DNA from: Shewanella benthica
Lineage (GTDB): Bacteria; Pseudomonadota; Gammaproteobacteria; Enterobacterales; Shewanellaceae
DNA length: 64,000 nucleotides
Assembly (NCBI GenBank): GCA_023284085.1
Contig: JAKVHY010000002.1
Coordinates: 62,001 to 126,000 of the forward strand
Direction: 5' to 3'
This document shows, in pieces, positions 1 through 64,000 of the stretch. Within the stretch, counting starts at the first letter, position 1. Each line of letters starts with the position of its first letter. Under the pieces are notes generated by a model. The model saw only the letters and a list, made by a program, of their open reading frames with translations, was not told where the DNA came from and did no database searches. The translations under genes were made by a program, and so were the position numbers.

Positions 1-54
1 TAAACTGACACGCTCTCCCATGATCTGAGCCGACAAGAAAAAGCATCAAGTAAA

Positions 55-318
55 TTACCCAGCCATCATACCCGCATAATCATTGGCAGAGAATTTAGTC
101 TCTCGAATCAAGCCATTAACTTCCAGACTAGGATTCAACTTAGCAAGACTAAGACCACGAGTTGTGACTCTCATTCCAGATGTCAGCTCAAGGTAGAGAC
201 TCAACAGCTCATTGTGTTCTAGGCCACGCTTCTTAAGCGTCGCCATTATCGCTAACCAATCGCTATCGACGAAACAGTCCTGACCTTCAATGTTTACCTG
301 TAATGGAATATTCTTCAT
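55..318 (-). CDS. Hypothetical protein, 87 aa
   Basis: An unrecognised small protein without signal peptide or membrane segment. It has a soluble, mixed composition with the run VDSDWLAIMATLKKRGL near the N terminus and ends in AGMMAG. The ATG at 318 is preferred over one three codons upstream because GAGAT lies just before it. No family was recognised. The upstream ABC transporter gene has the same direction but is separated by about 170 bases of AT-rich sequence in which no terminator was seen. Confidence that it is a gene rests only on frame length and start context. Confidence 0.5.
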   Translation of the reverse strand: MKNIPLQVNIEGQDCFVDSDWLAIMATLKKRGLEHNELLSLYLELTSGMRVTTRGLSLAKLNPSLEVNGLIRETKFSANDYAGMMAG

Positions 319-493
319 CGTTATCATCTCACCGTATTTGTTTCCTGTTTATATGACAATTATACAAACTGAACCTGAACTAATGCTGAACTATTAACCA
401 AGCGCATGCATTTATATTAACTAATATTGAATATTCTACAGCATGTCCCGTCAACCTGTAGATTTATATTCACTATCTCAATTTCTATAGCAT

Positions 494-2263
494 TTAGTTT
501 TGAATGTTCCATAACTTGGCATATAAACCATTATTGGCTAAAAGTGACTCATGGTTACCCGTTTCGACTATTTGTCCTTGGCTCAACACCAGAATTTGGT
601 CCGCATCGACAACGGTAGAGAGTCTATGGGCAATCACTAGGCTGGTGTGCCCTTTAGCCACCTCTTTGAGTGCATTTAATATCGCCTGCTCCGATTGGCT
701 ATCTAATGAAGATGTCGCTTCATCGAACACCAAAATGGGCGAGCCCTTTAGAATAGCCCTGGCGATAGCGACCCTCTGTTTTTCCCCGCCTGATAACTTC
801 AAGCCTCTCTCTCCCACTGGGGTATTCCAGCCTTCGGGCAAGGTATCAATGAAATGAGACAGGTGTGCCATGTCAATGACCTCGAGAATCTCCTCGTCAC
901 TGGCATCGGGACGACCATAGCGAATATTTTCTAGTAGTGAGTCGTTAAACAACACGGTATCTTGTGGGACTATGGCGATAGCCTGGCGAAGTGCATCTTG
1001 AGTCAAGTTGTTAATATTGACGCCATCTAAGCTAATACAGCCTGTTTCGACATCATAGAAACGAAAAAGCAGTTTAACGATAGTAGACTTACCCGCCCCA
1101 CTATCCCCTACGATAGCGACTTTCTGTCCGGGCAAAATGGTAAAATTCACATCTTTCAGAATTTGACGGGTATTATAGCTGAAGCTAACAGACTCGAACC
1201 TCAACTCTCCAGCTCCCAGACAGACCTCTTGGGCACCTTTTTTATCCTGAATGAGAGGAACCCGTTTCAGCAGGCCGAACATTCTTTCTATATTGGCTAA
1301 GGCGCCGCGAATTTCCCGATACACGAACCCCAAGAAATTGAGTGGGATGAAAAGCTGCATCATAAAGGCATTAACCAGCACGAAATCACCTATGGTCATC
1401 ACGCCTTGCACCACATTATAGGCGGCGAGTGCCAGCATCATAGTCATCGCCAGCGAAATAATCAGCGCTTGACCTATATTGAGGGCAAACAGTGACAGAC
1501 GATTTTTCCGTTTTGCAAACTCCCACTCTTCTAACGCTTCATCGTAACGCCTCGCCTCAAAGGCTTCATTATTAAAATACTTAACCGTTTCATAATTAAG
1601 CAGGCTATCGATGGCACGAGTATTAGAGTGTGAATCAGCCTTAGCGGCTTCTCGCACATATTCGGTACGCCATTCAGTTGCAAGTACAGAAAACAGCCCA
1701 TAGGCCAAGACAGACCCTAAGGTGATGGCCGCAAATTCGATACCATAATTATAAAAAAAGATGCCGACGACTAAGGCTATTTCTAATATCGTAGGCACGA
1801 TATTAAACACCATGAAGCGCATCAAAAAGTTGATGCCGCTGGTACCTCTTTCTATATCCCGGGACAAGCCTCCGGTTTTTCGCTCCAGATGAAATTCTAA
1901 GTCGAGACGATGGAGATGCTCAAAAACATTGAGCCCGAGCCTTCTGATGGCCCGCTCGGTCACACGACCAAACAAGGTATCTCTGACCTCTGAAATCAAG
2001 GTATTAAGCAGCCTGAGTCCACCATAGGCAACGACCAAGGCGATAGGCACACTGAGCAACTGTTCAGGTGATGCCGTACTTAAACCGTCCACCAGAGACT
2101 TTAATATGAAGGGAAGAGAGACGCTGGCTAATTTTGCAATAATCAAACATAACAAGGCCAGAATCACCCTCTGTTTAAACTCTAACAGGTAGGGCCAAAT
2201 TAGCTTTAACACATGGAGATTCAATTTATCTATGGGTCCATCGAAATAAAGAGAGGGTCGCAT
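494..2263 (-). CDS. ABC transporter, fused permease-ATPase, Atm1/ABCB7 type
   Basis: A half-size ABC exporter of 589 residues that would work as a homodimer in the inner membrane. The N-terminal half (about 20-320) holds hydrophobic segments of an ABC type-1 exporter domain. The C-terminal half is an ATPase with Walker A GDSGAGKS, signature LSGGEKQR, Walker B ILVFDEATSSLD and switch histidine in IAHRLST. The sequence style, including the N-terminal PYLLEFKQRV stretch, resembles the Atm1/HMT1 group that exports glutathione-linked sulfur or metal compounds; that substrate is inferred. It appears to be transcribed alone. About 415 bases separate its start from the next feature upstream. Confidence 0.88.
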   Translation of the reverse strand: MRPSLYFDGPIDKLNLHVLKLIWPYLLEFKQRVILALLCLIIAKLASVSLPFILKSLVDGLSTASPEQLLSVPIALVVAYGGLRLLNTLISEVRDTLFGRVTERAIRRLGLNVFEHLHRLDLEFHLERKTGGLSRDIERGTSGINFLMRFMVFNIVPTILEIALVVGIFFYNYGIEFAAITLGSVLAYGLFSVLATEWRTEYVREAAKADSHSNTRAIDSLLNYETVKYFNNEAFEARRYDEALEEWEFAKRKNRLSLFALNIGQALIISLAMTMMLALAAYNVVQGVMTIGDFVLVNAFMMQLFIPLNFLGFVYREIRGALANIERMFGLLKRVPLIQDKKGAQEVCLGAGELRFESVSFSYNTRQILKDVNFTILPGQKVAIVGDSGAGKSTIVKLLFRFYDVETGCISLDGVNINNLTQDALRQAIAIVPQDTVLFNDSLLENIRYGRPDASDEEILEVIDMAHLSHFIDTLPEGWNTPVGERGLKLSGGEKQRVAIARAILKGSPILVFDEATSSLDSQSEQAILNALKEVAKGHTSLVIAHRLSTVVDADQILVLSQGQIVETGNHESLLANNGLYAKLWNIQN

Positions 2264-2678
2264 TTATTATCAATCCTAATACAAGTTGAGCATCCCAGGA
2301 GGCAAAGACTAGTCGCCGACCAGTAGAGACCCTATGTTTAACCATACAAATGATAGTTTAAAGCATAAGCCGCTAGGGTTTGTTCACTTTTAAATATAAA
2401 CATCACCTATATTTCCCTAGCCTAACGTCTAATTTCTGAGTTATTCAGCCAAACATACCTTTAATCAGCAGACGCCTCCTCTGAAAATTCTAATACTTTA
2501 GACTGACAATTCATCACACTTAATAGTACAAAGGGGTTATACAAAGCAATTATTTTTGAAAAAACGTTAAATCATGGCGTTTATTGTTAAATACAATAAA
2601 ATAATTTGATACTCTTTTTAACGCAGACCAAGTAAGGGAAACGACCAACCCTTATAAGCGATTTTAAAGGAAACAAAC
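2264..2678. other. AT-rich intergenic region
   Basis: This is the space between the divergent ABC exporter and the small ORF at 2679. It is AT-rich and should hold promoters for both. TTGTTA followed by TTTGATACT near 2583-2613 could be a plus-strand promoter, but the match is weak. No RNA gene, repeat or terminator was recognised. Confidence 0.4.
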
Positions 2679-2855
2679 ATGCAGGGTTCACCTAACGCTC
2701 AATATCCGCCGTTGCCACTCATCCAGACCTGGATATGGATGATGACACAATCCGGAGATTCAGACATTCAACAAAAAGGCCAAAATAATCTTATCGCTTC
2801 ATTTGGAAGCCTAGCTAAAGCCAATGAATATCTTGTCAATCATAACCAAGGTTAA
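2679..2855 (+). CDS. Small hypothetical protein, 58 aa
   Basis: A short ORF starting MQGSPNAQYPPLPLIQTW and ending NEYLVNHNQG. AAAGGAAAC lies a proper distance before the ATG, and a plausible promoter region precedes it. The central stretch LIQTWIWMMTQ is tryptophan-rich and hydrophobic but probably too short and polar-flanked for a true membrane segment. No family was recognised. It is convergent with the aroG-type gene, sharing the terminator at about 2957. Expression is supported only by the ribosome binding site and the isolated position. Confidence 0.45.
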   Translation: MQGSPNAQYPPLPLIQTWIWMMTQSGDSDIQQKGQNNLIASFGSLAKANEYLVNHNQG

Positions 2856-2956
2856 TCCATTCATTCTAGGTTAAGATAAAATTTTTCACTTCCTACTGAA
2901 CACACAAATCCCCTCTTTCGCTATCCATGCGATCACGGATAAATACTTCCATGTAC

Positions 2957-2983
2957 AAAAAAGGAGACCTAGGTCTCCTTTTT
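2957..2983 (-). terminator. Rho-independent terminator of the DAHP synthase gene
   Basis: A perfect 10-bp palindromic stem AAGGAGACCT/AGGTCTCCTT has an A run on the left and a T run on the right, so it can stop transcription from both sides. It lies 30 bases downstream of the aroG-type stop codon and 100 bases downstream of the small ORF at 2679. Confidence 0.85.
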
Positions 2984-3013
2984 AGCCGCTATCTCTATCA
3001 AGCTAACAAGTAA

Positions 3014-4069
3014 TCAAGCCGAGCGGCGGGCAATGATACTCTGGTTAAGTGTCGCTAAAATTGACTCTGTGTCATCCCAGCCAATGCAAGCATCGGTAAT
3101 ACTCTGGCCATAGCACAGAGGTTGACCTGCAACATGATCCTGACGGCCTTCGATGAGGTTACTCTCGATCATGACACCAAATATCCCATAATTGCCTTGA
3201 GAAACTTGAGCAGCCACATCATCTCCTACCAGCATTTGGCGCTTAAACTGCTTGGAGCTATTGGCATGGCTAAAATCGACCATGATATTAATGTCTAATC
3301 CGGCCTTCTCAAGTTGCTCACTGATGGCACTCACATGCTCCTTGCTATAATTGGGCTCCTTACCACCGCGAAGGATGATGTGGCAATCCGAATTACCTTT
3401 GGTCTCGACGATGGCCGAGTGACCGAACTTAGTCACAGATAAGAAGTGATGAGGCGCACTCGCCGCACCTATGGCGTCAATGGCAACCTTAATGGTGCCA
3501 TCGGTACCATTCTTAAAACCTACCGGAGATGAGAGACCCGAAGCCAGTTCACGATGTACTTGTGACTCAGTGGTTCTCGCGCCAATCGCTCCCCAACACA
3601 TAAGATCGGCAACATATTGTGGGGTGATCATATCGAGAAACTCACCCGCCGTAGGTATGCCAAGATCGTTGAGATCCAGCAATAATTTACGTGCGGTTCT
3701 CAGCCCATCGTTTAGCCTGAAGCTATTGTCCATAAATGGGTCGTTAATCAGTCCCTTCCAACCCACTGTGGTGCGGGGCTTTTCGAAGTAGACTCGCATG
3801 ACAATCTCTAACTGGTCCTTGTATTGCTCACGCAGTTTAACTAAACGCTCACCATACTCTAGCGCAGCTTTAGGATCATGGATTGAACAGGGACCAATGA
3901 CAACCAATAGGCGGTCATCATTTTTCTTCAAGATCTGGTGGATATTTTCGCGTGCGTTAAAAACGGTAGCCGATGCATTCTCAGTCGCCGGAAATCGCTC
4001 AAATATTGCGATTGGTGGCAGTAATTCTTTGATCTTGTTAATTCGAACGTCATCATTTTTGTAATACAT
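3014..4069 (-). CDS. aroG: 3-deoxy-7-phosphoheptulonate (DAHP) synthase, AroG type
   Basis: Class I DAHP synthase joins phosphoenolpyruvate and erythrose 4-phosphate in the first step of aromatic amino acid synthesis. The protein is nearly colinear with E. coli AroG: it begins MYYKNDDVRINKIKELLPP, then has LLVVIGPCSIHDP, MRVYFEKPRTTVGWKGLINDP, GARTTESQ and the C-terminal SITDACIGWDDTE. The frame opens 31 codons further upstream, but the AroG-like N terminus fixes the start at 4069, giving 351 residues. The N-terminal region that forms the effector site in the family is present, so feedback inhibition, probably by phenylalanine, is expected but inferred. It is a single-gene unit with a strong terminator. 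Confidence 0.95.
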   Translation of the reverse strand: MYYKNDDVRINKIKELLPPIAIFERFPATENASATVFNARENIHQILKKNDDRLLVVIGPCSIHDPKAALEYGERLVKLREQYKDQLEIVMRVYFEKPRTTVGWKGLINDPFMDNSFRLNDGLRTARKLLLDLNDLGIPTAGEFLDMITPQYVADLMCWGAIGARTTESQVHRELASGLSSPVGFKNGTDGTIKVAIDAIGAASAPHHFLSVTKFGHSAIVETKGNSDCHIILRGGKEPNYSKEHVSAISEQLEKAGLDINIMVDFSHANSSKQFKRQMLVGDDVAAQVSQGNYGIFGVMIESNLIEGRQDHVAGQPLCYGQSITDACIGWDDTESILATLNQSIIARRSA

Positions 4070-4530
4070 GGTAATAAACTCACTCCGGCTATCGTTAAAA
4101 CAGATTTCTCTCAATTGCGCTACTAAGTTCAATTTATCCAGTATTCCCCCGTAATGCAACAAGATATAGTCATGAGCAAGAAATAATAAACAAGCATTTG
4201 TTATATAAAGATAAAAAATAAACTTTTTTTCAATTAAAGAAGAGGATAGCCAGCAGGAACACCGAGTTAATTAAAATAAACCTGAGTGTTTTATTGTATT
4301 TAAGAATCATTCAAATAGTTTCAAACACTCGCCAGCCTACTATCCCCAACTATACGGCTTAATAACTCACTTCCTGTCAGTGTTTAAAACAAAAAAACAA
4401 CCAACTACATTAACTGGTACTAATGTACTGCCATTTTCTCTTGATTGTTCAATTATCAGCCACTAGGTTAACCAAAGAGGTCGGACATCAGACCTCATAC
4501 CTGAGTAACATACTAAAAAGAGATAACCCA
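4070..4530. other. Intergenic region, divergent promoters of aroG and lipase
   Basis: About 460 bases of AT-rich DNA between the divergent DAHP synthase and lipase genes. An imperfect inverted repeat, roughly AAATAAAC...GTTTTATT near 4275-4296, could be an operator for the minus-strand gene. No clear TyrR box was found. A fragment near 4409-4420 resembles one half of a trp operator but lies about 340 bases from aroG and is not convincing. Confidence 0.35.
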
Positions 4531-5403
4531 ATGAAAAACTATTACAAGCTAATACTCTTGGGCCTGTTTATATCCAGCCCACTCATATTCAGTCCACTCA
4601 GCTATGGCGCCAGCGGCATAGTGTTTATCCATGGCACCGGTAATCAAACCGATGCCGCAACGGATTATTGGTCCCGGGAATTTATCGACTCTGTTAGGCA
4701 AGGTATGCCCGAGCCCGCTAACTATGAAGTGATCAACTGTAATTTCGATCAATACATGTGGGACGAAGCCGCCGCGGGTTGTTTGGCCAACCAGCTGCAC
4801 ACATTTATTCAGCATAAGAATATCGATGATCTCATCATGCTCACCCACTCCAATGGCGGCAATATTGTCAGATGGATATTATCTAATCCCACCTGGGATA
4901 GCCGCTACATAGATATTATCAATGCCACCAGCCGAGTCATAGCCCTAGCCCCCTCGAGTGGCGGTACCCCATTAGCAGATGCGGTGAATCAAGGCAGTGT
5001 CTTTGAAACCACTCTGGGCTGGCTTCTAGGTTATGGCAGTGACGCGGTCAAGCAACAACAAGTCAGCTGGATGAGCTACTACAACAGCACCTGGCTTAAC
5101 GGCACTCAAAACCGTCCTACTCTGGGTAAGCCATTTGAAGTCGTGGTGGGATCGGATGTAGATTCGGCGATCTGGGACGGTGACAGCTACTGTGCAGGCT
5201 ACCAATATCAAGTCGCACTCGAAACCACACAAAACTGGTTAGATGATTGCTCCGACGGATTCTTAGAGTGCAGTTCACAAAGTGCAGCCGGCACTGTTTG
5301 GTTCACCGATAAGCAAAAAACGGCAGGAAGAGAACCCCTGAGTCACCAACAAAGCAGACGAGCTTGTTTCAATCTCGACAGCTTGATCCGCAACCATATA
5401 TAG
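4531..5403 (+). CDS. Secreted lipase-like alpha/beta hydrolase
   Basis: A 290-residue exported hydrolase. The N terminus MKNYYKLILLGLFISS, followed by a YGA-S site near residue 28, is a Sec signal peptide. Next comes IVFIHGTGNQ, the oxyanion HG segment of lipases. The nucleophile is probably Ser107 in THSNGG, a variant of the usual GxSxG elbow in which the first Gly is Thr. A late LSHQQSRR may carry the catalytic His. Several cysteines suggest disulfides in an extracytoplasmic protein. The frame opens 36 codons earlier, but the signal peptide sets the start at 4531. It is followed after 9 bases by a lipoprotein gene, so the two are probably co-transcribed. Substrate is unknown. Confidence 0.75.
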   Translation: MKNYYKLILLGLFISSPLIFSPLSYGASGIVFIHGTGNQTDAATDYWSREFIDSVRQGMPEPANYEVINCNFDQYMWDEAAAGCLANQLHTFIQHKNIDDLIMLTHSNGGNIVRWILSNPTWDSRYIDIINATSRVIALAPSSGGTPLADAVNQGSVFETTLGWLLGYGSDAVKQQQVSWMSYYNSTWLNGTQNRPTLGKPFEVVVGSDVDSAIWDGDSYCAGYQYQVALETTQNWLDDCSDGFLECSSQSAAGTVWFTDKQKTAGREPLSHQQSRRACFNLDSLIRNHI

Positions 5404-5412
5404 GAGTCAAAC

Positions 5413-6705
5413 ATGAACATTTTCCCATTAATGCTGGTGACACTATCGATCTCCGCCCTTCTGATAGCCTGTCAGGATGAAACCGTTACGGGGGCTCAGG
5501 ATACTCAAGCTCAGAGCTTCACACAGGCATCATTATCTGCGCCTCAACAGGGTGACTTTAGTGTCACAGACGTCACCGAGCCACAACTGCCGCCGATTAA
5601 CAGCAGCAGAGAATCCTTAAGCTTTATCAGTGTGCCTGCTAAGACATTGATCATAAGCCCACCATCAGACTCACATTCCAGCAGCAGTGATGAATATTGG
5701 ACCACAGTCACAGGCGCAGAGTTAAATCGAGGTGTGAGCCTATCCATCAGTCAAGCCTCCAGCGTTATTCGCATCTCACCCAGAGCGGACACGAGTTCAG
5801 GCGCCTTGATGCATAGCCAGTCCATCTCTCCTGATAAAATCCAACTGATAAACCTGGATAACAAATCGAGTGCCAGCAAGTCTTCATCCAATATTCATTC
5901 TCTGGCGGATCCTCAAGCCTTAGCGACAGCCGGTCTCACAGATAATTCCAGCGCCCTAATCATGTCTTCCAGCGCTAAGCCTGGTAAATACCAACTCAAG
6001 GTCTCAGTCCCCTTAGCCGCTAAGTCCAGTTATCTGGTGAATGTGAAAGAGAAACACTCACCCTACCAACTCAAGCTCACCAGTAAATTCAGGGTATCGA
6101 GTCTATCCCGGAGTCTGGATTTTAATATTTCGCTAACTAACAGCGATCAACCACTCAGGCCCACGGCAAGCTTAAAGCACTCAGATGGTAGTTATCAGAC
6201 TCTCAAACTTGTGTCTAATCATGGCCAGTGGCAGGCACGATTACCTGAAACTTTAGCCATGCCAAGCAGCAATCAGGGCTTGAGTGAGATTCAAATTGAC
6301 ATGCAGACTCGCGTTAACGGCATCGAGGTCATCAGAACCGTAAAAACCGCCTTCAAACAATTCGTGCCTTCGGCCAAGATCCAGCAGCAAGTGAACACTC
6401 GCTGGCGAGAAGGCGTTCCCGTTAGTATCGCCTTTAACTTAGATATCGCCGCACAGGGTCGCTTCGCCCTCTCGGGTTACCTGACAGGAAGCGATGCCTC
6501 AGGCCAAGATAAAACGATTTTAAAAACCGAGTCGGCAAACTGGCTTACCTTAGATAATTCAGCAATGCTACTGAAATTAGATCCGCAATTAATCCAGGAG
6601 TCCGGGCTGAGTGCTCCCTTCAAATTAATGGGCTTGGAGCTTAAAGATCAGGGGCAGATGGCCAGGTTGAGTTATCAGCAAGAGGCCCTGATACTCGAAC
6701 AATAG
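5413..6705 (+). CDS. Lipoprotein, probable DUF4785 family
   Basis: A 430-residue predicted lipoprotein: the signal ends at the lipobox LIAC near residue 20, followed by a Ser/Gln-rich linker. The rest reads as beta-rich, immunoglobulin-like material with many SLSI and KLKV strands and no catalytic motif. I place it tentatively in DUF4785, a family I recall from secreted proteins of Legionella and gammaproteobacteria. It follows the lipase gene by 9 bases, so it may help the lipase fold, cross the membrane or stay at the cell surface. That link is inferred from position only. A terminator follows at about 6763. Confidence 0.6.
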   Translation: MNIFPLMLVTLSISALLIACQDETVTGAQDTQAQSFTQASLSAPQQGDFSVTDVTEPQLPPINSSRESLSFISVPAKTLIISPPSDSHSSSSDEYWTTVTGAELNRGVSLSISQASSVIRISPRADTSSGALMHSQSISPDKIQLINLDNKSSASKSSSNIHSLADPQALATAGLTDNSSALIMSSSAKPGKYQLKVSVPLAAKSSYLVNVKEKHSPYQLKLTSKFRVSSLSRSLDFNISLTNSDQPLRPTASLKHSDGSYQTLKLVSNHGQWQARLPETLAMPSSNQGLSEIQIDMQTRVNGIEVIRTVKTAFKQFVPSAKIQQQVNTRWREGVPVSIAFNLDIAAQGRFALSGYLTGSDASGQDKTILKTESANWLTLDNSAMLLKLDPQLIQESGLSAPFKLMGLELKDQGQMARLSYQQEALILEQ

Positions 6706-6762
6706 TCACTGGAGCGATAATGATTCGAACAATAATGACGGGATAACGCATTCATTATCTAC

Positions 6763-6791
6763 AAAAAAAGCACTCATCCGAGTGCTTTTTT
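6763..6791 (+). terminator. Bidirectional terminator
   Basis: Stem AAAAAGCACT/AGTGCTTTTT with a six-base loop lies between the convergent lipoprotein gene (ends 6705) and the TPR lipoprotein gene (ends 6810). The A and T tracts on both sides suit termination in both directions. Confidence 0.85.
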
Positions 6792-6809
6792 ATATCCGAA
6801 CCGATGAAA

Positions 6810-7973
6810 TTAATGGCTTTTCATCGCGTGTAACTTAGCTTGATAGCGAATTTTGTTATTCTCATCGCGAGTAAGGCTCAAGGCTTTCTCCATATTCTTC
6901 TTCGCCAGACGCTCATCCCCGGTGGCCCAATAAGCCCGGGACAGGCCAAAGTAAAATTCGTGACGATAATCGGCCTTATCTACCGCCCTCTTATACCAGA
7001 GTAATGCATCTTGATACTCTCTTTCGAAATACGCTTGCTGCGCCATATCATAGTAATAATAAGGATTGGCGATTCGATCTAGCTCGAGTATTTTATGAAT
7101 TTTAGCCCACTCATCTAACCTGTCTTGAGAGCCCAATAAGATGGCATAGTTATAGAGGGCATTCATATTGTGCTCGCTGACACTTAATGCCAGTTTGTAC
7201 AATATTTCCGCTTGCTGCTCTAAGCCTTTATAGCGATAAAGCACAGCTAAGGTGTTCAAGGCGGGGACATAATCGGCTTGCTGTTGCAGGCCTAATTTTA
7301 ACAGACCATAGGCTCTGTCATAATCGCCAAGTACTAAAGACTCGGCCGCGACATTATTATAAAACATGGCAAGCACGGTCTGCTTATCCACTCTTATCTT
7401 GTTATACCCCCTCACCGCTCTCTCAGGCAGAAAATCTATCTGTATCGCCCTTTTGGAAACAAATATCCTATCAGAGCGGGTTCTGGGGATTAAACGTAAA
7501 TTAACATGGCCGTTGATCAGATAAAAATGACCCTGCTTGTCCCACACCGGTGGCACTTCAATGTCCTGGAACTCTACATCCACTCCGACAACATCGGCTA
7601 ATGCCGCCGTGAGTAACACCAGAGACATGCAATTCCCGGCGCGATCGCCATAGGTTTGTGCCGCGGTTCGCGTCCTGTAGTCTCGATACTCGAACCCACC
7701 ATTTTCGGCATCGATATAATTGGCTAACCACTCATGGGGCAAGATATCGTTATTACTTAATGTTGTGGCTCGCCTAAATTGCCTGTGCACCTCTCTCTTC
7801 GCCGAGTCGGGAAGGCGCAACAGGCTTTCGGCGGGAGGTAATCCAGTGACTATATCGAAGTGTTCATCATAGAAATATTGACTGATGTCGTTTATTGTTT
7901 TCGACTCAGGGCTAGCACTGCAGGCCTGAAGGAAAAGAAGTAGTAGTACAATTGCGCACGGGACTTTCACCAT
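6810..7973 (-). CDS. Lipoprotein with transglutaminase-like and TPR regions
   Basis: A 387-residue envelope protein. The N terminus MVKVPCAIVLLLLFLQACSAS is a lipoprotein signal with lipobox LQAC. Residues about 50-190 resemble a transglutaminase-like fold: GDRAGNCMSLVLLTAAL contains the Cys position of such folds, and GHFYLINGHVNLRL could supply the His. Residues about 205-385 form several TPR-like helices, for example YNNVAAESLVLGDYDRAYGLL and YDMAQQAYFEREYQDALLWYKRAV. The combination suggests a periplasmic scaffold acting on or binding protein partners, but the function is unknown. It is convergent with the lipase pair and separated by a bidirectional terminator. Confidence 0.7.
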   Translation of the reverse strand: MVKVPCAIVLLLLFLQACSASPESKTINDISQYFYDEHFDIVTGLPPAESLLRLPDSAKREVHRQFRRATTLSNNDILPHEWLANYIDAENGGFEYRDYRTRTAAQTYGDRAGNCMSLVLLTAALADVVGVDVEFQDIEVPPVWDKQGHFYLINGHVNLRLIPRTRSDRIFVSKRAIQIDFLPERAVRGYNKIRVDKQTVLAMFYNNVAAESLVLGDYDRAYGLLKLGLQQQADYVPALNTLAVLYRYKGLEQQAEILYKLALSVSEHNMNALYNYAILLGSQDRLDEWAKIHKILELDRIANPYYYYDMAQQAYFEREYQDALLWYKRAVDKADYRHEFYFGLSRAYWATGDERLAKKNMEKALSLTRDENNKIRYQAKLHAMKSH

Positions 7974-8087
7974 AGGTCTCAGGCCTTGAGTTTCGATATC
8001 CTTGATGAAGCTTACGTCATGATTAAAAAACCCGTAGTAAATAAAAGTTACAAGAAGTTAACCAGTCCGTTATTTTTAACGGCAAGA

Positions 8088-8459
8088 TCACTTAATAATT
8101 TGCTCAGTCTGATCGCCAACCGCATCCACCTGAATGTAGACATCCCGGTTTTGATACTGATAAGGCCGATAAAATAAGCCTTGGCAGGAATAATAAGCGT
8201 AGGGTCTAGCCAGTAAGATACATCCTGTGGGAAGCGCTTGTAAGATCTGGATCTGTTGCTGCATTCTCAGGGCTTCTTGCCATTGATGATCCCGTAAGAC
8301 CTGATCTCTCACGGCAAAGGCATCGAATGGCTCGCTGGACTTGCGGACCACGACTTGTCCGGCATGGCTTAGCGCCGACAACCATAGTGCACCTAAGGTG
8401 AAGAACGCTAAACTCGTCTTACCAAACGTCTTGGAGAATATCATTTGTCGCTGCCCCAT
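8088..8459 (-). CDS. Exported hypothetical protein, 123 aa
   Basis: A small protein with an N-terminal hydrophobic segment TSLAFFTLGALWLSALSHAG that ends in a good signal peptidase site (SHA-G). The mature part is mixed alpha/beta with MQQQIQILQ and a Tyr-rich RPYAYYSCQGLFYRPYQYQ stretch holding one of its two cysteines. No family was recognised. The start is uncertain because neither ATG (8459 or five codons in) has a strong ribosome binding site. It lies downstream of the amtB terminator in the same direction, so it probably has its own promoter. Confidence 0.6.
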   Translation of the reverse strand: MGQRQMIFSKTFGKTSLAFFTLGALWLSALSHAGQVVVRKSSEPFDAFAVRDQVLRDHQWQEALRMQQQIQILQALPTGCILLARPYAYYSCQGLFYRPYQYQNRDVYIQVDAVGDQTEQIIK

Positions 8460-8493
8460 TCATGATTGCACATCTGCCCTAATAAGCATGATA

Positions 8494-8522
8494 CAAAAAA
8501 ACAGGGCATTATGCCCTGTTTG
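8494..8522 (-). terminator. Terminator of the glnK-amtB operon
   Basis: Stem AACAGGGCAT/ATGCCCTGTT flanked by an A7 run, which reads as a U run on the minus strand. It lies 45 bases downstream of the amtB stop codon. Confidence 0.8.
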
Positions 8523-8567
8523 ATTTATACCCAAGCCGCGCCTTACAAGTATAGGCTCTTGCCTATC

Positions 8568-9821
8568 TTAACGAGCACTCTTGACTGACACAAACTCAGG
8601 GTAGGCATCTATGCCACAATCTGCTGCATCCATCCCCTTATACTCGTCCTCTTCGGTAACACGGATCCCCATGGTCAACTTGAGTAGATACCAGACCACA
8701 AAAGATGCTGAAAATACCCAGGCAAAGATGACGCCAGCCCCATAGAGTTGACCCAAGACAGTCGCATCGGCATTAGACAGTGGCACTAACATCAGACCGA
8801 AGAAACCCGCCACACCGTGAACCGAAATAGCACCCACGGGATCATCAATTTTAAGCCTATCTAACGCCACAATGGAGAAGATGACCAGGCCACCGGCAAT
8901 CAGGCCTATCACGGCCGCAAAGGAAATTGAAGGTGATAAGGGATCGGCAGTAATGGCCACCAGTCCGGCTAATGCACCATTGAGTATCATGGTCAGATCT
9001 GCTTTTCCCCACACCATCTTACAGACGACGAGTGCCGACACTGCGCCAAATGCCGCCGCAGAATTGGTATTAAGGAAAATTTTAGCCACCGCGGTTGCGT
9101 TTTCAGCATCGGATACCAGTAACTGTGAACCACCGTTAAAGCCAAACCATCCCATCCACAGAATAAACATACCCAGAGTCGCCATAGGTAAGTTTGAACC
9201 CGGGATTGGGTTGATTTGGCCATTAGGACCATATTTCCCCTTACGGGCACCCAACAAAAGAACGCCGGAAATCGCTGCAGCCGCACCAGCCATATGAACG
9301 ATACCACTACCGGCGAAATCGACAAATCCAGCTTCAGACAGGAAGCCACCGCCCCAGGTCCAATACCCCTCAACTGGATAAATAAAGGCTGTCATGACGA
9401 CAGAAAAAGCTAAGAAAGCCCATAGTTTCATGCGCTCGGCAACCGCACCGGAAACGATGGACATAGCGGTAGCGACAAACACCACCTGGAAGAAGAAATC
9501 AGACTCGAGTGCATGATCTGCATCATCGGCCTGACTACCAATAAATGTACCTATCGAAGGTAACCATCCACCCTCACCGTTATCGACATACATTATGTTA
9601 TATCCCACGATCAGATACATCACGCAGGCAATCGAATACAGACACACATTCTTGGTGAGAATTTCGGTGGTGTTTTTGGAGCGTACGAGTCCGGCCTCCA
9701 GCATGGCAAAACCGGCCGCCATCCACATGACTAACGCACCTGAAATCAAGAAATAAAAGGTATCCAAAGCGAACCTTAACTCAGAAACTGTCACCCCTAA
9801 TTTGGCTAAATCTTCCATCAC
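8568..9821 (-). CDS. amtB: Ammonium transporter AmtB
   Basis: A 417-residue Amt/Mep/Rh channel in the inner membrane that takes up ammonium. About eleven membrane segments are visible. The pore twin histidines fall in GIVHMAGAAAAISG and GAISVHGVAGFFG, and GAVAERMKLWAF and the GWFGFNGGS motif are typical of the family. The C-terminal tail is the short cytoplasmic part that binds GlnK. Ten bases separate it from glnK, so both are on one mRNA under nitrogen control, as in most bacteria. NtrC-like sites lie upstream of glnK. Confidence 0.96.
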   Translation of the reverse strand: MMEDLAKLGVTVSELRFALDTFYFLISGALVMWMAAGFAMLEAGLVRSKNTTEILTKNVCLYSIACVMYLIVGYNIMYVDNGEGGWLPSIGTFIGSQADDADHALESDFFFQVVFVATAMSIVSGAVAERMKLWAFLAFSVVMTAFIYPVEGYWTWGGGFLSEAGFVDFAGSGIVHMAGAAAAISGVLLLGARKGKYGPNGQINPIPGSNLPMATLGMFILWMGWFGFNGGSQLLVSDAENATAVAKIFLNTNSAAAFGAVSALVVCKMVWGKADLTMILNGALAGLVAITADPLSPSISFAAVIGLIAGGLVIFSIVALDRLKIDDPVGAISVHGVAGFFGLMLVPLSNADATVLGQLYGAGVIFAWVFSASFVVWYLLKLTMGIRVTEEDEYKGMDAADCGIDAYPEFVSVKSAR

Positions 9822-9830
9822 GCTTCTCCC

Positions 9831-10169
9831 TTATAATGCTTCGCTATCGGTCTCGCCCGTACGGATACGGATAACCTGTTCTAGATCGGTGACAAAAATT
9901 TTGCCATCTCCAATCTTGCCGGTACGGGCAGCATTGGTGATCGATTCAATTAACAACTCCAGATTTTCGGCCTTGGTTGCAATGTCTAATTTAACCTTAG
10001 GAAGGAAGTCCACCTGATACTCGGCGCCTCGATACAGCTCGGTATGCCCTTTCTGACGACCGAAACCTTTCACTTCGGTGACTGTCATTCCCTCGATACC
10101 CACTGCAGCGATTGCTTCGCGGACATCGTCCAATTTGAACGGTTTAATGATAGCGCTGACCAGTTTCAT
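9831..10169 (-). CDS. glnK: Nitrogen regulatory P-II protein GlnK
   Basis: A 112-residue P-II signal protein. The N terminus MKLVSAIIKPFKLDDVREAI, the T-loop GHTELYRGAEYQVDFLPK with the uridylylation residue at Tyr51, and the TGKIGDGKIFV B-loop are all present. GGAGG lies just before the ATG at 10169, which rules out the TTG four codons earlier as the main start. It gates AmtB according to 2-oxoglutarate, ATP/ADP and uridylylation state. Pairing with amtB makes GlnK the better name than GlnB. Confidence 0.95.
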   Translation of the reverse strand: MKLVSAIIKPFKLDDVREAIAAVGIEGMTVTEVKGFGRQKGHTELYRGAEYQVDFLPKVKLDIATKAENLELLIESITNAARTGKIGDGKIFVTDLEQVIRIRTGETDSEAL

Positions 10170-10293
10170 TCTGACCTCCAAGGTATTTGGGTTATTTATT
10201 CCTAATTTTACCTATTCAATCATTAGGCCAAGATAACAAACCATTAACTTTTAATGAGTTAATAAATAGCAGGTAAATATCATCGAATACAAA

Positions 10294-10340
10294 TGCACTA
10301 AATGAGTGCGAATATTCACAGCTCGCACAAATATAGCGCA
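10294..10340 (-). promoter_or_regulatory. Two NtrC-like binding sites upstream of glnK-amtB
   Basis: TGCACTAAATGAGTGCG at 10294-10310 and TCGCACAAATATAGCGCA at 10323-10340 are imperfect dyads close to the NtrC pattern TGCACY-N5-RGTGCA. They are about 125-170 bases upstream of the glnK start, a usual enhancer distance, and about three helical turns apart. The assignment is by motif similarity only. Confidence 0.55.
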
Positions 10341-10551
10341 CACAAATACTCGGGCTTGTCATGGCGCTAGCCAACCTGTAACTGGAATGAAATTGAATGA
10401 GCCTCAAAGGCAATAGAGAAGTAGAGAAGTAGAGCATGGGGTCACTAGATAACTAAGATACGGATGTCATAGGGGGAGTTTTTGATTTTAGAATGTGGAT
10501 TTTGAAATAGAGGCTTTGAGAGAGGTAGAGGTTTTACATGACTTGATGCTA

Positions 10552-10582
10552 ATGACACCTTACCGCTTACATAAGGTGTCAT
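10552..10582. repeat. Orphan 11-bp inverted repeat
   Basis: Perfect arms ATGACACCTTA and TAAGGTGTCAT around a nine-base loop, followed on the plus strand by GTTTTTAG. It looks like a plus-strand terminator, but no plus-strand gene precedes it. It lies 60 bases beyond the lptG stop codon, where it could protect or end the lptFG message even though the minus-strand side lacks a U tract. Confidence 0.55.
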
Positions 10583-10640
10583 GTTTTTAGGGGGCCATCA
10601 CTTATGGCTTACAACTTATAGCTTAAGACTTTTCTAGTAT

Positions 10641-11699
10641 TTATTTTCTAATAAAATAAATAGCTACGCCACTGAATATCAGTGCTGGCATCATGGCGCC
10701 GAGGAAGGCTGGCAAGCCATAGACCAGAGTCAGAGGTCCGAAAATTTCACTGCTGATATAGAAGGTGAAACCAGCGATAACGCCCAACAACACACGAGCC
10801 CCCATGGTCACTGTTCTCAAGGGACCAAACACGAATGAGAGCGCCACCAACATCATCACAGCAACGGTCACGGGCTGCATGACTTTACGCCACAGCGCCA
10901 ACTCATAACGGCCAGAATTTTGGTTGTTCGCCTCGAGGTAATCCAGATAGCCCAGTAAACCTTGAATAGAGAGAGATTCAGGCTTGACCGAGACAACGCT
11001 CAGCTTATCCGGTGTCAGTGTCGAATCCCAGCGATACAGGGTCAGGTCGGTCAGTGTGACCTTGTCCTTGGTCAAATCTGTTTGCCTGACATCGATAAGA
11101 CGCCAGTGATCATTTGAGTATACGCCGCGCTCGGCATGGATTGTCTTTACTAAGGTCAAGGTGCTATCAAACTCATACAAGGTTATATTACGCAGGCTGT
11201 TAATATTTTCCACCTCGCCGATATTGACGAACAAATCACCATCTTTTGCCCAGATCCCACGACTCGATTTGATCAGGCTGCCACCGGATACCTTGAATGC
11301 TTGCAGTTCATTAGCACGCCTTTCCGCCGCGGGTGCTCCCCACTCACCCAGTACCATAATCATCAGCATGAGTGGCACGGCAGTCTTCATTGCCGACAGC
11401 GTGATTTGAAAGCGAGACAAGCCAGCAGACTGCATCACCACGAGTTCCGACCCCGATGCCAGCATACCCATGCCGATCAAGGCGCCGAGCAATACCGCCA
11501 TTGGGAAGAACATCTCGATATCACGAGGGATAAGAAACAGTACATAGATGCCTGCATCGAGCATGGTATAGTTGCCACGGCCAACGACGCGAAGCTGATC
11601 CACCCACTTAATGATGCCGGATAGACCTGTGAGGATAAGCAGACACAGAGCCGAGCTGCTAACTAAGGTTCTGGCAATATATAAGTCTAATATTTTCAC
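10641..11699 (-). CDS. lptG: LPS export ABC permease LptG
   Basis: A 352-residue YjgP/YjgQ-family permease that with LptF and the LptB ATPase extracts lipopolysaccharide from the inner membrane toward LptC and LptA. The N-terminal MKILDLYIARTLVSSSALCLL, membrane segments at both ends (about residues 10-120 and 265-350) and a central periplasmic beta-jellyroll of about 140 residues fit the family. The GTG start overlaps the lptF stop by four bases (GTGA), showing translational coupling. A free 3' end with an inverted repeat follows. Confidence 0.95.
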   Translation of the reverse strand: MKILDLYIARTLVSSSALCLLILTGLSGIIKWVDQLRVVGRGNYTMLDAGIYVLFLIPRDIEMFFPMAVLLGALIGMGMLASGSELVVMQSAGLSRFQITLSAMKTAVPLMLMIMVLGEWGAPAAERRANELQAFKVSGGSLIKSSRGIWAKDGDLFVNIGEVENINSLRNITLYEFDSTLTLVKTIHAERGVYSNDHWRLIDVRQTDLTKDKVTLTDLTLYRWDSTLTPDKLSVVSVKPESLSIQGLLGYLDYLEANNQNSGRYELALWRKVMQPVTVAVMMLVALSFVFGPLRTVTMGARVLLGVIAGFTFYISSEIFGPLTLVYGLPAFLGAMMPALIFSGVAIYFIRK

Positions 11700-12808
11700 G
11701 CATTAGCCCTCTTGCGCTTAAATATTCCGCTCAGTTTGGCACCGGAAGGACGCTCTTTACCTAAGAGCAGTATCCCCATGCAGAGGGCGGATGCATGTAT
11801 CCACCACATCCCTAGGTACTCAGGTACCACCCCGTCTTCCAACGCTTTACGTCCGGCAATCATCAAACCAAAATACCCCAGATAGAGTAGAATCGCCGGG
11901 AACATCTTGGCGAACTTGCCCTGACGCACATTAACCCTAGCCATAGGCACGGCAATAAGCGTCATTAAGGGGATCGCTAAAGGAATGGCCAGACGCCAAT
12001 GAAATTCAGCCGTTGCCGCGGGCCCCTCTATATCCATCAACTCATTAATAGGCATGGCCGAGAGCTTACGGCGGCGTTCATCGACCGGTTGCTCCTTGAT
12101 CTGCATCTGGTAGCTATCGAACTCGATGATCTGAAAGTCCACTTGCTTAGGCGTCGCCTGATATTGCACACCATCACTCAGTTGCAAGCGCTGGCCACCG
12201 GTTTCATCCTCGATGACCCTACCACCTTCGGCAACAACGATATTACTGGTACCGGATTCATCATCTGGGTCTGGTAGTTGTGCTACAAACACCTTGTACA
12301 GCTCGTTATTTCGGCCAATTCGTTCAACAAAAAGCACGGCTCTGCCATTGGGGCTGGTTTGAAAGCGCCCCTGAGTGATGGCTGCCAGCCCAGCTTCTGA
12401 CTGAGCATGCTCGAGTACCTGGTTCTGCTTCTCTTCGGCCCAAGGTGTCACATAAACCGACAGCATACCGGTAAAAATCATATTGCCAACGGCCAATAAC
12501 AGGGTCACTCGAGTGATATACCACTCACTCACTCCCACACCGTGAAGAATCACCATTTCACTGTCGGCATACATTCGACCATGAGCCATTAAAATACCGA
12601 GAAATAAACTCAGCGGTATCACCAAAACAGCCAGATAAGGCAAATTAAGACCCAATAGGGTCATGACCAACGTAGCAGGAAATTCTCCGTCAGATGCATC
12701 TGCAAGCACACGAACAAAATGTTGGCTTATAAAAATAGCTAAAAGTACTGCAAGAACGGCTATTTGAGCCTTGAAAACTTCTCTAATCAAATATCTAAAT
12801 ACAATCAC
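11696..12808 (-). CDS. lptF: LPS export ABC permease LptF
   Basis: A 370-residue partner of LptG in the Lpt bridge. It begins MIVFRYLIREVFKAQIAVLAVLL, then has membrane segments, a periplasmic domain (about 130-255) and C-terminal membrane segments with ILLYLGYFGLMIAGR. Translation starts at GTG. It is the first gene of the lptF-lptG pair and is divergent from pepA across 221 bases, the order found in E. coli and relatives. Confidence 0.95.
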   Translation of the reverse strand: MIVFRYLIREVFKAQIAVLAVLLAIFISQHFVRVLADASDGEFPATLVMTLLGLNLPYLAVLVIPLSLFLGILMAHGRMYADSEMVILHGVGVSEWYITRVTLLLAVGNMIFTGMLSVYVTPWAEEKQNQVLEHAQSEAGLAAITQGRFQTSPNGRAVLFVERIGRNNELYKVFVAQLPDPDDESGTSNIVVAEGGRVIEDETGGQRLQLSDGVQYQATPKQVDFQIIEFDSYQMQIKEQPVDERRRKLSAMPINELMDIEGPAATAEFHWRLAIPLAIPLMTLIAVPMARVNVRQGKFAKMFPAILLYLGYFGLMIAGRKALEDGVVPEYLGMWWIHASALCMGILLLGKERPSGAKLSGIFKRKRANA

Positions 12809-13029
12809 AGGCTGGATCCGGTCCCTAAACTTATAATTATGCTGGTATCAGGTTAACTTTCATGTAAACTGTCTACTTTTGGTAGTTTTGTAACCAGCCA
12901 TTAACTAAATATGGTATAAAAACACCTAAAAAAAACAACTTTGATGTACCAAATTTAGGCCCGTTTTGGGCACAAGCAGACATTATCTAATAAATAATAA
13001 AATTTGTCTTTAAGAATCTAGGAGAGCTC

Positions 13030-14538
13030 ATGGAGTTTAGCGTTAAGAGCGGCAGTCCGGAAAAGCAGCGTTCGGCCTGCATAGTGGTTGGCGTATATGA
13101 ACCAAGACGCCTATCGGGAATTGCTGAGCAGCTTGATAAAATTAGTGAAGGCTACATAAGTAACTTACTTCGTCGTGGGGATCTCGAAGGCAAGCCAGGG
13201 CAGATGCTTCTTTTACATCATGTGCCTAATGTTCTCAGTGAACGTGTGCTTTTGGTTGGTTGTGGTAAAGAGCGCGAGCTCGATGAGCGTCAATACAAGC
13301 AGATCATCAAAAAAACCATCACTACGCTTAACGAAACTGGTTCAATGGAAGCCGTTTGCTTCCTGACTGAACTGCACGTGAAGGGTCGTGATACTTACTG
13401 GAAAGTTCGTGAAGCCGTTGAAACGACACAGAACAGCCTATACAACTTCGATGTCTTGAAGACCAATAAGGGTGAGACTCGCCGTCCGCTACGCAAGCTA
13501 GTCTTCAATGTACCAACACGCCGTGAACTGGCCGTGGGTGAGCGCGCAATCGAACACGGTATGGCCGTGTCAGCCGGTATGCATCTTTGTCGTGATGTTG
13601 CCAACATGCCGCCTAACATCTGTAATCCAGCCTATCTGGCATCACAAGCTCGCCAAATGGGTGAAGTCTGTGAAGAGCTAACTGTGACCACCTTAGGTGA
13701 AGAGCAAATGGCCAAGTTGGGCATGAACTCCTACCTTGCAGTGGGCCGTGGCAGTGTCAACGAATCCATCATGACTGTGATGGAGTACAAGGGCGCAGTC
13801 GACAGCACTCAGAAGCCGATAGTGCTTATTGGTAAAGGTCTGACATTCGACTCTGGTGGTATTTCACTTAAGCCTGGCGAAGGCATGGATGAGATGAAGT
13901 ACGACATGGGCGGAGCCGCCGGTGTTATCGGTGCAATGAAAGCCTTGTGTGACCTCAATCTTAAAATCAATGTGATCGGTATTCTTGCAGGCTGTGAAAA
14001 CATGCCATCGAGCAATGCTTACCGCCCAGGTGATATCCTCACCACTATGTCGGGCCAAACTGTCGAAGTGTTAAACACAGATGCAGAAGGTCGCCTGGTA
14101 TTGTGTGATGTATTGACCTACGTTGAGCGCTTCGACCCTGAGCTGGTTGTCGATACTGCGACTCTGACGGGTGCCTGTGTTATCGCACTGGGTAAACACG
14201 CTTCGGGTCTGTTCTCTGGTCATAATCCACTGGCACACGAGCTATTAAATGCTGGTGAGCAGAGTGGCGATCGCGCATGGCGCTTGCCATTGTGGGATGT
14301 GTATCAAGAGCATCTTGAAAGCCCATTTGCCGATATGACTAACCTTGGCGGTCGTCCCGCTGGTGCCATCACGGCAGCTTGCTTCCTGTCTCGCTTCACC
14401 AAGAAGTACAACTGGGCACACTTAGATGTTGCCGGTACCGCTTGGAACAGTGGCGCGAACAAGGGCTCTACCGGACGTCCTGTACCGCTATTGACTCAGT
14501 TCCTGATCAACCGAGCGGGTGTTCCTCAAGGGGAATAA
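13030..14538 (+). CDS. pepA: Leucyl aminopeptidase PepA (M17)
   Basis: A 502-residue M17 aminopeptidase with two metal ions that removes N-terminal residues from peptides. The catalytic domain carries [23 protein letters not shown] and the signature [10 protein letters not shown]. The N-terminal domain (about 1-160) is the one that in E. coli PepA also binds DNA in xer recombination and carAB control. GGAG lies seven bases before the ATG. It is preceded by divergent lptF as usual, but is not followed directly by holC; about 9.6 kb of other genes come between. Confidence 0.97.
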
Positions 14539-14563
14539 CACATATCTTGCTTAGTTAGGCCGA

Positions 14564-14596
14564 AAGAGCGAAGAGTTATCTCTTCGCTCTTTTTAT
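14564..14596 (+). terminator. Rho-independent terminator of pepA
   Basis: A 12-bp perfect stem AAGAGCGAAGAG/CTCTTCGCTCTT with loop TTAT, followed by TTTTATTT. It marks the left edge of the accessory block between pepA and holC. Confidence 0.92.
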
Positions 14597-14693
14597 TTGC
14601 TTCGAATTTGAAAATATATATACACGCATTAACAATGCTGGTAAAAAACGCAAATCTAATATGGGTTACGCTTAGGCAATTCAAGGAGTACAT

Positions 14694-15338
14694 ATGGAAT
14701 TAAGCACAATCTTAATGTTTGTTATTGCATCTCTATCGATCAACCTAATCCCCGGGCCAGATGTGGTGTACATAGTCTCTAATACCATGAAGGGTAAATT
14801 AAAGTCCGGTATATCGGCTTCTCTGGGGCTAGGTGCTGGCTATCTGGTACATACTTTAGCCGCGGTATTTGGCTTGTCGGCATTAATACTAAGCTCAGCC
14901 TTTCTGTTCAGTGTCGTTAAATATTTAGGCGCAGCCTACCTGCTATATTTGGGGATCACCTCTCTAATAAACTGTTACAAGGGGCAATCGAAACTGGTTG
15001 CCAATACTGATGATACTGAGACTCAAATGACTAGTGTGAGGAATGTGTTTACACAAGGTGTCGTGGTGAGTGTGCTAAACCCCAAAGTTGCCATGTTCTA
15101 TCTGGCTTTCTTACCACAATTCATCGATATTTCTTCTCAGTCAGCGACTAAAGACTTAATGATTTTAGGTCTCTTGTTCAGTGTTCTGGCGACTGGCTGC
15201 AATTTAGTCTATTCCTTCTTGGGCAGCATACTCTTTAGTAGCCCCAAGGCTGCAAAGTATTCAAGAGGAATTGAGGGAGGTTCAGGCCTCATATTAGTGG
15301 GATTAAGTGCAAAAATAGCACTGACTGACACTCAATAA
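14694..15338 (+). CDS. LysE/RhtB-family exporter
   Basis: A 214-residue inner membrane protein of the LysE/RhtB amino acid efflux family. The N-terminal signature SINLIPGPDVVYIVSNTMKGKLKSGISASLGLGAGYLVHTLAA matches this family. Five or six membrane segments are visible, with a hydrophilic loop near residues 95-115, then VSVLNPKVAMFYLAFLPQFID, the second conserved block. AAGGAG precedes the ATG. It stands alone and is convergent with the VOC gene. Members export homoserine, threonine, leucine or related compounds; which one here cannot be told. Confidence 0.88.
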   Translation: MELSTILMFVIASLSINLIPGPDVVYIVSNTMKGKLKSGISASLGLGAGYLVHTLAAVFGLSALILSSAFLFSVVKYLGAAYLLYLGITSLINCYKGQSKLVANTDDTETQMTSVRNVFTQGVVVSVLNPKVAMFYLAFLPQFIDISSQSATKDLMILGLLFSVLATGCNLVYSFLGSILFSSPKAAKYSRGIEGGSGLILVGLSAKIALTDTQ

Positions 15339-15364
15339 GTCTATAAAATGCAAAGAGAGCCAAC

Positions 15365-15940
15365 TTAAGGCGGCTCTCCCTCGATTAGCTCTGGTGCTCC
15401 AGGTCCCAGAGGCTGACCATAGCTGAACTCGATAAAGTTACCATCGGGATCTCTGACACCACAATAGTAGCCTGCAGGATAACTATCTTCCCGTACTCCC
15501 CAGACTAAAATCCCCTCTTCCTCCGCACGCATGGCAACCTTATCTACGGCGGCTTTACTCTCCAGTGCAAAACCTAAGTGGGAAAAATCATTCATCTGCT
15601 GCTTATGGCCTTCCCCTCCTGGGAGCATCACTATAATAAATTGCGACTCCTGTCCCGGCTCGCAGAGCCAGACGATACGCTTTGCTCCGCTTGGTCGCTC
15701 ATGGCTGTTATCACTTGGTCGCTCATGGCTGTTATCACTTGGTCGCTCATGGCTGTTATCACTTGGTCGCTCATGGCTGTTATCACTTGGTCGCTCATGG
15801 CTGTTATCACTTGGCCGTTCATGGCTGTTACCGCAAGGGCGTTCATGAACGACACGCATGCCAGCATAGGAGCAGTAAAAATCGACACAGGCTTCAAGGT
15901 CCATGACGTGCAAAGCGATATGGGTCAGTGCAATCGCCAT
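15365..15940 (-). CDS. VOC-superfamily protein with an in-frame octapeptide repeat
   Basis: A glyoxalase/bleomycin-resistance-like metalloprotein of 191 residues, about 50 longer than usual. The VOC fold is clear: N-terminal ALTHIALHVMDLEACVDFY, central NDFSHLGFALESKAAVDKV and C-terminal GYYCGVRDPDGNFIEFSYG, supplying the His, His and Glu metal positions. Between the first helix and second strand (about residues 32-84) lies the octapeptide HERPSDNS repeated five times exactly, preceded by the variant HERPCGNS and followed by HERPSGAK. The insertion keeps the frame, so the protein could still fold with a long hydrophilic loop. It follows the DUF393 gene after a short duplicated segment. Reaction unknown. 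Confidence 0.8.
   Translation of the reverse strand: MAIALTHIALHVMDLEACVDFYCSYAGMRVVHERPCGNSHERPSDNSHERPSDNSHERPSDNSHERPSDNSHERPSDNSHERPSGAKRIVWLCEPGQESQFIIVMLPGGEGHKQQMNDFSHLGFALESKAAVDKVAMRAEEEGILVWGVREDSYPAGYYCGVRDPDGNFIEFSYGQPLGPGAPELIEGEPP
15693..15850. repeat. 24-bp minisatellite within the VOC gene
   Basis: Five identical 24-bp units at 15693-15716, 15717-15740, 15741-15764, 15765-15788 and 15789-15812, then one diverged unit (15813-15836) and a partial seventh (15837-15850). Each unit encodes HERPSDNS on the minus strand. Because 24 is a multiple of three and the unit lacks stops, several frames on both strands stay open; only the VOC frame is flanked by family-conserved sequence. 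The five identical copies indicate recent expansion. Confidence 0.97.
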
Positions 15941-15993
15941 CTATAATCTCCTTCCGCAATAAAGCCGCTTATACGGTAAAGCTCAATAACATT

Positions 15994-16052
15994 CATGACA
16001 TGCAAGCAGGCATTATGAGTCAGAGCAATCGCCATCTATAACCTGCCTTCAC
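15994..16052 (-). pseudogene. Truncated duplicate of the VOC gene 5' end
   Basis: The segment 15994-16052 repeats 15902-15957 imperfectly. Both contain a near-identical start region whose minus-strand reading begins MAIALTH and continues LHVM before diverging. The upstream copy reads MAIALTHNACLHVMNVIELYRISGF and runs on to stop just inside the real VOC start. It looks like a leftover of an incomplete tandem duplication. Its ATG directly follows the DUF393 stop codon. Confidence 0.7.
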
Positions 16053-16428
16053 ATCTAAGTCGCCTGTAGACAGCCTTGCGATATAGCTTTGATAATAGCG
16101 GACGCACTAACTTCAGCCCCATCAACCAGGCCAATGGCTTCAATATCGGTACCCTTCGCATCAAGACTATATAAGCATCTAGCTCAGATACGACTCTAGG
16201 TTTCTCTGTATTCTCACATTCGCCAATGATCACATGTAGTTCGGTTAGCGCCTTAAACGGCTCAATTCCCCAAGTCTTTAACTTCTCGTCCTGATCTGTA
16301 ATATCGAACCAGGTCACTCCAACGGCATAGCCTCCCGCGATACGTGAATAATTATCTCTATCCTTGATGCATCGAGGACAGGCACCATCGTAGAGAACAC
16401 AAATTCTAATCGGACTCGTCTTCATCAT
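16036..16428 (-). CDS. DUF393 (DCC family) thiol-disulfide oxidoreductase-like protein
   Basis: A 130-residue protein with the family-defining N-terminal YDGACPRC (Asp-Gly-x-Cys-Pro-x-Cys), a thioredoxin-like CxxC motif. The C-terminal part LKPLAWLMGLKLVRPLLSKLYRKAVYRR is amphipathic and basic, typical of the family and possibly membrane-associated. No signal peptide is seen. Function is thought to be redox-related but is not established. It is followed immediately by the truncated VOC start and then the VOC gene, all in one direction and probably co-transcribed. Confidence 0.8.
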   Translation of the reverse strand: MMKTSPIRICVLYDGACPRCIKDRDNYSRIAGGYAVGVTWFDITDQDEKLKTWGIEPFKALTELHVIIGECENTEKPRVVSELDAYIVLMRRVPILKPLAWLMGLKLVRPLLSKLYRKAVYRRLRCEGRL

Positions 16429-16547
16429 TCAATTTTAGATGAAACTAGCTTATTTGCAGCATGTCGCATGCATGTAATGAAAGGCTCTGGGCACGAACGG
16501 TCACGGCCGCCTCTACCCATGCAATTAAGGGAGACCTGTGGCTGCCA

Positions 16548-18436
16548 TCAAAGCTTAAATTGGCTCACGATACCATTTAGAGTATTCGCCATTCCGCCCA
16601 GCTCTTGTGCGAGCTTAGTAGTGCTCTCGGAGTGCTTATTGGTTTCTTTTGCCGAATCGTTGATCTCCAGAACACTCTGGTTAATTTCCGCTGCGACTTG
16701 GGTCTGCTGCTCTGACGCAGTGGCGATCTGATCATTCATATTTAGAATAACAGAAACAGAAGTCGTTATTTGTGTCAGGGATTGATTTGCTTCCTCTGTC
16801 TTTGTCGAAGTCAGTCGAGCAAGCTCAGAGTTCTTCCCCATCTGTTCTACCGCTTTCTTAGCCTCTGTTTGTAGTTTTTCAATCATGACAGAAATTTCGT
16901 TAGCGCTCTCTTGTGTACGGCTCGCAAGGCTTCGAACTTCATCAGCCACTACCGCGAAACCGCGAAACCGCGCCCCTGCTCACCTGCTCGTGCCGCTTCA
17001 ATTGCAGCATTTAAAGCTAAAAGATTAGTCTGATCGGCAATGCCTTTAATCACATCGAGAATGCTACCAATATTGACCGTTTCGGCCTCAACGTTTTCGA
17101 TGACATTGGTGACCTCGTTCATCTCATTGACCAGTGAACGAATATTAGCATTCATATCCTCTACCACCTTCATTCCAACTTCGGAATGCTCGTTGGCCCC
17201 CTGAGCCGACTCTGCCGCTTGCAGTGCACTTCGTGCCACTTCATCGACTGTGGAGGTCATTTCGTTCATCGCCGCCGAAGTCTGCTCGAGCTGCACGGTT
17301 TGTGCCTTTGAGCCATCACTCATAGTTTGTGCGGACGATGAGAGGGAGGCAGAGGAGCGATTAAGTTCACTTGTCGTTTCATTGATATTGGTGACAATGA
17401 CCCTAAGATTCTTTGTCATAGCGATCACATTGCCATAAATACCTTCCTCCAGCCCGGAAGACGATAAATCCATACTCAAATCACCATCAGCCACTTGCTT
17501 AACAATGTTTGATATTTCCAGAGGTTCACCGCCGATAGGTTTGTAGATAAGACGAATGACCATCTGGTAAATAACGATCATGAGTACAATCAGAGAAACG
17601 GCAATCAAAATAACAGCGTCATATAGATTATTCATGCTGGCAGCTTCTATGACTTCCACCGCTTCATAGCTAGCCACTGTCCAATGACGAACCTTCATCT
17701 TATTACTTGTAACGAAGTAATCGCCCAAACCGGGAGCGGTATATGTCATCGACTTGTTTGATTCTGATATCACCCTGTATTGCGGGCGTATTTCAAATAT
17801 GTTCTTACCAATATTGTCTTTATCCTCACTCGATAAAATATAGCCATCACTGCGGTAGACGAACATCTGATTATTACTGGTGAGAGAGGCGGCGAAATCA
17901 CTGAATAACTTAACGGGGATGTTGATTAACACGACTCCGGAAGTTCGCCCTTGGTGCATGATAGGCACAGAAAGGCCAAACACTTCGACGTTCTTAGTAA
18001 CATCAACAAAAGATCTGGTAACTACGTAGTGTTCCCCTTCAAAAATTTGCAAGAACCACTCTCGCTTAGCCGTAATCGCATTGAAATTTGGCACAACCTT
18101 ACCATCACTGATCAGGGTGCCATCTTTCAAGCCCAAATAGATACCAGCCTCCCCCTTTACCGTGCTAGCGATCTGCTCAACTGTATGGTTTGCTCGTTCA
18201 AGATCGAGCTCGCCATTGCCGTCGAAGAAGAATGCTGCTGAGTCGATCACATCGAAAAAACGCATTAACTTCTCATCTAGTGCCTGAGCCACCAGCTTAG
18301 ATTGTGTTTCAACCTTCTCCTGGTAACTAGTACGGCTAAACTCTGCAAAGTTTTGATAAGCAAGAATTGATACAAGCAGTACTATAAAAAATGATAACGA
18401 AGTGAAGATCCCCGTTATTTTATGTTTCAGCAGCAT
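16548..18436 (-). pseudogene. Methyl-accepting chemotaxis protein, frameshifted by an 8-bp duplication
   Basis: Two abutting frames together make one MCP of about 630 residues. The first (16949-18436) has an N-terminal membrane anchor (about 8-28), a dCache-type periplasmic sensor (about 35-275), a second membrane segment (about 275-300), HAMP and the first half of the signalling domain, ending at [11 protein letters not shown]. The second (16548-16949) continues at VADEVRSLASRTQESANEIS to the end. At the break, CGCGAAAC occurs twice in tandem (16953-16968, plus strand). Removing one copy restores the conserved hairpin tip [12 protein letters not shown]. As written, the protein lacks the C-terminal half of its CheA/CheW-binding domain. 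A sequencing error is possible but an exact 8-bp duplication argues for a real event. Confidence 0.9.
16953..16968. repeat. 8-bp tandem duplication causing the MCP frameshift
   Basis: CGCGAAAC appears twice back to back and is followed by a partial third copy CGCG. One copy gives the reading frame found in all MCP hairpin tips; two copies shift the frame. Short tandem units like this can revert by slippage. Confidence 0.9.
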
Positions 18437-19050
18437 AGATATTTCAGCCCATATTTAAAGAATAAACAAGTAACCATGCCTCACCAAATCATTGCTGGCG
18501 AGATCATAAAAAACTCATTTTTATTACGGGTAAGATACAAATTAGCTTCATAATGAGCAACGTATTTTAGCCAGACTTTTGAAGCACTCAACAACAGGGA
18601 AAACATGTGCAAACTCAGTCCTGTTATGGAATTAATTCCAAATAGAGGAGTAGGTCAGAGATAAAAAAGGAATGAGATAAAAGATGCTGTGCAGCTTCAT
18701 CGCTCACGATTCTCTGAAATCAGTTACTTATGCTTCTACTAAGTGTTGCGATGTCTAATTGTTATTAATAAATATCTAGTCGCTAGTATTGGACACTTCT
18801 CAGTGAAAAAACTTAGGGTAAAAGTAACCAGAATGTCCTATCTTTAAATTCTGGCTTTACTAAAAATTCAACTTAGAGCCAGCTCAGCTGTAATTAAGAC
18901 CTATCAATATTGAACCAGCATCATTAATCCTTATGTTAAGCCTTCTCAAGGTTAACGGGTTCATTGCTCCACTTCGATATCTTCAAGATTGTTATGCGTT
19001 CATTTACTGTGACAAGGCCCTTGATCCAAAGGGTGAATAGGAGAAGTCTT
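18437..19050. other. Long intergenic region upstream of the broken MCP
   Basis: About 610 bases with AT-rich composition and many stops in all frames. It presumably contains the MCP promoter on the left and the small-ORF promoter on the right. The phrase CATTTACTGTGACAAG near 19000 recurs almost exactly near 19391 (CATTTACTTTGACAAG), another sign of local duplication. No RNA gene was recognised. Confidence 0.4.
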
Positions 19051-19254
19051 ATGGAAAAACTTAGAAAAGGTCCATTGACCATAGAGTTAGGCGGCAAGAA
19101 ATATCCTGAGTGGGTTGAAAATTCAGAAGGCTACTGGGACTTCCACCGTGCTTTTAGCAACAACAGATATTTTGACTCACCCAATAGCCAAATAGGACAA
19201 GATGAATGTGTCCTCTCTGAAGCAGGAATATATCGATTACGGATAATCCATTGA
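19051..19254 (+). CDS. Small hypothetical protein, 67 aa
   Basis: Starts MEKLRKGPLTIELGGKKYP, then EWVENSEGYWDFHRAFSNNRYF and ends AGIYRLRIIH. AATAGGAGAAG precedes the ATG at 19051. The frame also opens 29 codons earlier, but homology to a decayed copy at 21471 begins at the ribosome binding site and supports the shorter form. It is acidic/basic mixed and soluble with no recognised domain. Preservation of an open frame here while the second copy is broken suggests that this copy may be functional. Confidence 0.6.
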   Translation: MEKLRKGPLTIELGGKKYPEWVENSEGYWDFHRAFSNNRYFDSPNSQIGQDECVLSEAGIYRLRIIH

Positions 19255-19657
19255 ATCATTCTTCACATAGGGAGTATTAGCTTGGAATGAGGCTTGATTA
19301 CATTTTCTGATGTTGGCTCTAAGTTATATTGGTATTTGGAGGATTATTTGAAAATCGCACCTTCATTGTCACTTATAGCCAACCCGCCGAGGGATGTGCA
19401 CCATTTACTTTGACAAGAGCCTGCGAAACGCCGGCTCTTGATTTTAGATAAGTCTTCCATGTGAGCTTACGCTGACAGCCATGCCACCGGAGCTCGCACC
19501 CGCATCTACACCTGGTTATTCACAAGCAGCTATTCTCTTCGATTTATCCGTATCATTAATAAATAACAGGTGTTGGAGTTGATGAAATATTGTCTTGACC
19601 CTCCTTTTATAACAAAGTAATAATTAGCTGTGTTCACTAATCATACAGGGATAGGAA
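19255..19657. other. Intergenic region with gene-end repeat A and a hairpin
   Basis: About 400 bases. At about 19278-19352 it holds a sequence starting TAGCTTGGAATGAGGCTT that is repeated in diverged form at 20282-20356, just after the next gene. At about 19412-19440 AAGAGCC...GGCTCTT followed by GATTTTAG is a possible terminator for the small ORF. Nothing recognisable was seen in the rest. Confidence 0.45.
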
Positions 19658-20278
19658 ATGGATTTTGATTGGGTAGAGTGGTTTGGTTATCTGGCGTCGT
19701 TAATCGTCCTCGTTTCTCTGACGATGACATCAATCAAAAAACTGAGGCTGATCAACCTCGTTGGTTGCCTTGCATTCGCAGGCTTTGCTTATCTTATAAA
19801 CTCTTACCCGACAATGTTTATGAACTTAGGTATAGCAGGAATAAACGTATATTATTTATGGAAATTTTATTCAACCGATGAGCAGTTCAAGCTGATTGCA
19901 GCATCGGTCAATACTGAATACTTTGACCATTTCATCTCCGAAAACTTGGCCGATATTGAGACGCAGACATCAATCGATGAGCTCAGAAAGGCCAATACTG
20001 CGTTTTATATGCTAAGAGATAACAGCATTGCAGGTGTATTAGTGGGCAACAACAATGAAAAAGGTGAGCTGTCTATTCTGCTCGATTATGTCACACCACA
20101 ATACCGAGACTTTAAACTAGCAAACTATTACTTTGTGTCACACCCCAATGAGATTAAACAGCGTGGAGTTAATACGCTCATCGCTAAAGCGGCAACAGTG
20201 GAGCACAAAAACTACCTATTCAACATCGGTTTTCAAGTCACAGATGCAGCAGAAGGTATTTATCAGAAACAGCTTTAA
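19658..20278 (+). CDS. YgjV-like inner membrane protein
   Basis: A 206-residue protein. The first 75 residues form three membrane segments (WFGYLASLIVLVSLTMTSIKKLRLINLVGCLAFAGFAYLI, then MFMNLGIAGINVYYLWKFY) matching the YgjV (bacterial inner membrane protein) domain. The C-terminal 120 residues are cytoplasmic, with ANTAFYMLRDNSIAGVLVG and LDYVTPQYRDFKLANYYF, a pattern that recalls a GNAT acetyltransferase fold. A membrane anchor joined to an acetyltransferase-like domain is plausible, but the activity is not shown. It sits among small duplicated pieces in the pepA-holC block. Confidence 0.65.
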   Translation: MDFDWVEWFGYLASLIVLVSLTMTSIKKLRLINLVGCLAFAGFAYLINSYPTMFMNLGIAGINVYYLWKFYSTDEQFKLIAASVNTEYFDHFISENLADIETQTSIDELRKANTAFYMLRDNSIAGVLVGNNNEKGELSILLDYVTPQYRDFKLANYYFVSHPNEIKQRGVNTLIAKAATVEHKNYLFNIGFQVTDAAEGIYQKQL

Positions 20279-20645
20279 AACTAGCTTGGAATGAAGCTTA
20301 GTGACATTTTGGCTTTCGTTCATTTGGCTGACTTTATCTTGGGAGGGTTATTTAAGCATCTAGCTTCATGCTGACCTATCCCCTCCCAGAGAGGCATATG
20401 AGTCGCTGTAAAGCCGTCTCTGGCCGCTCTGCGGTTCATCTTGCTAGTCGACTTAATCGTAACGGGGTCATAACTTCGAATATAGATTAATTAGCTACGC
20501 CCCCTTTGCCCGCCTTTACCGCCAACAAACATTCCCCCAAAAAAGCCAAGCTGTTAAGTTTGAAAAAAATGACTCTGACCCTGACCTACCTCCAGAAATA
20601 ACACTTACAAATAAGATGGATAACTTAATTAGTTAAGGAACTTTC
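20279..20645. other. Intergenic region with gene-end repeat B and possible transposase debris
   Basis: The left end (20282-20356) is the second copy of the element also present at 19278. Around 20490-20600, the string TGACTCTGACCCTGACC and a minus-strand reading GGKGGQRGRS followed by a stop resemble the flank and tail of REP-associated tyrosine transposase genes, but too little is left to call one. No intact gene was seen. Confidence 0.35.
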
Positions 20646-20753
20646 ATGGCTCTGGGTGGTATGTTCAACCCAGAAAATGTGACCGTAATAAAAAGCTGTA
20701 AACAATTATTAGCAGAGGCAACTGCAAAAATCCAGACTCTATTAATGGATTAA
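20646..20753 (+). CDS. Possible small ORF, 35 aa
   Basis: Reads MALGGMFNPENVTVIKSCKQ and ends IQTLLMD. AAGGAA lies seven bases before the ATG. It overlaps the end of the convergent trmO gene by four bases. It could also be the remaining start of a longer gene cut by rearrangement. Only its start signal supports it. Confidence 0.3.
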   Translation: MALGGMFNPENVTVIKSCKQLLAEATAKIQTLLMD

Positions 20754-21223
20754 GCAAAGCGCTTATCTGAACGAACAGTGTGTGGATCTAAGCCACGTTC
20801 ATACCAGCCATCTTTGGTATTTTTTATATTATCAAAAGATTGTATATAGGGTTTGATATCCAGAATAGGAGTCCCATCTAATAGATCTATGCCGCGTACT
20901 AAGATGCGGTTTGCCTCAATCCGGTCAATTTCAACAATCGATAATCCGATGGCATTAGGTCGCTTAGGCGAACGAGTGGCAAAAATCCCTCTGTGTTTAT
21001 TATCTAGAAACGGCTTCACCTTAAGATCATAACCCTGCGATTTATGTATATGAAATACTATGTAGATATGGGAGAAGCCATCTAGGTCATCCAGCCCCAA
21101 TGCATACTCTTCATCGATAATCAGTTCACCGATATCTGTAGATATTCCAGCTCCCTGTATAGGGACATCCTCTATCTGTTCGAAGCGCGTTTTCGCGTAT
21201 CCTATGGGGGTAAATTCGATCAT
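20750..21223 (-). CDS. TrmO/TsaA-family tRNA methyltransferase-like protein
   Basis: A 157-residue protein of the TsaA/TrmO family, whose E. coli member methylates N6-threonylcarbamoyladenosine at position 37 of tRNA using S-adenosylmethionine. It begins MIEFTPIGYAKTRFE and carries DGFSHIYIVFHIHKS and the hallmark ATRSPKRPNAIGLSIVEI. It is shorter than E. coli TrmO (about 235 residues), lacking most of the C-terminal domain, as in many other family members, so substrate identity is less certain. GGAGAT before the ATG at 21223 decides the start. A fragment of modC lies directly upstream in the same direction. Confidence 0.8.
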   Translation of the reverse strand: MIEFTPIGYAKTRFEQIEDVPIQGAGISTDIGELIIDEEYALGLDDLDGFSHIYIVFHIHKSQGYDLKVKPFLDNKHRGIFATRSPKRPNAIGLSIVEIDRIEANRILVRGIDLLDGTPILDIKPYIQSFDNIKNTKDGWYERGLDPHTVRSDKRFA

Positions 21224-21293
21224 TGGTATCTCCATTAGACTCTCTAAAATGGTTTGTGTAATGACAGTGACAGTTATAGGTATTCTCAGTGGA

Positions 21294-21447
21294 TTAGAGA
21301 GATTGCGTCAGATCAGATGCCGTCATACTAACAGCTTTTATTTGTGCAAAAAGAGACACGCCCGGGCTTATCTCTAAGTCATCACAGGCCCAGCGTTTCA
21401 CATTGATCCATGAGTAATGGCCCGCAACTTCGAGTTTTATCTGATAT
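21294..21447 (-). pseudogene. 3' fragment of molybdate ABC ATPase gene modC (TOBE domain)
   Basis: The minus strand reads about 50 codons of open frame, starting near LYQIKLEVAGHYSWINVKRW and ending with LFAQIKAVSMTASDLTQSL and a stop at 21294. The SPGVSLFAQIKAV part matches the C-terminal TOBE domain of ModC, which binds molybdate-like ligands. There is no start codon, ATPase domain or upstream modAB. The fragment ends abruptly where the decayed copy of the small ORF begins (about 21450). It is a truncated remnant left 70 bases upstream of trmO. Confidence 0.7.
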
Positions 21448-21452
21448 AAAGA

Positions 21453-21605
21453 GGAAATAGGAGAAGTCTTATGAAAAACTTAGAAAAGGTCAATTTACCA
21501 TAGAGCTAGGCGACAACAAACACCATGAATTTATAGAAAAATCATAAGGTTACTGCGACCTTCCACCGTACTTTTAGCAACAACAGATATATTGATTCAC
21601 CCATT
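21453..21605 (+). pseudogene. Decayed copy of the small ORF at 19051
   Basis: From the ribosome binding site (AATAGGAGAAGTCTTATG) to about TTTTAGCAACAACAGATAT this stretch matches 19036-19190 closely. Small deletions shift the frame right after the start, and further stops follow. It is a non-coding duplicate about 2.4 kb from the intact copy, abutting the modC fragment. Confidence 0.8.
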
Positions 21606-21678
21606 GTAATATTAATTTCAATCACCAGCTAAGTCAGACTCGCTTCACTCTGGATGATATCTCTTACTTAGAGGTAAC

Positions 21679-22932
21679 TTAGTAAATAAGCTCAAGTGCA
21701 AGCGGTATACAGCTTACAGTGACAAACGAACGCCATAAATATGAACTATGATACTCGCTAGTGCTCATTGGTTTTACGCCAAAACTCACCTGAAGTAATG
21801 TCGAGCGCTTTATAATCATCACTCCTATCCAACAAAACATAATCGTTAGTACCAGTACAGCGAGTCCCTCAAAAGCCATTGACATTCGAGAGTCTGATAA
21901 CAAGTATGCCGCGACAACAATGATGGTTTGATGAACAATATACACAGGAAATACCCATGAATTAAGCTCGCTAATGATGCTGGATTTTCGATTTAAATAC
22001 CGATTTGCAATCGCTAGTATTGCCAATACAGGCATCGTCTTAGCACTGGCATAGGTAATAGCTAACATCCACGCCGCAACTTCATTGTTTTGGTGAAGGC
22101 CAGTTTGCCAATTATAACTAAACCCCAATTGAAGTACTGCAAGTGATATCAATGCGAGTAATGCTATTTTGAGCCAGGATGCGCTCAATGACTGCCAAAA
22201 CACACTTACACTACCGAGATAAAAGCCAAATATAAGAAGTAAGAAACCGTACATTTCACGAACCGCATCCCCAGTTAAAAGAGTGTCAATTGCTAGTGAT
22301 GAAATAATTAGCACAATTGAAAGTATAAACGGTTTGTGACCGAGAAAGGCTGCAGCCTTTTGAGCCCACTTATGTGCGAATAAAGGAGATACTATTAACA
22401 AAACGACACTGTACTTCCACAATGAACGTAAAAACCATAGATGGTTTACATCAATATGAGGCCAAATACCGCTTTGATAATCGTCAAAGTAATTCAGTGG
22501 TTCAAAATAAAATGCATAAACAAACGGCCAGAACTCTAAAGGCATTTTTCCAGCTTGCTTCATTTCAATATAAAGCTGGGGAGGCACCACAATCAGTACA
22601 CCAATTAATAACGGGAAAAGCAGTTGGATACTTCTGCTCCACAATAATTTACCGCTAGTTTGTTTCAGCAACATAAACCTTAATGCCACACCTGATATGA
22701 ACCATAACAGTCCCATTCTCCACGGTGACAAGGTAAGCATTAAATGCTGTAGAAAAGTAGATTCAGATTCATGTTTGAAGTGAAATCCCCATTCAGGCAC
22801 ATATACCATGCCAGTGTGATATAACATCAACAACCCGATAGCTATCACTCTTAGCCAGTCTAAATGATGCAGTCTATTCGATTGGTATGTATCTTGTTCT
22901 GTTAATAAATCCATAAGTAATGTCTTGTGCAT
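21679..22932 (-). CDS. Membrane acyltransferase, Acyl_transf_3 family
   Basis: A 417-residue polytopic protein with about ten membrane segments. The N terminus HHLDWLRVIAIGLLMLYHTGMVYV has the conserved Arg and His positions of acyltransferase family 3 (OafA-like), and LWFISGVALRF is the second family block. These enzymes move acyl groups from a donor to sugars or other envelope molecules; the acceptor here is unknown. It is divergent from a LytTR-domain gene across 120 bases, an arrangement that suggests the regulator controls it. Confidence 0.82.
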   Translation of the reverse strand: MHKTLLMDLLTEQDTYQSNRLHHLDWLRVIAIGLLMLYHTGMVYVPEWGFHFKHESESTFLQHLMLTLSPWRMGLLWFISGVALRFMLLKQTSGKLLWSRSIQLLFPLLIGVLIVVPPQLYIEMKQAGKMPLEFWPFVYAFYFEPLNYFDDYQSGIWPHIDVNHLWFLRSLWKYSVVLLIVSPLFAHKWAQKAAAFLGHKPFILSIVLIISSLAIDTLLTGDAVREMYGFLLLIFGFYLGSVSVFWQSLSASWLKIALLALISLAVLQLGFSYNWQTGLHQNNEVAAWMLAITYASAKTMPVLAILAIANRYLNRKSSIISELNSWVFPVYIVHQTIIVVAAYLLSDSRMSMAFEGLAVLVLTIMFCWIGVMIIKRSTLLQVSFGVKPMSTSEYHSSYLWRSFVTVSCIPLALELIY

Positions 22933-22956
22933 AGTCTAAAGCTTCTGCACACTATA

Positions 22957-23036
22957 TCTCTATTGGATGTAGGGATTTACCGCTATTCTATTGGAAAGAA
23001 ATGAATAAGTGACAAGCGGTGGAATAGAGGGATAAG
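22957..23036. promoter_or_regulatory. Candidate regulator sites between acyltransferase and LytTR genes
   Basis: TCTATTGGA occurs twice as a direct repeat (22959-22967 and 22987-22995), and a related inverted copy GGAATAGAG follows near 23020. LytTR proteins usually bind paired direct repeats about two helical turns apart; here the spacing is 28 bases. The match to a known consensus is not strong. Confidence 0.35.
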
Positions 23037-23052
23037 AGGACATGCTCTAAAG

Positions 23053-23934
23053 ATGTTATTTACCAAGTTACATTACCAAAACAATAAAACTAGTTATGAA
23101 GCTTTCGCATTGTCCGTGTACTTTTTCATTAGTGCTGGCATAAATTCGACTTCAGTCCTAATGGAGTCAAGGCGTAATGGGATTGAAAACTTATTTAGTT
23201 GGGAGCCATTTGTTTGGGAATATTCGAGCGCAATATCATCGTTACTTTTATTGGCTTGTGTTGCTATATTCATGACAAAGTCCCCATGGCAATGGAAGCA
23301 ACCTAAGCGTTCAGCACTTCAATATTTAGCCGCAGCAATCGTTTTTTCAATTTGTCATGTCCTTGGTATGGTCCTTTTGCGAGAGGTAAGTTATCAGTTC
23401 TTTTCCCTTGAATACCACTTTGCAAAATCGGTATCAGAATTAGGTTATGAGCTTATCTATGAGCTTCGAAAAGATGTTTGGAGTTTTTGCTCATTTGTCA
23501 TTTTGATTTCAGTCTATCGACAAATCACTATGCAATGGTTGGGGGATGCGAGCTGCATTAGCGACGATGTACGCGTCAGCACTAAACTAACAAAACACAT
23601 ACTGGTGAAAAAGTTAGGCAAAGAGTTCTTAATTAAAACTGAGAACATAGAGTGGATGCAATCAGCTGGTAATTACGTCAATTTACACCTTGGTGATCAA
23701 GTCTATCCAACCAGAAGTACATTGGCTCAATTTGTTGCAAGTGATAATACTAATTCGATGTGTCGGATACACAGATCATTTGCGATAAATTTAAACTTTG
23801 TACATTGTATTGAACAGCTTGCTAGCGGCGATGCTGAAATCACCATGCACTCAGGTAAAACACTGCGTTTATCAAGAAGATATAAAGATTCATTGAAGCA
23901 ATTAAAAATGCAAATTACGCTTTATGAAGGATGA
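23053..23934 (+). CDS. Membrane-bound LytTR-family transcriptional regulator
   Basis: A 293-residue protein with four likely membrane segments in the first 165 residues and a C-terminal LytTR DNA-binding domain (about 190-290): KHILVKKLGKEFLIKTENIEWMQSAGNYVNLHLGDQVYPTRSTL, then RIHRSFAINLNFV and LRLSRRYKDSLKQL. No receiver domain is present. Such one-component membrane regulators are thought to sense envelope or membrane state. The divergent acyltransferase is the likely target. The start at 23053 has no strong ribosome binding site, so the N terminus is somewhat uncertain. Confidence 0.82.
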   Translation: MLFTKLHYQNNKTSYEAFALSVYFFISAGINSTSVLMESRRNGIENLFSWEPFVWEYSSAISSLLLLACVAIFMTKSPWQWKQPKRSALQYLAAAIVFSICHVLGMVLLREVSYQFFSLEYHFAKSVSELGYELIYELRKDVWSFCSFVILISVYRQITMQWLGDASCISDDVRVSTKLTKHILVKKLGKEFLIKTENIEWMQSAGNYVNLHLGDQVYPTRSTLAQFVASDNTNSMCRIHRSFAINLNFVHCIEQLASGDAEITMHSGKTLRLSRRYKDSLKQLKMQITLYEG

Positions 23935-24211
23935 CAGTCTAATTTCATGAAATGAAATGGAAGCCTGAACTGGCATTTGTATATGAACATACAAGACCAT
24001 GCACGGCACCCATGGCAGGCGATAGATAACCATACAGCTAAAAGTCACTATGAAGTCTAATGACACAAAACAAAGCCAAAAGCTGCACAAAAAAATAGCT
24101 AAACACTTGCAGCGACTCTGGTTTAAAGCATAGGTTTTGGTGTAAAATCCCTTACTTCGACAGCAAAAAACGCCAATTCACTAAAACTGAAAGCCAAGAC
24201 TAAGCCTTACT

Positions 24212-24682
24212 ATGCCAAATGCCCTATTTTACGTGATGCCTGATGAGGCCAACAGCCCCACCGAGGCGACGCAGCAGGTACACAGATTAGCCTGTGAGCT
24301 TGCACAAAATGCATATGTTAATCAGCAACTGGTTTATATCCATACTCAGGATAGAGAACAGGCTTATGCTGTCGATGAATTGTTATGGCAATTTGAGCCA
24401 AATTCTTTTGTGCCCCATAACCTCAAAGGTGAAGGTCCGCTCACAGGTGCGCCGGTGGAAATCGGTTTCGATACCTTAGGGCCCAATAAAAATCGTCATC
24501 TTCTGATTAATCTTGCAGACCAAGTACCCTCATTTGCGGTAAACTTTGGCCAGATTATCGATTTCGTTGCCAATGATGCTGGGCATAAGACGATCGCGCG
24601 CGATCGTTACCGCCAGTATAAGAGTCTTGGAGTGACTTTAAGCACTCAAGACTTAGCGAAACAACCACTTAATTTTGTTTGA
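24212..24682 (+). CDS. holC: DNA polymerase III subunit chi
   Basis: A 156-residue HolC protein of the polymerase III clamp-loader region, which links the psi subunit to single-strand binding protein. ALFYVMPDEANSP, LVYIHTQDREQAYAVDELLWQFEPNSFVPHNL and RHLLINLADQVPSFAVNFGQIIDFV match the family. It precedes valS by 15 bases, the conserved holC-valS pair. pepA, which is often directly upstream, is here 9.6 kb away. Confidence 0.93.
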   Translation: MPNALFYVMPDEANSPTEATQQVHRLACELAQNAYVNQQLVYIHTQDREQAYAVDELLWQFEPNSFVPHNLKGEGPLTGAPVEIGFDTLGPNKNRHLLINLADQVPSFAVNFGQIIDFVANDAGHKTIARDRYRQYKSLGVTLSTQDLAKQPLNFV

Positions 24683-24697
24683 GAAAAACTAGCTCCC

Positions 24698-27613
24698 ATG
24701 GAAAAAACATATAACCCGCAGTCTATAGAACAGTCTCTTTACCAAAGCTGGGAAGAGAAAGGTTACTTCAAGCCACATGGCGACGAGTCCAAAGGCAACT
24801 ATTGCATCATGATCCCGCCACCAAATGTGACAGGTAGTCTGCACATGGGTCACGCCTTCCAAGATACCATTATGGATACTCTGACTCGTTATCAGCGTAT
24901 GAAGGGCAAAAACACCCTTTGGCAGGTAGGTACAGATCATGCGGGTATTGCGACTCAGATGCTGGTTGAGCGTAAATTGGCAGCCGAAGAAGGCAAGACA
25001 CGTCACGATCTTGGCCGCGATAAGTTTATCGACAAGATCTGGGAGTGGAAGAAAGAATCCGGTGGCACCATCACTAAGCAGCTGCGTCGTCTCGGCGCTT
25101 CTGTTGATTGGGATCGCGAGCGTTTCACCATGGACGAAGGCATGTCTGAAGCGGTTCAGGAAGTGTTCGTTCGCTTGTATGAAGATGACCTAATCTACCG
25201 TGGTAAGCGCCTGGTCAACTGGGATCCGGCTCTTCACACTGCGATCTCAGATCTCGAAGTCGAGAGCAAAGAGAAACAAGGCAGCATGTGGCATTTCCGC
25301 TACCCGCTGGCCGATGGCGCATTGACTGCCGACGGTAAAGACTATTTAGAAGTGGCGACAACTCGTCCCGAAACCATGCTAGGTGACAGCGCAGTTGCGG
25401 TTCATCCCGATGATGAGCGTTATGCGTCCTTAGTCGGCAAGTTTATCCTGCTGCCAATCGTTAACCGTCTTATTCCTATTGTTGCCGACGATTATGTCGA
25501 CATTGAATTCGGTACCGGTTGTGTGAAGATAACGCCTGCTCACGACTTTAACGATTACGAAGTTGGTAAGCGTCATAACCTGCCTATGTACAACATCTTA
25601 ACTTTCGATGCGGCTATCCGTAGCTCAGCCGAAGTGGTTAACACCGATGGCACCAGCAATACCGAATTAGATAACAGCCTGCCCGAGCGTTATGCTGGTC
25701 TGGATCGTTTCAAGGCACGAACTGCCATCATCGCAGAATTCGACACCCTTGGACTACTCGGGGAGATAAAACCACACGCACTGAAAGTGCCTTATGGCGA
25801 TCGCTCTGGTGTGGTTATCGAGCCACTACTTACCGATCAATGGTATGTCTCTGTTGCCCCTATGGCTAAGACGGCCATGGAAGCGGTCGATAATGGCGAC
25901 ATCAAGTTCGTGCCGCAGCAGTACGAGAACATGTACAACTCTTGGATGCGCGATATTAACGATTGGTGTATCTCACGCCAACTTTGGTGGGGACACAGAA
26001 TCCCGGCCTGGTACGACGAAGCGGGTAAGGTCTATGTTGGCCGCGACGAAGCCGAAGTACGTGCTAAGTATAAGCTTGACGACTCGGTCGTGTTACGCCA
26101 AGACAACGATGTACTCGATACCTGGTTTAGCTCGGCACTTTGGACCTTCTCGACCCTTGGCTGGCCGAAGAACACCGAGGAGCTTAAAGCTTTCCACCCA
26201 ACCGATGTATTAGTCACTGGCTTCGACATCATCTTCTTCTGGGTTGCCCGCATGATCATGATGACCATGCACTTCATCAAAGATGAAAACGGCAAGCCAC
26301 AGGTTCCCTTTAAGACCGTTTACGTGACCGGACTCATTCGTGACGAAGTCGGTAATAAGATGTCTAAGTCTAAGGGCAACGTACTGGATCCGTTAGACAT
26401 GATTGACGGTATCGATCTTGAGTCACTGGTGACCAAGCGTACCGCTAACCTGATGCAGCCCAAACTTGCTGCAAAAATCGAGAAGAGCACACGTAAAGAA
26501 TTTGCCGATGGCATTGAAGCCCACGGTACCGACGCCCTGCGTTTCACTCTAGCCTCTATGGCATCCACAGGCCGTGATATCAGCTGGGACATGAAGCGTC
26601 TCGACGGTTACCGCAGCTTCTGTAACAAGATCTGGAACGCCTCACGCTATGTGTTGATGAACACAGAAGTGCAGTCAGAAGATCAAGACAGCAATGTCGC
26701 AGGCGAGCCATTAGATTGCGGTCAGATCTTAGTCGACGGCAAGCCGGGTGAAATGGAGCTGTCTCTGGCAGATCGCTGGATCATAGGTCTGTTTAACCAG
26801 ACGGTTAAATCCTTTGACGAACACATGGAGAACTACCGTTTCGACCTCGCGGCAAACACCATCTATGAGTTCACCTGGAACCAATTCTGTGACTGGTATT
26901 TAGAGCTGACAAAACCTGTGATGCAGACTGGAACCGAGGCTCAAAAGCGTGGCACCCGCCATACTCTAGTGACTGTACTAGAGGCGATGCAACGTCTGAT
27001 GCATCCTATAATGCCTTATATCACAGAGACTATCTGGAAGCGCGTACAGCCTCTGGCTGGCGTTACCGGCGATACTCTGATGTTGGCACCTTTCCCTGAA
27101 TATCAGGCTGACAAAGTCGATGCTCAGGCTATGGAAGATCTCGAGTGGGTTAAGCAGGTCATCACTGCGGTACGTAACATTCGCGCCGAACTGAACATTG
27201 CTCCATCTAAGCCGCTTAACGCCCTACTACGCGGCGTCAACGAGCAAGACAAGGCTCGTCTGGAAGAGAACCAAACCTTCTTCAAAACCTTGGCTAAGCT
27301 TGAGTCTATGACAATCCTCAGCGACGACGAGACAGCACCTATGTCTACCACTCAGTTGATTGGTGATATGGAGCTGCTTATCCCTATGGCGGGTCTTATC
27401 GATGTGGCTAAAGAAGTCGCGCGTATCGACAAGCTTCTCGAGAAGGCTGCCGGTGAGTTTAAGCGCATCGAAGGTAAGCTCTCTAACCAAGGCTTCGTGG
27501 CTAAAGCCCCGGCTGCCGTGATTGAGAAAGAGCGAGCTAAGCAAGTCGGATATCAACGCGATATCGACAAGCTAACTGAGCAGAAAGCAGAGCTGGCTAA
27601 GCTAGAAGGTTAA
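24698..27613 (+). CDS. valS: Valyl-tRNA synthetase
   Basis: A 971-residue class I aminoacyl-tRNA synthetase that charges tRNA-Val. It has the HMGH signature in [18 protein letters not shown], the CP1 editing domain ([20 protein letters not shown]), KMSKSKGN, an anticodon-binding region, and a C-terminal coiled coil ending [21 protein letters not shown]. Full length for the family. About 30 of its 3'-terminal codons are found again in degraded form at 31194. Confidence 0.98.
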
Positions 27614-27673
27614 AAGAAGTGTCGAGTTCCTAGAAGCGAGAGCCTAGGAACAAGCATTTTTGACTAACACTAG

Positions 27674-27706
27674 AAAGGGCTGTCATCGTGACAGCCCTTT
27701 TTGTTA
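27674..27706 (+). terminator. Terminator of holC-valS
   Basis: Stem AAAGGGCTGTCA/TGACAGCCCTTT with a three-base loop and a following TTTTTG. It lies 60 bases past the valS stop codon and just before the convergent endonuclease gene. Confidence 0.92.
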
Positions 27707-27723
27707 TCTATCTATTGCAGATT

Positions 27724-29310
27724 TTAATATTTACGGCGAACGATGACCCCAGTGGCCAACAATAATCCCCAAAGATAGTGCAAGGCACCGCCTGAAGATG
27801 ACGTATCTTCAGTAGGCGGCGTAACCTCTGGATCTGTGGGTGGTGTTGTCACTATTTTATCATTGACCGTAAGCACGACAGTCTGTGTCACCGTCTCTCC
27901 CTTCATATCTGTGACTGTCAGGCTGAAACTGATGCTTTCTGCGCCTGTCACTTGCGGTGCGGTAAACTCAAGCTGTGGCTTGGTAGTATCGGTAATCGTT
28001 ACCGTGCTACCCGCAATTTGTTGCCACAAATAACTGGCATCGACACCGTTACTGGCACTTTTCAAACTGACCTTATTGCCTTCGTAGACCACTGATACAG
28101 CCATAATGCTTAATGTCAGCGGCTTATCTTTGATAGACAAGATCACAGTATCATTTGCAGTTGAGCCAAAGCTGTCGGTCATTGTGACTTTAAAACCAAG
28201 CTCGCTGTCGGCATCGACTTCAGGGGCCACAAAATTGAGGCTGGCCGTATTCAACTGAGCTATGGTTACTGGCGCGCCACTGATCTGTTGCCATAAGAAA
28301 CTTACCCCATCGATGTTACTCTGGGCGACTATGTTTACCGCCTCACCTTCCTTAACAGGGGTGATAGCCGCAATGGTTACCACGGGCGTGATAATAGCAG
28401 AGCCACAGACATCTTTATAAACGATCTCGGTCCACTCAGGATGATCGATATACGGATTACGGTTGCCTTGATACTCAAAGATGCTGTTATTTCTGTCACG
28501 TTCGAAATTATCAACAGGGTCAACTGCATGCCACTCGAGTAAGGTACACAGCTTACCCATCTCACCGGCACTAGTTAACGAGCTAGAGGTGCTGGTGCCA
28601 ACTCGATCAACCAGCAGCAGATCCGGCATATCATCGTCACTGCCTACTTCATAGCGGGTATCCATATAGAACATCATGCGAGCAACGTCACCCTTGACCG
28701 CATCTCTTGGTTCCCAAGAAAGGGCGCCATTCTTGAGGTTATCTGGCGCCTCACTGACCGCACTGCCACCAATATCGAAATCATTATTGCCACGGGCGCT
28801 ATTCATCGACATATCAGATGGGCGCAGGTGATGAATATCGGTATAACCATGCTGACTCTTACCCGGGAAACCATGACTCTTGGCCCAGACATGTTCTCGG
28901 TTCCAGTAATCTTGATCATTTACGCCTGAGGCATTGTGATTCTTAGGGATCGAGTTGCCCTTATAAATTAAGATGACATTGCTTGAGTTGTTAGGATCTT
29001 CATCGGTATAGGTCAGTGCCGTCCATACTTCGGAGTATGTTAATTGTTTATGTTCCGCTGAAATATCTTGACTCAAAGCGGTCTTAAATCCACTGATATC
29101 CAGATTATCAGCAGCATGAGTATTGGCGTAGTACAAGCTGTCATCGAAATTTTCCCTATCTGCAATTTTACTGATATCGGGACAGTTGGTACAGATAGCT
29201 TTATTGACAGTCGCACTGGCTAACAACTTGGCATCGACTGGCGACACCTCATCGGCATAAACATTAATTGCGGAGAAACACACTAAAACAGGTAGAATTA
29301 TTTTTATCAT
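27724..29310 (-). CDS. Extracellular endonuclease I with Ig-like repeats and GlyGly-CTERM anchor
   Basis: A 528-residue exported nuclease. The signal peptide MIKIILPVLVCFSAINVYAD is followed by a CTNC pair and the endonuclease I domain (about 45-300). Its beta-beta-alpha-metal site is seen in NREHVWAKSHGFP (His near 140), DIHHLRPSD and NSARGNNDFD. Two Ig/PKD-like repeats of about 85 residues follow, each with a SFLWQQI/SYLWQQI core. The C terminus SSGGALHYLWGLLLATGVIVRRKY has the Gly-Gly, hydrophobic helix and basic tail of a rhombosortase substrate, usually released by the type II system. AAGGTG before the ATG at 29310 supports this start. It probably degrades external DNA for nutrient use. 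Confidence 0.9.
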   Translation of the reverse strand: MIKIILPVLVCFSAINVYADEVSPVDAKLLASATVNKAICTNCPDISKIADRENFDDSLYYANTHAADNLDISGFKTALSQDISAEHKQLTYSEVWTALTYTDEDPNNSSNVILIYKGNSIPKNHNASGVNDQDYWNREHVWAKSHGFPGKSQHGYTDIHHLRPSDMSMNSARGNNDFDIGGSAVSEAPDNLKNGALSWEPRDAVKGDVARMMFYMDTRYEVGSDDDMPDLLLVDRVGTSTSSSLTSAGEMGKLCTLLEWHAVDPVDNFERDRNNSIFEYQGNRNPYIDHPEWTEIVYKDVCGSAIITPVVTIAAITPVKEGEAVNIVAQSNIDGVSFLWQQISGAPVTIAQLNTASLNFVAPEVDADSELGFKVTMTDSFGSTANDTVILSIKDKPLTLSIMAVSVVYEGNKVSLKSASNGVDASYLWQQIAGSTVTITDTTKPQLEFTAPQVTGAESISFSLTVTDMKGETVTQTVVLTVNDKIVTTPPTDPEVTPPTEDTSSSGGALHYLWGLLLATGVIVRRKY

Positions 29311-29985
29311 ATCAACACCTTTAAACACGCCTTACATTTAACTCCCGATTAAAACACAGATGGGCAACAAGTGGTTAACCAATAGAATGATTATCGTGAT
29401 TAAGATCTCATATGGCTAATTAGCACTATAAAATATAATTAAACATTGAATAAATATTAGATCAAACAAAGCATAAACAGTTAAAACATAATCAAGTAAA
29501 ATCAAACTATTACACAAAAACCAGCTAAGAGAAAACTCACAAACCTGCACTCTAAATCAAACATAAGCCTTAATAAAAAATAATCGAAACCAATATGACG
29601 AATACTATTAGACCAATTATGAGAATACTCTAATGATATTTAAAGGCTATTAAACTCTACGCATAATTTATAATAACAAGATAAATTAAAACCATTTAAA
29701 ATAACACACTTGTCCTTATTAGATTTATTCGTTCAATCAACAACACTCCGTTTTAATAACAACATAATAACCCCCTCCAGCAAACCCACAGAAATAGTGA
29801 CAAGGTCCATCTGGCAGGTAGGAGGTTTAGCTAAAATCGAGATCACTTTATTGATTTAAGAACAATCATTTTAATTATGCCGATAACAATAACTGCGGCC
29901 ATTACGGCAATATAACTGAGAGCCTACCAGAGCTATTGGCGTTCTACATGAAGAACAGTGCCCTTCGATAATGAACCTAAACTCA
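29311..29985. other. Long AT-rich intergenic region
   Basis: About 675 bases, very AT-rich between 29340 and 29760, with no gene-length frame. At 29843-29902 the minus strand has a 19-codon frame MAAVIVIGIIKMIVLKSIK, which could be a tiny membrane peptide or the end of a lost membrane protein; it lacks a ribosome binding site. No repeat or RNA gene was recognised. Confidence 0.45.
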
Positions 29986-31137
29986 CTAACCCATGAAGAT
30001 GGGGATCCGCTGACGACCGAAATGCTCACAGGGGCCATCGAAACGTCCCGGTATTTGGGTACCGCAATATTGGCACTTGCCGCTATGATTGAGGTGATAC
30101 TCGCCTAACTCATACCAGTCTCGATTGATGACCAACTTATGACATGAGGGGCAGTAACTGCTGCCGCCATCTGTGTCATGAATATTGCCGGTATAGACAT
30201 AGTTAAGCCCCTGAGCCAGGGCAATTTCTCTGGCCCGCATCAGAGTCGATGCAGGGGTTCTGGGCTTATCTAACATATGAAAGTCGGGATGAAAGGCACT
30301 GAAATGCAGTGGCACATCATGACCTAAGTTATCGGCTATCCACTTGGTTTGTTGCTCCAGTTCTTTGACTGAATCATTTTCATCGGGGATCAAGAGTGTA
30401 GTTATCTCGAACCATACCTGGGTCTCATGCTTAAGGTAGAGCAAGGTATCGAGTACATCGCTAAGATTTCCGCTGCATATCTTGTGATAGAAGTCTTGAG
30501 TGAAACCTTTCAGATCCACATTAGCCGCGTCCATATAGCGATAAAACTCGACCCTGGGTTCGGGGCAGATATAACCAGCTGTCACCGCTACCGAGTTGAT
30601 CCCCTGCTCATGGCAGGCCTGAGCCACATCAATGGCGTACTCGAGGAAGATAACCGGATCGTTATAGGTGAAGGCGATGCTCCTGCAGCCCATACGTTTG
30701 GCCGTTGACGCCAATGATTCCGGACTGGCTTTCGAGCCTAAGGTATCGAACTCACGTGACTTACTGATGTCCCAGTTCTGACAGAACTTGCAGCAGAGAT
30801 TGCAGCCTGCGGTGCCAAAAGAAAGTACAGAACTGCCGGGATAGAAATGATTCAGCGGTTTCTTCTCTATGGGATCGATACAGAAGCCACTGGAGCGACC
30901 ATAGCTGGTGAGCTTTATCTCATTATCTATGTTTTGGCGCACGAAGCAGACACCGCGCTTGCCCTCACGCAGCTGACAATGTCTGGGACATAAATCGCAT
31001 TGCACCCTACCGTCGTCCAGACGATGCCAGTACTTAGTTTTTACGGTACTCGACTCTGCAATATTAGTCTGTCCAGTATTGCTATTAACCAGATTCATTT
31101 CACCTATATTGGTACTCGATTTAGACATCATCAGCAT
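29986..31137 (-). CDS. amrS: AmmeMemoRadiSam system radical SAM enzyme
   Basis: A 383-residue radical SAM protein. CxxxCxxC iron-sulfur cysteines are in GTAGCNLCCKFCQNWDISKS. The N-terminal CDLCPRHCQLREGKRGVCFVR and the C-terminal YCPSCHKLVINRDWY ... CQYCGTQIPGRFDGPCEHFG cysteine sets are typical of AmrS. It forms with AmrB (MEMO-like) and AmrA (AMMECR1-like) the three-part AmmeMemoRadiSam system, whose substrate is not established. The three are normally neighbours; here amrB and amrA are 2.5 kb away, beyond an inserted MCP gene. The first 30 residues are Ser/Thr/Asn-rich and the exact start is uncertain. Confidence 0.92.
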   Translation of the reverse strand: MLMMSKSSTNIGEMNLVNSNTGQTNIAESSTVKTKYWHRLDDGRVQCDLCPRHCQLREGKRGVCFVRQNIDNEIKLTSYGRSSGFCIDPIEKKPLNHFYPGSSVLSFGTAGCNLCCKFCQNWDISKSREFDTLGSKASPESLASTAKRMGCRSIAFTYNDPVIFLEYAIDVAQACHEQGINSVAVTAGYICPEPRVEFYRYMDAANVDLKGFTQDFYHKICSGNLSDVLDTLLYLKHETQVWFEITTLLIPDENDSVKELEQQTKWIADNLGHDVPLHFSAFHPDFHMLDKPRTPASTLMRAREIALAQGLNYVYTGNIHDTDGGSSYCPSCHKLVINRDWYELGEYHLNHSGKCQYCGTQIPGRFDGPCEHFGRQRIPIFMG

Positions 31138-31171
31138 GTGTCCGGCTTGGCCTATACTTAAAGCCTAGTTT
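31091..31171. repeat. 81-bp direct repeat, copy 1
   Basis: Identical base for base to 33523-33603. It contains the first 15 or so codons of amrS and its upstream promoter region. A weaker match continues for another 20-25 bases (GGTATCAG) up to the point where amrB starts in copy 2. Confidence 0.95.
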
Positions 31172-31193
31172 AAAAAGCTTGGGTCAGGTATCA

Positions 31194-31265
31194 GCAAGCT
31201 GGATATCTGCGCGATATCGAAAAGCTAACCGAACAGAGAACAGAAAGCAGGAAGGTTAAAAGAAG
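31194..31265 (+). pseudogene. Degraded duplicate of the valS 3' end
   Basis: The stretch from GCAAGCTGGATATC to GAAGGTTAAAAGAAG matches the end of valS (27541-27620) with about 85 percent identity and one small deletion, and still encodes the motif GYLRDIEKLTEQ. Weaker similarity (GTGTCGAGT) continues downstream, followed by a hairpin terminator similar in place to the valS terminator. It begins exactly where copy 1 of the 81-bp repeat fades out. Confidence 0.85.
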
Positions 31266-31356
31266 CTATAAGTCTTAAGCTGTAAGCTCAAGATAGAGCT
31301 AAGAAAGCTAAATGCAGTGTCGAGTCACGAGTATAACTTGCTCCCCCCGACCAAAG

Positions 31357-31386
31357 AGAAAGGCAGTCATTAGACTGCCTTTTTGT
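31357..31386 (+). terminator. Hairpin terminator after the valS fragment
   Basis: AAGGCAGTC/GACTGCCTT with loop ATTA and following TTTTG. It sits about 90 bases past the valS-like stop codon, as in the real valS locus (60 bases), and probably came with the fragment. It may also terminate readthrough from any plus-strand promoter in copy 1. Confidence 0.75.
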
Positions 31387-31629
31387 TACCTGCAGCGAAA
31401 TAAGCAACTGGCAAGGGGGTTAAATCTATAGAACCTATGTAGGTGTTGGACCTATGTAAGACTGGCTTTAGCCGGGAGGTTCTTTACTCAAAGCGTAAAT
31501 CCCAGAAATCCTCTCCTTCTATCTATCGCAGCTAAAGCAGCTCCTACCTGGAGCTGGCTTTGACTTGCCACTTAGAACTTACTGCTTACCACTTTTCTTT
31601 TTAGCTCTCGGTTGACACTATGCCTAGGC
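31387..31629. repeat. REP-like inverted elements downstream of the MCP
   Basis: GACTGGCTTTAGCCGGGAGG near 31460-31479 and CGCAGCTAAAGCAGCTCCTACC near 31527-31548 are two short palindromic units in opposite orientation, resembling REP/BIME elements of the type AGGAGCTGCTTTAGCTGCGA. ACCTATGTA also occurs twice just left of them. The region holds no gene. Confidence 0.5.
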
Positions 31630-33360
31630 TTAACTTATCCGGTAACGCTCAACCTCTAGCCGCATAGACTCTGCCAGACTGGCAAGCTCACGAGTAGCAA
31701 CGTTACTCTGCTCCGCACCAGCGGCGGTCTGATCGGAAATATCACTGATATTGATGATATTTTGATTTACCTCCTCGGTAACCGCGCTCTGCTGCTCGGA
31801 AGCGGTGGCGATTTGGGCATTCATGGCATTGATCTGCTCGACGCTGGCGATTATTTGTCGCAGGACATCACCTGCCTGCCGAGATTTTGCCACGCTCATC
31901 TGTGCCTGCTCGGTGCCACGCTCCATCATCACCATGGAGTCCCGGCTCCCTTGTTGTATACGTTGAATCATCAGCTGTATCTCTTCGGTGGCATCCTGAG
32001 TTCGTTTGGCCAAGGTGCGAACCTCATCCGCCACCACGGCAAAACCCCGTCCCTGCTCGCCGGCACGGGCTGCCTCTATCGCGGCATTGAGCGCCAATAG
32101 ATTGGTCTGCTCTGAGATCCCTTGGATCACATCCACTACGCCGCCAATTTCATCGGAATGACGCCCCAGAAGTTTCATCGACTCAGTTACCTGTTCCATT
32201 TCCTGAGATAAAGTCTCGATCATGCAGATGCTCTCCCCCACCACCGACTGGCCTTTAACGGCGGCAACATCGGCCTCCCTAGAGGCAATTTCAGCCGCTG
32301 CGGCGCTTTGGGCAACCTCTCTCACCGTCGCGGTCAACTCATTGATCGCCGTGGCAATCAATTGCGTCTGCTGTTGTTGTTCGACCACATTTCGCTGAGT
32401 CTGGGTCGACACTACGGAGTTTTCTTCGGCCGAACTGGCTAACTTAACCGTCGACAGGAGGGTGTTTTCGATCGCCTGTTGGAATCCCGCCGCAATTTTA
32501 TCGACCGTAGCGGCAATATGGGCAAACTCATCGTCTCCCCCCAGCTCGATACGCCGGGTCAGATCGCCGTTCGCGATAGCATCGGCGGTATTTTCCAGTT
32601 GCGTGACAGCATGATTCATCCGTCTGATGATAAGCGTCGAGCCCAAGGTAGTAACCAGAATACTGACACCAGAAAATAGCAGTACTAACAGGGTGAAAGC
32701 GGCAAGATTCTCTTGGGAGCGGGTAAACATTCCTTCGCCCTCCGTTATCTGCAATGCCTGAAATGCTTCGGCGCCGGCCCCAATCTTGGCAAACAGGGGA
32801 TTAATCTGTGTCAGAAATATCCGCTCCGAGTCTTCATAGTCCCCATCCTGCAGCGCTGCCAGCGCGGGCATGAATCCTGTCGTGGTGATGCCATCAAGGC
32901 GCGTGGCCAGGCGTTCGATCAGCACTTTTTCTTCGGCTTCTAAGGAGCCGGTAAGCAGTTTTTCATCGACGATATAATGCAGCGAGTCAAGAGACACTTG
33001 CACCGTCAGCACGTGTCTATCTAGCGTGTGGTCATGTAACGCCGCAGATTTAGTACTAGGATCATGCTGAAAAGCCAGCAGTAATTCACCACGGGCATTG
33101 CCCAACTCGTCAAGAACCTTACCGATATTGATACTATGCTGCATGCCCTGGGTGTATAGGTCCTCGATGGAAGCTCCCGCCTCCTCCATGCCGGAAATGC
33201 CCTTGTATCCTAAAAAAACGAATGCAATAACCGTCAACAGGGCTATCCCTTGCAGCTGGAACCTGATCGACTTAATCCGCCGTAGCGAACCGGAAGTTTG
33301 CTGGTGAGCAACGACGCCAGCATCGACCCTCTCTCCCTGAATAGCTAAGCCAACTGACAT
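31630..33360 (-). CDS. Methyl-accepting chemotaxis protein, four-helix-bundle sensor
   Basis: A 576-residue MCP. A cytoplasmic lead of about 45 residues precedes the first membrane segment ([17 protein letters not shown]), then a helical periplasmic sensor (about 70-220) of the 4HB type, a second membrane segment ([17 protein letters not shown]), HAMP ([28 protein letters not shown]) and a full signalling domain with [22 protein letters not shown] at the tip. The ATG at 33360 is preferred over a frame opening 32 codons earlier because AAAGGAAA precedes it. It lies in a block between amrS and amrB flanked by an 81-bp direct repeat, so its location is recent and its ligand need not relate to the amr genes. 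Confidence 0.92.
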
Positions 33361-33522
33361 ACAAATTTCCTTTATATTGTTATTATGAAAGCGCCTAACA
33401 TATAGATAAATGTTAACCCGTTTATTGACCGCGATCCCACAGGCAACTGGATGCACTTTTAATACCTATAAATGAGTACTTGTTCACATTTAACTAACGA
33501 GATTAACAGTGGAATACTAACA

Positions 33523-33603
33523 AGATTCATTTCACCTATATTGGTACTCGATTTAGACATCATCAGCATGTGTCCGGCTTGGCCTATACTTAAAGCCTAG
33601 TTT
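33523..33603. repeat. 81-bp direct repeat, copy 2, with amrS 5' stub
   Basis: Identical to 31091-31171. On the minus strand it still holds the first codons of amrS (ATG near 33569), now followed by unrelated sequence, so this is a truncated stub. The plus-strand side leads directly to amrB and is the original amrB promoter and ribosome binding site. Confidence 0.95.
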
Positions 33604-33625
33604 TAAAAGTCTGGCTAGGTATCAG

Positions 33626-34438
33626 ATGCTAAGTTCTATTCGCCCTCCCGCCGTCGCCGGGCTGTTTTATCCGGCAGATCCTATGGTGCTATCCGCTGAG
33701 CTAGCCAGCTATATGGATCTGGCTCAGACACCGCGAGATCAAATATCCAATACGATAGCTAAGGCGATTATCGTGCCTCATGCGGGTTATATTTACTCAG
33801 GGCTGGTGGCAGCTCATGGCTTTTCTCACATCGAGAACAACAAACATAAAATTGAACGCGTGGTCTTACTCGGTCCCGCCCATACCCTTTATCTGCAAGG
33901 CTGCGCCATCCCCACAAGCACCCATTTCTCCACGCCCCTGGGCAACTTGCCCATAGACCCTTCTGGCGCTGCAAAGTTGGCTGCATATGATGCCGTCACC
34001 ATCTCCAACATTCCCCATCGAGAGGAGCACAGCCTGGAAGTCGAACTGCCCTTCCTGCAGCATTGCCTGGATGAATTTGAGATCCTCCCCATCCTAGTGG
34101 GTGACATCGCCCCCGAGCCGATGGCCGAACTGTTGGAGTTAGTCTGGGGTGGAGAGGAAACCTTGATTGTTGTCAGCTCAGATCTAAGCCACTTTCATCC
34201 CTATGATGTAGCTAAGCGATTAGACCGGGAAACTTGCCAGAAAATCCTGGCCAATAACAGCGACATATCTTCCGAGCAAGCCTGCGGTTGCCGCTCACTT
34301 AATGCGCTTTCTCTGCAGCTTATACGTCATAATCTCAACATCACTCAGCTGAGTTATCAAAACTCGGGTGACTGTGCCACTCGCTATGCGGCTGACAAAA
34401 ATCGAGTGGTCGGCTATGCCAGCTTTGCCATCAGTTAA
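33626..34438 (+). CDS. amrB: AmmeMemoRadiSam system protein B, MEMO1 family
   Basis: A 270-residue MEMO-like protein related to class III extradiol dioxygenases. It begins SSIRPPAVAGLFYPADP and has AIIVPHAGYIYSGLVAAHGF, VVLLGPAHTLYLQGCA and LIVVSSDLSHFHPYDVAKRLD, giving the conserved His residues of the family. Archaeal and eukaryotic members are of debated enzymatic role. AGGT lies just before the ATG. It overlaps amrA by 23 bases and was presumably divergent from amrS before an insertion. Confidence 0.92.
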   Translation: MLSSIRPPAVAGLFYPADPMVLSAELASYMDLAQTPRDQISNTIAKAIIVPHAGYIYSGLVAAHGFSHIENNKHKIERVVLLGPAHTLYLQGCAIPTSTHFSTPLGNLPIDPSGAAKLAAYDAVTISNIPHREEHSLEVELPFLQHCLDEFEILPILVGDIAPEPMAELLELVWGGEETLIVVSSDLSHFHPYDVAKRLDRETCQKILANNSDISSEQACGCRSLNALSLQLIRHNLNITQLSYQNSGDCATRYAADKNRVVGYASFAIS

Positions 34439-35015
34439 CCTGACCGAGTCCGAGAAACGTCAATTGTTAGCACTGGCGCGTAGCACCTTAGTCGATTCAT
34501 TTACCTCAGATCCAGCGGCCAAGCTCCCCCTGACTTCACACCATAAACTCTCCGATGAAGCCGTTATCGAGTTGAAGTTAGGCTGCTTCGTTACCCTGAC
34601 ACTCGATGGTGAGTTAAGAGGCTGTATGGGCTGCATAGAAGGTGATCGAACTCTGGCTAACAGCATCCCGGATCTGGCCACCAGCAGCGCCTTCTACGAT
34701 CGCCGCTTCTCACCTCTGCAGGAGCCTCAGTTGAGTCGAGTCTCGATAGAAATATCGCTACTCTCACCTCTTACCCCCTTAAACGTTAGCAGCCAGGTTC
34801 AGCTTGAGGAATACTTAGCGCGGGATCACTATGGCCTAGTGCTTAAAGAAGATGGATTAAGAGCCGTGTTTCTTCCTCAGGTCTGGGAGCATTTTTCTGG
34901 CCCTAAAGCTTTTATCCATGCCCTGAAAGTTAAGGGCGGCTGGCCCGAAAATTATTGGTCAGACAAGATAGAAGTTGAGCTATTTAAGGTTATCCACTTC
35001 AGCGAAAACAGATAA
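34416..35015 (+). CDS. amrA: AmmeMemoRadiSam system protein A, AMMECR1 domain
   Basis: A 199-residue AMMECR1-domain protein. It contains KLGCFVTLTLDGELRGCMGCIEGDRTLANSI, the family-defining LRGCMGC motif, and DLATSSAFYDRRFSPLQ. The frame opens at 34368, but the ATG at 34416 gives the usual N terminus and overlaps the amrB end by only 23 bases. It is probably translationally coupled to amrB. Function is unknown; it is the third part of the AmmeMemoRadiSam set. Confidence 0.9.
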   Translation: MPALPSVNLTESEKRQLLALARSTLVDSFTSDPAAKLPLTSHHKLSDEAVIELKLGCFVTLTLDGELRGCMGCIEGDRTLANSIPDLATSSAFYDRRFSPLQEPQLSRVSIEISLLSPLTPLNVSSQVQLEEYLARDHYGLVLKEDGLRAVFLPQVWEHFSGPKAFIHALKVKGGWPENYWSDKIEVELFKVIHFSENR

Positions 35016-35172
35016 AACCCGCTATCCGACTAATCTATGCTCAACAGTCAATATCATGACCCTGTCAATAAACCGACTTACCATTTGTTTTTATTGAATT
35101 TTGTTTAAAATAATTTGATTTGAAAATCGAAAGCCATCAAGATGTGAGCAAATTGTTTATGGTGTTAATAAA

Positions 35173-38166
35173 ATGAAATGGCTCATTCCTGGTTGTTTGC
35201 TAATAAGCTTAGTTGGATGTGGAGGCGGCAGTGATGACAGCTCTTCCGCGACAGATGGGGGCTCAGGTGATAATAACGGTGGTGGAACGCCACCAGCTTC
35301 ACTGCAAGCGCCCGATGTGGAAGTGGGGGAAAACCTGATAAGTTGGAATCATCAAGATATCAGCATCTCAGCTCAGGTCACGCTTTATGCCGAAGGTAAT
35401 GCCAAGTACCTATGGAATGTGATCAGTGGCCCACAAATCACTCTCTCGGGTGCCAACACGAGCACTGTCAGTATAGATGCATCATCACTTCAACTAGATA
35501 CGGATCTGGTGTTTGATCTACAGCTGACCGTCACCGACGGCGCAGGAAAGACTAGCCAAGATAGCCTCACCATCACATTAAAAGATCAGATAACGGCTGC
35601 CATAAAAATTGGCGATCCAGCATTAATCGATGGCTTACAAGGTCGAGTTATAACCAGAGCGCTGAACATTATTCAGCAGTATCGTGACGATAATGCCGCG
35701 ATGTTAGCCTCAGTCTATCAGGGCAATGATATCGTCTATGACTCGGGTCAACACTCACAGATGATCCGCCTCAATCAAGCAGTTCATAGCTATCCGCAGG
35801 TAAAAAGCTTCGAGCTTATCCGTGGTAATGGTGGCCGAATCTTTGCCGCGGCCAGCGATAAATCGGGGCAGAGGAATGCCGCATTTGGCACCGACATCAT
35901 CAGTAGCATGCAGCAAGGCAACAACTTAGCTTATCAGCAGAACTTTAAGCAGCTACTGGCATGGTTACTGGATAAGGAGCAGATCCAAGATCAGGCTGAA
36001 GATGTTCGCCTGTTTCTAATGGCTGGCAACACAGTCAATCGTATCACCAGCTGGATATCGACCCAATACCCGAACTGGAGTGTCACTTTATGTGATGATG
36101 AAGCGACGCAGACATCCTGCCTGGAAGCTGGCAGCCTCATCATCACAGGTTCCAGCGGCGGCCTGAGTGAACAAAGTGTTAGCTCACTGCTCATGAGTGC
36201 TCAGTTGCAAGGCACACCTCTGCTCTATATGCATCTTCATAGCTGGAACAGCGTGCCGCTCACCCAGACAGTGCTCAACCTGATGGACTTTTCCATGCAG
36301 GGAGCTGGCGGACCGGGGAACTTCTTCTCCCCGGATCAGGCGAGCTGGTCAAACTATACTGAGATGCTAACGGCCAAACCTTCGTTAACGGCGGAGCACC
36401 TATGGTTAAGTCTGTTCGATAGCCAGAATCCTGGTTTCAACTTAGCCAGGTGTGCCGATAAATGTGATGCCCTATTCGATGAGCAATACAGGCCGGCACT
36501 GAGTCATATTCGCGCTCAGCTGCAGTCGCTGGACACTCAGCATCTGGATATGTTCGAGCAAGAAGATCATCGACTCTATAAACTGCTCACCCTTCTCGGT
36601 GACAGCTACCGTAGTCAGCTCAAATACCCTATGGATGTCACGACTACTGATGACATGGATTTCCTTAAGGCCATGTTTGCCGATAATACGGTTTACCACT
36701 ATCGCAATATCAACCCGGTACCGAACGACTTAGGTAACTTCAGCCGCAGTGACTTTTCCCATATCACCCCAACGAACAAATCGATAACTCTGAGCAGTAA
36801 AAAAGGATTTCGCTCCGCCGGTGTCTATGCGCTTCCCGGTCAAACGGTGACAGTGAGCAGAACCGATAGCAATGACGTCAGAAGCTGGATTTTTATCAAT
36901 ACCCAAAGATCTGGGTCTACCCATGAATTTGATAACCAAGGCTATAACCGGGCTAAATATCTGCAATCGACCCATATCGAGTTAAAGCCGGGACAAAGCA
37001 TCAAGTTCACCTCGCCCTATGGCGGACCCATGCAAGTTAAATTCGACAAGAGCGATATAGAGACCAAGCTCAGCTTTAGCCATATAGGTCTTCACCCTTA
37101 CTGGCGTGAAGGCATGGACGGCGCTCAATTTATGCAGCAATTAACCCAGGCTAATTTTGATTGGGCCGAACTGGCGACACCGCATTTTGAAGTCCACTCT
37201 CGACTGGATAAGATGCAGGCCACCATGTCCCATGAAACGCTATGGGATACCCCGGAGAAGATGGGGCAGGCGATAATGACCCATGTGCATAATTACCCCC
37301 ATGTGTTAGCCGGATTCAAGGGACCCTTTATCGATGAAGTTAGCGAAATCACAGATTTTGCCGTCGCTCAGGGATGGGAAATAAATAATCTCGATACGGT
37401 AAAACATATGAACGCCGATCAAGCGACCTGTGGTTCTGGTTGCTCGGGTAACCCCTATGATGCCAGCTGGTCATTTAGCCCAACCGGACACGGGGATATT
37501 CACGAGCTTGGCCATGGCCTGGAGAAGGGCCGCCTTAGATTCGATGGCCATGAAGGTCATGCATCGACCAACCCCTACTCTTACTACACGAAATCTCGTG
37601 CCTATGTGGAGAGCGGTAAACTGCCATCGTGTCAGGGCTTGTCCATTGAAGATGAGTTTGAGGTACTGCAAGCCAGCATGAAGCAAGCCGATCCGTTCAA
37701 ATATATGCAAGATGCTAAGCTCACCAGTTGGTCGAACGGCATGGCGACTATGCTGCAGATGATGGTTGCGGCGCAAAAATACGGCGCATTGGAAGATGGT
37801 TGGCACTTACTGGCCAGATTACATATCTTGCTGCGCGAGTTTGAACGTGCCAAAGCCAATGAAGATATCTGGCTGGGAAAACGTGCGAGTCTTGGCTTCA
37901 GTGGTTATAGCTTAGATACCGCTAAAGCTATCTCCAATAATGACTTCTTATTAATCGCCATGAGTTATTCAACAAGATTGGATTATCGTGATTTGTATCA
38001 AATGTGGGGACTTGCGACCACTCAGGGCGCCAACGATCAAGTTGCAGGATTTAACTACACCAGTATAGCGAGGCAAGTATATGTTTATGCCCCGGGAAAT
38101 TATTGTCTCGGACTCGACCTTCAAGCTGTGGCAGTGGATGGCAATCAAACCTGGCCGCTAAACTAG
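35173..38166 (+). CDS. IMPa-like zinc metallopeptidase lipoprotein
   Basis: A 997-residue lipoprotein: the signal MKWLIPGCLLISLVGC has lipobox LVGC and is followed by a Gly/Ser/Asp linker. Then come an Ig/PKD-like domain (about 50-145), an ImpA N-terminal-like region (about 150-450, with RGNGGRIFAAASDKSGQRNAAFGTD), a beta-rich domain (about 530-640) and the catalytic domain with zinc motif HELGH at 777-781 in HGDIHELGHGLEKGRLRFDG. Pseudomonas IMPa, an M60-like peptidase, cleaves next to O-glycosylated residues of mucin-type proteins, so a glycoprotein substrate is a fair inference. It stands alone behind amrA with 157 bases between them. Confidence 0.8.
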   Translation: MKWLIPGCLLISLVGCGGGSDDSSSATDGGSGDNNGGGTPPASLQAPDVEVGENLISWNHQDISISAQVTLYAEGNAKYLWNVISGPQITLSGANTSTVSIDASSLQLDTDLVFDLQLTVTDGAGKTSQDSLTITLKDQITAAIKIGDPALIDGLQGRVITRALNIIQQYRDDNAAMLASVYQGNDIVYDSGQHSQMIRLNQAVHSYPQVKSFELIRGNGGRIFAAASDKSGQRNAAFGTDIISSMQQGNNLAYQQNFKQLLAWLLDKEQIQDQAEDVRLFLMAGNTVNRITSWISTQYPNWSVTLCDDEATQTSCLEAGSLIITGSSGGLSEQSVSSLLMSAQLQGTPLLYMHLHSWNSVPLTQTVLNLMDFSMQGAGGPGNFFSPDQASWSNYTEMLTAKPSLTAEHLWLSLFDSQNPGFNLARCADKCDALFDEQYRPALSHIRAQLQSLDTQHLDMFEQEDHRLYKLLTLLGDSYRSQLKYPMDVTTTDDMDFLKAMFADNTVYHYRNINPVPNDLGNFSRSDFSHITPTNKSITLSSKKGFRSAGVYALPGQTVTVSRTDSNDVRSWIFINTQRSGSTHEFDNQGYNRAKYLQSTHIELKPGQSIKFTSPYGGPMQVKFDKSDIETKLSFSHIGLHPYWREGMDGAQFMQQLTQANFDWAELATPHFEVHSRLDKMQATMSHETLWDTPEKMGQAIMTHVHNYPHVLAGFKGPFIDEVSEITDFAVAQGWEINNLDTVKHMNADQATCGSGCSGNPYDASWSFSPTGHGDIHELGHGLEKGRLRFDGHEGHASTNPYSYYTKSRAYVESGKLPSCQGLSIEDEFEVLQASMKQADPFKYMQDAKLTSWSNGMATMLQMMVAAQKYGALEDGWHLLARLHILLREFERAKANEDIWLGKRASLGFSGYSLDTAKAISNNDFLLIAMSYSTRLDYRDLYQMWGLATTQGANDQVAGFNYTSIARQVYVYAPGNYCLGLDLQAVAVDGNQTWPLN

Positions 38167-38194
38167 CCAAGCGAGAATATAAAATAGTCAGATA

Positions 38195-38224
38195 GAAGAG
38201 GCTTGCCTAACACCAGGCCTCTTC
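38195..38224 (+). terminator. Possible terminator of the IMPa-like gene
   Basis: GAAGAGGC/GCCTCTTC with a 14-base loop, 29 bases after the stop codon. The following sequence GACTTCTT has few consecutive T residues, so termination may be weak. Confidence 0.5.
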
Positions 38225-38627
38225 GACTTCTTGCAGCCAAGAGCAATGGCGGCTCATTGGGCCTAAAATCCTAATGTTATAATGAGTCTTATCTCTTTAA
38301 TAATTATTCGCGTCTTATCAAGTATCACGCTCAAGCTCCTTACACTAAATAATTACCAGAAAAAATCTAAGTCATATCGCAAAATAGCACATAAGGTCAA
38401 CAAGACCTCACACCTTAAAAAACCAGTGATACTGCAGTTTCGTGAAGTTTATTAGATTGGTTTTGGTGTTTTGCAGTAAATTAGGTAAAGTGTCGACAGC
38501 TATCACAAGCGAACAACCTAAAAACAGTCAAGATGTGCGTTTAAAACATAAAAAACAACATAGACACATCATTAGTTGCAAGTAGGCTTAATAACAAACT
38601 AATAATTATAATATTTGAAGGAAGAAG
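38225..38627. other. Intergenic region upstream of the POT transporter
   Basis: About 400 AT-rich bases without a gene-length frame. It should carry the transporter promoter, but no clear operator was recognised. Confidence 0.4.
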
Positions 38628-40160
38628 ATGAGCAATTCCAAAGATGCTTATGCAGAAAATGATCTGCGGGAAGTGAAACAGCTAGGCATGTGGGCCTCCA
38701 TAGCCAGCTTAAGTTATATTTTCTGGATAGTCGGCGGCATGGAGCTCGTTGAACGTATTGCCTACTATGGTGTTAAGGCCAGTGCGGGTCTTTATGCAAA
38801 AGCACCGGTATCTGAAGGCGGCCTAGGGATCAGCCTCGGCGACTATGGTGTGATTATCGGTATATGGGCCATGATGCAGACCTTTGTCCCGGTATTTACC
38901 GGTGGAATTTCAGACCGAGTCGGCTACAAGGAAACCATTTTTGCATCAACGATAATCAAAATTTGCGGTTATTTAGTGATGGCCTTCTTCCCCAGTTTCT
39001 ATGGTTTCCTTTTCGGTGCCATATTACTCGCCGCCGGTACCGGGATATTTAAACCTGGGATCCAGGGGACCTTAGTCCTCTCAACGGGGAGGCAGAACAC
39101 CTCTATGGCTTGGGGTATATTCTATCAGGTGGTGAATATTGGCGGCTTCTTAGGCCCCTTGGTAGCCGTGCATATGCGCCAGCTATCCTGGGATAATGTG
39201 TTCTACGCCTGTGCAGCCATTATCTCGTTTAACTTCCTTTTCTTGCTTGCCTATAAAGAGCCGGGCAAAGAAGCCCGCTTAGAGCGTAACCGTAAGATTA
39301 AATCGGGTGAAATCCATCAGGTAGCGCTCTGGAGAGATGCCCTCCACGAACTGAAGAAGCCTATCGTCATCTATTACATGCTGGTATTTGCGGGTTTCTG
39401 GTTCCTATTTAACTCACTGTTTGATGTGTTACCAATCCATATTGCCGAGTGGGTCGATACCAGCGTTATCGTGACCTCATTGTTTGGCCCGGAAGGGACA
39501 TCAAACGGGATATTACAATTCTGGCTTGGACTCGATAACACCGGGACTAAGGTCATGCCAGAAGGCATGCTCAACCTTAATGCCGGCATGATAATGACCT
39601 CATGTTTCCTGGTTGCCGCCCTCACGGCTAAATATCGTATCACCACGGCAATGTTGGCTGGTTGTTTGCTGAGTATCTTGGCTTTCGTCGTTATTGGCGC
39701 CACTAACACGGCCTGGATGATGGTATTGGCCATCGTCATGTTCTCGTTTGGTGAGATGATGATCAGCCCGAAGAAGAATGAGTTTATGGGTAACATAGCC
39801 CCGGAAGGCAAGAAGGCCATGTATCTGGGCTTTGTGATGCTGCCCCAGGGCATAGGCTGGACACTCGAAGGTTTCTTCGGCCCTAAACTCTATGAGATGT
39901 ATGCATCGAAGGAGATCTTCTCATTAGACCTTCTCGCCGATCGTGGCATGAGTGCCAGTGATGTGAGTGCGATTCCACAGGGGGAAGCCTTTACAACACT
40001 CGTTGCCTACACAGGGGAGCCAGCTCAAGAGCTAACGACTCTACTCTACAATACCCACAATATCGGCATGGCCTGGTATATCATTGCCGCCATTGGCACT
40101 ATTTCCGCCGTGGGTATCTTCCTGTACGGCAAGTGGTTGTTGAAATTACAGAGAAGTTAA
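38628..40160 (+). CDS. Proton-dependent peptide transporter (POT/PTR2 family, MFS)
   Basis: A 510-residue inner membrane symporter with about 12-14 membrane segments. The N-terminal MELVERIAYYGVKASAGLYA corresponds to the POT ExxERFxYY motif in variant form, and GIFKPGIQGTLVLSTGRQNTSMAWGIFYQVVNIGGFLGPLVA matches the second POT signature region. POT members import di- and tripeptides; the ERIAYYG variant leaves some doubt about substrate range. GAAGGAAG before the ATG. A terminator follows. The peptidase gene upstream might supply peptides, but the two are not in one operon. Confidence 0.82.
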   Translation: MSNSKDAYAENDLREVKQLGMWASIASLSYIFWIVGGMELVERIAYYGVKASAGLYAKAPVSEGGLGISLGDYGVIIGIWAMMQTFVPVFTGGISDRVGYKETIFASTIIKICGYLVMAFFPSFYGFLFGAILLAAGTGIFKPGIQGTLVLSTGRQNTSMAWGIFYQVVNIGGFLGPLVAVHMRQLSWDNVFYACAAIISFNFLFLLAYKEPGKEARLERNRKIKSGEIHQVALWRDALHELKKPIVIYYMLVFAGFWFLFNSLFDVLPIHIAEWVDTSVIVTSLFGPEGTSNGILQFWLGLDNTGTKVMPEGMLNLNAGMIMTSCFLVAALTAKYRITTAMLAGCLLSILAFVVIGATNTAWMMVLAIVMFSFGEMMISPKKNEFMGNIAPEGKKAMYLGFVMLPQGIGWTLEGFFGPKLYEMYASKEIFSLDLLADRGMSASDVSAIPQGEAFTTLVAYTGEPAQELTTLLYNTHNIGMAWYIIAAIGTISAVGIFLYGKWLLKLQRS

Positions 40161-40186
40161 CAAGCTGAGAAGCCGAACTGATTGAT

Positions 40187-40212
40187 AAAAAAGGGGCTAG
40201 CGCCCCTTTTTA
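40187..40212. terminator. Bidirectional terminator
   Basis: AAGGGGC/GCCCCTT flanked by A5 and T5 runs lies between the convergent transporter (ends 40160) and satP (ends 40236) and suits both. Confidence 0.85.
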
Positions 40213-40235
40213 CTTTTACTGCTAAAAATAGCAAT

Positions 40236-40808
40236 CTATGAAGATTTTTTGATTTCACCTACAGGCAAAATAGTGCGACCGTACTCGGCGTTGAGCAGCT
40301 GAGCCATTGCAAAGTAGATGGCACTAGCACCACAGAAGATCCCTTCAATTCCAGCTATGGTTCCAATTAACTCACTGCCGGTAAAATCTCTTGCAGCTAA
40401 CAAGCCGAACAAGATAGTGAGCGATCCAAATACCACTTGCTTAGCCCTGGGGTAACGCAGTGAACCGACAAACATGAAAGCAGTGAAGACGCCCCAAAGT
40501 AGCAGATACCAAGCCATGAATCCGGCAGGGCTAGGCTCTGCCAGGCCAAACTTGGGCATAATCAAGAGGCCGACTAACGTTAGCCAGAACATACCATAAG
40601 AGGTGAAAGCCGTAGTACCGAAAGTATCACCGCGCTTGAAACACATCATTCCTGCGATGACCTGAGCGATACCACCATAAAAGATACCCATGGCCAAGAT
40701 CATAGAGTCGATCGGGAAGAAGCCTGCGTTATGGATATTTAATAGGATGGTAGTCATACCGAAACCCATCAGGCCTAAAGGTGCTGGGTTAGCAAGTTTT
40801 GTCGACAT
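40236..40808 (-). CDS. satP: Acetate/succinate transporter SatP (GPR1/FUN34/YaaH)
   Basis: A 190-residue six-helix membrane protein. [25 protein letters not shown] is the signature of the acetate uptake transporter family, and [14 protein letters not shown] and [36 protein letters not shown] fit the conserved C-terminal region. It imports acetate, and often succinate, with protons. An inverted repeat and a CRP-like site lie upstream, fitting carbon-source control. Confidence 0.92.
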
Positions 40809-40866
40809 CGAGTTCCCCTACAGGAAGTAATCAATAGAATAAGTAGCAACGGCTGTGCGTCACTCT

Positions 40867-40886
40867 AGATTAACTTTGGTTAATCT
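40867..40886. promoter_or_regulatory. Perfect 8-bp dyad upstream of satP
   Basis: AGATTAAC-TTTG-GTTAATCT lies 59-78 bases upstream of the satP ATG, at a position where a repressor or activator dimer could act. The protein is unknown. Confidence 0.45.
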
Positions 40887-41145
40887 TAGCGCCGCGGATT
40901 CTAGAGCAAGCACTCAGGGCAAGCAAATGCATCCCCCCTATATCTATAGGGGTGTTATCTTCACACAAGAGCAACAATTACACTTTACTTTCAATTGATT
41001 AGTAAAATAAAAATCAATATTGAGCAAAAGCAACAAGCAGGCAGCACCAAGCTCACGCCTGGAAGTGAATTCGAGACAGCGATCACACTTTTAGCGGGTT
41101 ATTACTTTAGTTATTACTGATATTTTATGGCTTCAGCCCTTAATT

Positions 41146-41161
41146 TTCGATCTTGATCACA
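41146..41161. promoter_or_regulatory. CRP-like site
   Basis: TTCGATCTTGATCACA matches 13 of 16 positions of TGTGATCTAGATCACA. It is about 340 bases upstream of satP, rather far for a class I or II site, so either satP has a distant promoter or the match is chance. Confidence 0.35.
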
Positions 41162-41225
41162 AAATTGAACATTGCTTAAATTTTTGTTAAATAAATAGCA
41201 GAGTGAGGTATAAATAAATTGGCCA

Positions 41226-41252
41226 ATAAAAAAGGGAGCCCGAAGGCTCCCA
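41226..41252 (-). terminator. Terminator of the decaheme cytochrome gene
   Basis: GGGAGCC/GGCTCCC with a CGAA loop (TTCG on the minus strand) and an A6 run on the plus strand that reads as a U tract on the minus strand. It lies 65 bases beyond the cytochrome stop codon. Confidence 0.92.
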
Positions 41253-41314
41253 AATGGTTCAAGTACTATGAGAAGCAGGGATCTCATAGCGGGTCAAACT
41301 TTTATAATTTTAAG

Positions 41315-43666
41315 TTAGTGGGCGCCTCCCCTATGCATAGTGTCGATACCATAGGTCTTACCTTCGGCGTGACAAGTTGCACAAGACTCGACAGGAAGAT
41401 TCGCTGTAGAAGATGGCTCACCATCTACAATAGCGCCGTTGCTCTTGAAATGAGCCATAGCCGCCGCATCTGAGTGAGCATGACATGTACGGCATGCTTC
41501 AGCGACTGGACTAATGAACTGAGTAGCGCCACCGTCGACGGCAATGGCACGCTTACCTGAAGTAAGACCACCATCTGCAGCGAACAAGTTAACACCGTCT
41601 TTATGACAAGCAGCACATTGGGTCGCTACTGCAGGATAACCTTGAGTTTCCATATCTGCGTTTAGATGTATTGCAGGGAAGCCGCGGTTATCGTCCCATA
41701 GACCAGTATGGAAACGGTGAGCTACCGCGAAGAGGTCGCGAGTGTTGTAGTTAAGACCTTCAATCGCTTTGAAGATTGGATTACCATCTGCATCAACTTC
41801 GTCCGTCTTGTACTCAGGTTGCACATGATAAGAGCCACCCCAAGTATCATTGTGACAACCGACGCACTGGTCAAAACGTTCATTACCGTAATGTTTAGCG
41901 ATACCTAGCGAGGTATGACAAGTATTACACTTAGCCTCGTCAGCGGTAACCCGTTCAGGGTCGCTTAGGCGCGAAATGGTCGCATCGCTGCCATCGGCAT
42001 TAGCTAGATTCCAGTAAGTAGGAGCCATTGTTATTGCCACATAGCCGATATCATATTGCGCTTCACCGCTTGCATCTAGACACTCAATCAGCATGCCTTT
42101 CGAGTCGGTACAGACTGAGAAACGAGGCGTAATCGCAATACTCTTACCGTCGAGGTCATAGTTGTCTAATTGAGTGACGACTAGCTTGCCACCCGCTGCG
42201 ACGGAACCATTAAGGTTGACTGATGCGCTACCGTAGTAAGTGCCATCGGTGTCGATCCAACCCGTCTTCATTTCGTCATACTTAGTAAACTTGGTAAACT
42301 CGAAGCCATCAGCAACAGGCGCACCATCAATCGTCACATCAAATGTCACTACGATTTCGTCATGTATTTCGTCATGCTCAGGAATTATTGTGCCGTAACT
42401 CACCTTCTCAGGGATTGTGACGATTTGAGCATCTTCAGTATAATTCACTTGTGAAACAGAAATCTCGATAGAGTCGGTCGCCATAGCGCGTACACCAACT
42501 TTATGGGCTTGCATTGGGCTTAGGCTACCTGAGCCATGACAGCCTGAACAAGCAGCATCACTTTCTGGCACTATACCACGGTGATTTTCACCTGTAGCCA
42601 AGTCCACATCAGTGTGGCAGGACACGCAAGCTTCAGCGTAGACATTGTCGTTCCACTGGGTGCCATTGTCATGACAAGTGGTACATTCGTTTAGCTCAGA
42701 TGGGAAACCAATTTCGCCAAACTCTGCTAGTGCATCACCCGTTAATCCGTCAGCAATATGATGACCAGCATGAAGCGTATGGATCATCGCGTTCCAGTTA
42801 GCATTGAAGCCTTTTTCCGGATCGTCTTCACCACCGGCATATGCTGGGTTATGACAGGCCACACAGTTTTCCACTTTCTGGTAATTATGGTGGGCACCAA
42901 TATTGGCGATACGAATATCTGTTACAGCATAACCATCCATTTGGCTATGGCACTTGATACATGCTGCATTTGATACTGAGTCTTTCGCAGATACAGCAAG
43001 CTCGCCTGTGGCTGGAATAAAATCTACTGGCGTAGATAACAACTTGTCAGAGATGCCAGCACCTGAACTATCAACGACACCATAAGTACGTACCATCACG
43101 CGGAATAAGTTGTTGGCATCGCCCTCTGCGAGTACCACTGGAGCATTACCATCATGCTCCCAAGTCCCCGTGTAAGTGCCAGGATTTGCTTCATCTTCAA
43201 CTAAGGTACATGCTTCGACTTCTGCGCCGCCGCGAGCCGTTGCTTTTCCCGTAGGAGTACAATACATGCTAGAGCCAAAATCATTAGCCAGTGCATTGTT
43301 TTGCCATAAGATTGGCGCGCCGGTATCGGTAGCGTTAGCCGCTTGATTCATCACATATAGCGCAACTTTCTCTAGCCCAGTAAAAGGTATTGCTTCGCCC
43401 TTACTGTCTTTGCCTGTTGCGGTAAATTTAATCGTAAAGGCATCGGTACCTACCACTACGATATCAGCAGGTGCCAGTGTTAGTACGAAATCAGCTGCAC
43501 TACTAATTGTATCAACCGTGATACCAGCAGGGTTACCCGGTGTTCCAGGAGTGCCTGGTGCACCTGGTGCACCATCTTGACCATCATCACCATCACTGCA
43601 ACCCACCATGCCGATGGCAGCTATCAGCGCCATCGCAAGTAAAGATTTATTATACGTTCTCATCAT
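41315..43666 (-). CDS. Outer-surface decaheme c-type cytochrome, OmcA/MtrC family
   Basis: A 783-residue lipoprotein with ten CxxCH heme sites. The signal MMRTYNKSLLAMALIAAIGMVGC gives lipobox MVGC, followed by a collagen-like GAPGAPGTPGTPGNPAG linker and a beta domain. The first five hemes are CIKCH, CVACH, CTTCH, CVSCH and CSGCH; a second beta domain follows (about 380-560); then CNTCH, CVGCH, CAACH, CRTCH and CATCH. This 5+5 plan with alternating beta barrels is that of OmcA, MtrC and MtrF, which pass electrons from periplasm through an MtrAB-type porin to metals or electrodes. No MtrA or MtrB gene is nearby. A LysR gene lies 190 bases upstream in the same direction. Confidence 0.93.
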   Translation of the reverse strand: MMRTYNKSLLAMALIAAIGMVGCSDGDDGQDGAPGAPGTPGTPGNPAGITVDTISSAADFVLTLAPADIVVVGTDAFTIKFTATGKDSKGEAIPFTGLEKVALYVMNQAANATDTGAPILWQNNALANDFGSSMYCTPTGKATARGGAEVEACTLVEDEANPGTYTGTWEHDGNAPVVLAEGDANNLFRVMVRTYGVVDSSGAGISDKLLSTPVDFIPATGELAVSAKDSVSNAACIKCHSQMDGYAVTDIRIANIGAHHNYQKVENCVACHNPAYAGGEDDPEKGFNANWNAMIHTLHAGHHIADGLTGDALAEFGEIGFPSELNECTTCHDNGTQWNDNVYAEACVSCHTDVDLATGENHRGIVPESDAACSGCHGSGSLSPMQAHKVGVRAMATDSIEISVSQVNYTEDAQIVTIPEKVSYGTIIPEHDEIHDEIVVTFDVTIDGAPVADGFEFTKFTKYDEMKTGWIDTDGTYYGSASVNLNGSVAAGGKLVVTQLDNYDLDGKSIAITPRFSVCTDSKGMLIECLDASGEAQYDIGYVAITMAPTYWNLANADGSDATISRLSDPERVTADEAKCNTCHTSLGIAKHYGNERFDQCVGCHNDTWGGSYHVQPEYKTDEVDADGNPIFKAIEGLNYNTRDLFAVAHRFHTGLWDDNRGFPAIHLNADMETQGYPAVATQCAACHKDGVNLFAADGGLTSGKRAIAVDGGATQFISPVAEACRTCHAHSDAAAMAHFKSNGAIVDGEPSSTANLPVESCATCHAEGKTYGIDTMHRGGAH

Positions 43667-43794
43667 TGCATCCCTTTATAGGTATTATATTTCTGCTAAT
43701 GCAGTAAATTAAATATAAAAGAAACCAATCGAATCTGAACAAGTTTGTACGAAAGATGTGACTAAAGATTATAGATTTTGTTAATGAAATTTCA

Positions 43795-43812
43795 ATTGCT
43801 AAAATTAGCAAT
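43795..43812. promoter_or_regulatory. Perfect palindrome upstream of the cytochrome gene
   Basis: ATTGCTAAAATTAGCAAT has 7-bp arms and fits the T-N11-A pattern bound by LysR-type regulators. It lies about 130 bases before the cytochrome start and just beyond the end of the LysR gene, so it is a candidate binding site for that regulator. Confidence 0.45.
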
Positions 43813-43856
43813 ATCGTTATCTGAAATTAACTTCTGGCAAAGATACTTTTATAAGC

Positions 43857-44822
43857 CTATTTAGATTTTAGCAAGCCTGTCACAATACCGATAAGTATTG
43901 CCCTTCTCTCTTCGCTATATCGGCGATTTTTCAATGCTTTTTCAATAAGGTAATACTGAGGCGACATTATTTCACCATGCAATAGTCTGACCTGTTCACG
44001 GGGTAAAGTTTCAGATCTTAAACCGGGCATACTTTTACAAAAATCGGCCCCTACCGCAGGTAAAAAGGCTAAGCTTCCCATGGTCATCAGATGACAAAAC
44101 CATTCCTCTCTACTAGTGACTTTATCGACATTGACTAACTCGACCCTTGCGTTACGACAATACATTTCAAGCGGATCTATTCTATCGTTAAACCCCTTAC
44201 TTTCGAGGTATAAGAATGGATGTTTAGCAATTTCCTCTAACCTAATATGAGGTAAAGAGTTCCAAATTGGATGCTGTACTCTAGCGGCCAAACAGACATT
44301 TTCATGGGTCCCTAACCACTCGCAATTAAGCTCTGTTGTTTGTGAAGTATCTAACGCAATACCAAAATCAAGTTCCCCATTATGAATAAGTTCAGCCGAG
44401 TTGTTATCCCACCACTGAAGACGTACTTTGCCAATAGCCTCGAGCTGAGGATGTCGGCTAATCGCAATGGCTAAGCTACTCATAATACCCTGAGTGACAG
44501 CAACGTTAAGAATAGGCGTTAATCCTGATTCCGATTCGTCAAATGCGACTTGTTCTATGCGCGCAACGGTATGGTAAAAGTCACAGATAGGCTTATATAA
44601 AAGTTCGGCTAATGGTGTTGGCTTTAAGCCCTGCTGCCTACGGTAAAATAGTTCATCATTAAAAGTGCTACGAAGCAATGCTAGACAGCGACTAATTTTG
44701 GGTGCAGACACTTGAAGCTCACTGGCGGTGCTATTCGCATGACCGTCCTCATATAGCGTCTTGAACACTATCAGGCAAAAAACATCGAGCTCTGATATTT
44801 TTTTTAAAGAGTTGCTCAGCAT
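43857..44822 (-). CDS. LysR-family transcriptional regulator
   Basis: A 321-residue LysR-type protein. The N-terminal winged helix (about 8-70) has FCLIVFKTLYEDGHANSTASELQVSAPKISRCLALLRSTFNDELFYRRQQGLKPT, somewhat diverged from the usual LysR helix. The rest fits the periplasmic-binding-like effector domain (about 100-300). It lies upstream of the decaheme cytochrome in the same direction with 190 bases between and could be its activator. The effector is unknown. Confidence 0.85.
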   Translation of the reverse strand: MLSNSLKKISELDVFCLIVFKTLYEDGHANSTASELQVSAPKISRCLALLRSTFNDELFYRRQQGLKPTPLAELLYKPICDFYHTVARIEQVAFDESESGLTPILNVAVTQGIMSSLAIAISRHPQLEAIGKVRLQWWDNNSAELIHNGELDFGIALDTSQTTELNCEWLGTHENVCLAARVQHPIWNSLPHIRLEEIAKHPFLYLESKGFNDRIDPLEMYCRNARVELVNVDKVTSREEWFCHLMTMGSLAFLPAVGADFCKSMPGLRSETLPREQVRLLHGEIMSPQYYLIEKALKNRRYSEERRAILIGIVTGLLKSK

Positions 44823-45071
44823 AATGATAATTCAGTGTTATGAATAACTATTCATAGTTATAACATATCGACATTTTAGAAAGCGTGACGACAACTGTTA
44901 ACAGCGAGTTAATACTCGAATATAAGTGATGCGTCACAGCTCTTAACACAGAATTAGTCGAAGCTTAAATTGGGATTTTCAGTCTAGTAGTAGAGAGCCA
45001 ACTTGTTGCCTACAGCATTTTTAACTCCCGCTGAATGCTCACTTACTTGATGGAACTGGTATAACTCATCA

Positions 45072-45773
45072 CTATAGCGAGATTTCTTGAGGGGTTAACG
45101 ATCGACTCATTCCTGGCGCTAATTGAGAGTCCAGTAGGATATTCCCTACTGAAATTCGATGTAAGCCTATAACTGGATTGCGAAAACGACCAAACATTCT
45201 TTTAATTTGGTGATAGCGCCCTTCGACTAAGGTCACTAGCGCAGTGTGGCTATCAACAAGTGCTAACTCAGCAGGCTTGGTGATGATATCTTCGAACTCG
45301 AAGTACATACCCTCTGCAAACGCTTTAACGTAAGACTGATCAATGGGGTTTTGCAGGGTTACCCGATACAATTTACCGACCTTATGATCCGGTGACATTA
45401 GCTTTTTCGACCAACGACCATCGTTTGTGAGTAACAGTAAACCTGAAGTATTAAGATCTAATCGCCCCACTATATGTAAGTCATGCTTACTTTTATCAGT
45501 GAGTAAATCAATGACTGTTTTGTGCTTGTCATCTACCGTTGCACTCACCACCCCAACAGGTTTATGCAGCATGATATAACTTGGGGTGTTCGATTGCAGC
45601 ACTTCGCCCTCTAAGCTGATAGAAGAAAACTCATCGATTATTTGATCAATATTCCGCGCAATATCACCATCAACTTCAACCAAACCTTTTGCCAATAATA
45701 GTCTAACACTTTTTCGATTAATGCCGGTTTTAACGCTAATAAACCTATCGAGCCTTGCACGTTTTGATTGCAT
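45072..45773 (-). CDS. Pseudouridine synthase, RsuA family
   Basis: A 233-residue enzyme of the RsuA/RluB/E/F family. The N-terminal S4 RNA-binding domain reads RLDRFISVKTGINRKSVRLLLAKGLVEVDG. The catalytic block GRLDLNTSGLLLLTNDG carries the essential Asp. KLYRVTLQ and VEGRYHQIKRMFGRFRNPVIGLHRISVG complete the family pattern. The S4 domain and size favour RsuA, which modifies U516 of 16S rRNA; RluE/RluF-type targets are not excluded. The upstream regulator gene is 22 bases away and in the same direction, so they may be co-transcribed. Confidence 0.85.
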   Translation of the reverse strand: MQSKRARLDRFISVKTGINRKSVRLLLAKGLVEVDGDIARNIDQIIDEFSSISLEGEVLQSNTPSYIMLHKPVGVVSATVDDKHKTVIDLLTDKSKHDLHIVGRLDLNTSGLLLLTNDGRWSKKLMSPDHKVGKLYRVTLQNPIDQSYVKAFAEGMYFEFEDIITKPAELALVDSHTALVTLVEGRYHQIKRMFGRFRNPVIGLHRISVGNILLDSQLAPGMSRSLTPQEISL

Positions 45774-45795
45774 AATTGTTACCCAACAACCTTGT

Positions 45796-46425
45796 CTACT
45801 TAGCCTGAGTTAATGGTGTCACTCTATAGGCGCAGCGCCTGGCTCCCTCGATGATATGCTCTTCACGGCTGACGGTAGCCTCATCGCTTAATATCGTTTG
45901 AAACAAGTTAAGCTCAGAGCGGCAGAAATTAAGACACTTGCTGGCAGCGGCGCAGATTGGACAATGATTTTCCATTAACCAGTAACAAGAGTCGTCTTCG
46001 ACTATGCTAGCCATATATCCTTCACGGCTTCTCAGCTCGGCTAAGACATTAAGCTTATCGATAAGACTGGTTTTGTCTAACATGTTCTGTCGATAGAGTG
46101 ACAGTGAGGCTTGCTCTCTGTGTGTTATTAACTTTTCTAGTCCGCTATCACCAAATACTGTGATAACAGAATCTATCAACTGAACCGAGAGCTCTTCATG
46201 GCGATCGGAGAAGTGGCTATTACTCTTAGCAGTCAGCGACCAAAATCGAGTCGGACGACCACGAGCCGCCTTCTTATCTTCAAAGATCACATCACCATCA
46301 TCTTCTAAACCTTGCATATGCTGACGCACACCCATGGTTGTCAAGGATAATTCACTGGCTAAGACCTTAGCAGTGAGGGGACCTTGAGTCTTGAGCAGTT
46401 GAATGATTTTTTCGCTGGTTTTCAT
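45796..46425 (-). CDS. Iron-sulfur winged-helix regulator, SufR-like
   Basis: A 209-residue DeoR/ArsR-type regulator. The winged helix is at 1-65: IIQLLKTQGPLTAKVLASELSLTTMGVRQHMQGLEDDGDVIFEDKKAARGRPTRFWSLT. The C-terminal half carries cysteines in ENHCPICAAASKCLNFC and a further Cys in RRCAYRV, the pattern that binds a [4Fe-4S] cluster in SufR of cyanobacteria and related regulators. It is divergent from the FMN reductase gene across about 140 bases that include a dyad, so it probably represses itself and that gene in response to cluster state. Confidence 0.85.
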   Translation of the reverse strand: MKTSEKIIQLLKTQGPLTAKVLASELSLTTMGVRQHMQGLEDDGDVIFEDKKAARGRPTRFWSLTAKSNSHFSDRHEELSVQLIDSVITVFGDSGLEKLITHREQASLSLYRQNMLDKTSLIDKLNVLAELRSREGYMASIVEDDSCYWLMENHCPICAAASKCLNFCRSELNLFQTILSDEATVSREEHIIEGARRCAYRVTPLTQAK

Positions 46426-46477
46426 GATGCCTCTCTACGCCTTTCTTCACCCTTACATTATTACCGATCCAGACATT

Positions 46478-46499
46478 AAGTAAACATTTTTATTTACTT
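46478..46499. promoter_or_regulatory. Candidate operator of the SufR-like regulator
   Basis: AAGTAAA-N8-TTTACTT, an inverted repeat with 7-bp arms, in the middle of the divergent promoter region. Position and symmetry suit a dimeric winged-helix regulator. Confidence 0.5.
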
Positions 46500-46566
46500 T
46501 AGGCTTTACAATCTTATATAAAGCATTTACATTACAAAACACTTAATAAAGAAAAAGGTTTATTAA

Positions 46567-47187
46567 ATGAAGTTACTCATCGTCAGTGGTAGCCAAAGAA
46601 CGGACTCACAAAGTGCTAAAGTCGCAACTTACTTAGCTAAACATTCTCCTGAGTTCGAAGAAGTGAGCCATATAGAGCTTTGCCGTTATGATCTGCCTTT
46701 TTGGGACGGTGAGCAGGAGAGTAAAAATGCCGTATCTAGCCCCTGGACCATGATTGGCCACAAGGTAAAAAGAGCCGATGCACTAATCTTAATCACACCG
46801 GAATGGGGGGGAATGGCCTCACCACTACTCAAAAACTTCCTGCTGATGTGTGACAACCAAGACACGGCCCATAAACCAGCACTATTAGTCTCGGTGGTCA
46901 GCGGGATAAGCGGCGCCTATCCCATTGCAGAACTAAGAATGAATGCACTGAAAAATAACAAATTAGTGGCCCTACCCGATCACTTAATCATTCGTAATGT
47001 CACTGAAGTACTCAATCATTCACATGAAGACGTATTAGCAGAAGACCAGCGAGAAAAAGATCTTAGACAACGTATAGATTACTGCTTGTATATGCTGCAC
47101 CAGTATAGCCAAGCCTTAACTACAATCAGACATAGACACAAGCATGAGCCATACCCCAAGCAGCAGGAATATTGCTACGGCATGTAA
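46567..47187 (+). CDS. NADPH-dependent FMN reductase family protein
   Basis: A 206-residue flavodoxin-like reductase. LLIVSGSQRTDSQSAKVATYL binds the FMN phosphate, and ALILITPEWGGMASPLLKNFLLMC is the second family block. The longer than usual C terminus ends in a His/Lys-rich tail (RHRHKHEPYPKQQEYCYGM). It reduces FMN or uses it to reduce quinones or similar compounds. Control by the divergent SufR-like regulator would link it to iron-sulfur or redox stress; this is an inference. Confidence 0.87.
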   Translation: MKLLIVSGSQRTDSQSAKVATYLAKHSPEFEEVSHIELCRYDLPFWDGEQESKNAVSSPWTMIGHKVKRADALILITPEWGGMASPLLKNFLLMCDNQDTAHKPALLVSVVSGISGAYPIAELRMNALKNNKLVALPDHLIIRNVTEVLNHSHEDVLAEDQREKDLRQRIDYCLYMLHQYSQALTTIRHRHKHEPYPKQQEYCYGM

Positions 47188-47209
47188 ATCTATAAATATG
47201 AGTTAGCAG

Positions 47210-47237
47210 TTAGAAATTAGAAATTAGAAATTAGAAA
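47210..47237. repeat. Tandem TTAGAAA repeat
   Basis: Four exact copies of the heptamer TTAGAAA in tandem between the FMN reductase and VOC genes. It may vary in copy number by slippage and could change the spacing of a promoter for the VOC gene. Confidence 0.85.
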
Positions 47238-47296
47238 TGAGTATCTAGGCACTAGACAAGCCATCGAATAATAAAGTGACAAATGAGGAGCGAGTT

Positions 47297-47722
47297 ATGC
47301 TACATCTGGAACATTTAAATTTAGTCGTTGAAGATATCCCAACGACGCTCAACTTCTATCGAGCAGCCTTTCCCCACTGGTCAGTACGTGGTGGCGGAGA
47401 AGGTGCTTGGCATGGAAAACCCAGAAACTGGGTACACTTTGGCGATGATTATCAATATCTCACCTTCAATGATGATGGCGTCGGTCAAAATCGAGATCTC
47501 ACCGGCCATCAAGTTGGCTTGGCTCATTTTGCCTTCGTTACCAGTAATATCGATGCCGTGATCGCACGTTTGGCTCAGGCGGGCTTCCTGGCTGACAAAG
47601 ATGGCGCAATCGATGAATTTAGAAGAAATGTGTATTACTTAGACCCCAACGGCTATGAAGTCGAATTCGTGCAGTACCTGAGTGATATCCCGTCACAAAG
47701 AAACCGATATGATGAAGCTTAA
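47297..47722 (+). CDS. VOC-family glyoxalase-like protein
   Basis: A 141-residue single VOC domain with paired beta-alpha-beta-beta-beta units. MLHLEHLNLVVEDIPTTLNFYRAAFPHW, GLAHFAFVTSNIDAVIARLAQAGF and VYYLDPNGYEVEFVQY provide His, His and Glu metal positions. GAGGAG precedes the ATG at 47297, which is better than the GTG seven codons earlier. The substrate is unknown. It may be read from the FMN reductase promoter, about 110 bases upstream. Confidence 0.85.
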   Translation: MLHLEHLNLVVEDIPTTLNFYRAAFPHWSVRGGGEGAWHGKPRNWVHFGDDYQYLTFNDDGVGQNRDLTGHQVGLAHFAFVTSNIDAVIARLAQAGFLADKDGAIDEFRRNVYYLDPNGYEVEFVQYLSDIPSQRNRYDEA

Positions 47723-47820
47723 TAGCAGGAACTAGGAACTAGATAATATGGCCATATCCGATTGAAAAAGATACGGCCAAATCTTAGGCAATGTTACAGA
47801 AGAGACCTATGGAAAACATA

Positions 47821-48069
47821 TCACTTTAACCAAATAGCTAATGCCAACAAGACGAGATAGAAGAAAAATCCTGAGATATAAGCCGAGAAAAAATCATTTC
47901 TCGCTAACCTTTTCTCACTGCTAAACACACCAGGAGCGAAAAGAGGCTTCTGAATTCGCCCAAATGACACGACTCTTAGCACCACGGCACCGGTCGAGTA
48001 TAAAGCGAAAGAAAGTAAAAAATCCCAGAAAAACCAGAAGAACAGTTCGGCTATGCTACCCATTAACAT
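47821..48069 (-). CDS. Small inner membrane protein, 82 aa
   Basis: Two membrane segments (ELFFWFFWDFLLSFALYSTGAVVLRVV and AYISGFFFYLVLLALAIWL) connected by a basic loop with KRLARNDF. AAGGAGAAG precedes the ATG. No family was recognised; many Shewanella genomes have small proteins of this kind. Confidence 0.6.
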   Translation of the reverse strand: MLMGSIAELFFWFFWDFLLSFALYSTGAVVLRVVSFGRIQKPLFAPGVFSSEKRLARNDFFSAYISGFFFYLVLLALAIWLK

Positions 48070-48222
48070 ATCTTCTCCTTAATCTATTATCAACAAGAGT
48101 CCAATGTACTCGGCCTTGGTGTAAATGTCATGTTAAGATTTGTTAACTGTAAGTTTCCTCTAGATATCCCCCTAATTTGTGACTCTCGACAGAAGGATTA
48201 ATTCAGCCCTATAGCTTGGATA

Positions 48223-48558
48223 TTAATTCCGTTCCGATTGATTTTCTTTCACTATTAAGGATTCCTTCTGAGCAAAAAAGTCGACCCTAAATGAGGTGTC
48301 ATCGGTAAGAAACTCCACCTTATGCCAATACTCTGGAGGAGATACAGCAACGCCTCCGGCAGGAATAACCAGGGTCTGCTCTATTTCACCTCGTCGCTCA
48401 GTAAAACCATAAAACTTTAACTCGCCGCTAATCACATTGATCTGTCCATAAACGCCGGCTTTAGTATTATGCAAATGCAGGAACATTTTAGGAATATTAT
48501 TGATAGTGAATACAGGTGTTGATTTATAGTTAACATAATCACTGGGAATTTGAGCCAT
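48223..48558 (-). CDS. DUF1971 cupin-like protein
   Basis: A 111-residue cupin fold. It begins MAQIPSDYVNYKSTPVF and has MFLHLHNTKAGVYGQINVISGELKFYGF, then PAGGVAVSPPEYWHKVEF and FRVDFFAQ, matching the DUF1971 family related to the N-terminal domain of some tellurite-resistance TehB proteins. The ATG at 48558 is preceded by AGAGGT and replaces a start seven codons earlier. Possible metal ligands are the His residues in HLHNT and WHK. Function is unknown. Confidence 0.78.
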   Translation of the reverse strand: MAQIPSDYVNYKSTPVFTINNIPKMFLHLHNTKAGVYGQINVISGELKFYGFTERRGEIEQTLVIPAGGVAVSPPEYWHKVEFLTDDTSFRVDFFAQKESLIVKENQSERN

Positions 48559-48652
48559 AGGGCACCTCTGGTTTAGCACTGACTTATACCGATTGGTATT
48601 AGCGAATGAATAGTTAATGTTCAGACAAGTTACATCAATTTCAGGCTATTAA

Positions 48653-48844
48653 CTAGAAGGTCACTTCAAACTTAGTATCTTCGATCAAAGGTTCATTTTT
48701 TTGCCCGTAGTCAGGATGAGATATCGCCGTTTCATCGGCCTTAACCAAGGTCTCTTTTTCTGCTGGTAAATGTTGACCTTGGTAACCGCAAAACTTCACC
48801 ACCGATAGGCCAAGAGATTTGAACTGAAATGCGTTAGACTCTGG
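48653..48844 (-). pseudogene. Unrecognised 3' gene fragment
   Basis: The minus strand is open for about 63 codons after an in-frame stop and has no start codon. It reads SVVKFCGYQGQHLPAEKETL and ends DTKFEVTF. Its protein-like composition, in contrast to the AT-rich sequence nearby, suggests the tail of a lost gene. The family was not recognised. Confidence 0.35.
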
Positions 48845-48869
48845 CTAAATTTGATAAAAGCTTAGTCTC

Positions 48870-49340
48870 ATGACCTCCCCATTTAGCTACACGACTAAAT
48901 ATAGTCTCGATAAGGCCCATTTTAGTGAATGCTTCGATGAATCAGTCACTATTGACACCACGTGGCGTGCCTACACTAAAGCACTAGGCTTCTTTTTCGT
49001 CGGTGTCGCCCTATTACTTACAGGCATGAATGCCTATGCTTCCTGGTTTGTTATCGGACTTGGAGTATTGGAATGGGGAAATGTGAAGTTTAAAAAGACT
49101 TGGTGGCTCTGGCGACAAATGATGAGTAAAGCGGCCGGAAATGAAGTGACACTAACCTTAGATGAACAAGGGATCAGCAGCCACTCCTTCTATGTTAAGA
49201 GCCAGATATTGTGGAGTGATGTCTCTGAGATAATAGCCACAGACAGGGGCTTCCTCATTAAACACCCAGGTGGCACCAGCTATGTCTCTAAACAAGTACT
49301 CAATGAAACCGCACTAGCCTTTATAAGCAACAGAGTGTAG
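48870..49340 (+). CDS. YcxB-like membrane protein
   Basis: A 156-residue protein with an N-terminal soluble stretch (FSYTTKYSLDKAHFSECFDES), two membrane segments (about 37-70) and a C-terminal PH-like beta domain that contains NEVTLTLDEQGISSHSFYVKSQILWSDVSEIIATDRGFLI. This is the pattern of the YcxB domain found in Gram-positive and Gram-negative bacteria, of unknown function. Single gene convergent with a GNAT gene. Confidence 0.7.
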   Translation: MTSPFSYTTKYSLDKAHFSECFDESVTIDTTWRAYTKALGFFFVGVALLLTGMNAYASWFVIGLGVLEWGNVKFKKTWWLWRQMMSKAAGNEVTLTLDEQGISSHSFYVKSQILWSDVSEIIATDRGFLIKHPGGTSYVSKQVLNETALAFISNRV

Positions 49341-49371
49341 ATATTTCACCAAATATGGCATTCAAAGGTTT

Positions 49372-49884
49372 TTATGTATCTTTAACGTTTGCCATGATAA
49401 ACGCATCCACATACTCTCCAGCTCTAAAGGCGTAATCTCTGGCTTCTCCCTCTATGATGAAGCCATTACGCTTATAGAGTGCGATGGCGGCATGATTATC
49501 GGTATAGACTTCAAGCTCGATTCTTCTTATCGCAAGCCAGTTAAACCCTAATTCCACCATGGCTTTTACCATAGCCTCCCCTACTCCTAGCCCCTGAAAC
49601 TTCTCATCTACCGCCATCCCTATGTTGGCAACATGCTTACGCCTTGGATTTGTCATCACCTCCATGCCTATTTGTCCCGCCACCACTCCATCGATGACAG
49701 CCACCAAGCTGTGAAAGTTATCCGGAAGTTCACCCAGCCGCTTCTGCCAACGCTGCAAAGAGGGAAAAGGATGTTGTAAGGTGCCGCTATAACACGAAGG
49801 CTGAGCATATATTCCATGTATAGCAGGAATATCAAGATCATCACTATGACGAATTTCAATGATGTTATTTTCTCGTATCTCCAA
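49372..49884 (-). CDS. GNAT-family N-acetyltransferase
   Basis: A 170-residue GNAT protein. The acetyl-CoA-binding motif is at VANIGMAVDEKFQGLGVGEAMVKAMVELGF and the last strands at IRRIELEVYTDNHAAIALYKRNGFIIEGEARDYAFRAGEYVDAFIM. It resembles RimJ/RimL-like and YhhY-like enzymes that acetylate small amines or protein N termini; the substrate is not known. Confidence 0.87.
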   Translation of the reverse strand: MEIRENNIIEIRHSDDLDIPAIHGIYAQPSCYSGTLQHPFPSLQRWQKRLGELPDNFHSLVAVIDGVVAGQIGMEVMTNPRRKHVANIGMAVDEKFQGLGVGEAMVKAMVELGFNWLAIRRIELEVYTDNHAAIALYKRNGFIIEGEARDYAFRAGEYVDAFIMANVKDT

Positions 49885-50053
49885 AATACCTCCTAACGGC
49901 TCACTGCTTTATTGTCCATCTAACTTACACTGTTAATGGAACATTTAAATACGTTATTAACGTCTCTCTTTGAAAAGTGAATACCTAAAGATAAAATTAA
50001 AGCCCTCTCTTACTCGGTAAGGCGAATATATCTAAAAGTGCTACGCTTATCCT

Positions 50054-52834
50054 ATGGATAAAGTGCCGCTAAAGAGTACAAAGGATATGTACCAACAATC
50101 CCCCTTAAATCTCATCCCCTTTCCCATTCTTGTTTGTAACAAACTGGGGGGGATTTCGGGCACAAACCCGTGTTTTAGGGATACTTTTAAGGTCTCATCG
50201 AACAACTTCAATGAGATGATGGCCCACACACTCTTTAACTTTTTTGATATAGGTCTTACTTCCTGCCAACCACGTTTTTTAGAACACCTCAATAACAGAG
50301 ATAACTTTCTATCTTATCTGGTGATTAATGCCAAAAAGTTCAGTGTTAGTGTCAACATTAGCTTCAATCCAGACAATCCAAACGAATACTGGCTATTAGT
50401 CAGTCCATGTTGTGAGTCTCAGCTACAAACCAGTTTAATCAAAAACAAATTACACAGATTAAATCACGCCATGAAGGGAGCTGATATAGGGACTTGGGAA
50501 TATACTCCTGAAACAGAGATGAGTTATTTTTCATTAAAACTAAAGGGGATTATTGGAATAAAACCTGCTACGCAGCTTAGCTGGCATCAATTTAAAGCAT
50601 TGGTCATAGAAGAAGATAAGGCTAACTTTGAGCTCCTCACTAAACAAGAATGTAAACCTGGCACTCGCCTCAGCTTTGAGTTCCGTATCTATAAAGCGGG
50701 TAAAATCTGCTGGTTTAAATTAAATAGCGAAGCATTTTTATCCGACGGAGAAAAATTCACCATTACAGGCTCGTTAATTGATTGCACCGAAGAAAAAGAA
50801 AATATGATCGCATTAAGAGATGCCATCGAGTCAAAGAATCTGGCTCTAGAAGCTGGCAATATTGGCAACTGGCGAGCAGAGTTAGATGAAAATCAACAGT
50901 GGGCATGGGACTGGGACTTAAGAGCTAACGACATGTTTGCCCTGCAACCTTCAGATATAGGCCAGCTCCAAAAATGGGTTGATAGGCTGCATCCTGAAGA
51001 TTCTGATGCAGTACTAGAAGCAATACAACATTCTTTAAAAACGGGAGAGAGCTTTAGCAAACAATACCGCACCATATTACCCTCCGGCGAAATAAAATAC
51101 ATATTAGGAAAGGGTAAAGTCGGTCGAAATAAGGTCAATAGAATTACGCGTATTGATGGAGTCTGCATCGATCAATCCCCCATATTTAAAGCTCAGGAAG
51201 AGTTACAAAAAATTAATGATGAACTCGAAGCTAGGGTCAACTTGCGCACCTTAGAGCTACAACAGGCAAAAGAGAAAGCCGAACAAGCCAATCAAACTAA
51301 AAGTGAATTCCTTTCCATGATGAGCCATGAACTCAGAACTCCCATGAATGCCGTCATAGGCTCTTTAGATCTTTTAACTCTCTCTGAGCAAAGCCCTGAA
51401 TCGACAGAGTTAATTGAAACTGCAGGCACATCGGCCATCAATTTAGTCACGATCTTAAACGACATTCTTGATATTAGTAAAATTGAGTCTGGTAAACTAC
51501 AACTTGAAGAGCAAGATTATTCGATAGCCGATACTATAGATAATGTCGTTAAAATATTTCAGCCCGTAGCTAACAAAAAAAGCGTTGTTCTAGACGTTGA
51601 AGAAGATCCTTATATTCCACGGTTTGTTGAAGGCGATGCACTAAGAGTTCGACAGGTACTCTTTAATTTACTCGGTAATGCCATAAAATTCACCTCGAGT
51701 CTCGATGGCAGAGAAGGGGAAGTCAAATTAAAAGCCGAAGTTATAGAACACGATAATATTATGTATCGAATTGCCTTTACCATTACAGATAATGGTATTG
51801 GCATAGATAAAGAAACTCAAAAAAAGCTATTTACGCCATTCACCCAAGCCCAGCGCTCTACGACCCGTAAATATGGAGGCACCGGCTTAGGCTTGGCCAT
51901 TTGTGGAAAACTAATTAGCTTGATGGGTGGACACATTGAGCTGTCGAGTATACTTGGTGAAGGCTCATCTTTCCGAGTCGAGCTGCCTTTCTATCATTCT
52001 AAAAAAGCCGATGAAAAATTTCAGCTGGCAAGCTCTAAGATCGCACTCATTCAGCTTTGTAATCACCTAGAACAACGCTCCAGCAACATAAAAAAACACT
52101 TAGTAGCGGAGAAAAGTCGAGTCGCTCATTACGACATTGCAGATATTAATTTAGCAATTGCTGAAAATGATGCCGTACTATTACTATGTTGTAATTTAGA
52201 TGCTTACCAACAAACCCTCCTCGATACCTACCAAGATCATCAACTCGCTTCAAACTTAATCATAGGTGTGCTTTCTTCACAAATAAGTCAGACCAGAAGA
52301 CTCATGCCACAGAGTTTATTAGTATCAATCGATCCTATGACTCGCAGCCAGTTAGTCGCGTCAATTAAAAAAGTCATAGATCAAGAAATATGCTTGGCAC
52401 TCGATGAAATCGAAACCGATAACTTAATGATAAGTATCAATAAACCCACCAGCAAAAACAAGCACCCCGACATCTTAATCGTGGAAGATAACCCTTTAAA
52501 TCAAAAACTTATAGCCAAGCAGCTAGCCGCTTTAGGTTATCAGTGTGATCTGGCTGATGATGGTCTTCATGGTATAGAAAAGTGGCGAGCCATAGACTAT
52601 AAAATTATTCTTACCGATTGTCATATGCCTAACCTAGATGGCTACCACATGACCAAAAAAATCAGAGATATTGAACAGCAACAACAACAAAAATCCATTC
52701 CAATCATCGCGATTACGGGAGCCGCCATGAGGGGGGATGCCGAGTATTGCTACTCTATGGGCATGAATGATTTTGTCAGTAAACCCATAATATTAAGTGA
52801 TTTAAAAAAGGTGCTAAAGAAATGGTACACCTAA
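50054..52834 (+). CDS. Hybrid sensor histidine kinase with PAS domains
   Basis: A 926-residue kinase without clear membrane segments. Two or three PAS-like sensors lie in the first 380 residues, with PAC-like FEFRIYKAGKICWFKLNSEAF. A coiled coil (about 385-420) leads to the phosphoacceptor helix LSMMSHELRTPMNAVIG. The ATPase has NLLGNAIKFT, DNGIGIDK and GGTGLGLAICGKLISLMGG. The C-terminal receiver reads ILIVEDNPLNQKLIAKQL, with the phospho-Asp in LTDCHMPNLDGY. It starts a three-gene phosphorelay with the HPt protein and the double-receiver protein downstream. The signal is unknown and probably cytoplasmic. Confidence 0.92.
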   Translation: MDKVPLKSTKDMYQQSPLNLIPFPILVCNKLGGISGTNPCFRDTFKVSSNNFNEMMAHTLFNFFDIGLTSCQPRFLEHLNNRDNFLSYLVINAKKFSVSVNISFNPDNPNEYWLLVSPCCESQLQTSLIKNKLHRLNHAMKGADIGTWEYTPETEMSYFSLKLKGIIGIKPATQLSWHQFKALVIEEDKANFELLTKQECKPGTRLSFEFRIYKAGKICWFKLNSEAFLSDGEKFTITGSLIDCTEEKENMIALRDAIESKNLALEAGNIGNWRAELDENQQWAWDWDLRANDMFALQPSDIGQLQKWVDRLHPEDSDAVLEAIQHSLKTGESFSKQYRTILPSGEIKYILGKGKVGRNKVNRITRIDGVCIDQSPIFKAQEELQKINDELEARVNLRTLELQQAKEKAEQANQTKSEFLSMMSHELRTPMNAVIGSLDLLTLSEQSPESTELIETAGTSAINLVTILNDILDISKIESGKLQLEEQDYSIADTIDNVVKIFQPVANKKSVVLDVEEDPYIPRFVEGDALRVRQVLFNLLGNAIKFTSSLDGREGEVKLKAEVIEHDNIMYRIAFTITDNGIGIDKETQKKLFTPFTQAQRSTTRKYGGTGLGLAICGKLISLMGGHIELSSILGEGSSFRVELPFYHSKKADEKFQLASSKIALIQLCNHLEQRSSNIKKHLVAEKSRVAHYDIADINLAIAENDAVLLLCCNLDAYQQTLLDTYQDHQLASNLIIGVLSSQISQTRRLMPQSLLVSIDPMTRSQLVASIKKVIDQEICLALDEIETDNLMISINKPTSKNKHPDILIVEDNPLNQKLIAKQLAALGYQCDLADDGLHGIEKWRAIDYKIILTDCHMPNLDGYHMTKKIRDIEQQQQQKSIPIIAITGAAMRGDAEYCYSMGMNDFVSKPIILSDLKKVLKKWYT

Positions 52835-52918
52835 GGTCACCGAGAGTGAAAAAATTATGGGTTTGTATTTTTTCCAAACAAGACTTTAAACAATGAAAAT
52901 ATATCTGGAGGTTTAACG

Positions 52919-53266
52919 ATGAACGAAGGGACTCCTCACATCTTAAATAGAAATATCATGATTGACCTCATTGGAGATGAACCTGATCTCATCAAACAAT
53001 TTGAGATCGAGTTTTTAAAGCAGGCCAAAGTCTCATTACAAAAGATGGCAGATATGTACAACACGAGTCGATTGCATGAAATAACACAAGAAGCCCACTT
53101 TCTTAAAACATCGGCAAAAGCCGTTGGTGCCGAACAGATATCTCATCTGCTACAAGCATTAGAAATATCGGGTTCAGCACACAATAAACCAGAATGCAGA
53201 AAACTGATTTTGAAAACTAAAGTGGCACTACAACAAATATATGGAGTGATAACCAATGACCAATAA
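52919..53266 (+). CDS. HPt phosphotransfer protein
   Basis: A 115-residue helical Hpt-domain protein. The phospho-His is in EAHFLKTSAKAVGAEQISHLLQALE, close to the HxLKGSA motif. TGGAGG precedes the ATG. It lies 84 bases behind the hybrid kinase and overlaps the next gene by 11 bases, so it is the expected carrier from the kinase receiver to the receiver protein. Confidence 0.87.
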   Translation: MNEGTPHILNRNIMIDLIGDEPDLIKQFEIEFLKQAKVSLQKMADMYNTSRLHEITQEAHFLKTSAKAVGAEQISHLLQALEISGSAHNKPECRKLILKTKVALQQIYGVITNDQ

Positions 53267-54470
53267 AGCTAGGCTAGCCTTTCGGCAGCCTAAGGTGATC
53301 ATGATTTATGAAAACGAAGATGACATTCTTGGGGCCGCAAGTATCATCGCCGATCAAGTTGATGAGTACAGAACCGTTATGCTTAACAGCGAAATCGGTG
53401 AAACAATAAAAATCATAAAGCCTTCGGTTCTCTTGTTCGCTCTCTCCAACGTTCAGCGCAGCATTGAACTCTATACCAAGCTCATCGCTGATCTGCATTT
53501 AAATTACCCTCACTACGGTATTCTCCTGTGTAAGAATCGAGAGTCTGGAGTCGCATTCAGATGCTGTATCAAAGGATTGTTCGATAACTACTTTGTCTAC
53601 CAGCCCTTGTACGAAAAGTTTCGACTAAAAATGATTGTCCATAATGGCTTAAGAATCAGTCAATCTGTAGAACAATATAAAGGGTTCAATGAAGAACAAT
53701 TTGAATTTATCGGTGATGAGTTAACGGCATTAATCGATGCCGGCGGAGAGTGTAAACAATCACTACTCGACTCAATATCCAAATGTAAGCAGCAGATGAA
53801 AGAGTCTGAATATAGTCTAATTGAAGAGCATAAACGAGCAAAAATCTCCTCCAAAGCACTCATAGATAAAATAAATAAAACTCATATTGAGCCTCTACTT
53901 GCAGAATTGGAAAGCAATATCAAGATAGGCTTAGATGGCATGATCCAGCAATTACTTGCGAAACAGCTCGGCCTCAAAGAACTAGAAAATAGATCCTTTG
54001 AGATGGGCAGGAAAAAGGCTCCAGATCCACAAGTCATCTCAGAAGTGCTATCGACAGAAAACAGCGACACCGAAGAAACCATGAATATAACCAGTAACGC
54101 TAATGTATCGAAGCGCATCTTAGTCGTGGAAGACAACCAAATCTACCGAGATATGTTAGTGAAAGTGTTAGCTAAAGAAGCCTATCGAGTCGACGCTGTG
54201 GCCGATGGTTTGAGTGCGCTTAAGAAAATAAGAAATAACCAGTACTCGCTAATTTTAATGGACCTTTTTATGCCTAATTTAGATGGTATCAATACCACAA
54301 AGCAGATTAAGACCATCAATGGTGGAGAAGAAATTCCTGTTATTGCACTGACTGGAAACAAGAATAAAGAGCTCATAAAAAAGTGGGCGGAGCAGGGATT
54401 GCAGGGCTATATACTTAAACCTTCTTCTAAGCAGGAAATTTTGGAAGCCGTCAGTCGAACGGCAATCTAA
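53256..54470 (+). CDS. Response regulator with degenerate and true receiver domains
   Basis: A 404-residue protein. The N-terminal domain (about 10-135) has a receiver-like outline (KVIMIYENEDDILGAASII, SVLLFALSNV) but lacks the phospho-Asp. A helical, charged linker region (about 140-275) includes a long coiled-coil-like stretch. The C-terminal receiver (about 285-404) is complete: ILVVEDNQIYRDML, phospho-Asp in LMDLFMPNLDG, IALTGN and the Lys of ILKPSS. There is no DNA-binding or enzyme output domain, so it probably acts by protein contacts, for example on motility or adhesion parts. Confidence 0.87.
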   Translation: MTNKARLAFRQPKVIMIYENEDDILGAASIIADQVDEYRTVMLNSEIGETIKIIKPSVLLFALSNVQRSIELYTKLIADLHLNYPHYGILLCKNRESGVAFRCCIKGLFDNYFVYQPLYEKFRLKMIVHNGLRISQSVEQYKGFNEEQFEFIGDELTALIDAGGECKQSLLDSISKCKQQMKESEYSLIEEHKRAKISSKALIDKINKTHIEPLLAELESNIKIGLDGMIQQLLAKQLGLKELENRSFEMGRKKAPDPQVISEVLSTENSDTEETMNITSNANVSKRILVVEDNQIYRDMLVKVLAKEAYRVDAVADGLSALKKIRNNQYSLILMDLFMPNLDGINTTKQIKTINGGEEIPVIALTGNKNKELIKKWAEQGLQGYILKPSSKQEILEAVSRTAI

Positions 54471-54478
54471 ACACATAA

Positions 54479-54606
54479 CCCATCGAAATTAATCAGTATG
54501 ATTCGATGGGCTAAGTTCACTTATTTAAGTGTATCTATAATTCCGATGGCCTAAGTTTACCTATTTAAGTGTATGTGTGTATGCTTCCGATGGCTATTTA
54601 AGCGTA
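54479..54606. repeat. Imperfect tandem repeat at convergent gene ends
   Basis: Three partial copies of a roughly 40-base unit starting CGATGG and containing CTATTTAAG or TTATTTAAG occur at about 54503-54541, 54543-54586 and 54587-54606. The last copy includes the stop region of the malonyltransferase-like gene, so the unit may be a duplicated gene end. A stem CCCATCGAA/TTCGATGGG (54479-54510) overlaps the first copy. Confidence 0.75.
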
Positions 54607-55697
54607 CATAAACTTCGCTGTTCCTCATTGCCCATGGCTAGCATCTGAGGCGCTGTTTGCTGAGCTGCCGAAAACTCACCTTTACTCGTCCAATCAAACC
54701 AATTGATATCGATTAATGCTTGGGCAGTGGGCCCACCTAAGGTGTTACCCGGACCCAGTACGATAACCTTATCCGGGGCAAACTCTTTCACCGCCACCTG
54801 CACGGCCTTGGTAAAATCATAGGGCTTAGTGACCTGTTCCCCTAAGGTGTACTCCCTCAACTTAGAACAATCTGTACCATAGGGAGTCCAACTTCTGCCT
54901 TCTCCATCGATCAGGGGGATCTTGGGCTTAGAAAACAGAAACTCTCCCAGAGAGGCAAAGCCTTTCTCAGACACTTGCTCCAACAAGGGTGAATGAAAAG
55001 CACCATGATTATATAAACGCATAGGATAGCGTTCATCCACCTGAGGCAAAATCTCCTCGGCTCGTTTCAGCCCAGCTTCATTTCCCGCAAGCACCCGATA
55101 GCCTCCAAGATAGATAGAGGTAAATAGCTCACATCCCTCTTCATCACAGATGGTCTCGATTGCCCTGTCAATATGGGAAGATATTTCACTGTCACGCCGC
55201 CACTGGGCATCGATCTCGGGATAAATGAGTTGGCCGCCAATGAGGCCATCTTGCATCATTGACCCCATGGTATTGATCACATCGATGGCGGCATCGGCAT
55301 CCAGAGCGCCGGCGCAGGCCAAGGCAATATACCAGCCCATGGAATTCCCGGTTACCGCAACCACCTCATAGCGCTCGGTATCGATATCCATAAAGTCACA
55401 TATAGAGCAGGCATAGATGAGGGCTGAGGCATTTTCCCCAGGCGTATGTTGTTTAAAAGAGTATTTAGCCGCGCCATCGATTTTAGCTATCCCCGTCTGC
55501 TTTAGCTCCGCTCGGTATTGATCTATTGCTGCAATTAACGCCTGTTTATCGGAGTGAAAACGTTGCAGGTATCCCAACTCATCCTTGTTATAGCAACCGC
55601 GGCCAGGTGCTACGACAACGACTCTCTCTCGTGGTTTATTCACCGTCTGCTCGGCTTGATCGTTTGCCGCCACTTGCTTTTCCATATTGATAGTCAT
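54594..55697 (-). CDS. Malonyl/acyl transferase-like protein (FabD-like)
   Basis: A 367-residue acyltransferase-fold protein. The nucleophile elbow is GNSMG (Ser119) instead of the usual GHSLG, and AFHSPLL supplies the partner His (about 235) as in FabD. An insertion region around 150-200 and a 25-residue N-terminal lead differ from standard FabD, so this is likely a specialised transferase rather than housekeeping FabD. Its ATG comes one base after the stop codon of the upstream E1 gene (TAACATG), indicating translational coupling. The stop region is part of an imperfect tandem repeat. Acyl donor and acceptor are unknown. Confidence 0.75.
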   Translation of the reverse strand: MTINMEKQVAANDQAEQTVNKPRERVVVVAPGRGCYNKDELGYLQRFHSDKQALIAAIDQYRAELKQTGIAKIDGAAKYSFKQHTPGENASALIYACSICDFMDIDTERYEVVAVTGNSMGWYIALACAGALDADAAIDVINTMGSMMQDGLIGGQLIYPEIDAQWRRDSEISSHIDRAIETICDEEGCELFTSIYLGGYRVLAGNEAGLKRAEEILPQVDERYPMRLYNHGAFHSPLLEQVSEKGFASLGEFLFSKPKIPLIDGEGRSWTPYGTDCSKLREYTLGEQVTKPYDFTKAVQVAVKEFAPDKVIVLGPGNTLGGPTAQALIDINWFDWTSKGEFSAAQQTAPQMLAMGNEEQRSLCTLK

Positions 55698-55698
55698 G

Positions 55699-57942
55699 TT
55701 ACAAGGCCTCTTTAAGCAACTGATGATTAAGCTCTCTACCCATCAAGGCCAAAGCAGCCTCGACTATGGTATCTGTGCTCGGTAGGGGTAACGTTGCCGC
55801 ATCGGCTAGCGGGATAAAGCAATCCTCGGCAGTCAATCTGGCCAATGGTGGGCATTCATTGCCGAGTGCCTCATGGAAACCTGTGATTAACGCCTCACTG
55901 ATGGAGCCGGTTTTTCTACACTCATCGACAATCAGAATGTGATGACACTCTTTGGCACTGTCGATAATCGCCTCAATATTCAGCGGCGCCAGCCAACGAA
56001 TGTCGAGTACACGCACCTTAAGACCCGTTGCCGCTAACAACTTCTCCGCCTGACGACTCAGGTAGTAACCGTTGGCATAACTGATGATGCACAGTTCTCT
56101 TCCCTCACCATGCTGAGCTATCTCCCCTAACCCAAGTGGCTCCGCTTCTTGTTCCGGCAGATAATGGCTGGACCAGAGACCATCATCTTTACTGTGCAGA
56201 TCTTTGGTCATATACAGGGCGATAGGTTCGAGGAAGATCACCAGCCTCTGCTCTTCTCGGGCTAAGCGTACGCATTCCCTCAGCATCTCGACCGCATCGT
56301 GACCATTTGACGGGCAGGCAATGATGAGTCCGGGGATGTCCCTGAACACGGCAAAGGAGTTATCGTTATGAAAATGGCCACCGAAGCCTTTCTGATAGGC
56401 CAGGCCCGCGATGCGGATCACCATAGGGTTGGTAAATTGGCCATCGGAGAAGAAAGGCAAGGTCGCCGCCTCGCCTCTTATCTGGTCTTCGGCATTGTGC
56501 ACATAAGCCAAAAATTGGATCTCAGGGATGGGTAAGATACCGTTATGAGCCATGCCAATAGCGAGGCCCAAGATAGAGGTCTCATCCAACAAGGTATTGA
56601 TTACTCTATTAGGACTGAAGCGCTCAACCAGACGTGAAGTCACATGGTACACACCACCTTTTTTACCCACATCCTCACCACAGACCACAATATTACTGTA
56701 TCTGGCCATCAACTCTGTCAACGCAAGATTGATCATCTTGCCCATATGCAGAGGCTTGATCAGAGATTGTTTATCCGCCTTCAATAAGGTGCTTCTGCGC
56801 TCCTCATCCAAGTAGGGGACAAACTCTGGCCTGCGTTTTGGCGGCACAATGGCTGCCATAGCCTGAGTCACGTCTCTGAGTTTAGGCTTTGTCACCACGA
56901 TACGCGAAATGGCCTGAATACGCGCCTTGAGACTGAGATAGAGAGAAACGATCTGCTCGCTATTCATCACTCCCGCTTCAATGAGTTGCTGAGCCGTGAC
57001 CAACAAGGGGTCTTGAGATTCATTATCGAAGATCTGCAGTTTCTTCATATAAGCTATCTCGGCATCACTGCCGGCATGGCCCATCAAGCGAACGGTGCGA
57101 ACATGTAAAAATACAGGTTTTCGATGCATACGAGCAAAGTCGGCTGCCGCCTTGCTGACCTTGTAACAGTCGAGAATGTCTCTACCGTCACAAGAAAAAT
57201 ACTTAAGTCCCGGTCTCTGGCTGAAGTTAGCCGAGATCCAGCCCTTGGGAGTCGGTGTGGATATGCCGATACCATTGTCTTCACAGATAAACACCAGGGG
57301 CATGGGCACTTGTTGGTACGCGGCCCAACACGCCGAATTTATCGCACTCAGGGCACTGGCATGATTAGCCGAAGCATCGCCAAAATTGCACAATACAACG
57401 CTGTCTGTAGGCATGTTCGATGCCAATGACAGTCGCTCTGTTAACGGAATGCTCAAGGCAGCCCCAACGGCTTTAGGAAGGTGAGAGGCTATGGTCGAGG
57501 TCTGCGGCGGAATGTTGAGACGTTTACTGCCGAGCACCTTATGGCGGCCACCCGAGGTAGGATCGTCACTGGATGCTGCAAATGACAGCAAGATATCGTA
57601 TAACAAGGTCTCACCCGGGACCTTTCTGCCTCGCTCCAACATGAAGGCACAGCTGCGGTAATGCAGGAATGCCATATCTGTGGCTTTAAAAGCCAGTCCA
57701 TAGGCGGCATTCCCCTCATGGCCTGAGCTGCCTATGGTATAGAAGCCCTGATTGCGGCCCTTCATTTTCCTCGACTCGAGATCCAATAAACGGCTCTTAA
57801 GCTGAGACTCGAACATGCCGATAAAATCACTGTCGGTTAAACCTAGTTTATGGTGGTCCCAACCTGCACCGATATCACTAAACTCCTGCTGCTGTACTCG
57901 CTCGAGGAAACGACGATCCAAAACCAGGGCTCTATCTTCCAT
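55699..57942 (-). CDS. Fused 2-oxoacid dehydrogenase E1 alpha/beta subunits
   Basis: A 747-residue thiamine diphosphate enzyme made of an alpha part (about 1-370) and a beta part (about 395-747) joined in one chain. The alpha part has RSCAFMLERG and the ThDP motif GDASANHASALSAIN (188-202) with EDNGIGIST. The beta part has VVCGEDVGKKGGVYHVT, LDETSILGLAIGMAHNGILPIPEIQFLAYVHNAEDQI and FLEPIALY. This is the architecture of branched-chain-type E1 decarboxylases, but no E2 or E3 gene is nearby, so it either joins a complex encoded elsewhere or works alone. The downstream acyltransferase-like gene is coupled to it; glutaryl-CoA dehydrogenase lies 73 bases upstream beyond a terminator. Confidence 0.85.
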   Translation of the reverse strand: MEDRALVLDRRFLERVQQQEFSDIGAGWDHHKLGLTDSDFIGMFESQLKSRLLDLESRKMKGRNQGFYTIGSSGHEGNAAYGLAFKATDMAFLHYRSCAFMLERGRKVPGETLLYDILLSFAASSDDPTSGGRHKVLGSKRLNIPPQTSTIASHLPKAVGAALSIPLTERLSLASNMPTDSVVLCNFGDASANHASALSAINSACWAAYQQVPMPLVFICEDNGIGISTPTPKGWISANFSQRPGLKYFSCDGRDILDCYKVSKAAADFARMHRKPVFLHVRTVRLMGHAGSDAEIAYMKKLQIFDNESQDPLLVTAQQLIEAGVMNSEQIVSLYLSLKARIQAISRIVVTKPKLRDVTQAMAAIVPPKRRPEFVPYLDEERRSTLLKADKQSLIKPLHMGKMINLALTELMARYSNIVVCGEDVGKKGGVYHVTSRLVERFSPNRVINTLLDETSILGLAIGMAHNGILPIPEIQFLAYVHNAEDQIRGEAATLPFFSDGQFTNPMVIRIAGLAYQKGFGGHFHNDNSFAVFRDIPGLIIACPSNGHDAVEMLRECVRLAREEQRLVIFLEPIALYMTKDLHSKDDGLWSSHYLPEQEAEPLGLGEIAQHGEGRELCIISYANGYYLSRQAEKLLAATGLKVRVLDIRWLAPLNIEAIIDSAKECHHILIVDECRKTGSISEALITGFHEALGNECPPLARLTAEDCFIPLADAATLPLPSTDTIVEAALALMGRELNHQLLKEAL

Positions 57943-57981
57943 AATGCTTACCTATATGATGCCAATTCCAATACCAGAGAC

Positions 57982-58008
57982 AAAAAAGGAGCCTTAGGCT
58001 CCTTTTTA
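57982..58008. terminator. Terminator between GcdH and E1 genes
   Basis: AAAAGGAGCC/GGCTCCTTTT with loop TTA, eight bases past the glutaryl-CoA dehydrogenase stop codon. The arms end in A and T tracts on both sides. It should limit readthrough into the E1 gene and so define two transcription units. Confidence 0.87.
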
Positions 58009-58015
58009 TTGCGTC

Positions 58016-59191
58016 TTATCCAAATGCCTGAATGCCGGTCTGCGCTCGACCTAAGATAAGTGCATGTATGTCGTGAGTGCCCTCGTAGGTATTCACCGCC
58101 TCCAGATTCATGAGGTGACGTATGACATGGAACTCATCTGATATACCATTACCACCGTGCATATCCCGAGACAGTCGGGCGATATCTAACGCCTTGCCAC
58201 AGGAGTTGCGTTTTATCAGTGAGATAGCCTCTACCGGTAAGGCATCTTGATCCATCAGACGTCCCGCCTGTAAGCAGGCAAATAAGCCTAAGGTGATCTC
58301 GGTCTGCATGTCCGCCAATTTCTTCTGGATCAGCTGATTGGCCGCCAAGGGGCGGTTAAACTGGATCCTATCCAAGGTGTATTGGCGTGCAGCATGCCAA
58401 CAGAACTCAGCGGCGCCAAGTGCGCCCCAGGCGATGCCATAACGTGCCTTGTTCAAGCAACCGAAGGGCCCCTTCAACCCCTCGACATTGGGTAATAACG
58501 CAGACTCAGGTACTTCGACATTATCCATCACAATTTCGCCGGTGACGGAGGCTCTAAGGGAGAATTTGCCCTCAATCTTAGGCGCACTCAAGCCCTTCAT
58601 GCCTTTTTCCAGGATGAAGCCACGGATTTTTCCTTCGAGCTTACCCCAGACAATAAACACATCGGCAATGGGTGAGTTAGTGATCCACATCTTGGCACCA
58701 TTGAGGCGATAGCCGCCGTCGATACGCTCGGCGCGCGTCTTCATGCCACCGGGATCTGAGCCAACATCGGGCTCAGTCAAACCGAAACAGCCAATCCATT
58801 CCCCTTTAGCCAATTTAGGTAAGTACTTGAGCCTCTGCGCTTCACTTCCATAGGCGTAGATGGGATGCATGACTAAGGAGGACTGCACACTCATGGCTGA
58901 ACGATAACCACTGTCGACTCGCTCAATCTCGCGAGCCACCAGGCCATAGCTGACATAATTAATATTTGAACAGGCATATTTTTCAGGCAAGGTTGCCCCC
59001 AGTAGACCCAATTCTCCTAACTCATTCATGATCTCCCGATCGAAGTGCTCATTTCTGTTGGCCATCAACACCCTGGGCATGAGTTTGTCCTGAGCATAAT
59101 CGTGAACACTGTCGCGGATCATGCGCTCCTCTTCCGAGAGTAAGGCGTTAAACTGCAGGGGATCGGTCCAATCGAAATGCACTCTTGCCAT
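58016..59191 (-). CDS. gcdH: Glutaryl-CoA dehydrogenase
   Basis: A 391-residue acyl-CoA dehydrogenase of the GcdH group, which oxidises and decarboxylates glutaryl-CoA to crotonyl-CoA with FAD. It has [39 protein letters not shown], and the C-terminal catalytic Glu in [49 protein letters not shown] is a typical GcdH start. It ends lysine and tryptophan breakdown via glutarate. Divergent LysR gene and the E1/acyltransferase pair nearby suggest a dedicated small pathway. Confidence 0.93.
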
Positions 59192-59321
59192 GATATTGTC
59201 CTTTGGTTTGTTACTGATTGCGAAAAATAGAGAATGTAGAGTCTACAAAATAACCATTTCCTAATTTTCTTAGCATAGGCATAATTGACCATTAGGAGAA
59301 ATATTCTTTTTCTTTAGCATC

Positions 59322-59338
59322 TATAGGTAATACCTATA
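59322..59338. promoter_or_regulatory. Perfect palindrome in the gcdH/LysR divergent region
   Basis: TATAGGTAATACCTATA is an 8-bp dyad with one central base, 19 bases before the LysR start codon. It is a likely operator for the LysR protein on gcdH and on itself, in the usual LysR arrangement. Confidence 0.55.
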
Positions 59339-59356
59339 TCTGACCTAGAGGTTAAC

Positions 59357-60196
59357 TTGAATCTAAGATCGCTCAATTATTTTGTCGCCGTGGTAGAGAG
59401 AGGCAGCATTAGCGGTGCCGCTAAAGAGTGTTTTGTCGCCCAGCCCTCTATCTCAGCCGCGATATCGCAATTAGAGACCAGGCTAGAGACTCAACTCTTC
59501 CATCGCCATGGAAAAGGTGTCAGTCCGACAGACTCGGGGCTTAGGCTTTATCCCCTGGCGCAGAAACTACTCAATGAATCTCAGGCCATCGAATCTCTGT
59601 TCAAACAACCTCAACAACAGACTCCCTTTAGACTCGGATTGATCCGCTCTTTAGGGGTCCATAGGATGAGTGGACTGCTGAAAGATTTTACCAATGCCTG
59701 TGCCGATATGGAGTTAACACTTGTCGAAGCCAACGAAGATGCCGAAGCGAGGATCATTACCACCAGCGATTTGACTAGGGGCGAAGACTTTTATCCTATC
59801 TGGCATGATGACTATCTACTGGCCATCCCTTCCTCATTCAGTTTGAGTTTACAGACACAAATACGCCTACAGGATTTAGATCAACAAGCCTTTATTCACC
59901 GTGCTCCCTGTGAGGCTCTGTCGAGTCTGCAACAATTGATGGATCTGGAAGGGATACAAGTACAGGTCAGAGCAAGAATTCAGACCATAGAATACGCGGT
60001 TGGCTTAGTCGCAGCGGGGCTGGGAATCGCTTTAGTGCCGGCGCTTCCCGCTTTGCTTGAACAGAGAAATATTACCTTTAGACCACTGCAGGATATCGAG
60101 CTTAAGAGAACTGTCGGCTTGGCCCTGCCTAGAGATGCCCGCTTAAATGAACAACAAGTTCAATTACTCCAGGTATGCAAAAATCCCAGACATTAA
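59357..60196 (+). CDS. LysR-family regulator, probably of gcdH
   Basis: A 279-residue LysR protein starting at TTG. The helix-turn-helix reads MNLRSLNYFVAVVERGSISGAAKECFVAQPSISAAISQLETRLETQLFHRHGKGVSPTDSG. The effector-binding part ends in VGLVAAGLGIALVPALPALLEQR. Divergent placement from gcdH across 165 bases with a dyad suggests it controls gcdH in response to glutarate or a CoA ester, as GcdR does elsewhere; the effector is inferred. Confidence 0.87.
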   Translation: MNLRSLNYFVAVVERGSISGAAKECFVAQPSISAAISQLETRLETQLFHRHGKGVSPTDSGLRLYPLAQKLLNESQAIESLFKQPQQQTPFRLGLIRSLGVHRMSGLLKDFTNACADMELTLVEANEDAEARIITTSDLTRGEDFYPIWHDDYLLAIPSSFSLSLQTQIRLQDLDQQAFIHRAPCEALSSLQQLMDLEGIQVQVRARIQTIEYAVGLVAAGLGIALVPALPALLEQRNITFRPLQDIELKRTVGLALPRDARLNEQQVQLLQVCKNPRH

Positions 60197-60417
60197 GCGA
60201 GAAAACGACCAAGAAGAGCACAAACAAAGAACACGTAAGCAACACGGTTCAACGGCATGATTCACAACATCAAACATAAGATGTACTAAGAGGAAACAAT
60301 AGCCCCTAGACTGTATCACTTTGCATCAAATGGAGTGAAAAACCACCCTAAAGCTACCACAGGTGATACTCTGTTACTCAATATGTTAATTCTGTGATGA
60401 GTATATAAACGAGCAAG

Positions 60418-61299
60418 ATGAAAAACCTAAGAGTGCTGCTGCTAACCTGTATTTTCTTTCCTATTTTTGCATGGGCCGACCCCGTCGACTCCTGCGGAAG
60501 CGAATATGAGTGTATCGAAATAGGCAGATGGGATATAGGCCTGGCTCTCGGTTATGGCTCACGCAGTAATCCTCTTAAAGATTATGACGATATACCTATC
60601 TACTTAGCGCCGACCTTCGCTTATTACGGCGATTATTGGTATTTCGACAATGGTAATATTGGCTATACATTAATCGAAGATGAAAAATACACCATAAATC
60701 TGACCACCAGTTTCAGTACAGACAGCGCCTTTTTCCATCGCTGGGATCCCTCTAACATATTTCTTACAGGGAGCAATAAATTCGAGCCAAGTGCTCTTTT
60801 TAGCGAGACTCGATTAACCGTTATGGGAGAAGAGCAAAGCGTCCCTACAGCGGATGAACTCGAGACTCGCCATTTTACCTATCTTGGTGGGATAGAAGCC
60901 TATATATACACTAGAGTAGGGATACTCAACCTGTCCCTGGCTCACGATATGCTCAATGTTCACCAAGGCACAGAAGCCAAATTAAAGTGGCTCTACAACC
61001 TGTCGATAGAAGAATGGAAATTTGAACTGGCTCTAGTACTCGATTGGAAGAGTGAAGAGGTCGTTGACTACTATTACGGTATCAGGCCCTCTGAAAATGC
61101 TTACTGGAGTCAAAATTACCAGGCGGAATCGGCCATCAATACAGGCATAGAATTGACCAGTCATTATGTATTAGCGAAACATTGGGAGCTGCTTTTTCTG
61201 GCAAGGTATACACAAATCGCCGATGAAATTGTTGCCAGTCCCCTGCTTAATGAAGATTATACCAGTACCTTTTTTGTCGGCACTGCCTATAGGTTTTAA
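60418..61299 (+). CDS. MipA/OmpV-family outer membrane protein
   Basis: A 293-residue beta-barrel protein. A signal peptide MKNLRVLLLTCIFFPIFAWA ends at AWA-D. WDIGLALGYGSRSNPL and DDIPIYLAPTFAYYGDYWYFDNGNIGYTL are the MipA/OmpV signature start, and it ends in a C-terminal aromatic FVGTAYRF for BAM assembly. It heads a four-gene cluster with DUF3019, response regulator and kinase genes, so the cluster may sense and respond to envelope stress. Known relatives scaffold murein enzymes or admit small molecules. Confidence 0.85.
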   Translation: MKNLRVLLLTCIFFPIFAWADPVDSCGSEYECIEIGRWDIGLALGYGSRSNPLKDYDDIPIYLAPTFAYYGDYWYFDNGNIGYTLIEDEKYTINLTTSFSTDSAFFHRWDPSNIFLTGSNKFEPSALFSETRLTVMGEEQSVPTADELETRHFTYLGGIEAYIYTRVGILNLSLAHDMLNVHQGTEAKLKWLYNLSIEEWKFELALVLDWKSEEVVDYYYGIRPSENAYWSQNYQAESAINTGIELTSHYVLAKHWELLFLARYTQIADEIVASPLLNEDYTSTFFVGTAYRF

Positions 61300-61302
61300 C
61301 AC

Positions 61303-61734
61303 GTGTTGAATCAGGTATTAGTGTCATTATTTAGATTATTACCCATTGGAATTCTTACTCTCTCACTGCTGAGTGGCTCTGCCATTGCCGCAGATGAGGA
61401 TGAAGAACTAGGTTCCATACTCACACTTTCCCCTGAGTTTTGCATCACATCTGCAGATGAAAATGTATGCAAGCTCACCTTAGTGCTAGAGTGGGAAAAT
61501 GAATTTTTTAGACCCATCTGTATCTTGTCTGACTACAAAGAGATGGCAAAGTGGTGTGCCGAGTCAGCGGAAACTCATTCATTAACATTGACCATCAGTG
61601 CAACTGACGATATTCAATTTGTGATGATTGATAAAGAAACACACCAAACACTAGCTGGAGTCAAACTCAAAGTCACACCGGCCGCAGAGCCAAAAGTGCG
61701 ACGACGCTACCGCAACCCATGGAGTTTATTCTAA
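61303..61734 (+). CDS. DUF3019 exported protein
   Basis: A 143-residue protein beginning at GTG with a signal peptide (LFRLLPIGILTLSLLSGSAIAAD). The mature part is beta-rich with four cysteines, in EFCITSADENVCKLTLVLEWEN and RPICILSDYKEMAKWCAES, consistent with disulfides. It ends with a basic RRRYRNPWSLF. This is DUF3019, which I know from Shewanella-type genomes next to MipA and two-component genes. It starts three bases after mipA and overlaps the regulator gene by one base. A periplasmic signal input for the kinase is plausible. Confidence 0.8.
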   Translation: MLNQVLVSLFRLLPIGILTLSLLSGSAIAADEDEELGSILTLSPEFCITSADENVCKLTLVLEWENEFFRPICILSDYKEMAKWCAESAETHSLTLTISATDDIQFVMIDKETHQTLAGVKLKVTPAAEPKVRRRYRNPWSLF

Positions 61735-62447
61735 TGACCGACCCCCAATCTACCCATAGAGTATTACTGGTAGAGGATGATATTCGTCTTGCCAATTTGA
61801 TTGTGGATTATTTAAAGTCGCATGGAATGCATGTTGAAGTAGAACGCCGAGGAGATACTGTATTAACTCGGTTGATCAACTATAAGCCCGATATCATCTT
61901 GCTAGATATCATGCTACCAGGAATGGACGGCCTAACCCTGTGTGAGAAACTACCCGATTACTTTGCCGGTCCGATCTTACTGATGAGCGCACTTGGCTCC
62001 AATGAAGATCAGATCAAAGGTTTAGAGCTTGGCGCCGATGATTACGTCGTAAAACCTGTGGATCCTGCTCTGCTTATCGCTAGGATTAACAACCTACTAC
62101 GCCGCACTGCTAAGCCACCAAAAGTAGAATCTCACTGTTTAAGTTTTGGTAAACTCAGCATAGACCCTCATACGCAAGCGATCCGCTTGGGCGATATCGA
62201 GGTCGACTTGACTAGCCATGAATTCGAACTTTTATGGCTACTGGCCTCTCAAGCTGGGCAAGTATTGAGCCGCCAATATATCTATCAATACCTACTCAAT
62301 ATCGATTTCGATGGTAAAGACAGAAAAATAGATGTGCGTATCTCTCGCTTAAGAAAGAAATTAGGGGATAATATTGAGACTCCATTTAGGATCAAGACAG
62401 TTTGGGGCCAAGGCTATTTGTTTGCCCCAGAAGCTTGGACTAGCTAA
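61734..62447 (+). CDS. OmpR-family response regulator
   Basis: A 237-residue regulator. The receiver (about 8-120) has VLLVEDDIRLANLIVDYL, phospho-Asp in IILLDIMLPGMDGL, and Lys in DDYVVKPVDP. The winged-helix output (about 140-235) has EVDLTSHEFELLWLLASQAGQVLSRQYIYQYL and RKIDVRISRLRKKLGD. It starts at the ATG overlapping the DUF3019 stop codon (TAATG). It probably activates its own cluster from the mipA promoter; RstA is a close relative by type. Confidence 0.92.
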   Translation: MTDPQSTHRVLLVEDDIRLANLIVDYLKSHGMHVEVERRGDTVLTRLINYKPDIILLDIMLPGMDGLTLCEKLPDYFAGPILLMSALGSNEDQIKGLELGADDYVVKPVDPALLIARINNLLRRTAKPPKVESHCLSFGKLSIDPHTQAIRLGDIEVDLTSHEFELLWLLASQAGQVLSRQYIYQYLLNIDFDGKDRKIDVRISRLRKKLGDNIETPFRIKTVWGQGYLFAPEAWTS

Positions 62448-62475
62448 CAACTGCTAATTTTTACGGAACTAAAAG

Positions 62476-63756
62476 TTGAAACGACTCTTCATCAGCCTGT
62501 ACCTATTGGTAAGCCTTAGCTTCTTAGGGATAGGCTGGACACTCGACAGTATTTGGCAGAACAGTGTCGAAGACAGTGGTGCAATGGATGCACCACTGGT
62601 TGCGTTTGCTCAGCTACTGGCAAAAATCCCTCAGCAAGACCGTGAAAAATACCTGGTTCAACTCGATCGCAACGCCGAGTACCCACTCAAATTAGTCGAT
62701 GCCAGTCAGATCGCTCTATCGCCAGAGAGCGAGTTAACGTCTGACCAGTTACTCATCACATCCCAAGGTGATGATCACGAACTCCACTTCATTAAAGTGG
62801 GCCAACAGGTATTGATCGCAGGTCCCATAGAGATCGATCCCCGAGCCCGATTAAGAGGCTTATTTACCCTCTTCTTCTATCTGTCTCTGGCCTTCGTATC
62901 CTTGATATGGGTCTGGCCCCTGTCGAGAGATCTCAAGACGTTAAAGAGTGCTACCCGTGAATTTGGCCAAGCCAAATGGGATACCCAAATAGAGCTTTCT
63001 CCACGTTCTCAAGTATTACCATTAGCCATGACGTTTAACGAGATGTCGCAACAGATCAGCACACTGATCGAAAATCAAAAGCACTTATCCAATGCCGTCT
63101 CCCATGAGATCCGTACGCCTCTGGCCAGACTTAAATTTGCTTTAGCGCTAATGCCACAATATTGCCAACCCAACTCAGATCCTGCACGCAGGAATGAATT
63201 TCTCGATGAGATGAAGCAAGATGTCAAAGAGATGGAGAACTTACTTGAAGAGCTATTAACCTATGCAAGCCTCGAGTCAAAACAGAAAAATGTTCAATTT
63301 GAACATTGCGACCTTGAGGCTCTAACCGAGCACACTGTCGAAAAACTGTCTTCGAGCGTCAGTGCGCCAATCACATTCAAAAAATCTGACAACCCTATCT
63401 TCATCATGGGGGATCCCCTTCTGGTAGAGAGAGCCATACAAAACTTGATCACCAACGCACAACGATTTGGCCGTCAATCAATTAAGGTCGAAATTAAGCA
63501 GGGCGAGCAACAAGTATCTCTATCGATCACAGATGATGGTCAAGGGATCCCAATTGAAGATCAAGGTAAGATATTTGAACCTTTCTACCGCAGTCAATCG
63601 GTTCAGAATGGTAATAAAGGCCACGGCTTAGGATTAGCGATAATCAAACGTATCATGGACAGACATGAGGGTAAGGTGACAGTTGAAAGCACCGAAGGAC
63701 ATACCTGTTTTACCTTGTACTGGCCAGAAATTAAGTCAACAAGAACGGCTAAATAG
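62476..63756 (+). CDS. Sensor histidine kinase, RstB-like
   Basis: A 426-residue membrane kinase starting at TTG. It has an N-terminal membrane segment (about 5-25), a periplasmic domain of about 105 residues, a second segment (about 133-155), HAMP, the phosphoacceptor LSNAVSHEIRTPLARLKFAL, and ATPase boxes NLITNAQRFG, DDGQGIPIEDQGKIFEPF and GHGLGLAIIKRIMDRHEG. Spacing to the regulator is 28 bases. The partner is the OmpR-type regulator upstream; the signal is perhaps the state of MipA or the DUF3019 protein. Confidence 0.92.
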   Translation: MKRLFISLYLLVSLSFLGIGWTLDSIWQNSVEDSGAMDAPLVAFAQLLAKIPQQDREKYLVQLDRNAEYPLKLVDASQIALSPESELTSDQLLITSQGDDHELHFIKVGQQVLIAGPIEIDPRARLRGLFTLFFYLSLAFVSLIWVWPLSRDLKTLKSATREFGQAKWDTQIELSPRSQVLPLAMTFNEMSQQISTLIENQKHLSNAVSHEIRTPLARLKFALALMPQYCQPNSDPARRNEFLDEMKQDVKEMENLLEELLTYASLESKQKNVQFEHCDLEALTEHTVEKLSSSVSAPITFKKSDNPIFIMGDPLLVERAIQNLITNAQRFGRQSIKVEIKQGEQQVSLSITDDGQGIPIEDQGKIFEPFYRSQSVQNGNKGHGLGLAIIKRIMDRHEGKVTVESTEGHTCFTLYWPEIKSTRTAK

Positions 63757-63766
63757 AGAGTGCGAC

Positions 63767-64000
63767 TCAATCTAATGAAAAATCATCTAGCGCTAAGTTA
63801 GCTTCAGCTTCTTCATCAGAACCAAAGTCTAAAACGGGATTAATTTGAGCCTGCTCTTGAGTGAGCTGGGCTTTTCTAGCTTTGAGAATAACCAGCTTTC
63901 TACGCCGTATTCTCTGCTTACACAGACGGATCACATCAGTCTTCTTGGCATCAGAAAACTCAAGCCAATTAAATCGCTCATCTCTGCTACGTAAACAGCC
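63767..64000 (-). CDS. Partial gene at the window edge, C-terminal 77 residues
   Basis: The minus strand is open from the right edge to a stop at 63767. It reads RSRDERFNWLEFSDAKKTDV, then a strongly basic IRRRKLVILKARKAQ and an acidic tail DFGSDEEAEANLALDDFSLD. The basic-then-acidic pattern suggests nucleic acid or protein contacts. The start lies outside the window and the family was not recognised. It is convergent with the kinase gene, only 10 bases from its stop codon. Confidence 0.55.
   Translation of the reverse strand, partial: GCLRSRDERFNWLEFSDAKKTDVIRLCKQRIRRRKLVILKARKAQLTQEQAQINPVLDFGSDEEAEANLALDDFSLD

Follow-up and report, generated by a model that had tools for sequence, protein, structure and literature searches.

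How did an MCP gene come to lie between amrS and amrB, enclosed by two identical copies of the sequence with which amrS begins? In the 64-kb stretch of DNA analyzed here, which we call the window, an exact 81-bp direct repeat stands on both sides of the MCP gene (Table 1). No other non-tandem exact direct repeat in the 64 kb exceeds 20 bp, and the one longer exact repeat in the window (101 bp, 15690/15714) is part of a short-period tandem array. The 81 bp are the best-kept part of a 112-column repeat (93.75% identity, E 1.9e-41). A sequence-only reading of this DNA had described the MCP within its perfect repeat, and had identified that repeat as the start of amrS together with a divergent promoter region, copy 2 being accompanied by a dead amrS stub; the exact repeat is confirmed, and alignment and translation agree with its assignment. 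The same reading placed a valS tail in the block, which is borne out by a match of 31193-31265 to the valS 3' end at 27540-27619 (77.5%, E 4.8e-11), and it saw no transposase there, in line with the ORF list, where the MCP is the sole long ORF between the repeat copies. The REP-like elements that it reported are also found, as stretches at about 31522-31557 to which four further genomes of the comparison below (G027, G014, G001 and G015) have matches of 23-34 bp at 93-100%, and they probably represent a dispersed short motif; three motif cores that were tried occur once each in the window, all in this linker.

Table 1. Features of the amrS-amrB region, in window coordinates
Feature	Position	Strand	Basis or remark
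valS (valine--tRNA ligase)	24698..27613	+	NCBIfam valS
amrS, retained copy (AmmeMemoRadiSam system radical SAM enzyme)	29986..31137	-	NCBIfam TIGR04337, 649.5 bits
Exact 81-bp repeat, copy 1 (first amrS codons and putative divergent promoter region)	31091..31171		wider homology 31083-31194
Putative duplication junction (amrB leader to about 31194, then valS codon ~949)	31190..31201		string match in 4 loci
Decayed valS 3' end (pseudogene relic)	31193..31265	+	alignment to valS 3' ends
Intrinsic terminator, probably copied from valS (stem, T-rich tail)	31354..31387	+	inverted repeat and fold
MCP (TarH sensor, HAMP, MCPsignal)	31630..33360	-	Pfam; 576 aa from the ATG at 33360
amrS stub (~16 amrS start codons, then unrelated sequence to the stop; 36 codons)	33459..33569	-	translation and alignment
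Exact 81-bp repeat, copy 2	33523..33603		wider homology 33515-33625, up to the last base ahead of the amrB ATG
amrB (Memo-like)	33626..34438	+	NCBIfam TIGR04336, 256 bits
amrA (AMMECR1)	34368..35015	+	NCBIfam TIGR04335, 170 bits

The mechanical ORF list starts amrA at a GTG within amrB, and starts the MCP at a GTG at 33456 as against the ATG used here.

The gene order around amrS varies within the genus. A search of 129 Shewanella genomes returned 31 with a full amrS match (E < 1e-150), the window's genome among them, and gene order was compared at all 31 loci (the window and 30 others); the other matches were one at 2.8e-10, a relic in the MAG Shewanella sp. DT_112 (G094), and eight partial ones at E > 1e-6 with 22-28% identity. 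The MCP lies on the amrB side of amrS at four of the 31 loci, namely in the window's genome, S. benthica KT99 (G014), Shewanella abyssi DSM 17171 (G001) and DT_112, which we refer to as the block-bearing genomes. At 11 of the 31 an orthologous MCP lies on the opposite side of amrS, with valS visible in order in nine of these and the other two (G117 and G091) on short contigs; an M60-type gene accompanies the MCP on this far side in G116, G065, G038, G100, G107 and G080, and two MCPs are found there in G081, G015 and G010. No MCP of this kind was seen on either side of amrS at 16 loci, which comprise seven where amrS lies beside valS (G072, G073, G123, G027, G085, G125 and G061) and nine others. 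These nine, in which amrS was not seen beside valS (G043, G051, G039, G078, G009, G056, G019, G104 and G127), were kept out of the trees; the G104 contig begins 0.7 kb from amrS, leaving one side unseen. Relatives of the window's MCP, at 62-93% identity, lie beside amrS in 14 other genomes, and the next best MCP in the window's own genome reaches 38% over residues 162-575. In five sister genomes searched whole (G072, G073, G123, G027 and G085) the best MCP match was only 42-43% over part of the protein, so the MCP gene is absent from them. MCP matches of less than 40% identity occur once each in G081, G127, G085, G073, G027 and G072, all beyond amrA and outside the intervals discussed here. 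The genome of S. benthica KT99 has no amrB, the gene having been lost after the rearrangement.

The four block-bearing genomes have one joint in common, at which the amrB leader (...ATCAG) is joined to valS CAAGCTG. Each of these four loci has the 12-base junction string a single time and the other 27 loci lack it, and the simple reading of this distribution is a single old event. Just two bases (AG) are shared at the joint between the present native sequences of its two sides, and the left breakpoint of the duplicated unit would fall at about 27542, in valS codon ~949 of 971. Past the joint, the valS tail continues through the stop and the terminator copy in the window's genome and in KT99, is shortened with the terminator retained in S. 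abyssi, and is deleted shortly beyond the joint in DT_112. The relic in the window matches the valS end of G123 at 80.7% (E 1.2e-17), and the longer stretch 31193-31387 aligns in 199 columns with the end of the G072 valS and the DNA that follows it (72%, E 1.6e-22); the probable terminator copy lies within this stretch, and 31340-31395, which spans it, folds with -19.3 kcal/mol (z -5.5). At 39-45 of 53 positions the relic is identical to the valS of every lineage, and it is too short to be placed.

Since an amrB leader runs directly into a valS tail, the joint looks like the inner junction of a head-to-tail duplication. We favor, with a probability of roughly 0.65, a reading in which, in a few deep-sea Shewanella, the MCP reached its place by a segmental duplication in tandem, after which different genes were lost from the two copies and the order of amrS and the MCP was swapped. 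The ancestor would have had the order valS(+)-MCP(-)-amrS(-)-promoter-amrB(+), and a segment of about 6 kb, with its ends at valS codon ~949 and directly ahead of the amrB start, would have been duplicated head to tail through a joint with two shared bases. Copy 1 would then have lost the MCP and kept amrS, and copy 2 would have lost amrS and kept the MCP, its putative promoter still serving amrB, with the net effect that amrS and the MCP exchanged order. The two ends of the second copy would survive as the valS tail with its terminator (31193-31387) and as the amrS stub (33459-33569), and the 81-bp repeat would be the putative divergent promoter region that both copies retained and that conversion would later have homogenized.

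The fate of amrS in the second copy can be followed in the relics. In the window's genome copy 2 holds about 16 amrS codons followed by unrelated sequence, and a stub of this kind is present in three genomes. DT_112 holds, beside amrB, amrS residues 322-383 fused to the amrS start (tblastn E 1.4e-9; E 2.8e-10), and so retains both ends of a second, dead amrS; the window's own genome was found to have no amrS 3' relic. For the MCP that copy 1 is proposed to have carried, no relic turned up between valS and amrS in any of the four block-bearing genomes or the seven sisters (G072, G073, G123, G027, G085, G125 and G061), in a search whose two controls, a whole MCP and a 300-bp piece of it, were both recovered. 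None of the 31 loci carries the whole unit twice, as an extant intermediate would. The MCP has a dN/dS of 0.14-0.25 in three pairs, which marks it as a kept gene.

A different origin for the block would be a recent insertion of an MCP-bearing element with a target duplication of 81 bp. The exactness of the repeat speaks for such an event, and the sequence-only reading had called the arrangement recent on the ground that the copies are identical. However, relatives in which the MCP likewise lies between amrS and amrB carry repeats that have diverged, at 6/81 positions in S. abyssi and 14/81 in DT_112 as against 0/81 in the window's genome, so that two of the three genomes keeping both copies show divergence (KT99 has copy 1 only), and the dS of their MCPs from the window's is 0.15-0.74. 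We consequently reject a recent date drawn from the identity of the copies. The junction shared by four genomes and an MCP dS of up to 0.74 weigh against insertion as well, as does a block whose only long ORF is the MCP, and the valS and amrS relics would be left unexplained; we regard this origin as scarcely credible. That reading had also proposed "another insertion or duplication mechanism", of which the duplication stands, and an insertion at a target site does not, given the junction common to the four genomes. When 31000-33700 was searched against the window's own genome, no other site bearing these ends came up, and the matches were to MCP domains, to valS and to short motifs. A mobile element with target-site duplication was thus rejected, there being no transposase-sized ORF besides the MCP in the ORF list, no recurrence of the ends in the window's genome, and an old shared junction.

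It is also conceivable that the MCP alone was moved by an unknown cut-and-paste process and that the valS tail and the amrS stub come from separate small duplications. Small duplications are not rare at this locus: in G091 a valS 3' piece (residues 894-971) sits between two MCPs, and short valS-tail pieces adjoin amrS in G027 and, weakly, in G085. These three loci lack the junction of the block, which suggests that their valS pieces stem from other duplications ending in valS. Several independent events would nevertheless have had to produce what are precisely both termini of a single continuous ancestral segment, correctly ordered and oriented, and we consider this account improbable.

If the duplication is old, the perfect identity of the 81-bp copies in the window calls for another cause, and we believe that it is best explained by later gene conversion, long after the duplication. 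The window genome's two copies have in common a base at tract site 6 that is found in none of 10 other rows, and the two copies of S. abyssi share a base at site 60 found in none of 10 others; the copies of DT_112 share no such base. The signature of conversion thus consists of one site in each of these genomes together with the 0/81 identity. Recombination between the repeats that cleanly removes the MCP is plausible and may already have occurred in a relative. In G123, which has no MCP here, the amrB leader reads, by eye, as copy 1 on the left and as copy 2 on the right. Such a leader would result if the repeats had recombined and the block had been lost, and it fits equally well an unduplicated allele close to the ancestor.

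The order from which the duplication would have started is preserved in outgroups, where the MCP lies on the valS side of amrS at the 11 loci described above, and not in the closest sisters. All seven valS-linked relatives without the block also lack an MCP between valS and amrS, which speaks against a duplication within the chromosome. With seven close sisters lacking the MCP, the order before the duplication has to be taken from outgroups further away, and several losses are required. A real alternative is therefore that the second copy was imported, as a valS tail-MCP-amrS-promoter fragment from a related Shewanella that integrated beside the resident amrS by crossing over homologously at its promoter/amrB end and joining illegitimately at its other end, with the redundant amrS lost afterwards. 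The same relics would be left, and an early loss of the MCP followed by its regain would take fewer steps on the tree given the sisters without an MCP on the valS side. The amrS relic of DT_112, however, falls within its own clade's amrS, as sister to KT99 (support 89) on a long branch in a tree of ~180-220 bp, so that only a near relative could have been the donor; the MCP tree places a close MCP in no sampled genome outside the four. We consider import the less probable route, well below duplication within the chromosome, though still probable enough that an origin of the second copy inside the chromosome should be taken as likely and no more.

Import gains weight from the demonstrable mobility of the block, since our comparisons indicate that it moved horizontally, in its rearranged form, into S. 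abyssi. This species stands far from the other block-bearing genomes in the three-gene and valS trees, and its amrS and amrB group with the block-bearing clade. The dS between S. abyssi and the window's genome is 1.28 for valS as against 0.34 for amrS and 0.14 for amrB. In 400-bp steps from valS to amrS, the identity of S. abyssi to the block clade rises from 79-86% to 89-95%, and its identity to the G116 group falls over the same span from 79-92% to 71-82%; past amrA it has no match to the block clade. A vertical topology for the S. abyssi amrS was rejected (AU p about 0.001, from 5000 resamplings where the program advises 10000). The middle of the S. abyssi MCP reaches just 75-82% identity to that of the block clade, and the first of three steps there is equally close to the MCP of the G116 group, such that this MCP may be a mosaic. 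An amrS topology placing G073 inside, with S. abyssi next to DT_112, was not rejected (AU 0.054). The relative order of G073 and DT_112 depends on the tree: the three-gene tree of 22 genomes groups the window's genome more closely with G073 (support 74), the five-gene tree of nine genomes favors the block-bearing clade (support 55; AU 0.81 vs 0.19), and single-gene trees conflict, so that G073 may either have lost the block or have lacked it from the start. In these data sets G117 and G091, with no complete valS on their contigs, are outside the valS tree; the amrB tree omits KT99, for lack of the gene, and G091, whose contig ends in amrS; and G073 enters the uvrA alignment as a 578-aa piece with a broken frame.

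The locus is probably an instance of a known process, that of tandem duplication followed by differential loss. A route of duplication and loss to new bacterial gene orders is proposed in the SNAP papers (PMC7055797; PMC8046335). As in the SNAP model (Brandis and Hughes 2020, PMC7055797), a segmental duplication from whose copies different genes are lost would here have given a new order. As set out in that paper, SNAP starts from recombination between direct repeats and involves units of tens to hundreds of genes, whereas the unit here would be about 6 kb with two shared bases at its joint. Its Discussion holds that no unique feature is left after completion, whereas relics of both ends persist here, and states that direct empirical evidence for rearrangements arising in this way was still lacking. 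The tandem duplication-random loss described for mitochondria likewise changes gene order, in outline, by head-to-tail duplication and loss; the present case differs in its bacterial chromosome, in a promoter region kept alike probably by conversion, and in the horizontal spread of the product. Direct repeats also flank a composite transposon or a target-site duplication, but here the repeat is gene-start and promoter sequence, and the inner ends of the block are a valS tail and an amrS start. Among the titles and abstract openings that our searches of open-licence papers listed, there was no obvious case with such scars. Order changes of neighboring bacterial genes are mostly inferred, and this locus suggests that their trace can persist, with the moved gene bordered on one edge by the tail of one neighbor and on the opposite edge by the head of a different neighbor. 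All genomes can be screened for such a pattern, which makes the question testable, and the locus also cautions that identical repeats need not signal a recent event. It is tempting to go further and see here a completed order change whose own scars suffice to prove it, which stays reversible through a promoter repeat that conversion keeps identical, has reverted through recombination of the repeats in a sister species (G123) and has been passed on horizontally in its rearranged form; we consider this combination as a whole rather unlikely.

The duplicated amrS promoter might also have captured the MCP; on this idea a sigma-70 consensus scan of 31000-33700, which gave one site, inside the MCP, and fewer than in shuffles, carries no weight either way. 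The conserved promoter core, allowing up to two mismatches, was found in the whole genome only in the two copies at this locus, and is therefore no regulon motif. Judged by eye, the region upstream of the MCP looks conserved in its own right among the block-bearing genomes.

The protease-type gene that follows amrA in the window has a relative in six outgroup genomes, where our gene-order comparison places it between the MCP gene and amrS, which indicates that this gene has also moved. The endonuclease I-like gene, by the same comparison, is present in the window's locus only (1 of 31 loci). The valS-amrS interval of two other Shewanella genomes, G027 (locus L058) and G085 (locus L059), holds an ORF for a protein of 143 and 135 aa, respectively, with an Asn/Gly repeat, and in both a short relic of the valS tail, weakly matched in G085, adjoins amrS. 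A further piece of valS, covering residues 894-971, is sandwiched by two tandem MCP genes in genome G091 (locus L072, G091:C148, 1596-1829); it seems to stem from a separate duplication event, one of whose ends falls within valS.

Features of the window discussed here
Feature	Position in the window	Location
Endonuclease I-like gene with PKD domain	27724-29328	between valS and amrS
CTATACTTAAAGCCTAGT	31152-31169 and 33584-33601	amrS-amrB intergenic region
IMPa/M60-like protease-type gene	35173-38166	after amrA

The intergenic element CTATACTTAAAGCCTAGT is intact or almost intact in the 17 other aligned genomes, and a search of the window's genome allowing up to two mismatches returned no further site. 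In S. benthica KT99 (G014), amrB has been lost from the genome, and amrA and the M60-type gene are absent from its locus (L052); an ORF lies close to the break beyond the MCP gene, and we take it to resemble an IS transposase.

Elsewhere, uvrA of G073 (locus L277), a genome consisting of one contig, reads as two pieces with stops, reflecting either a sequencing error or a real break. The window also carries another direct repeat (19022-19183 and 21442-21603), with 83% identity over 163 columns, which encloses about 2.2 kb.
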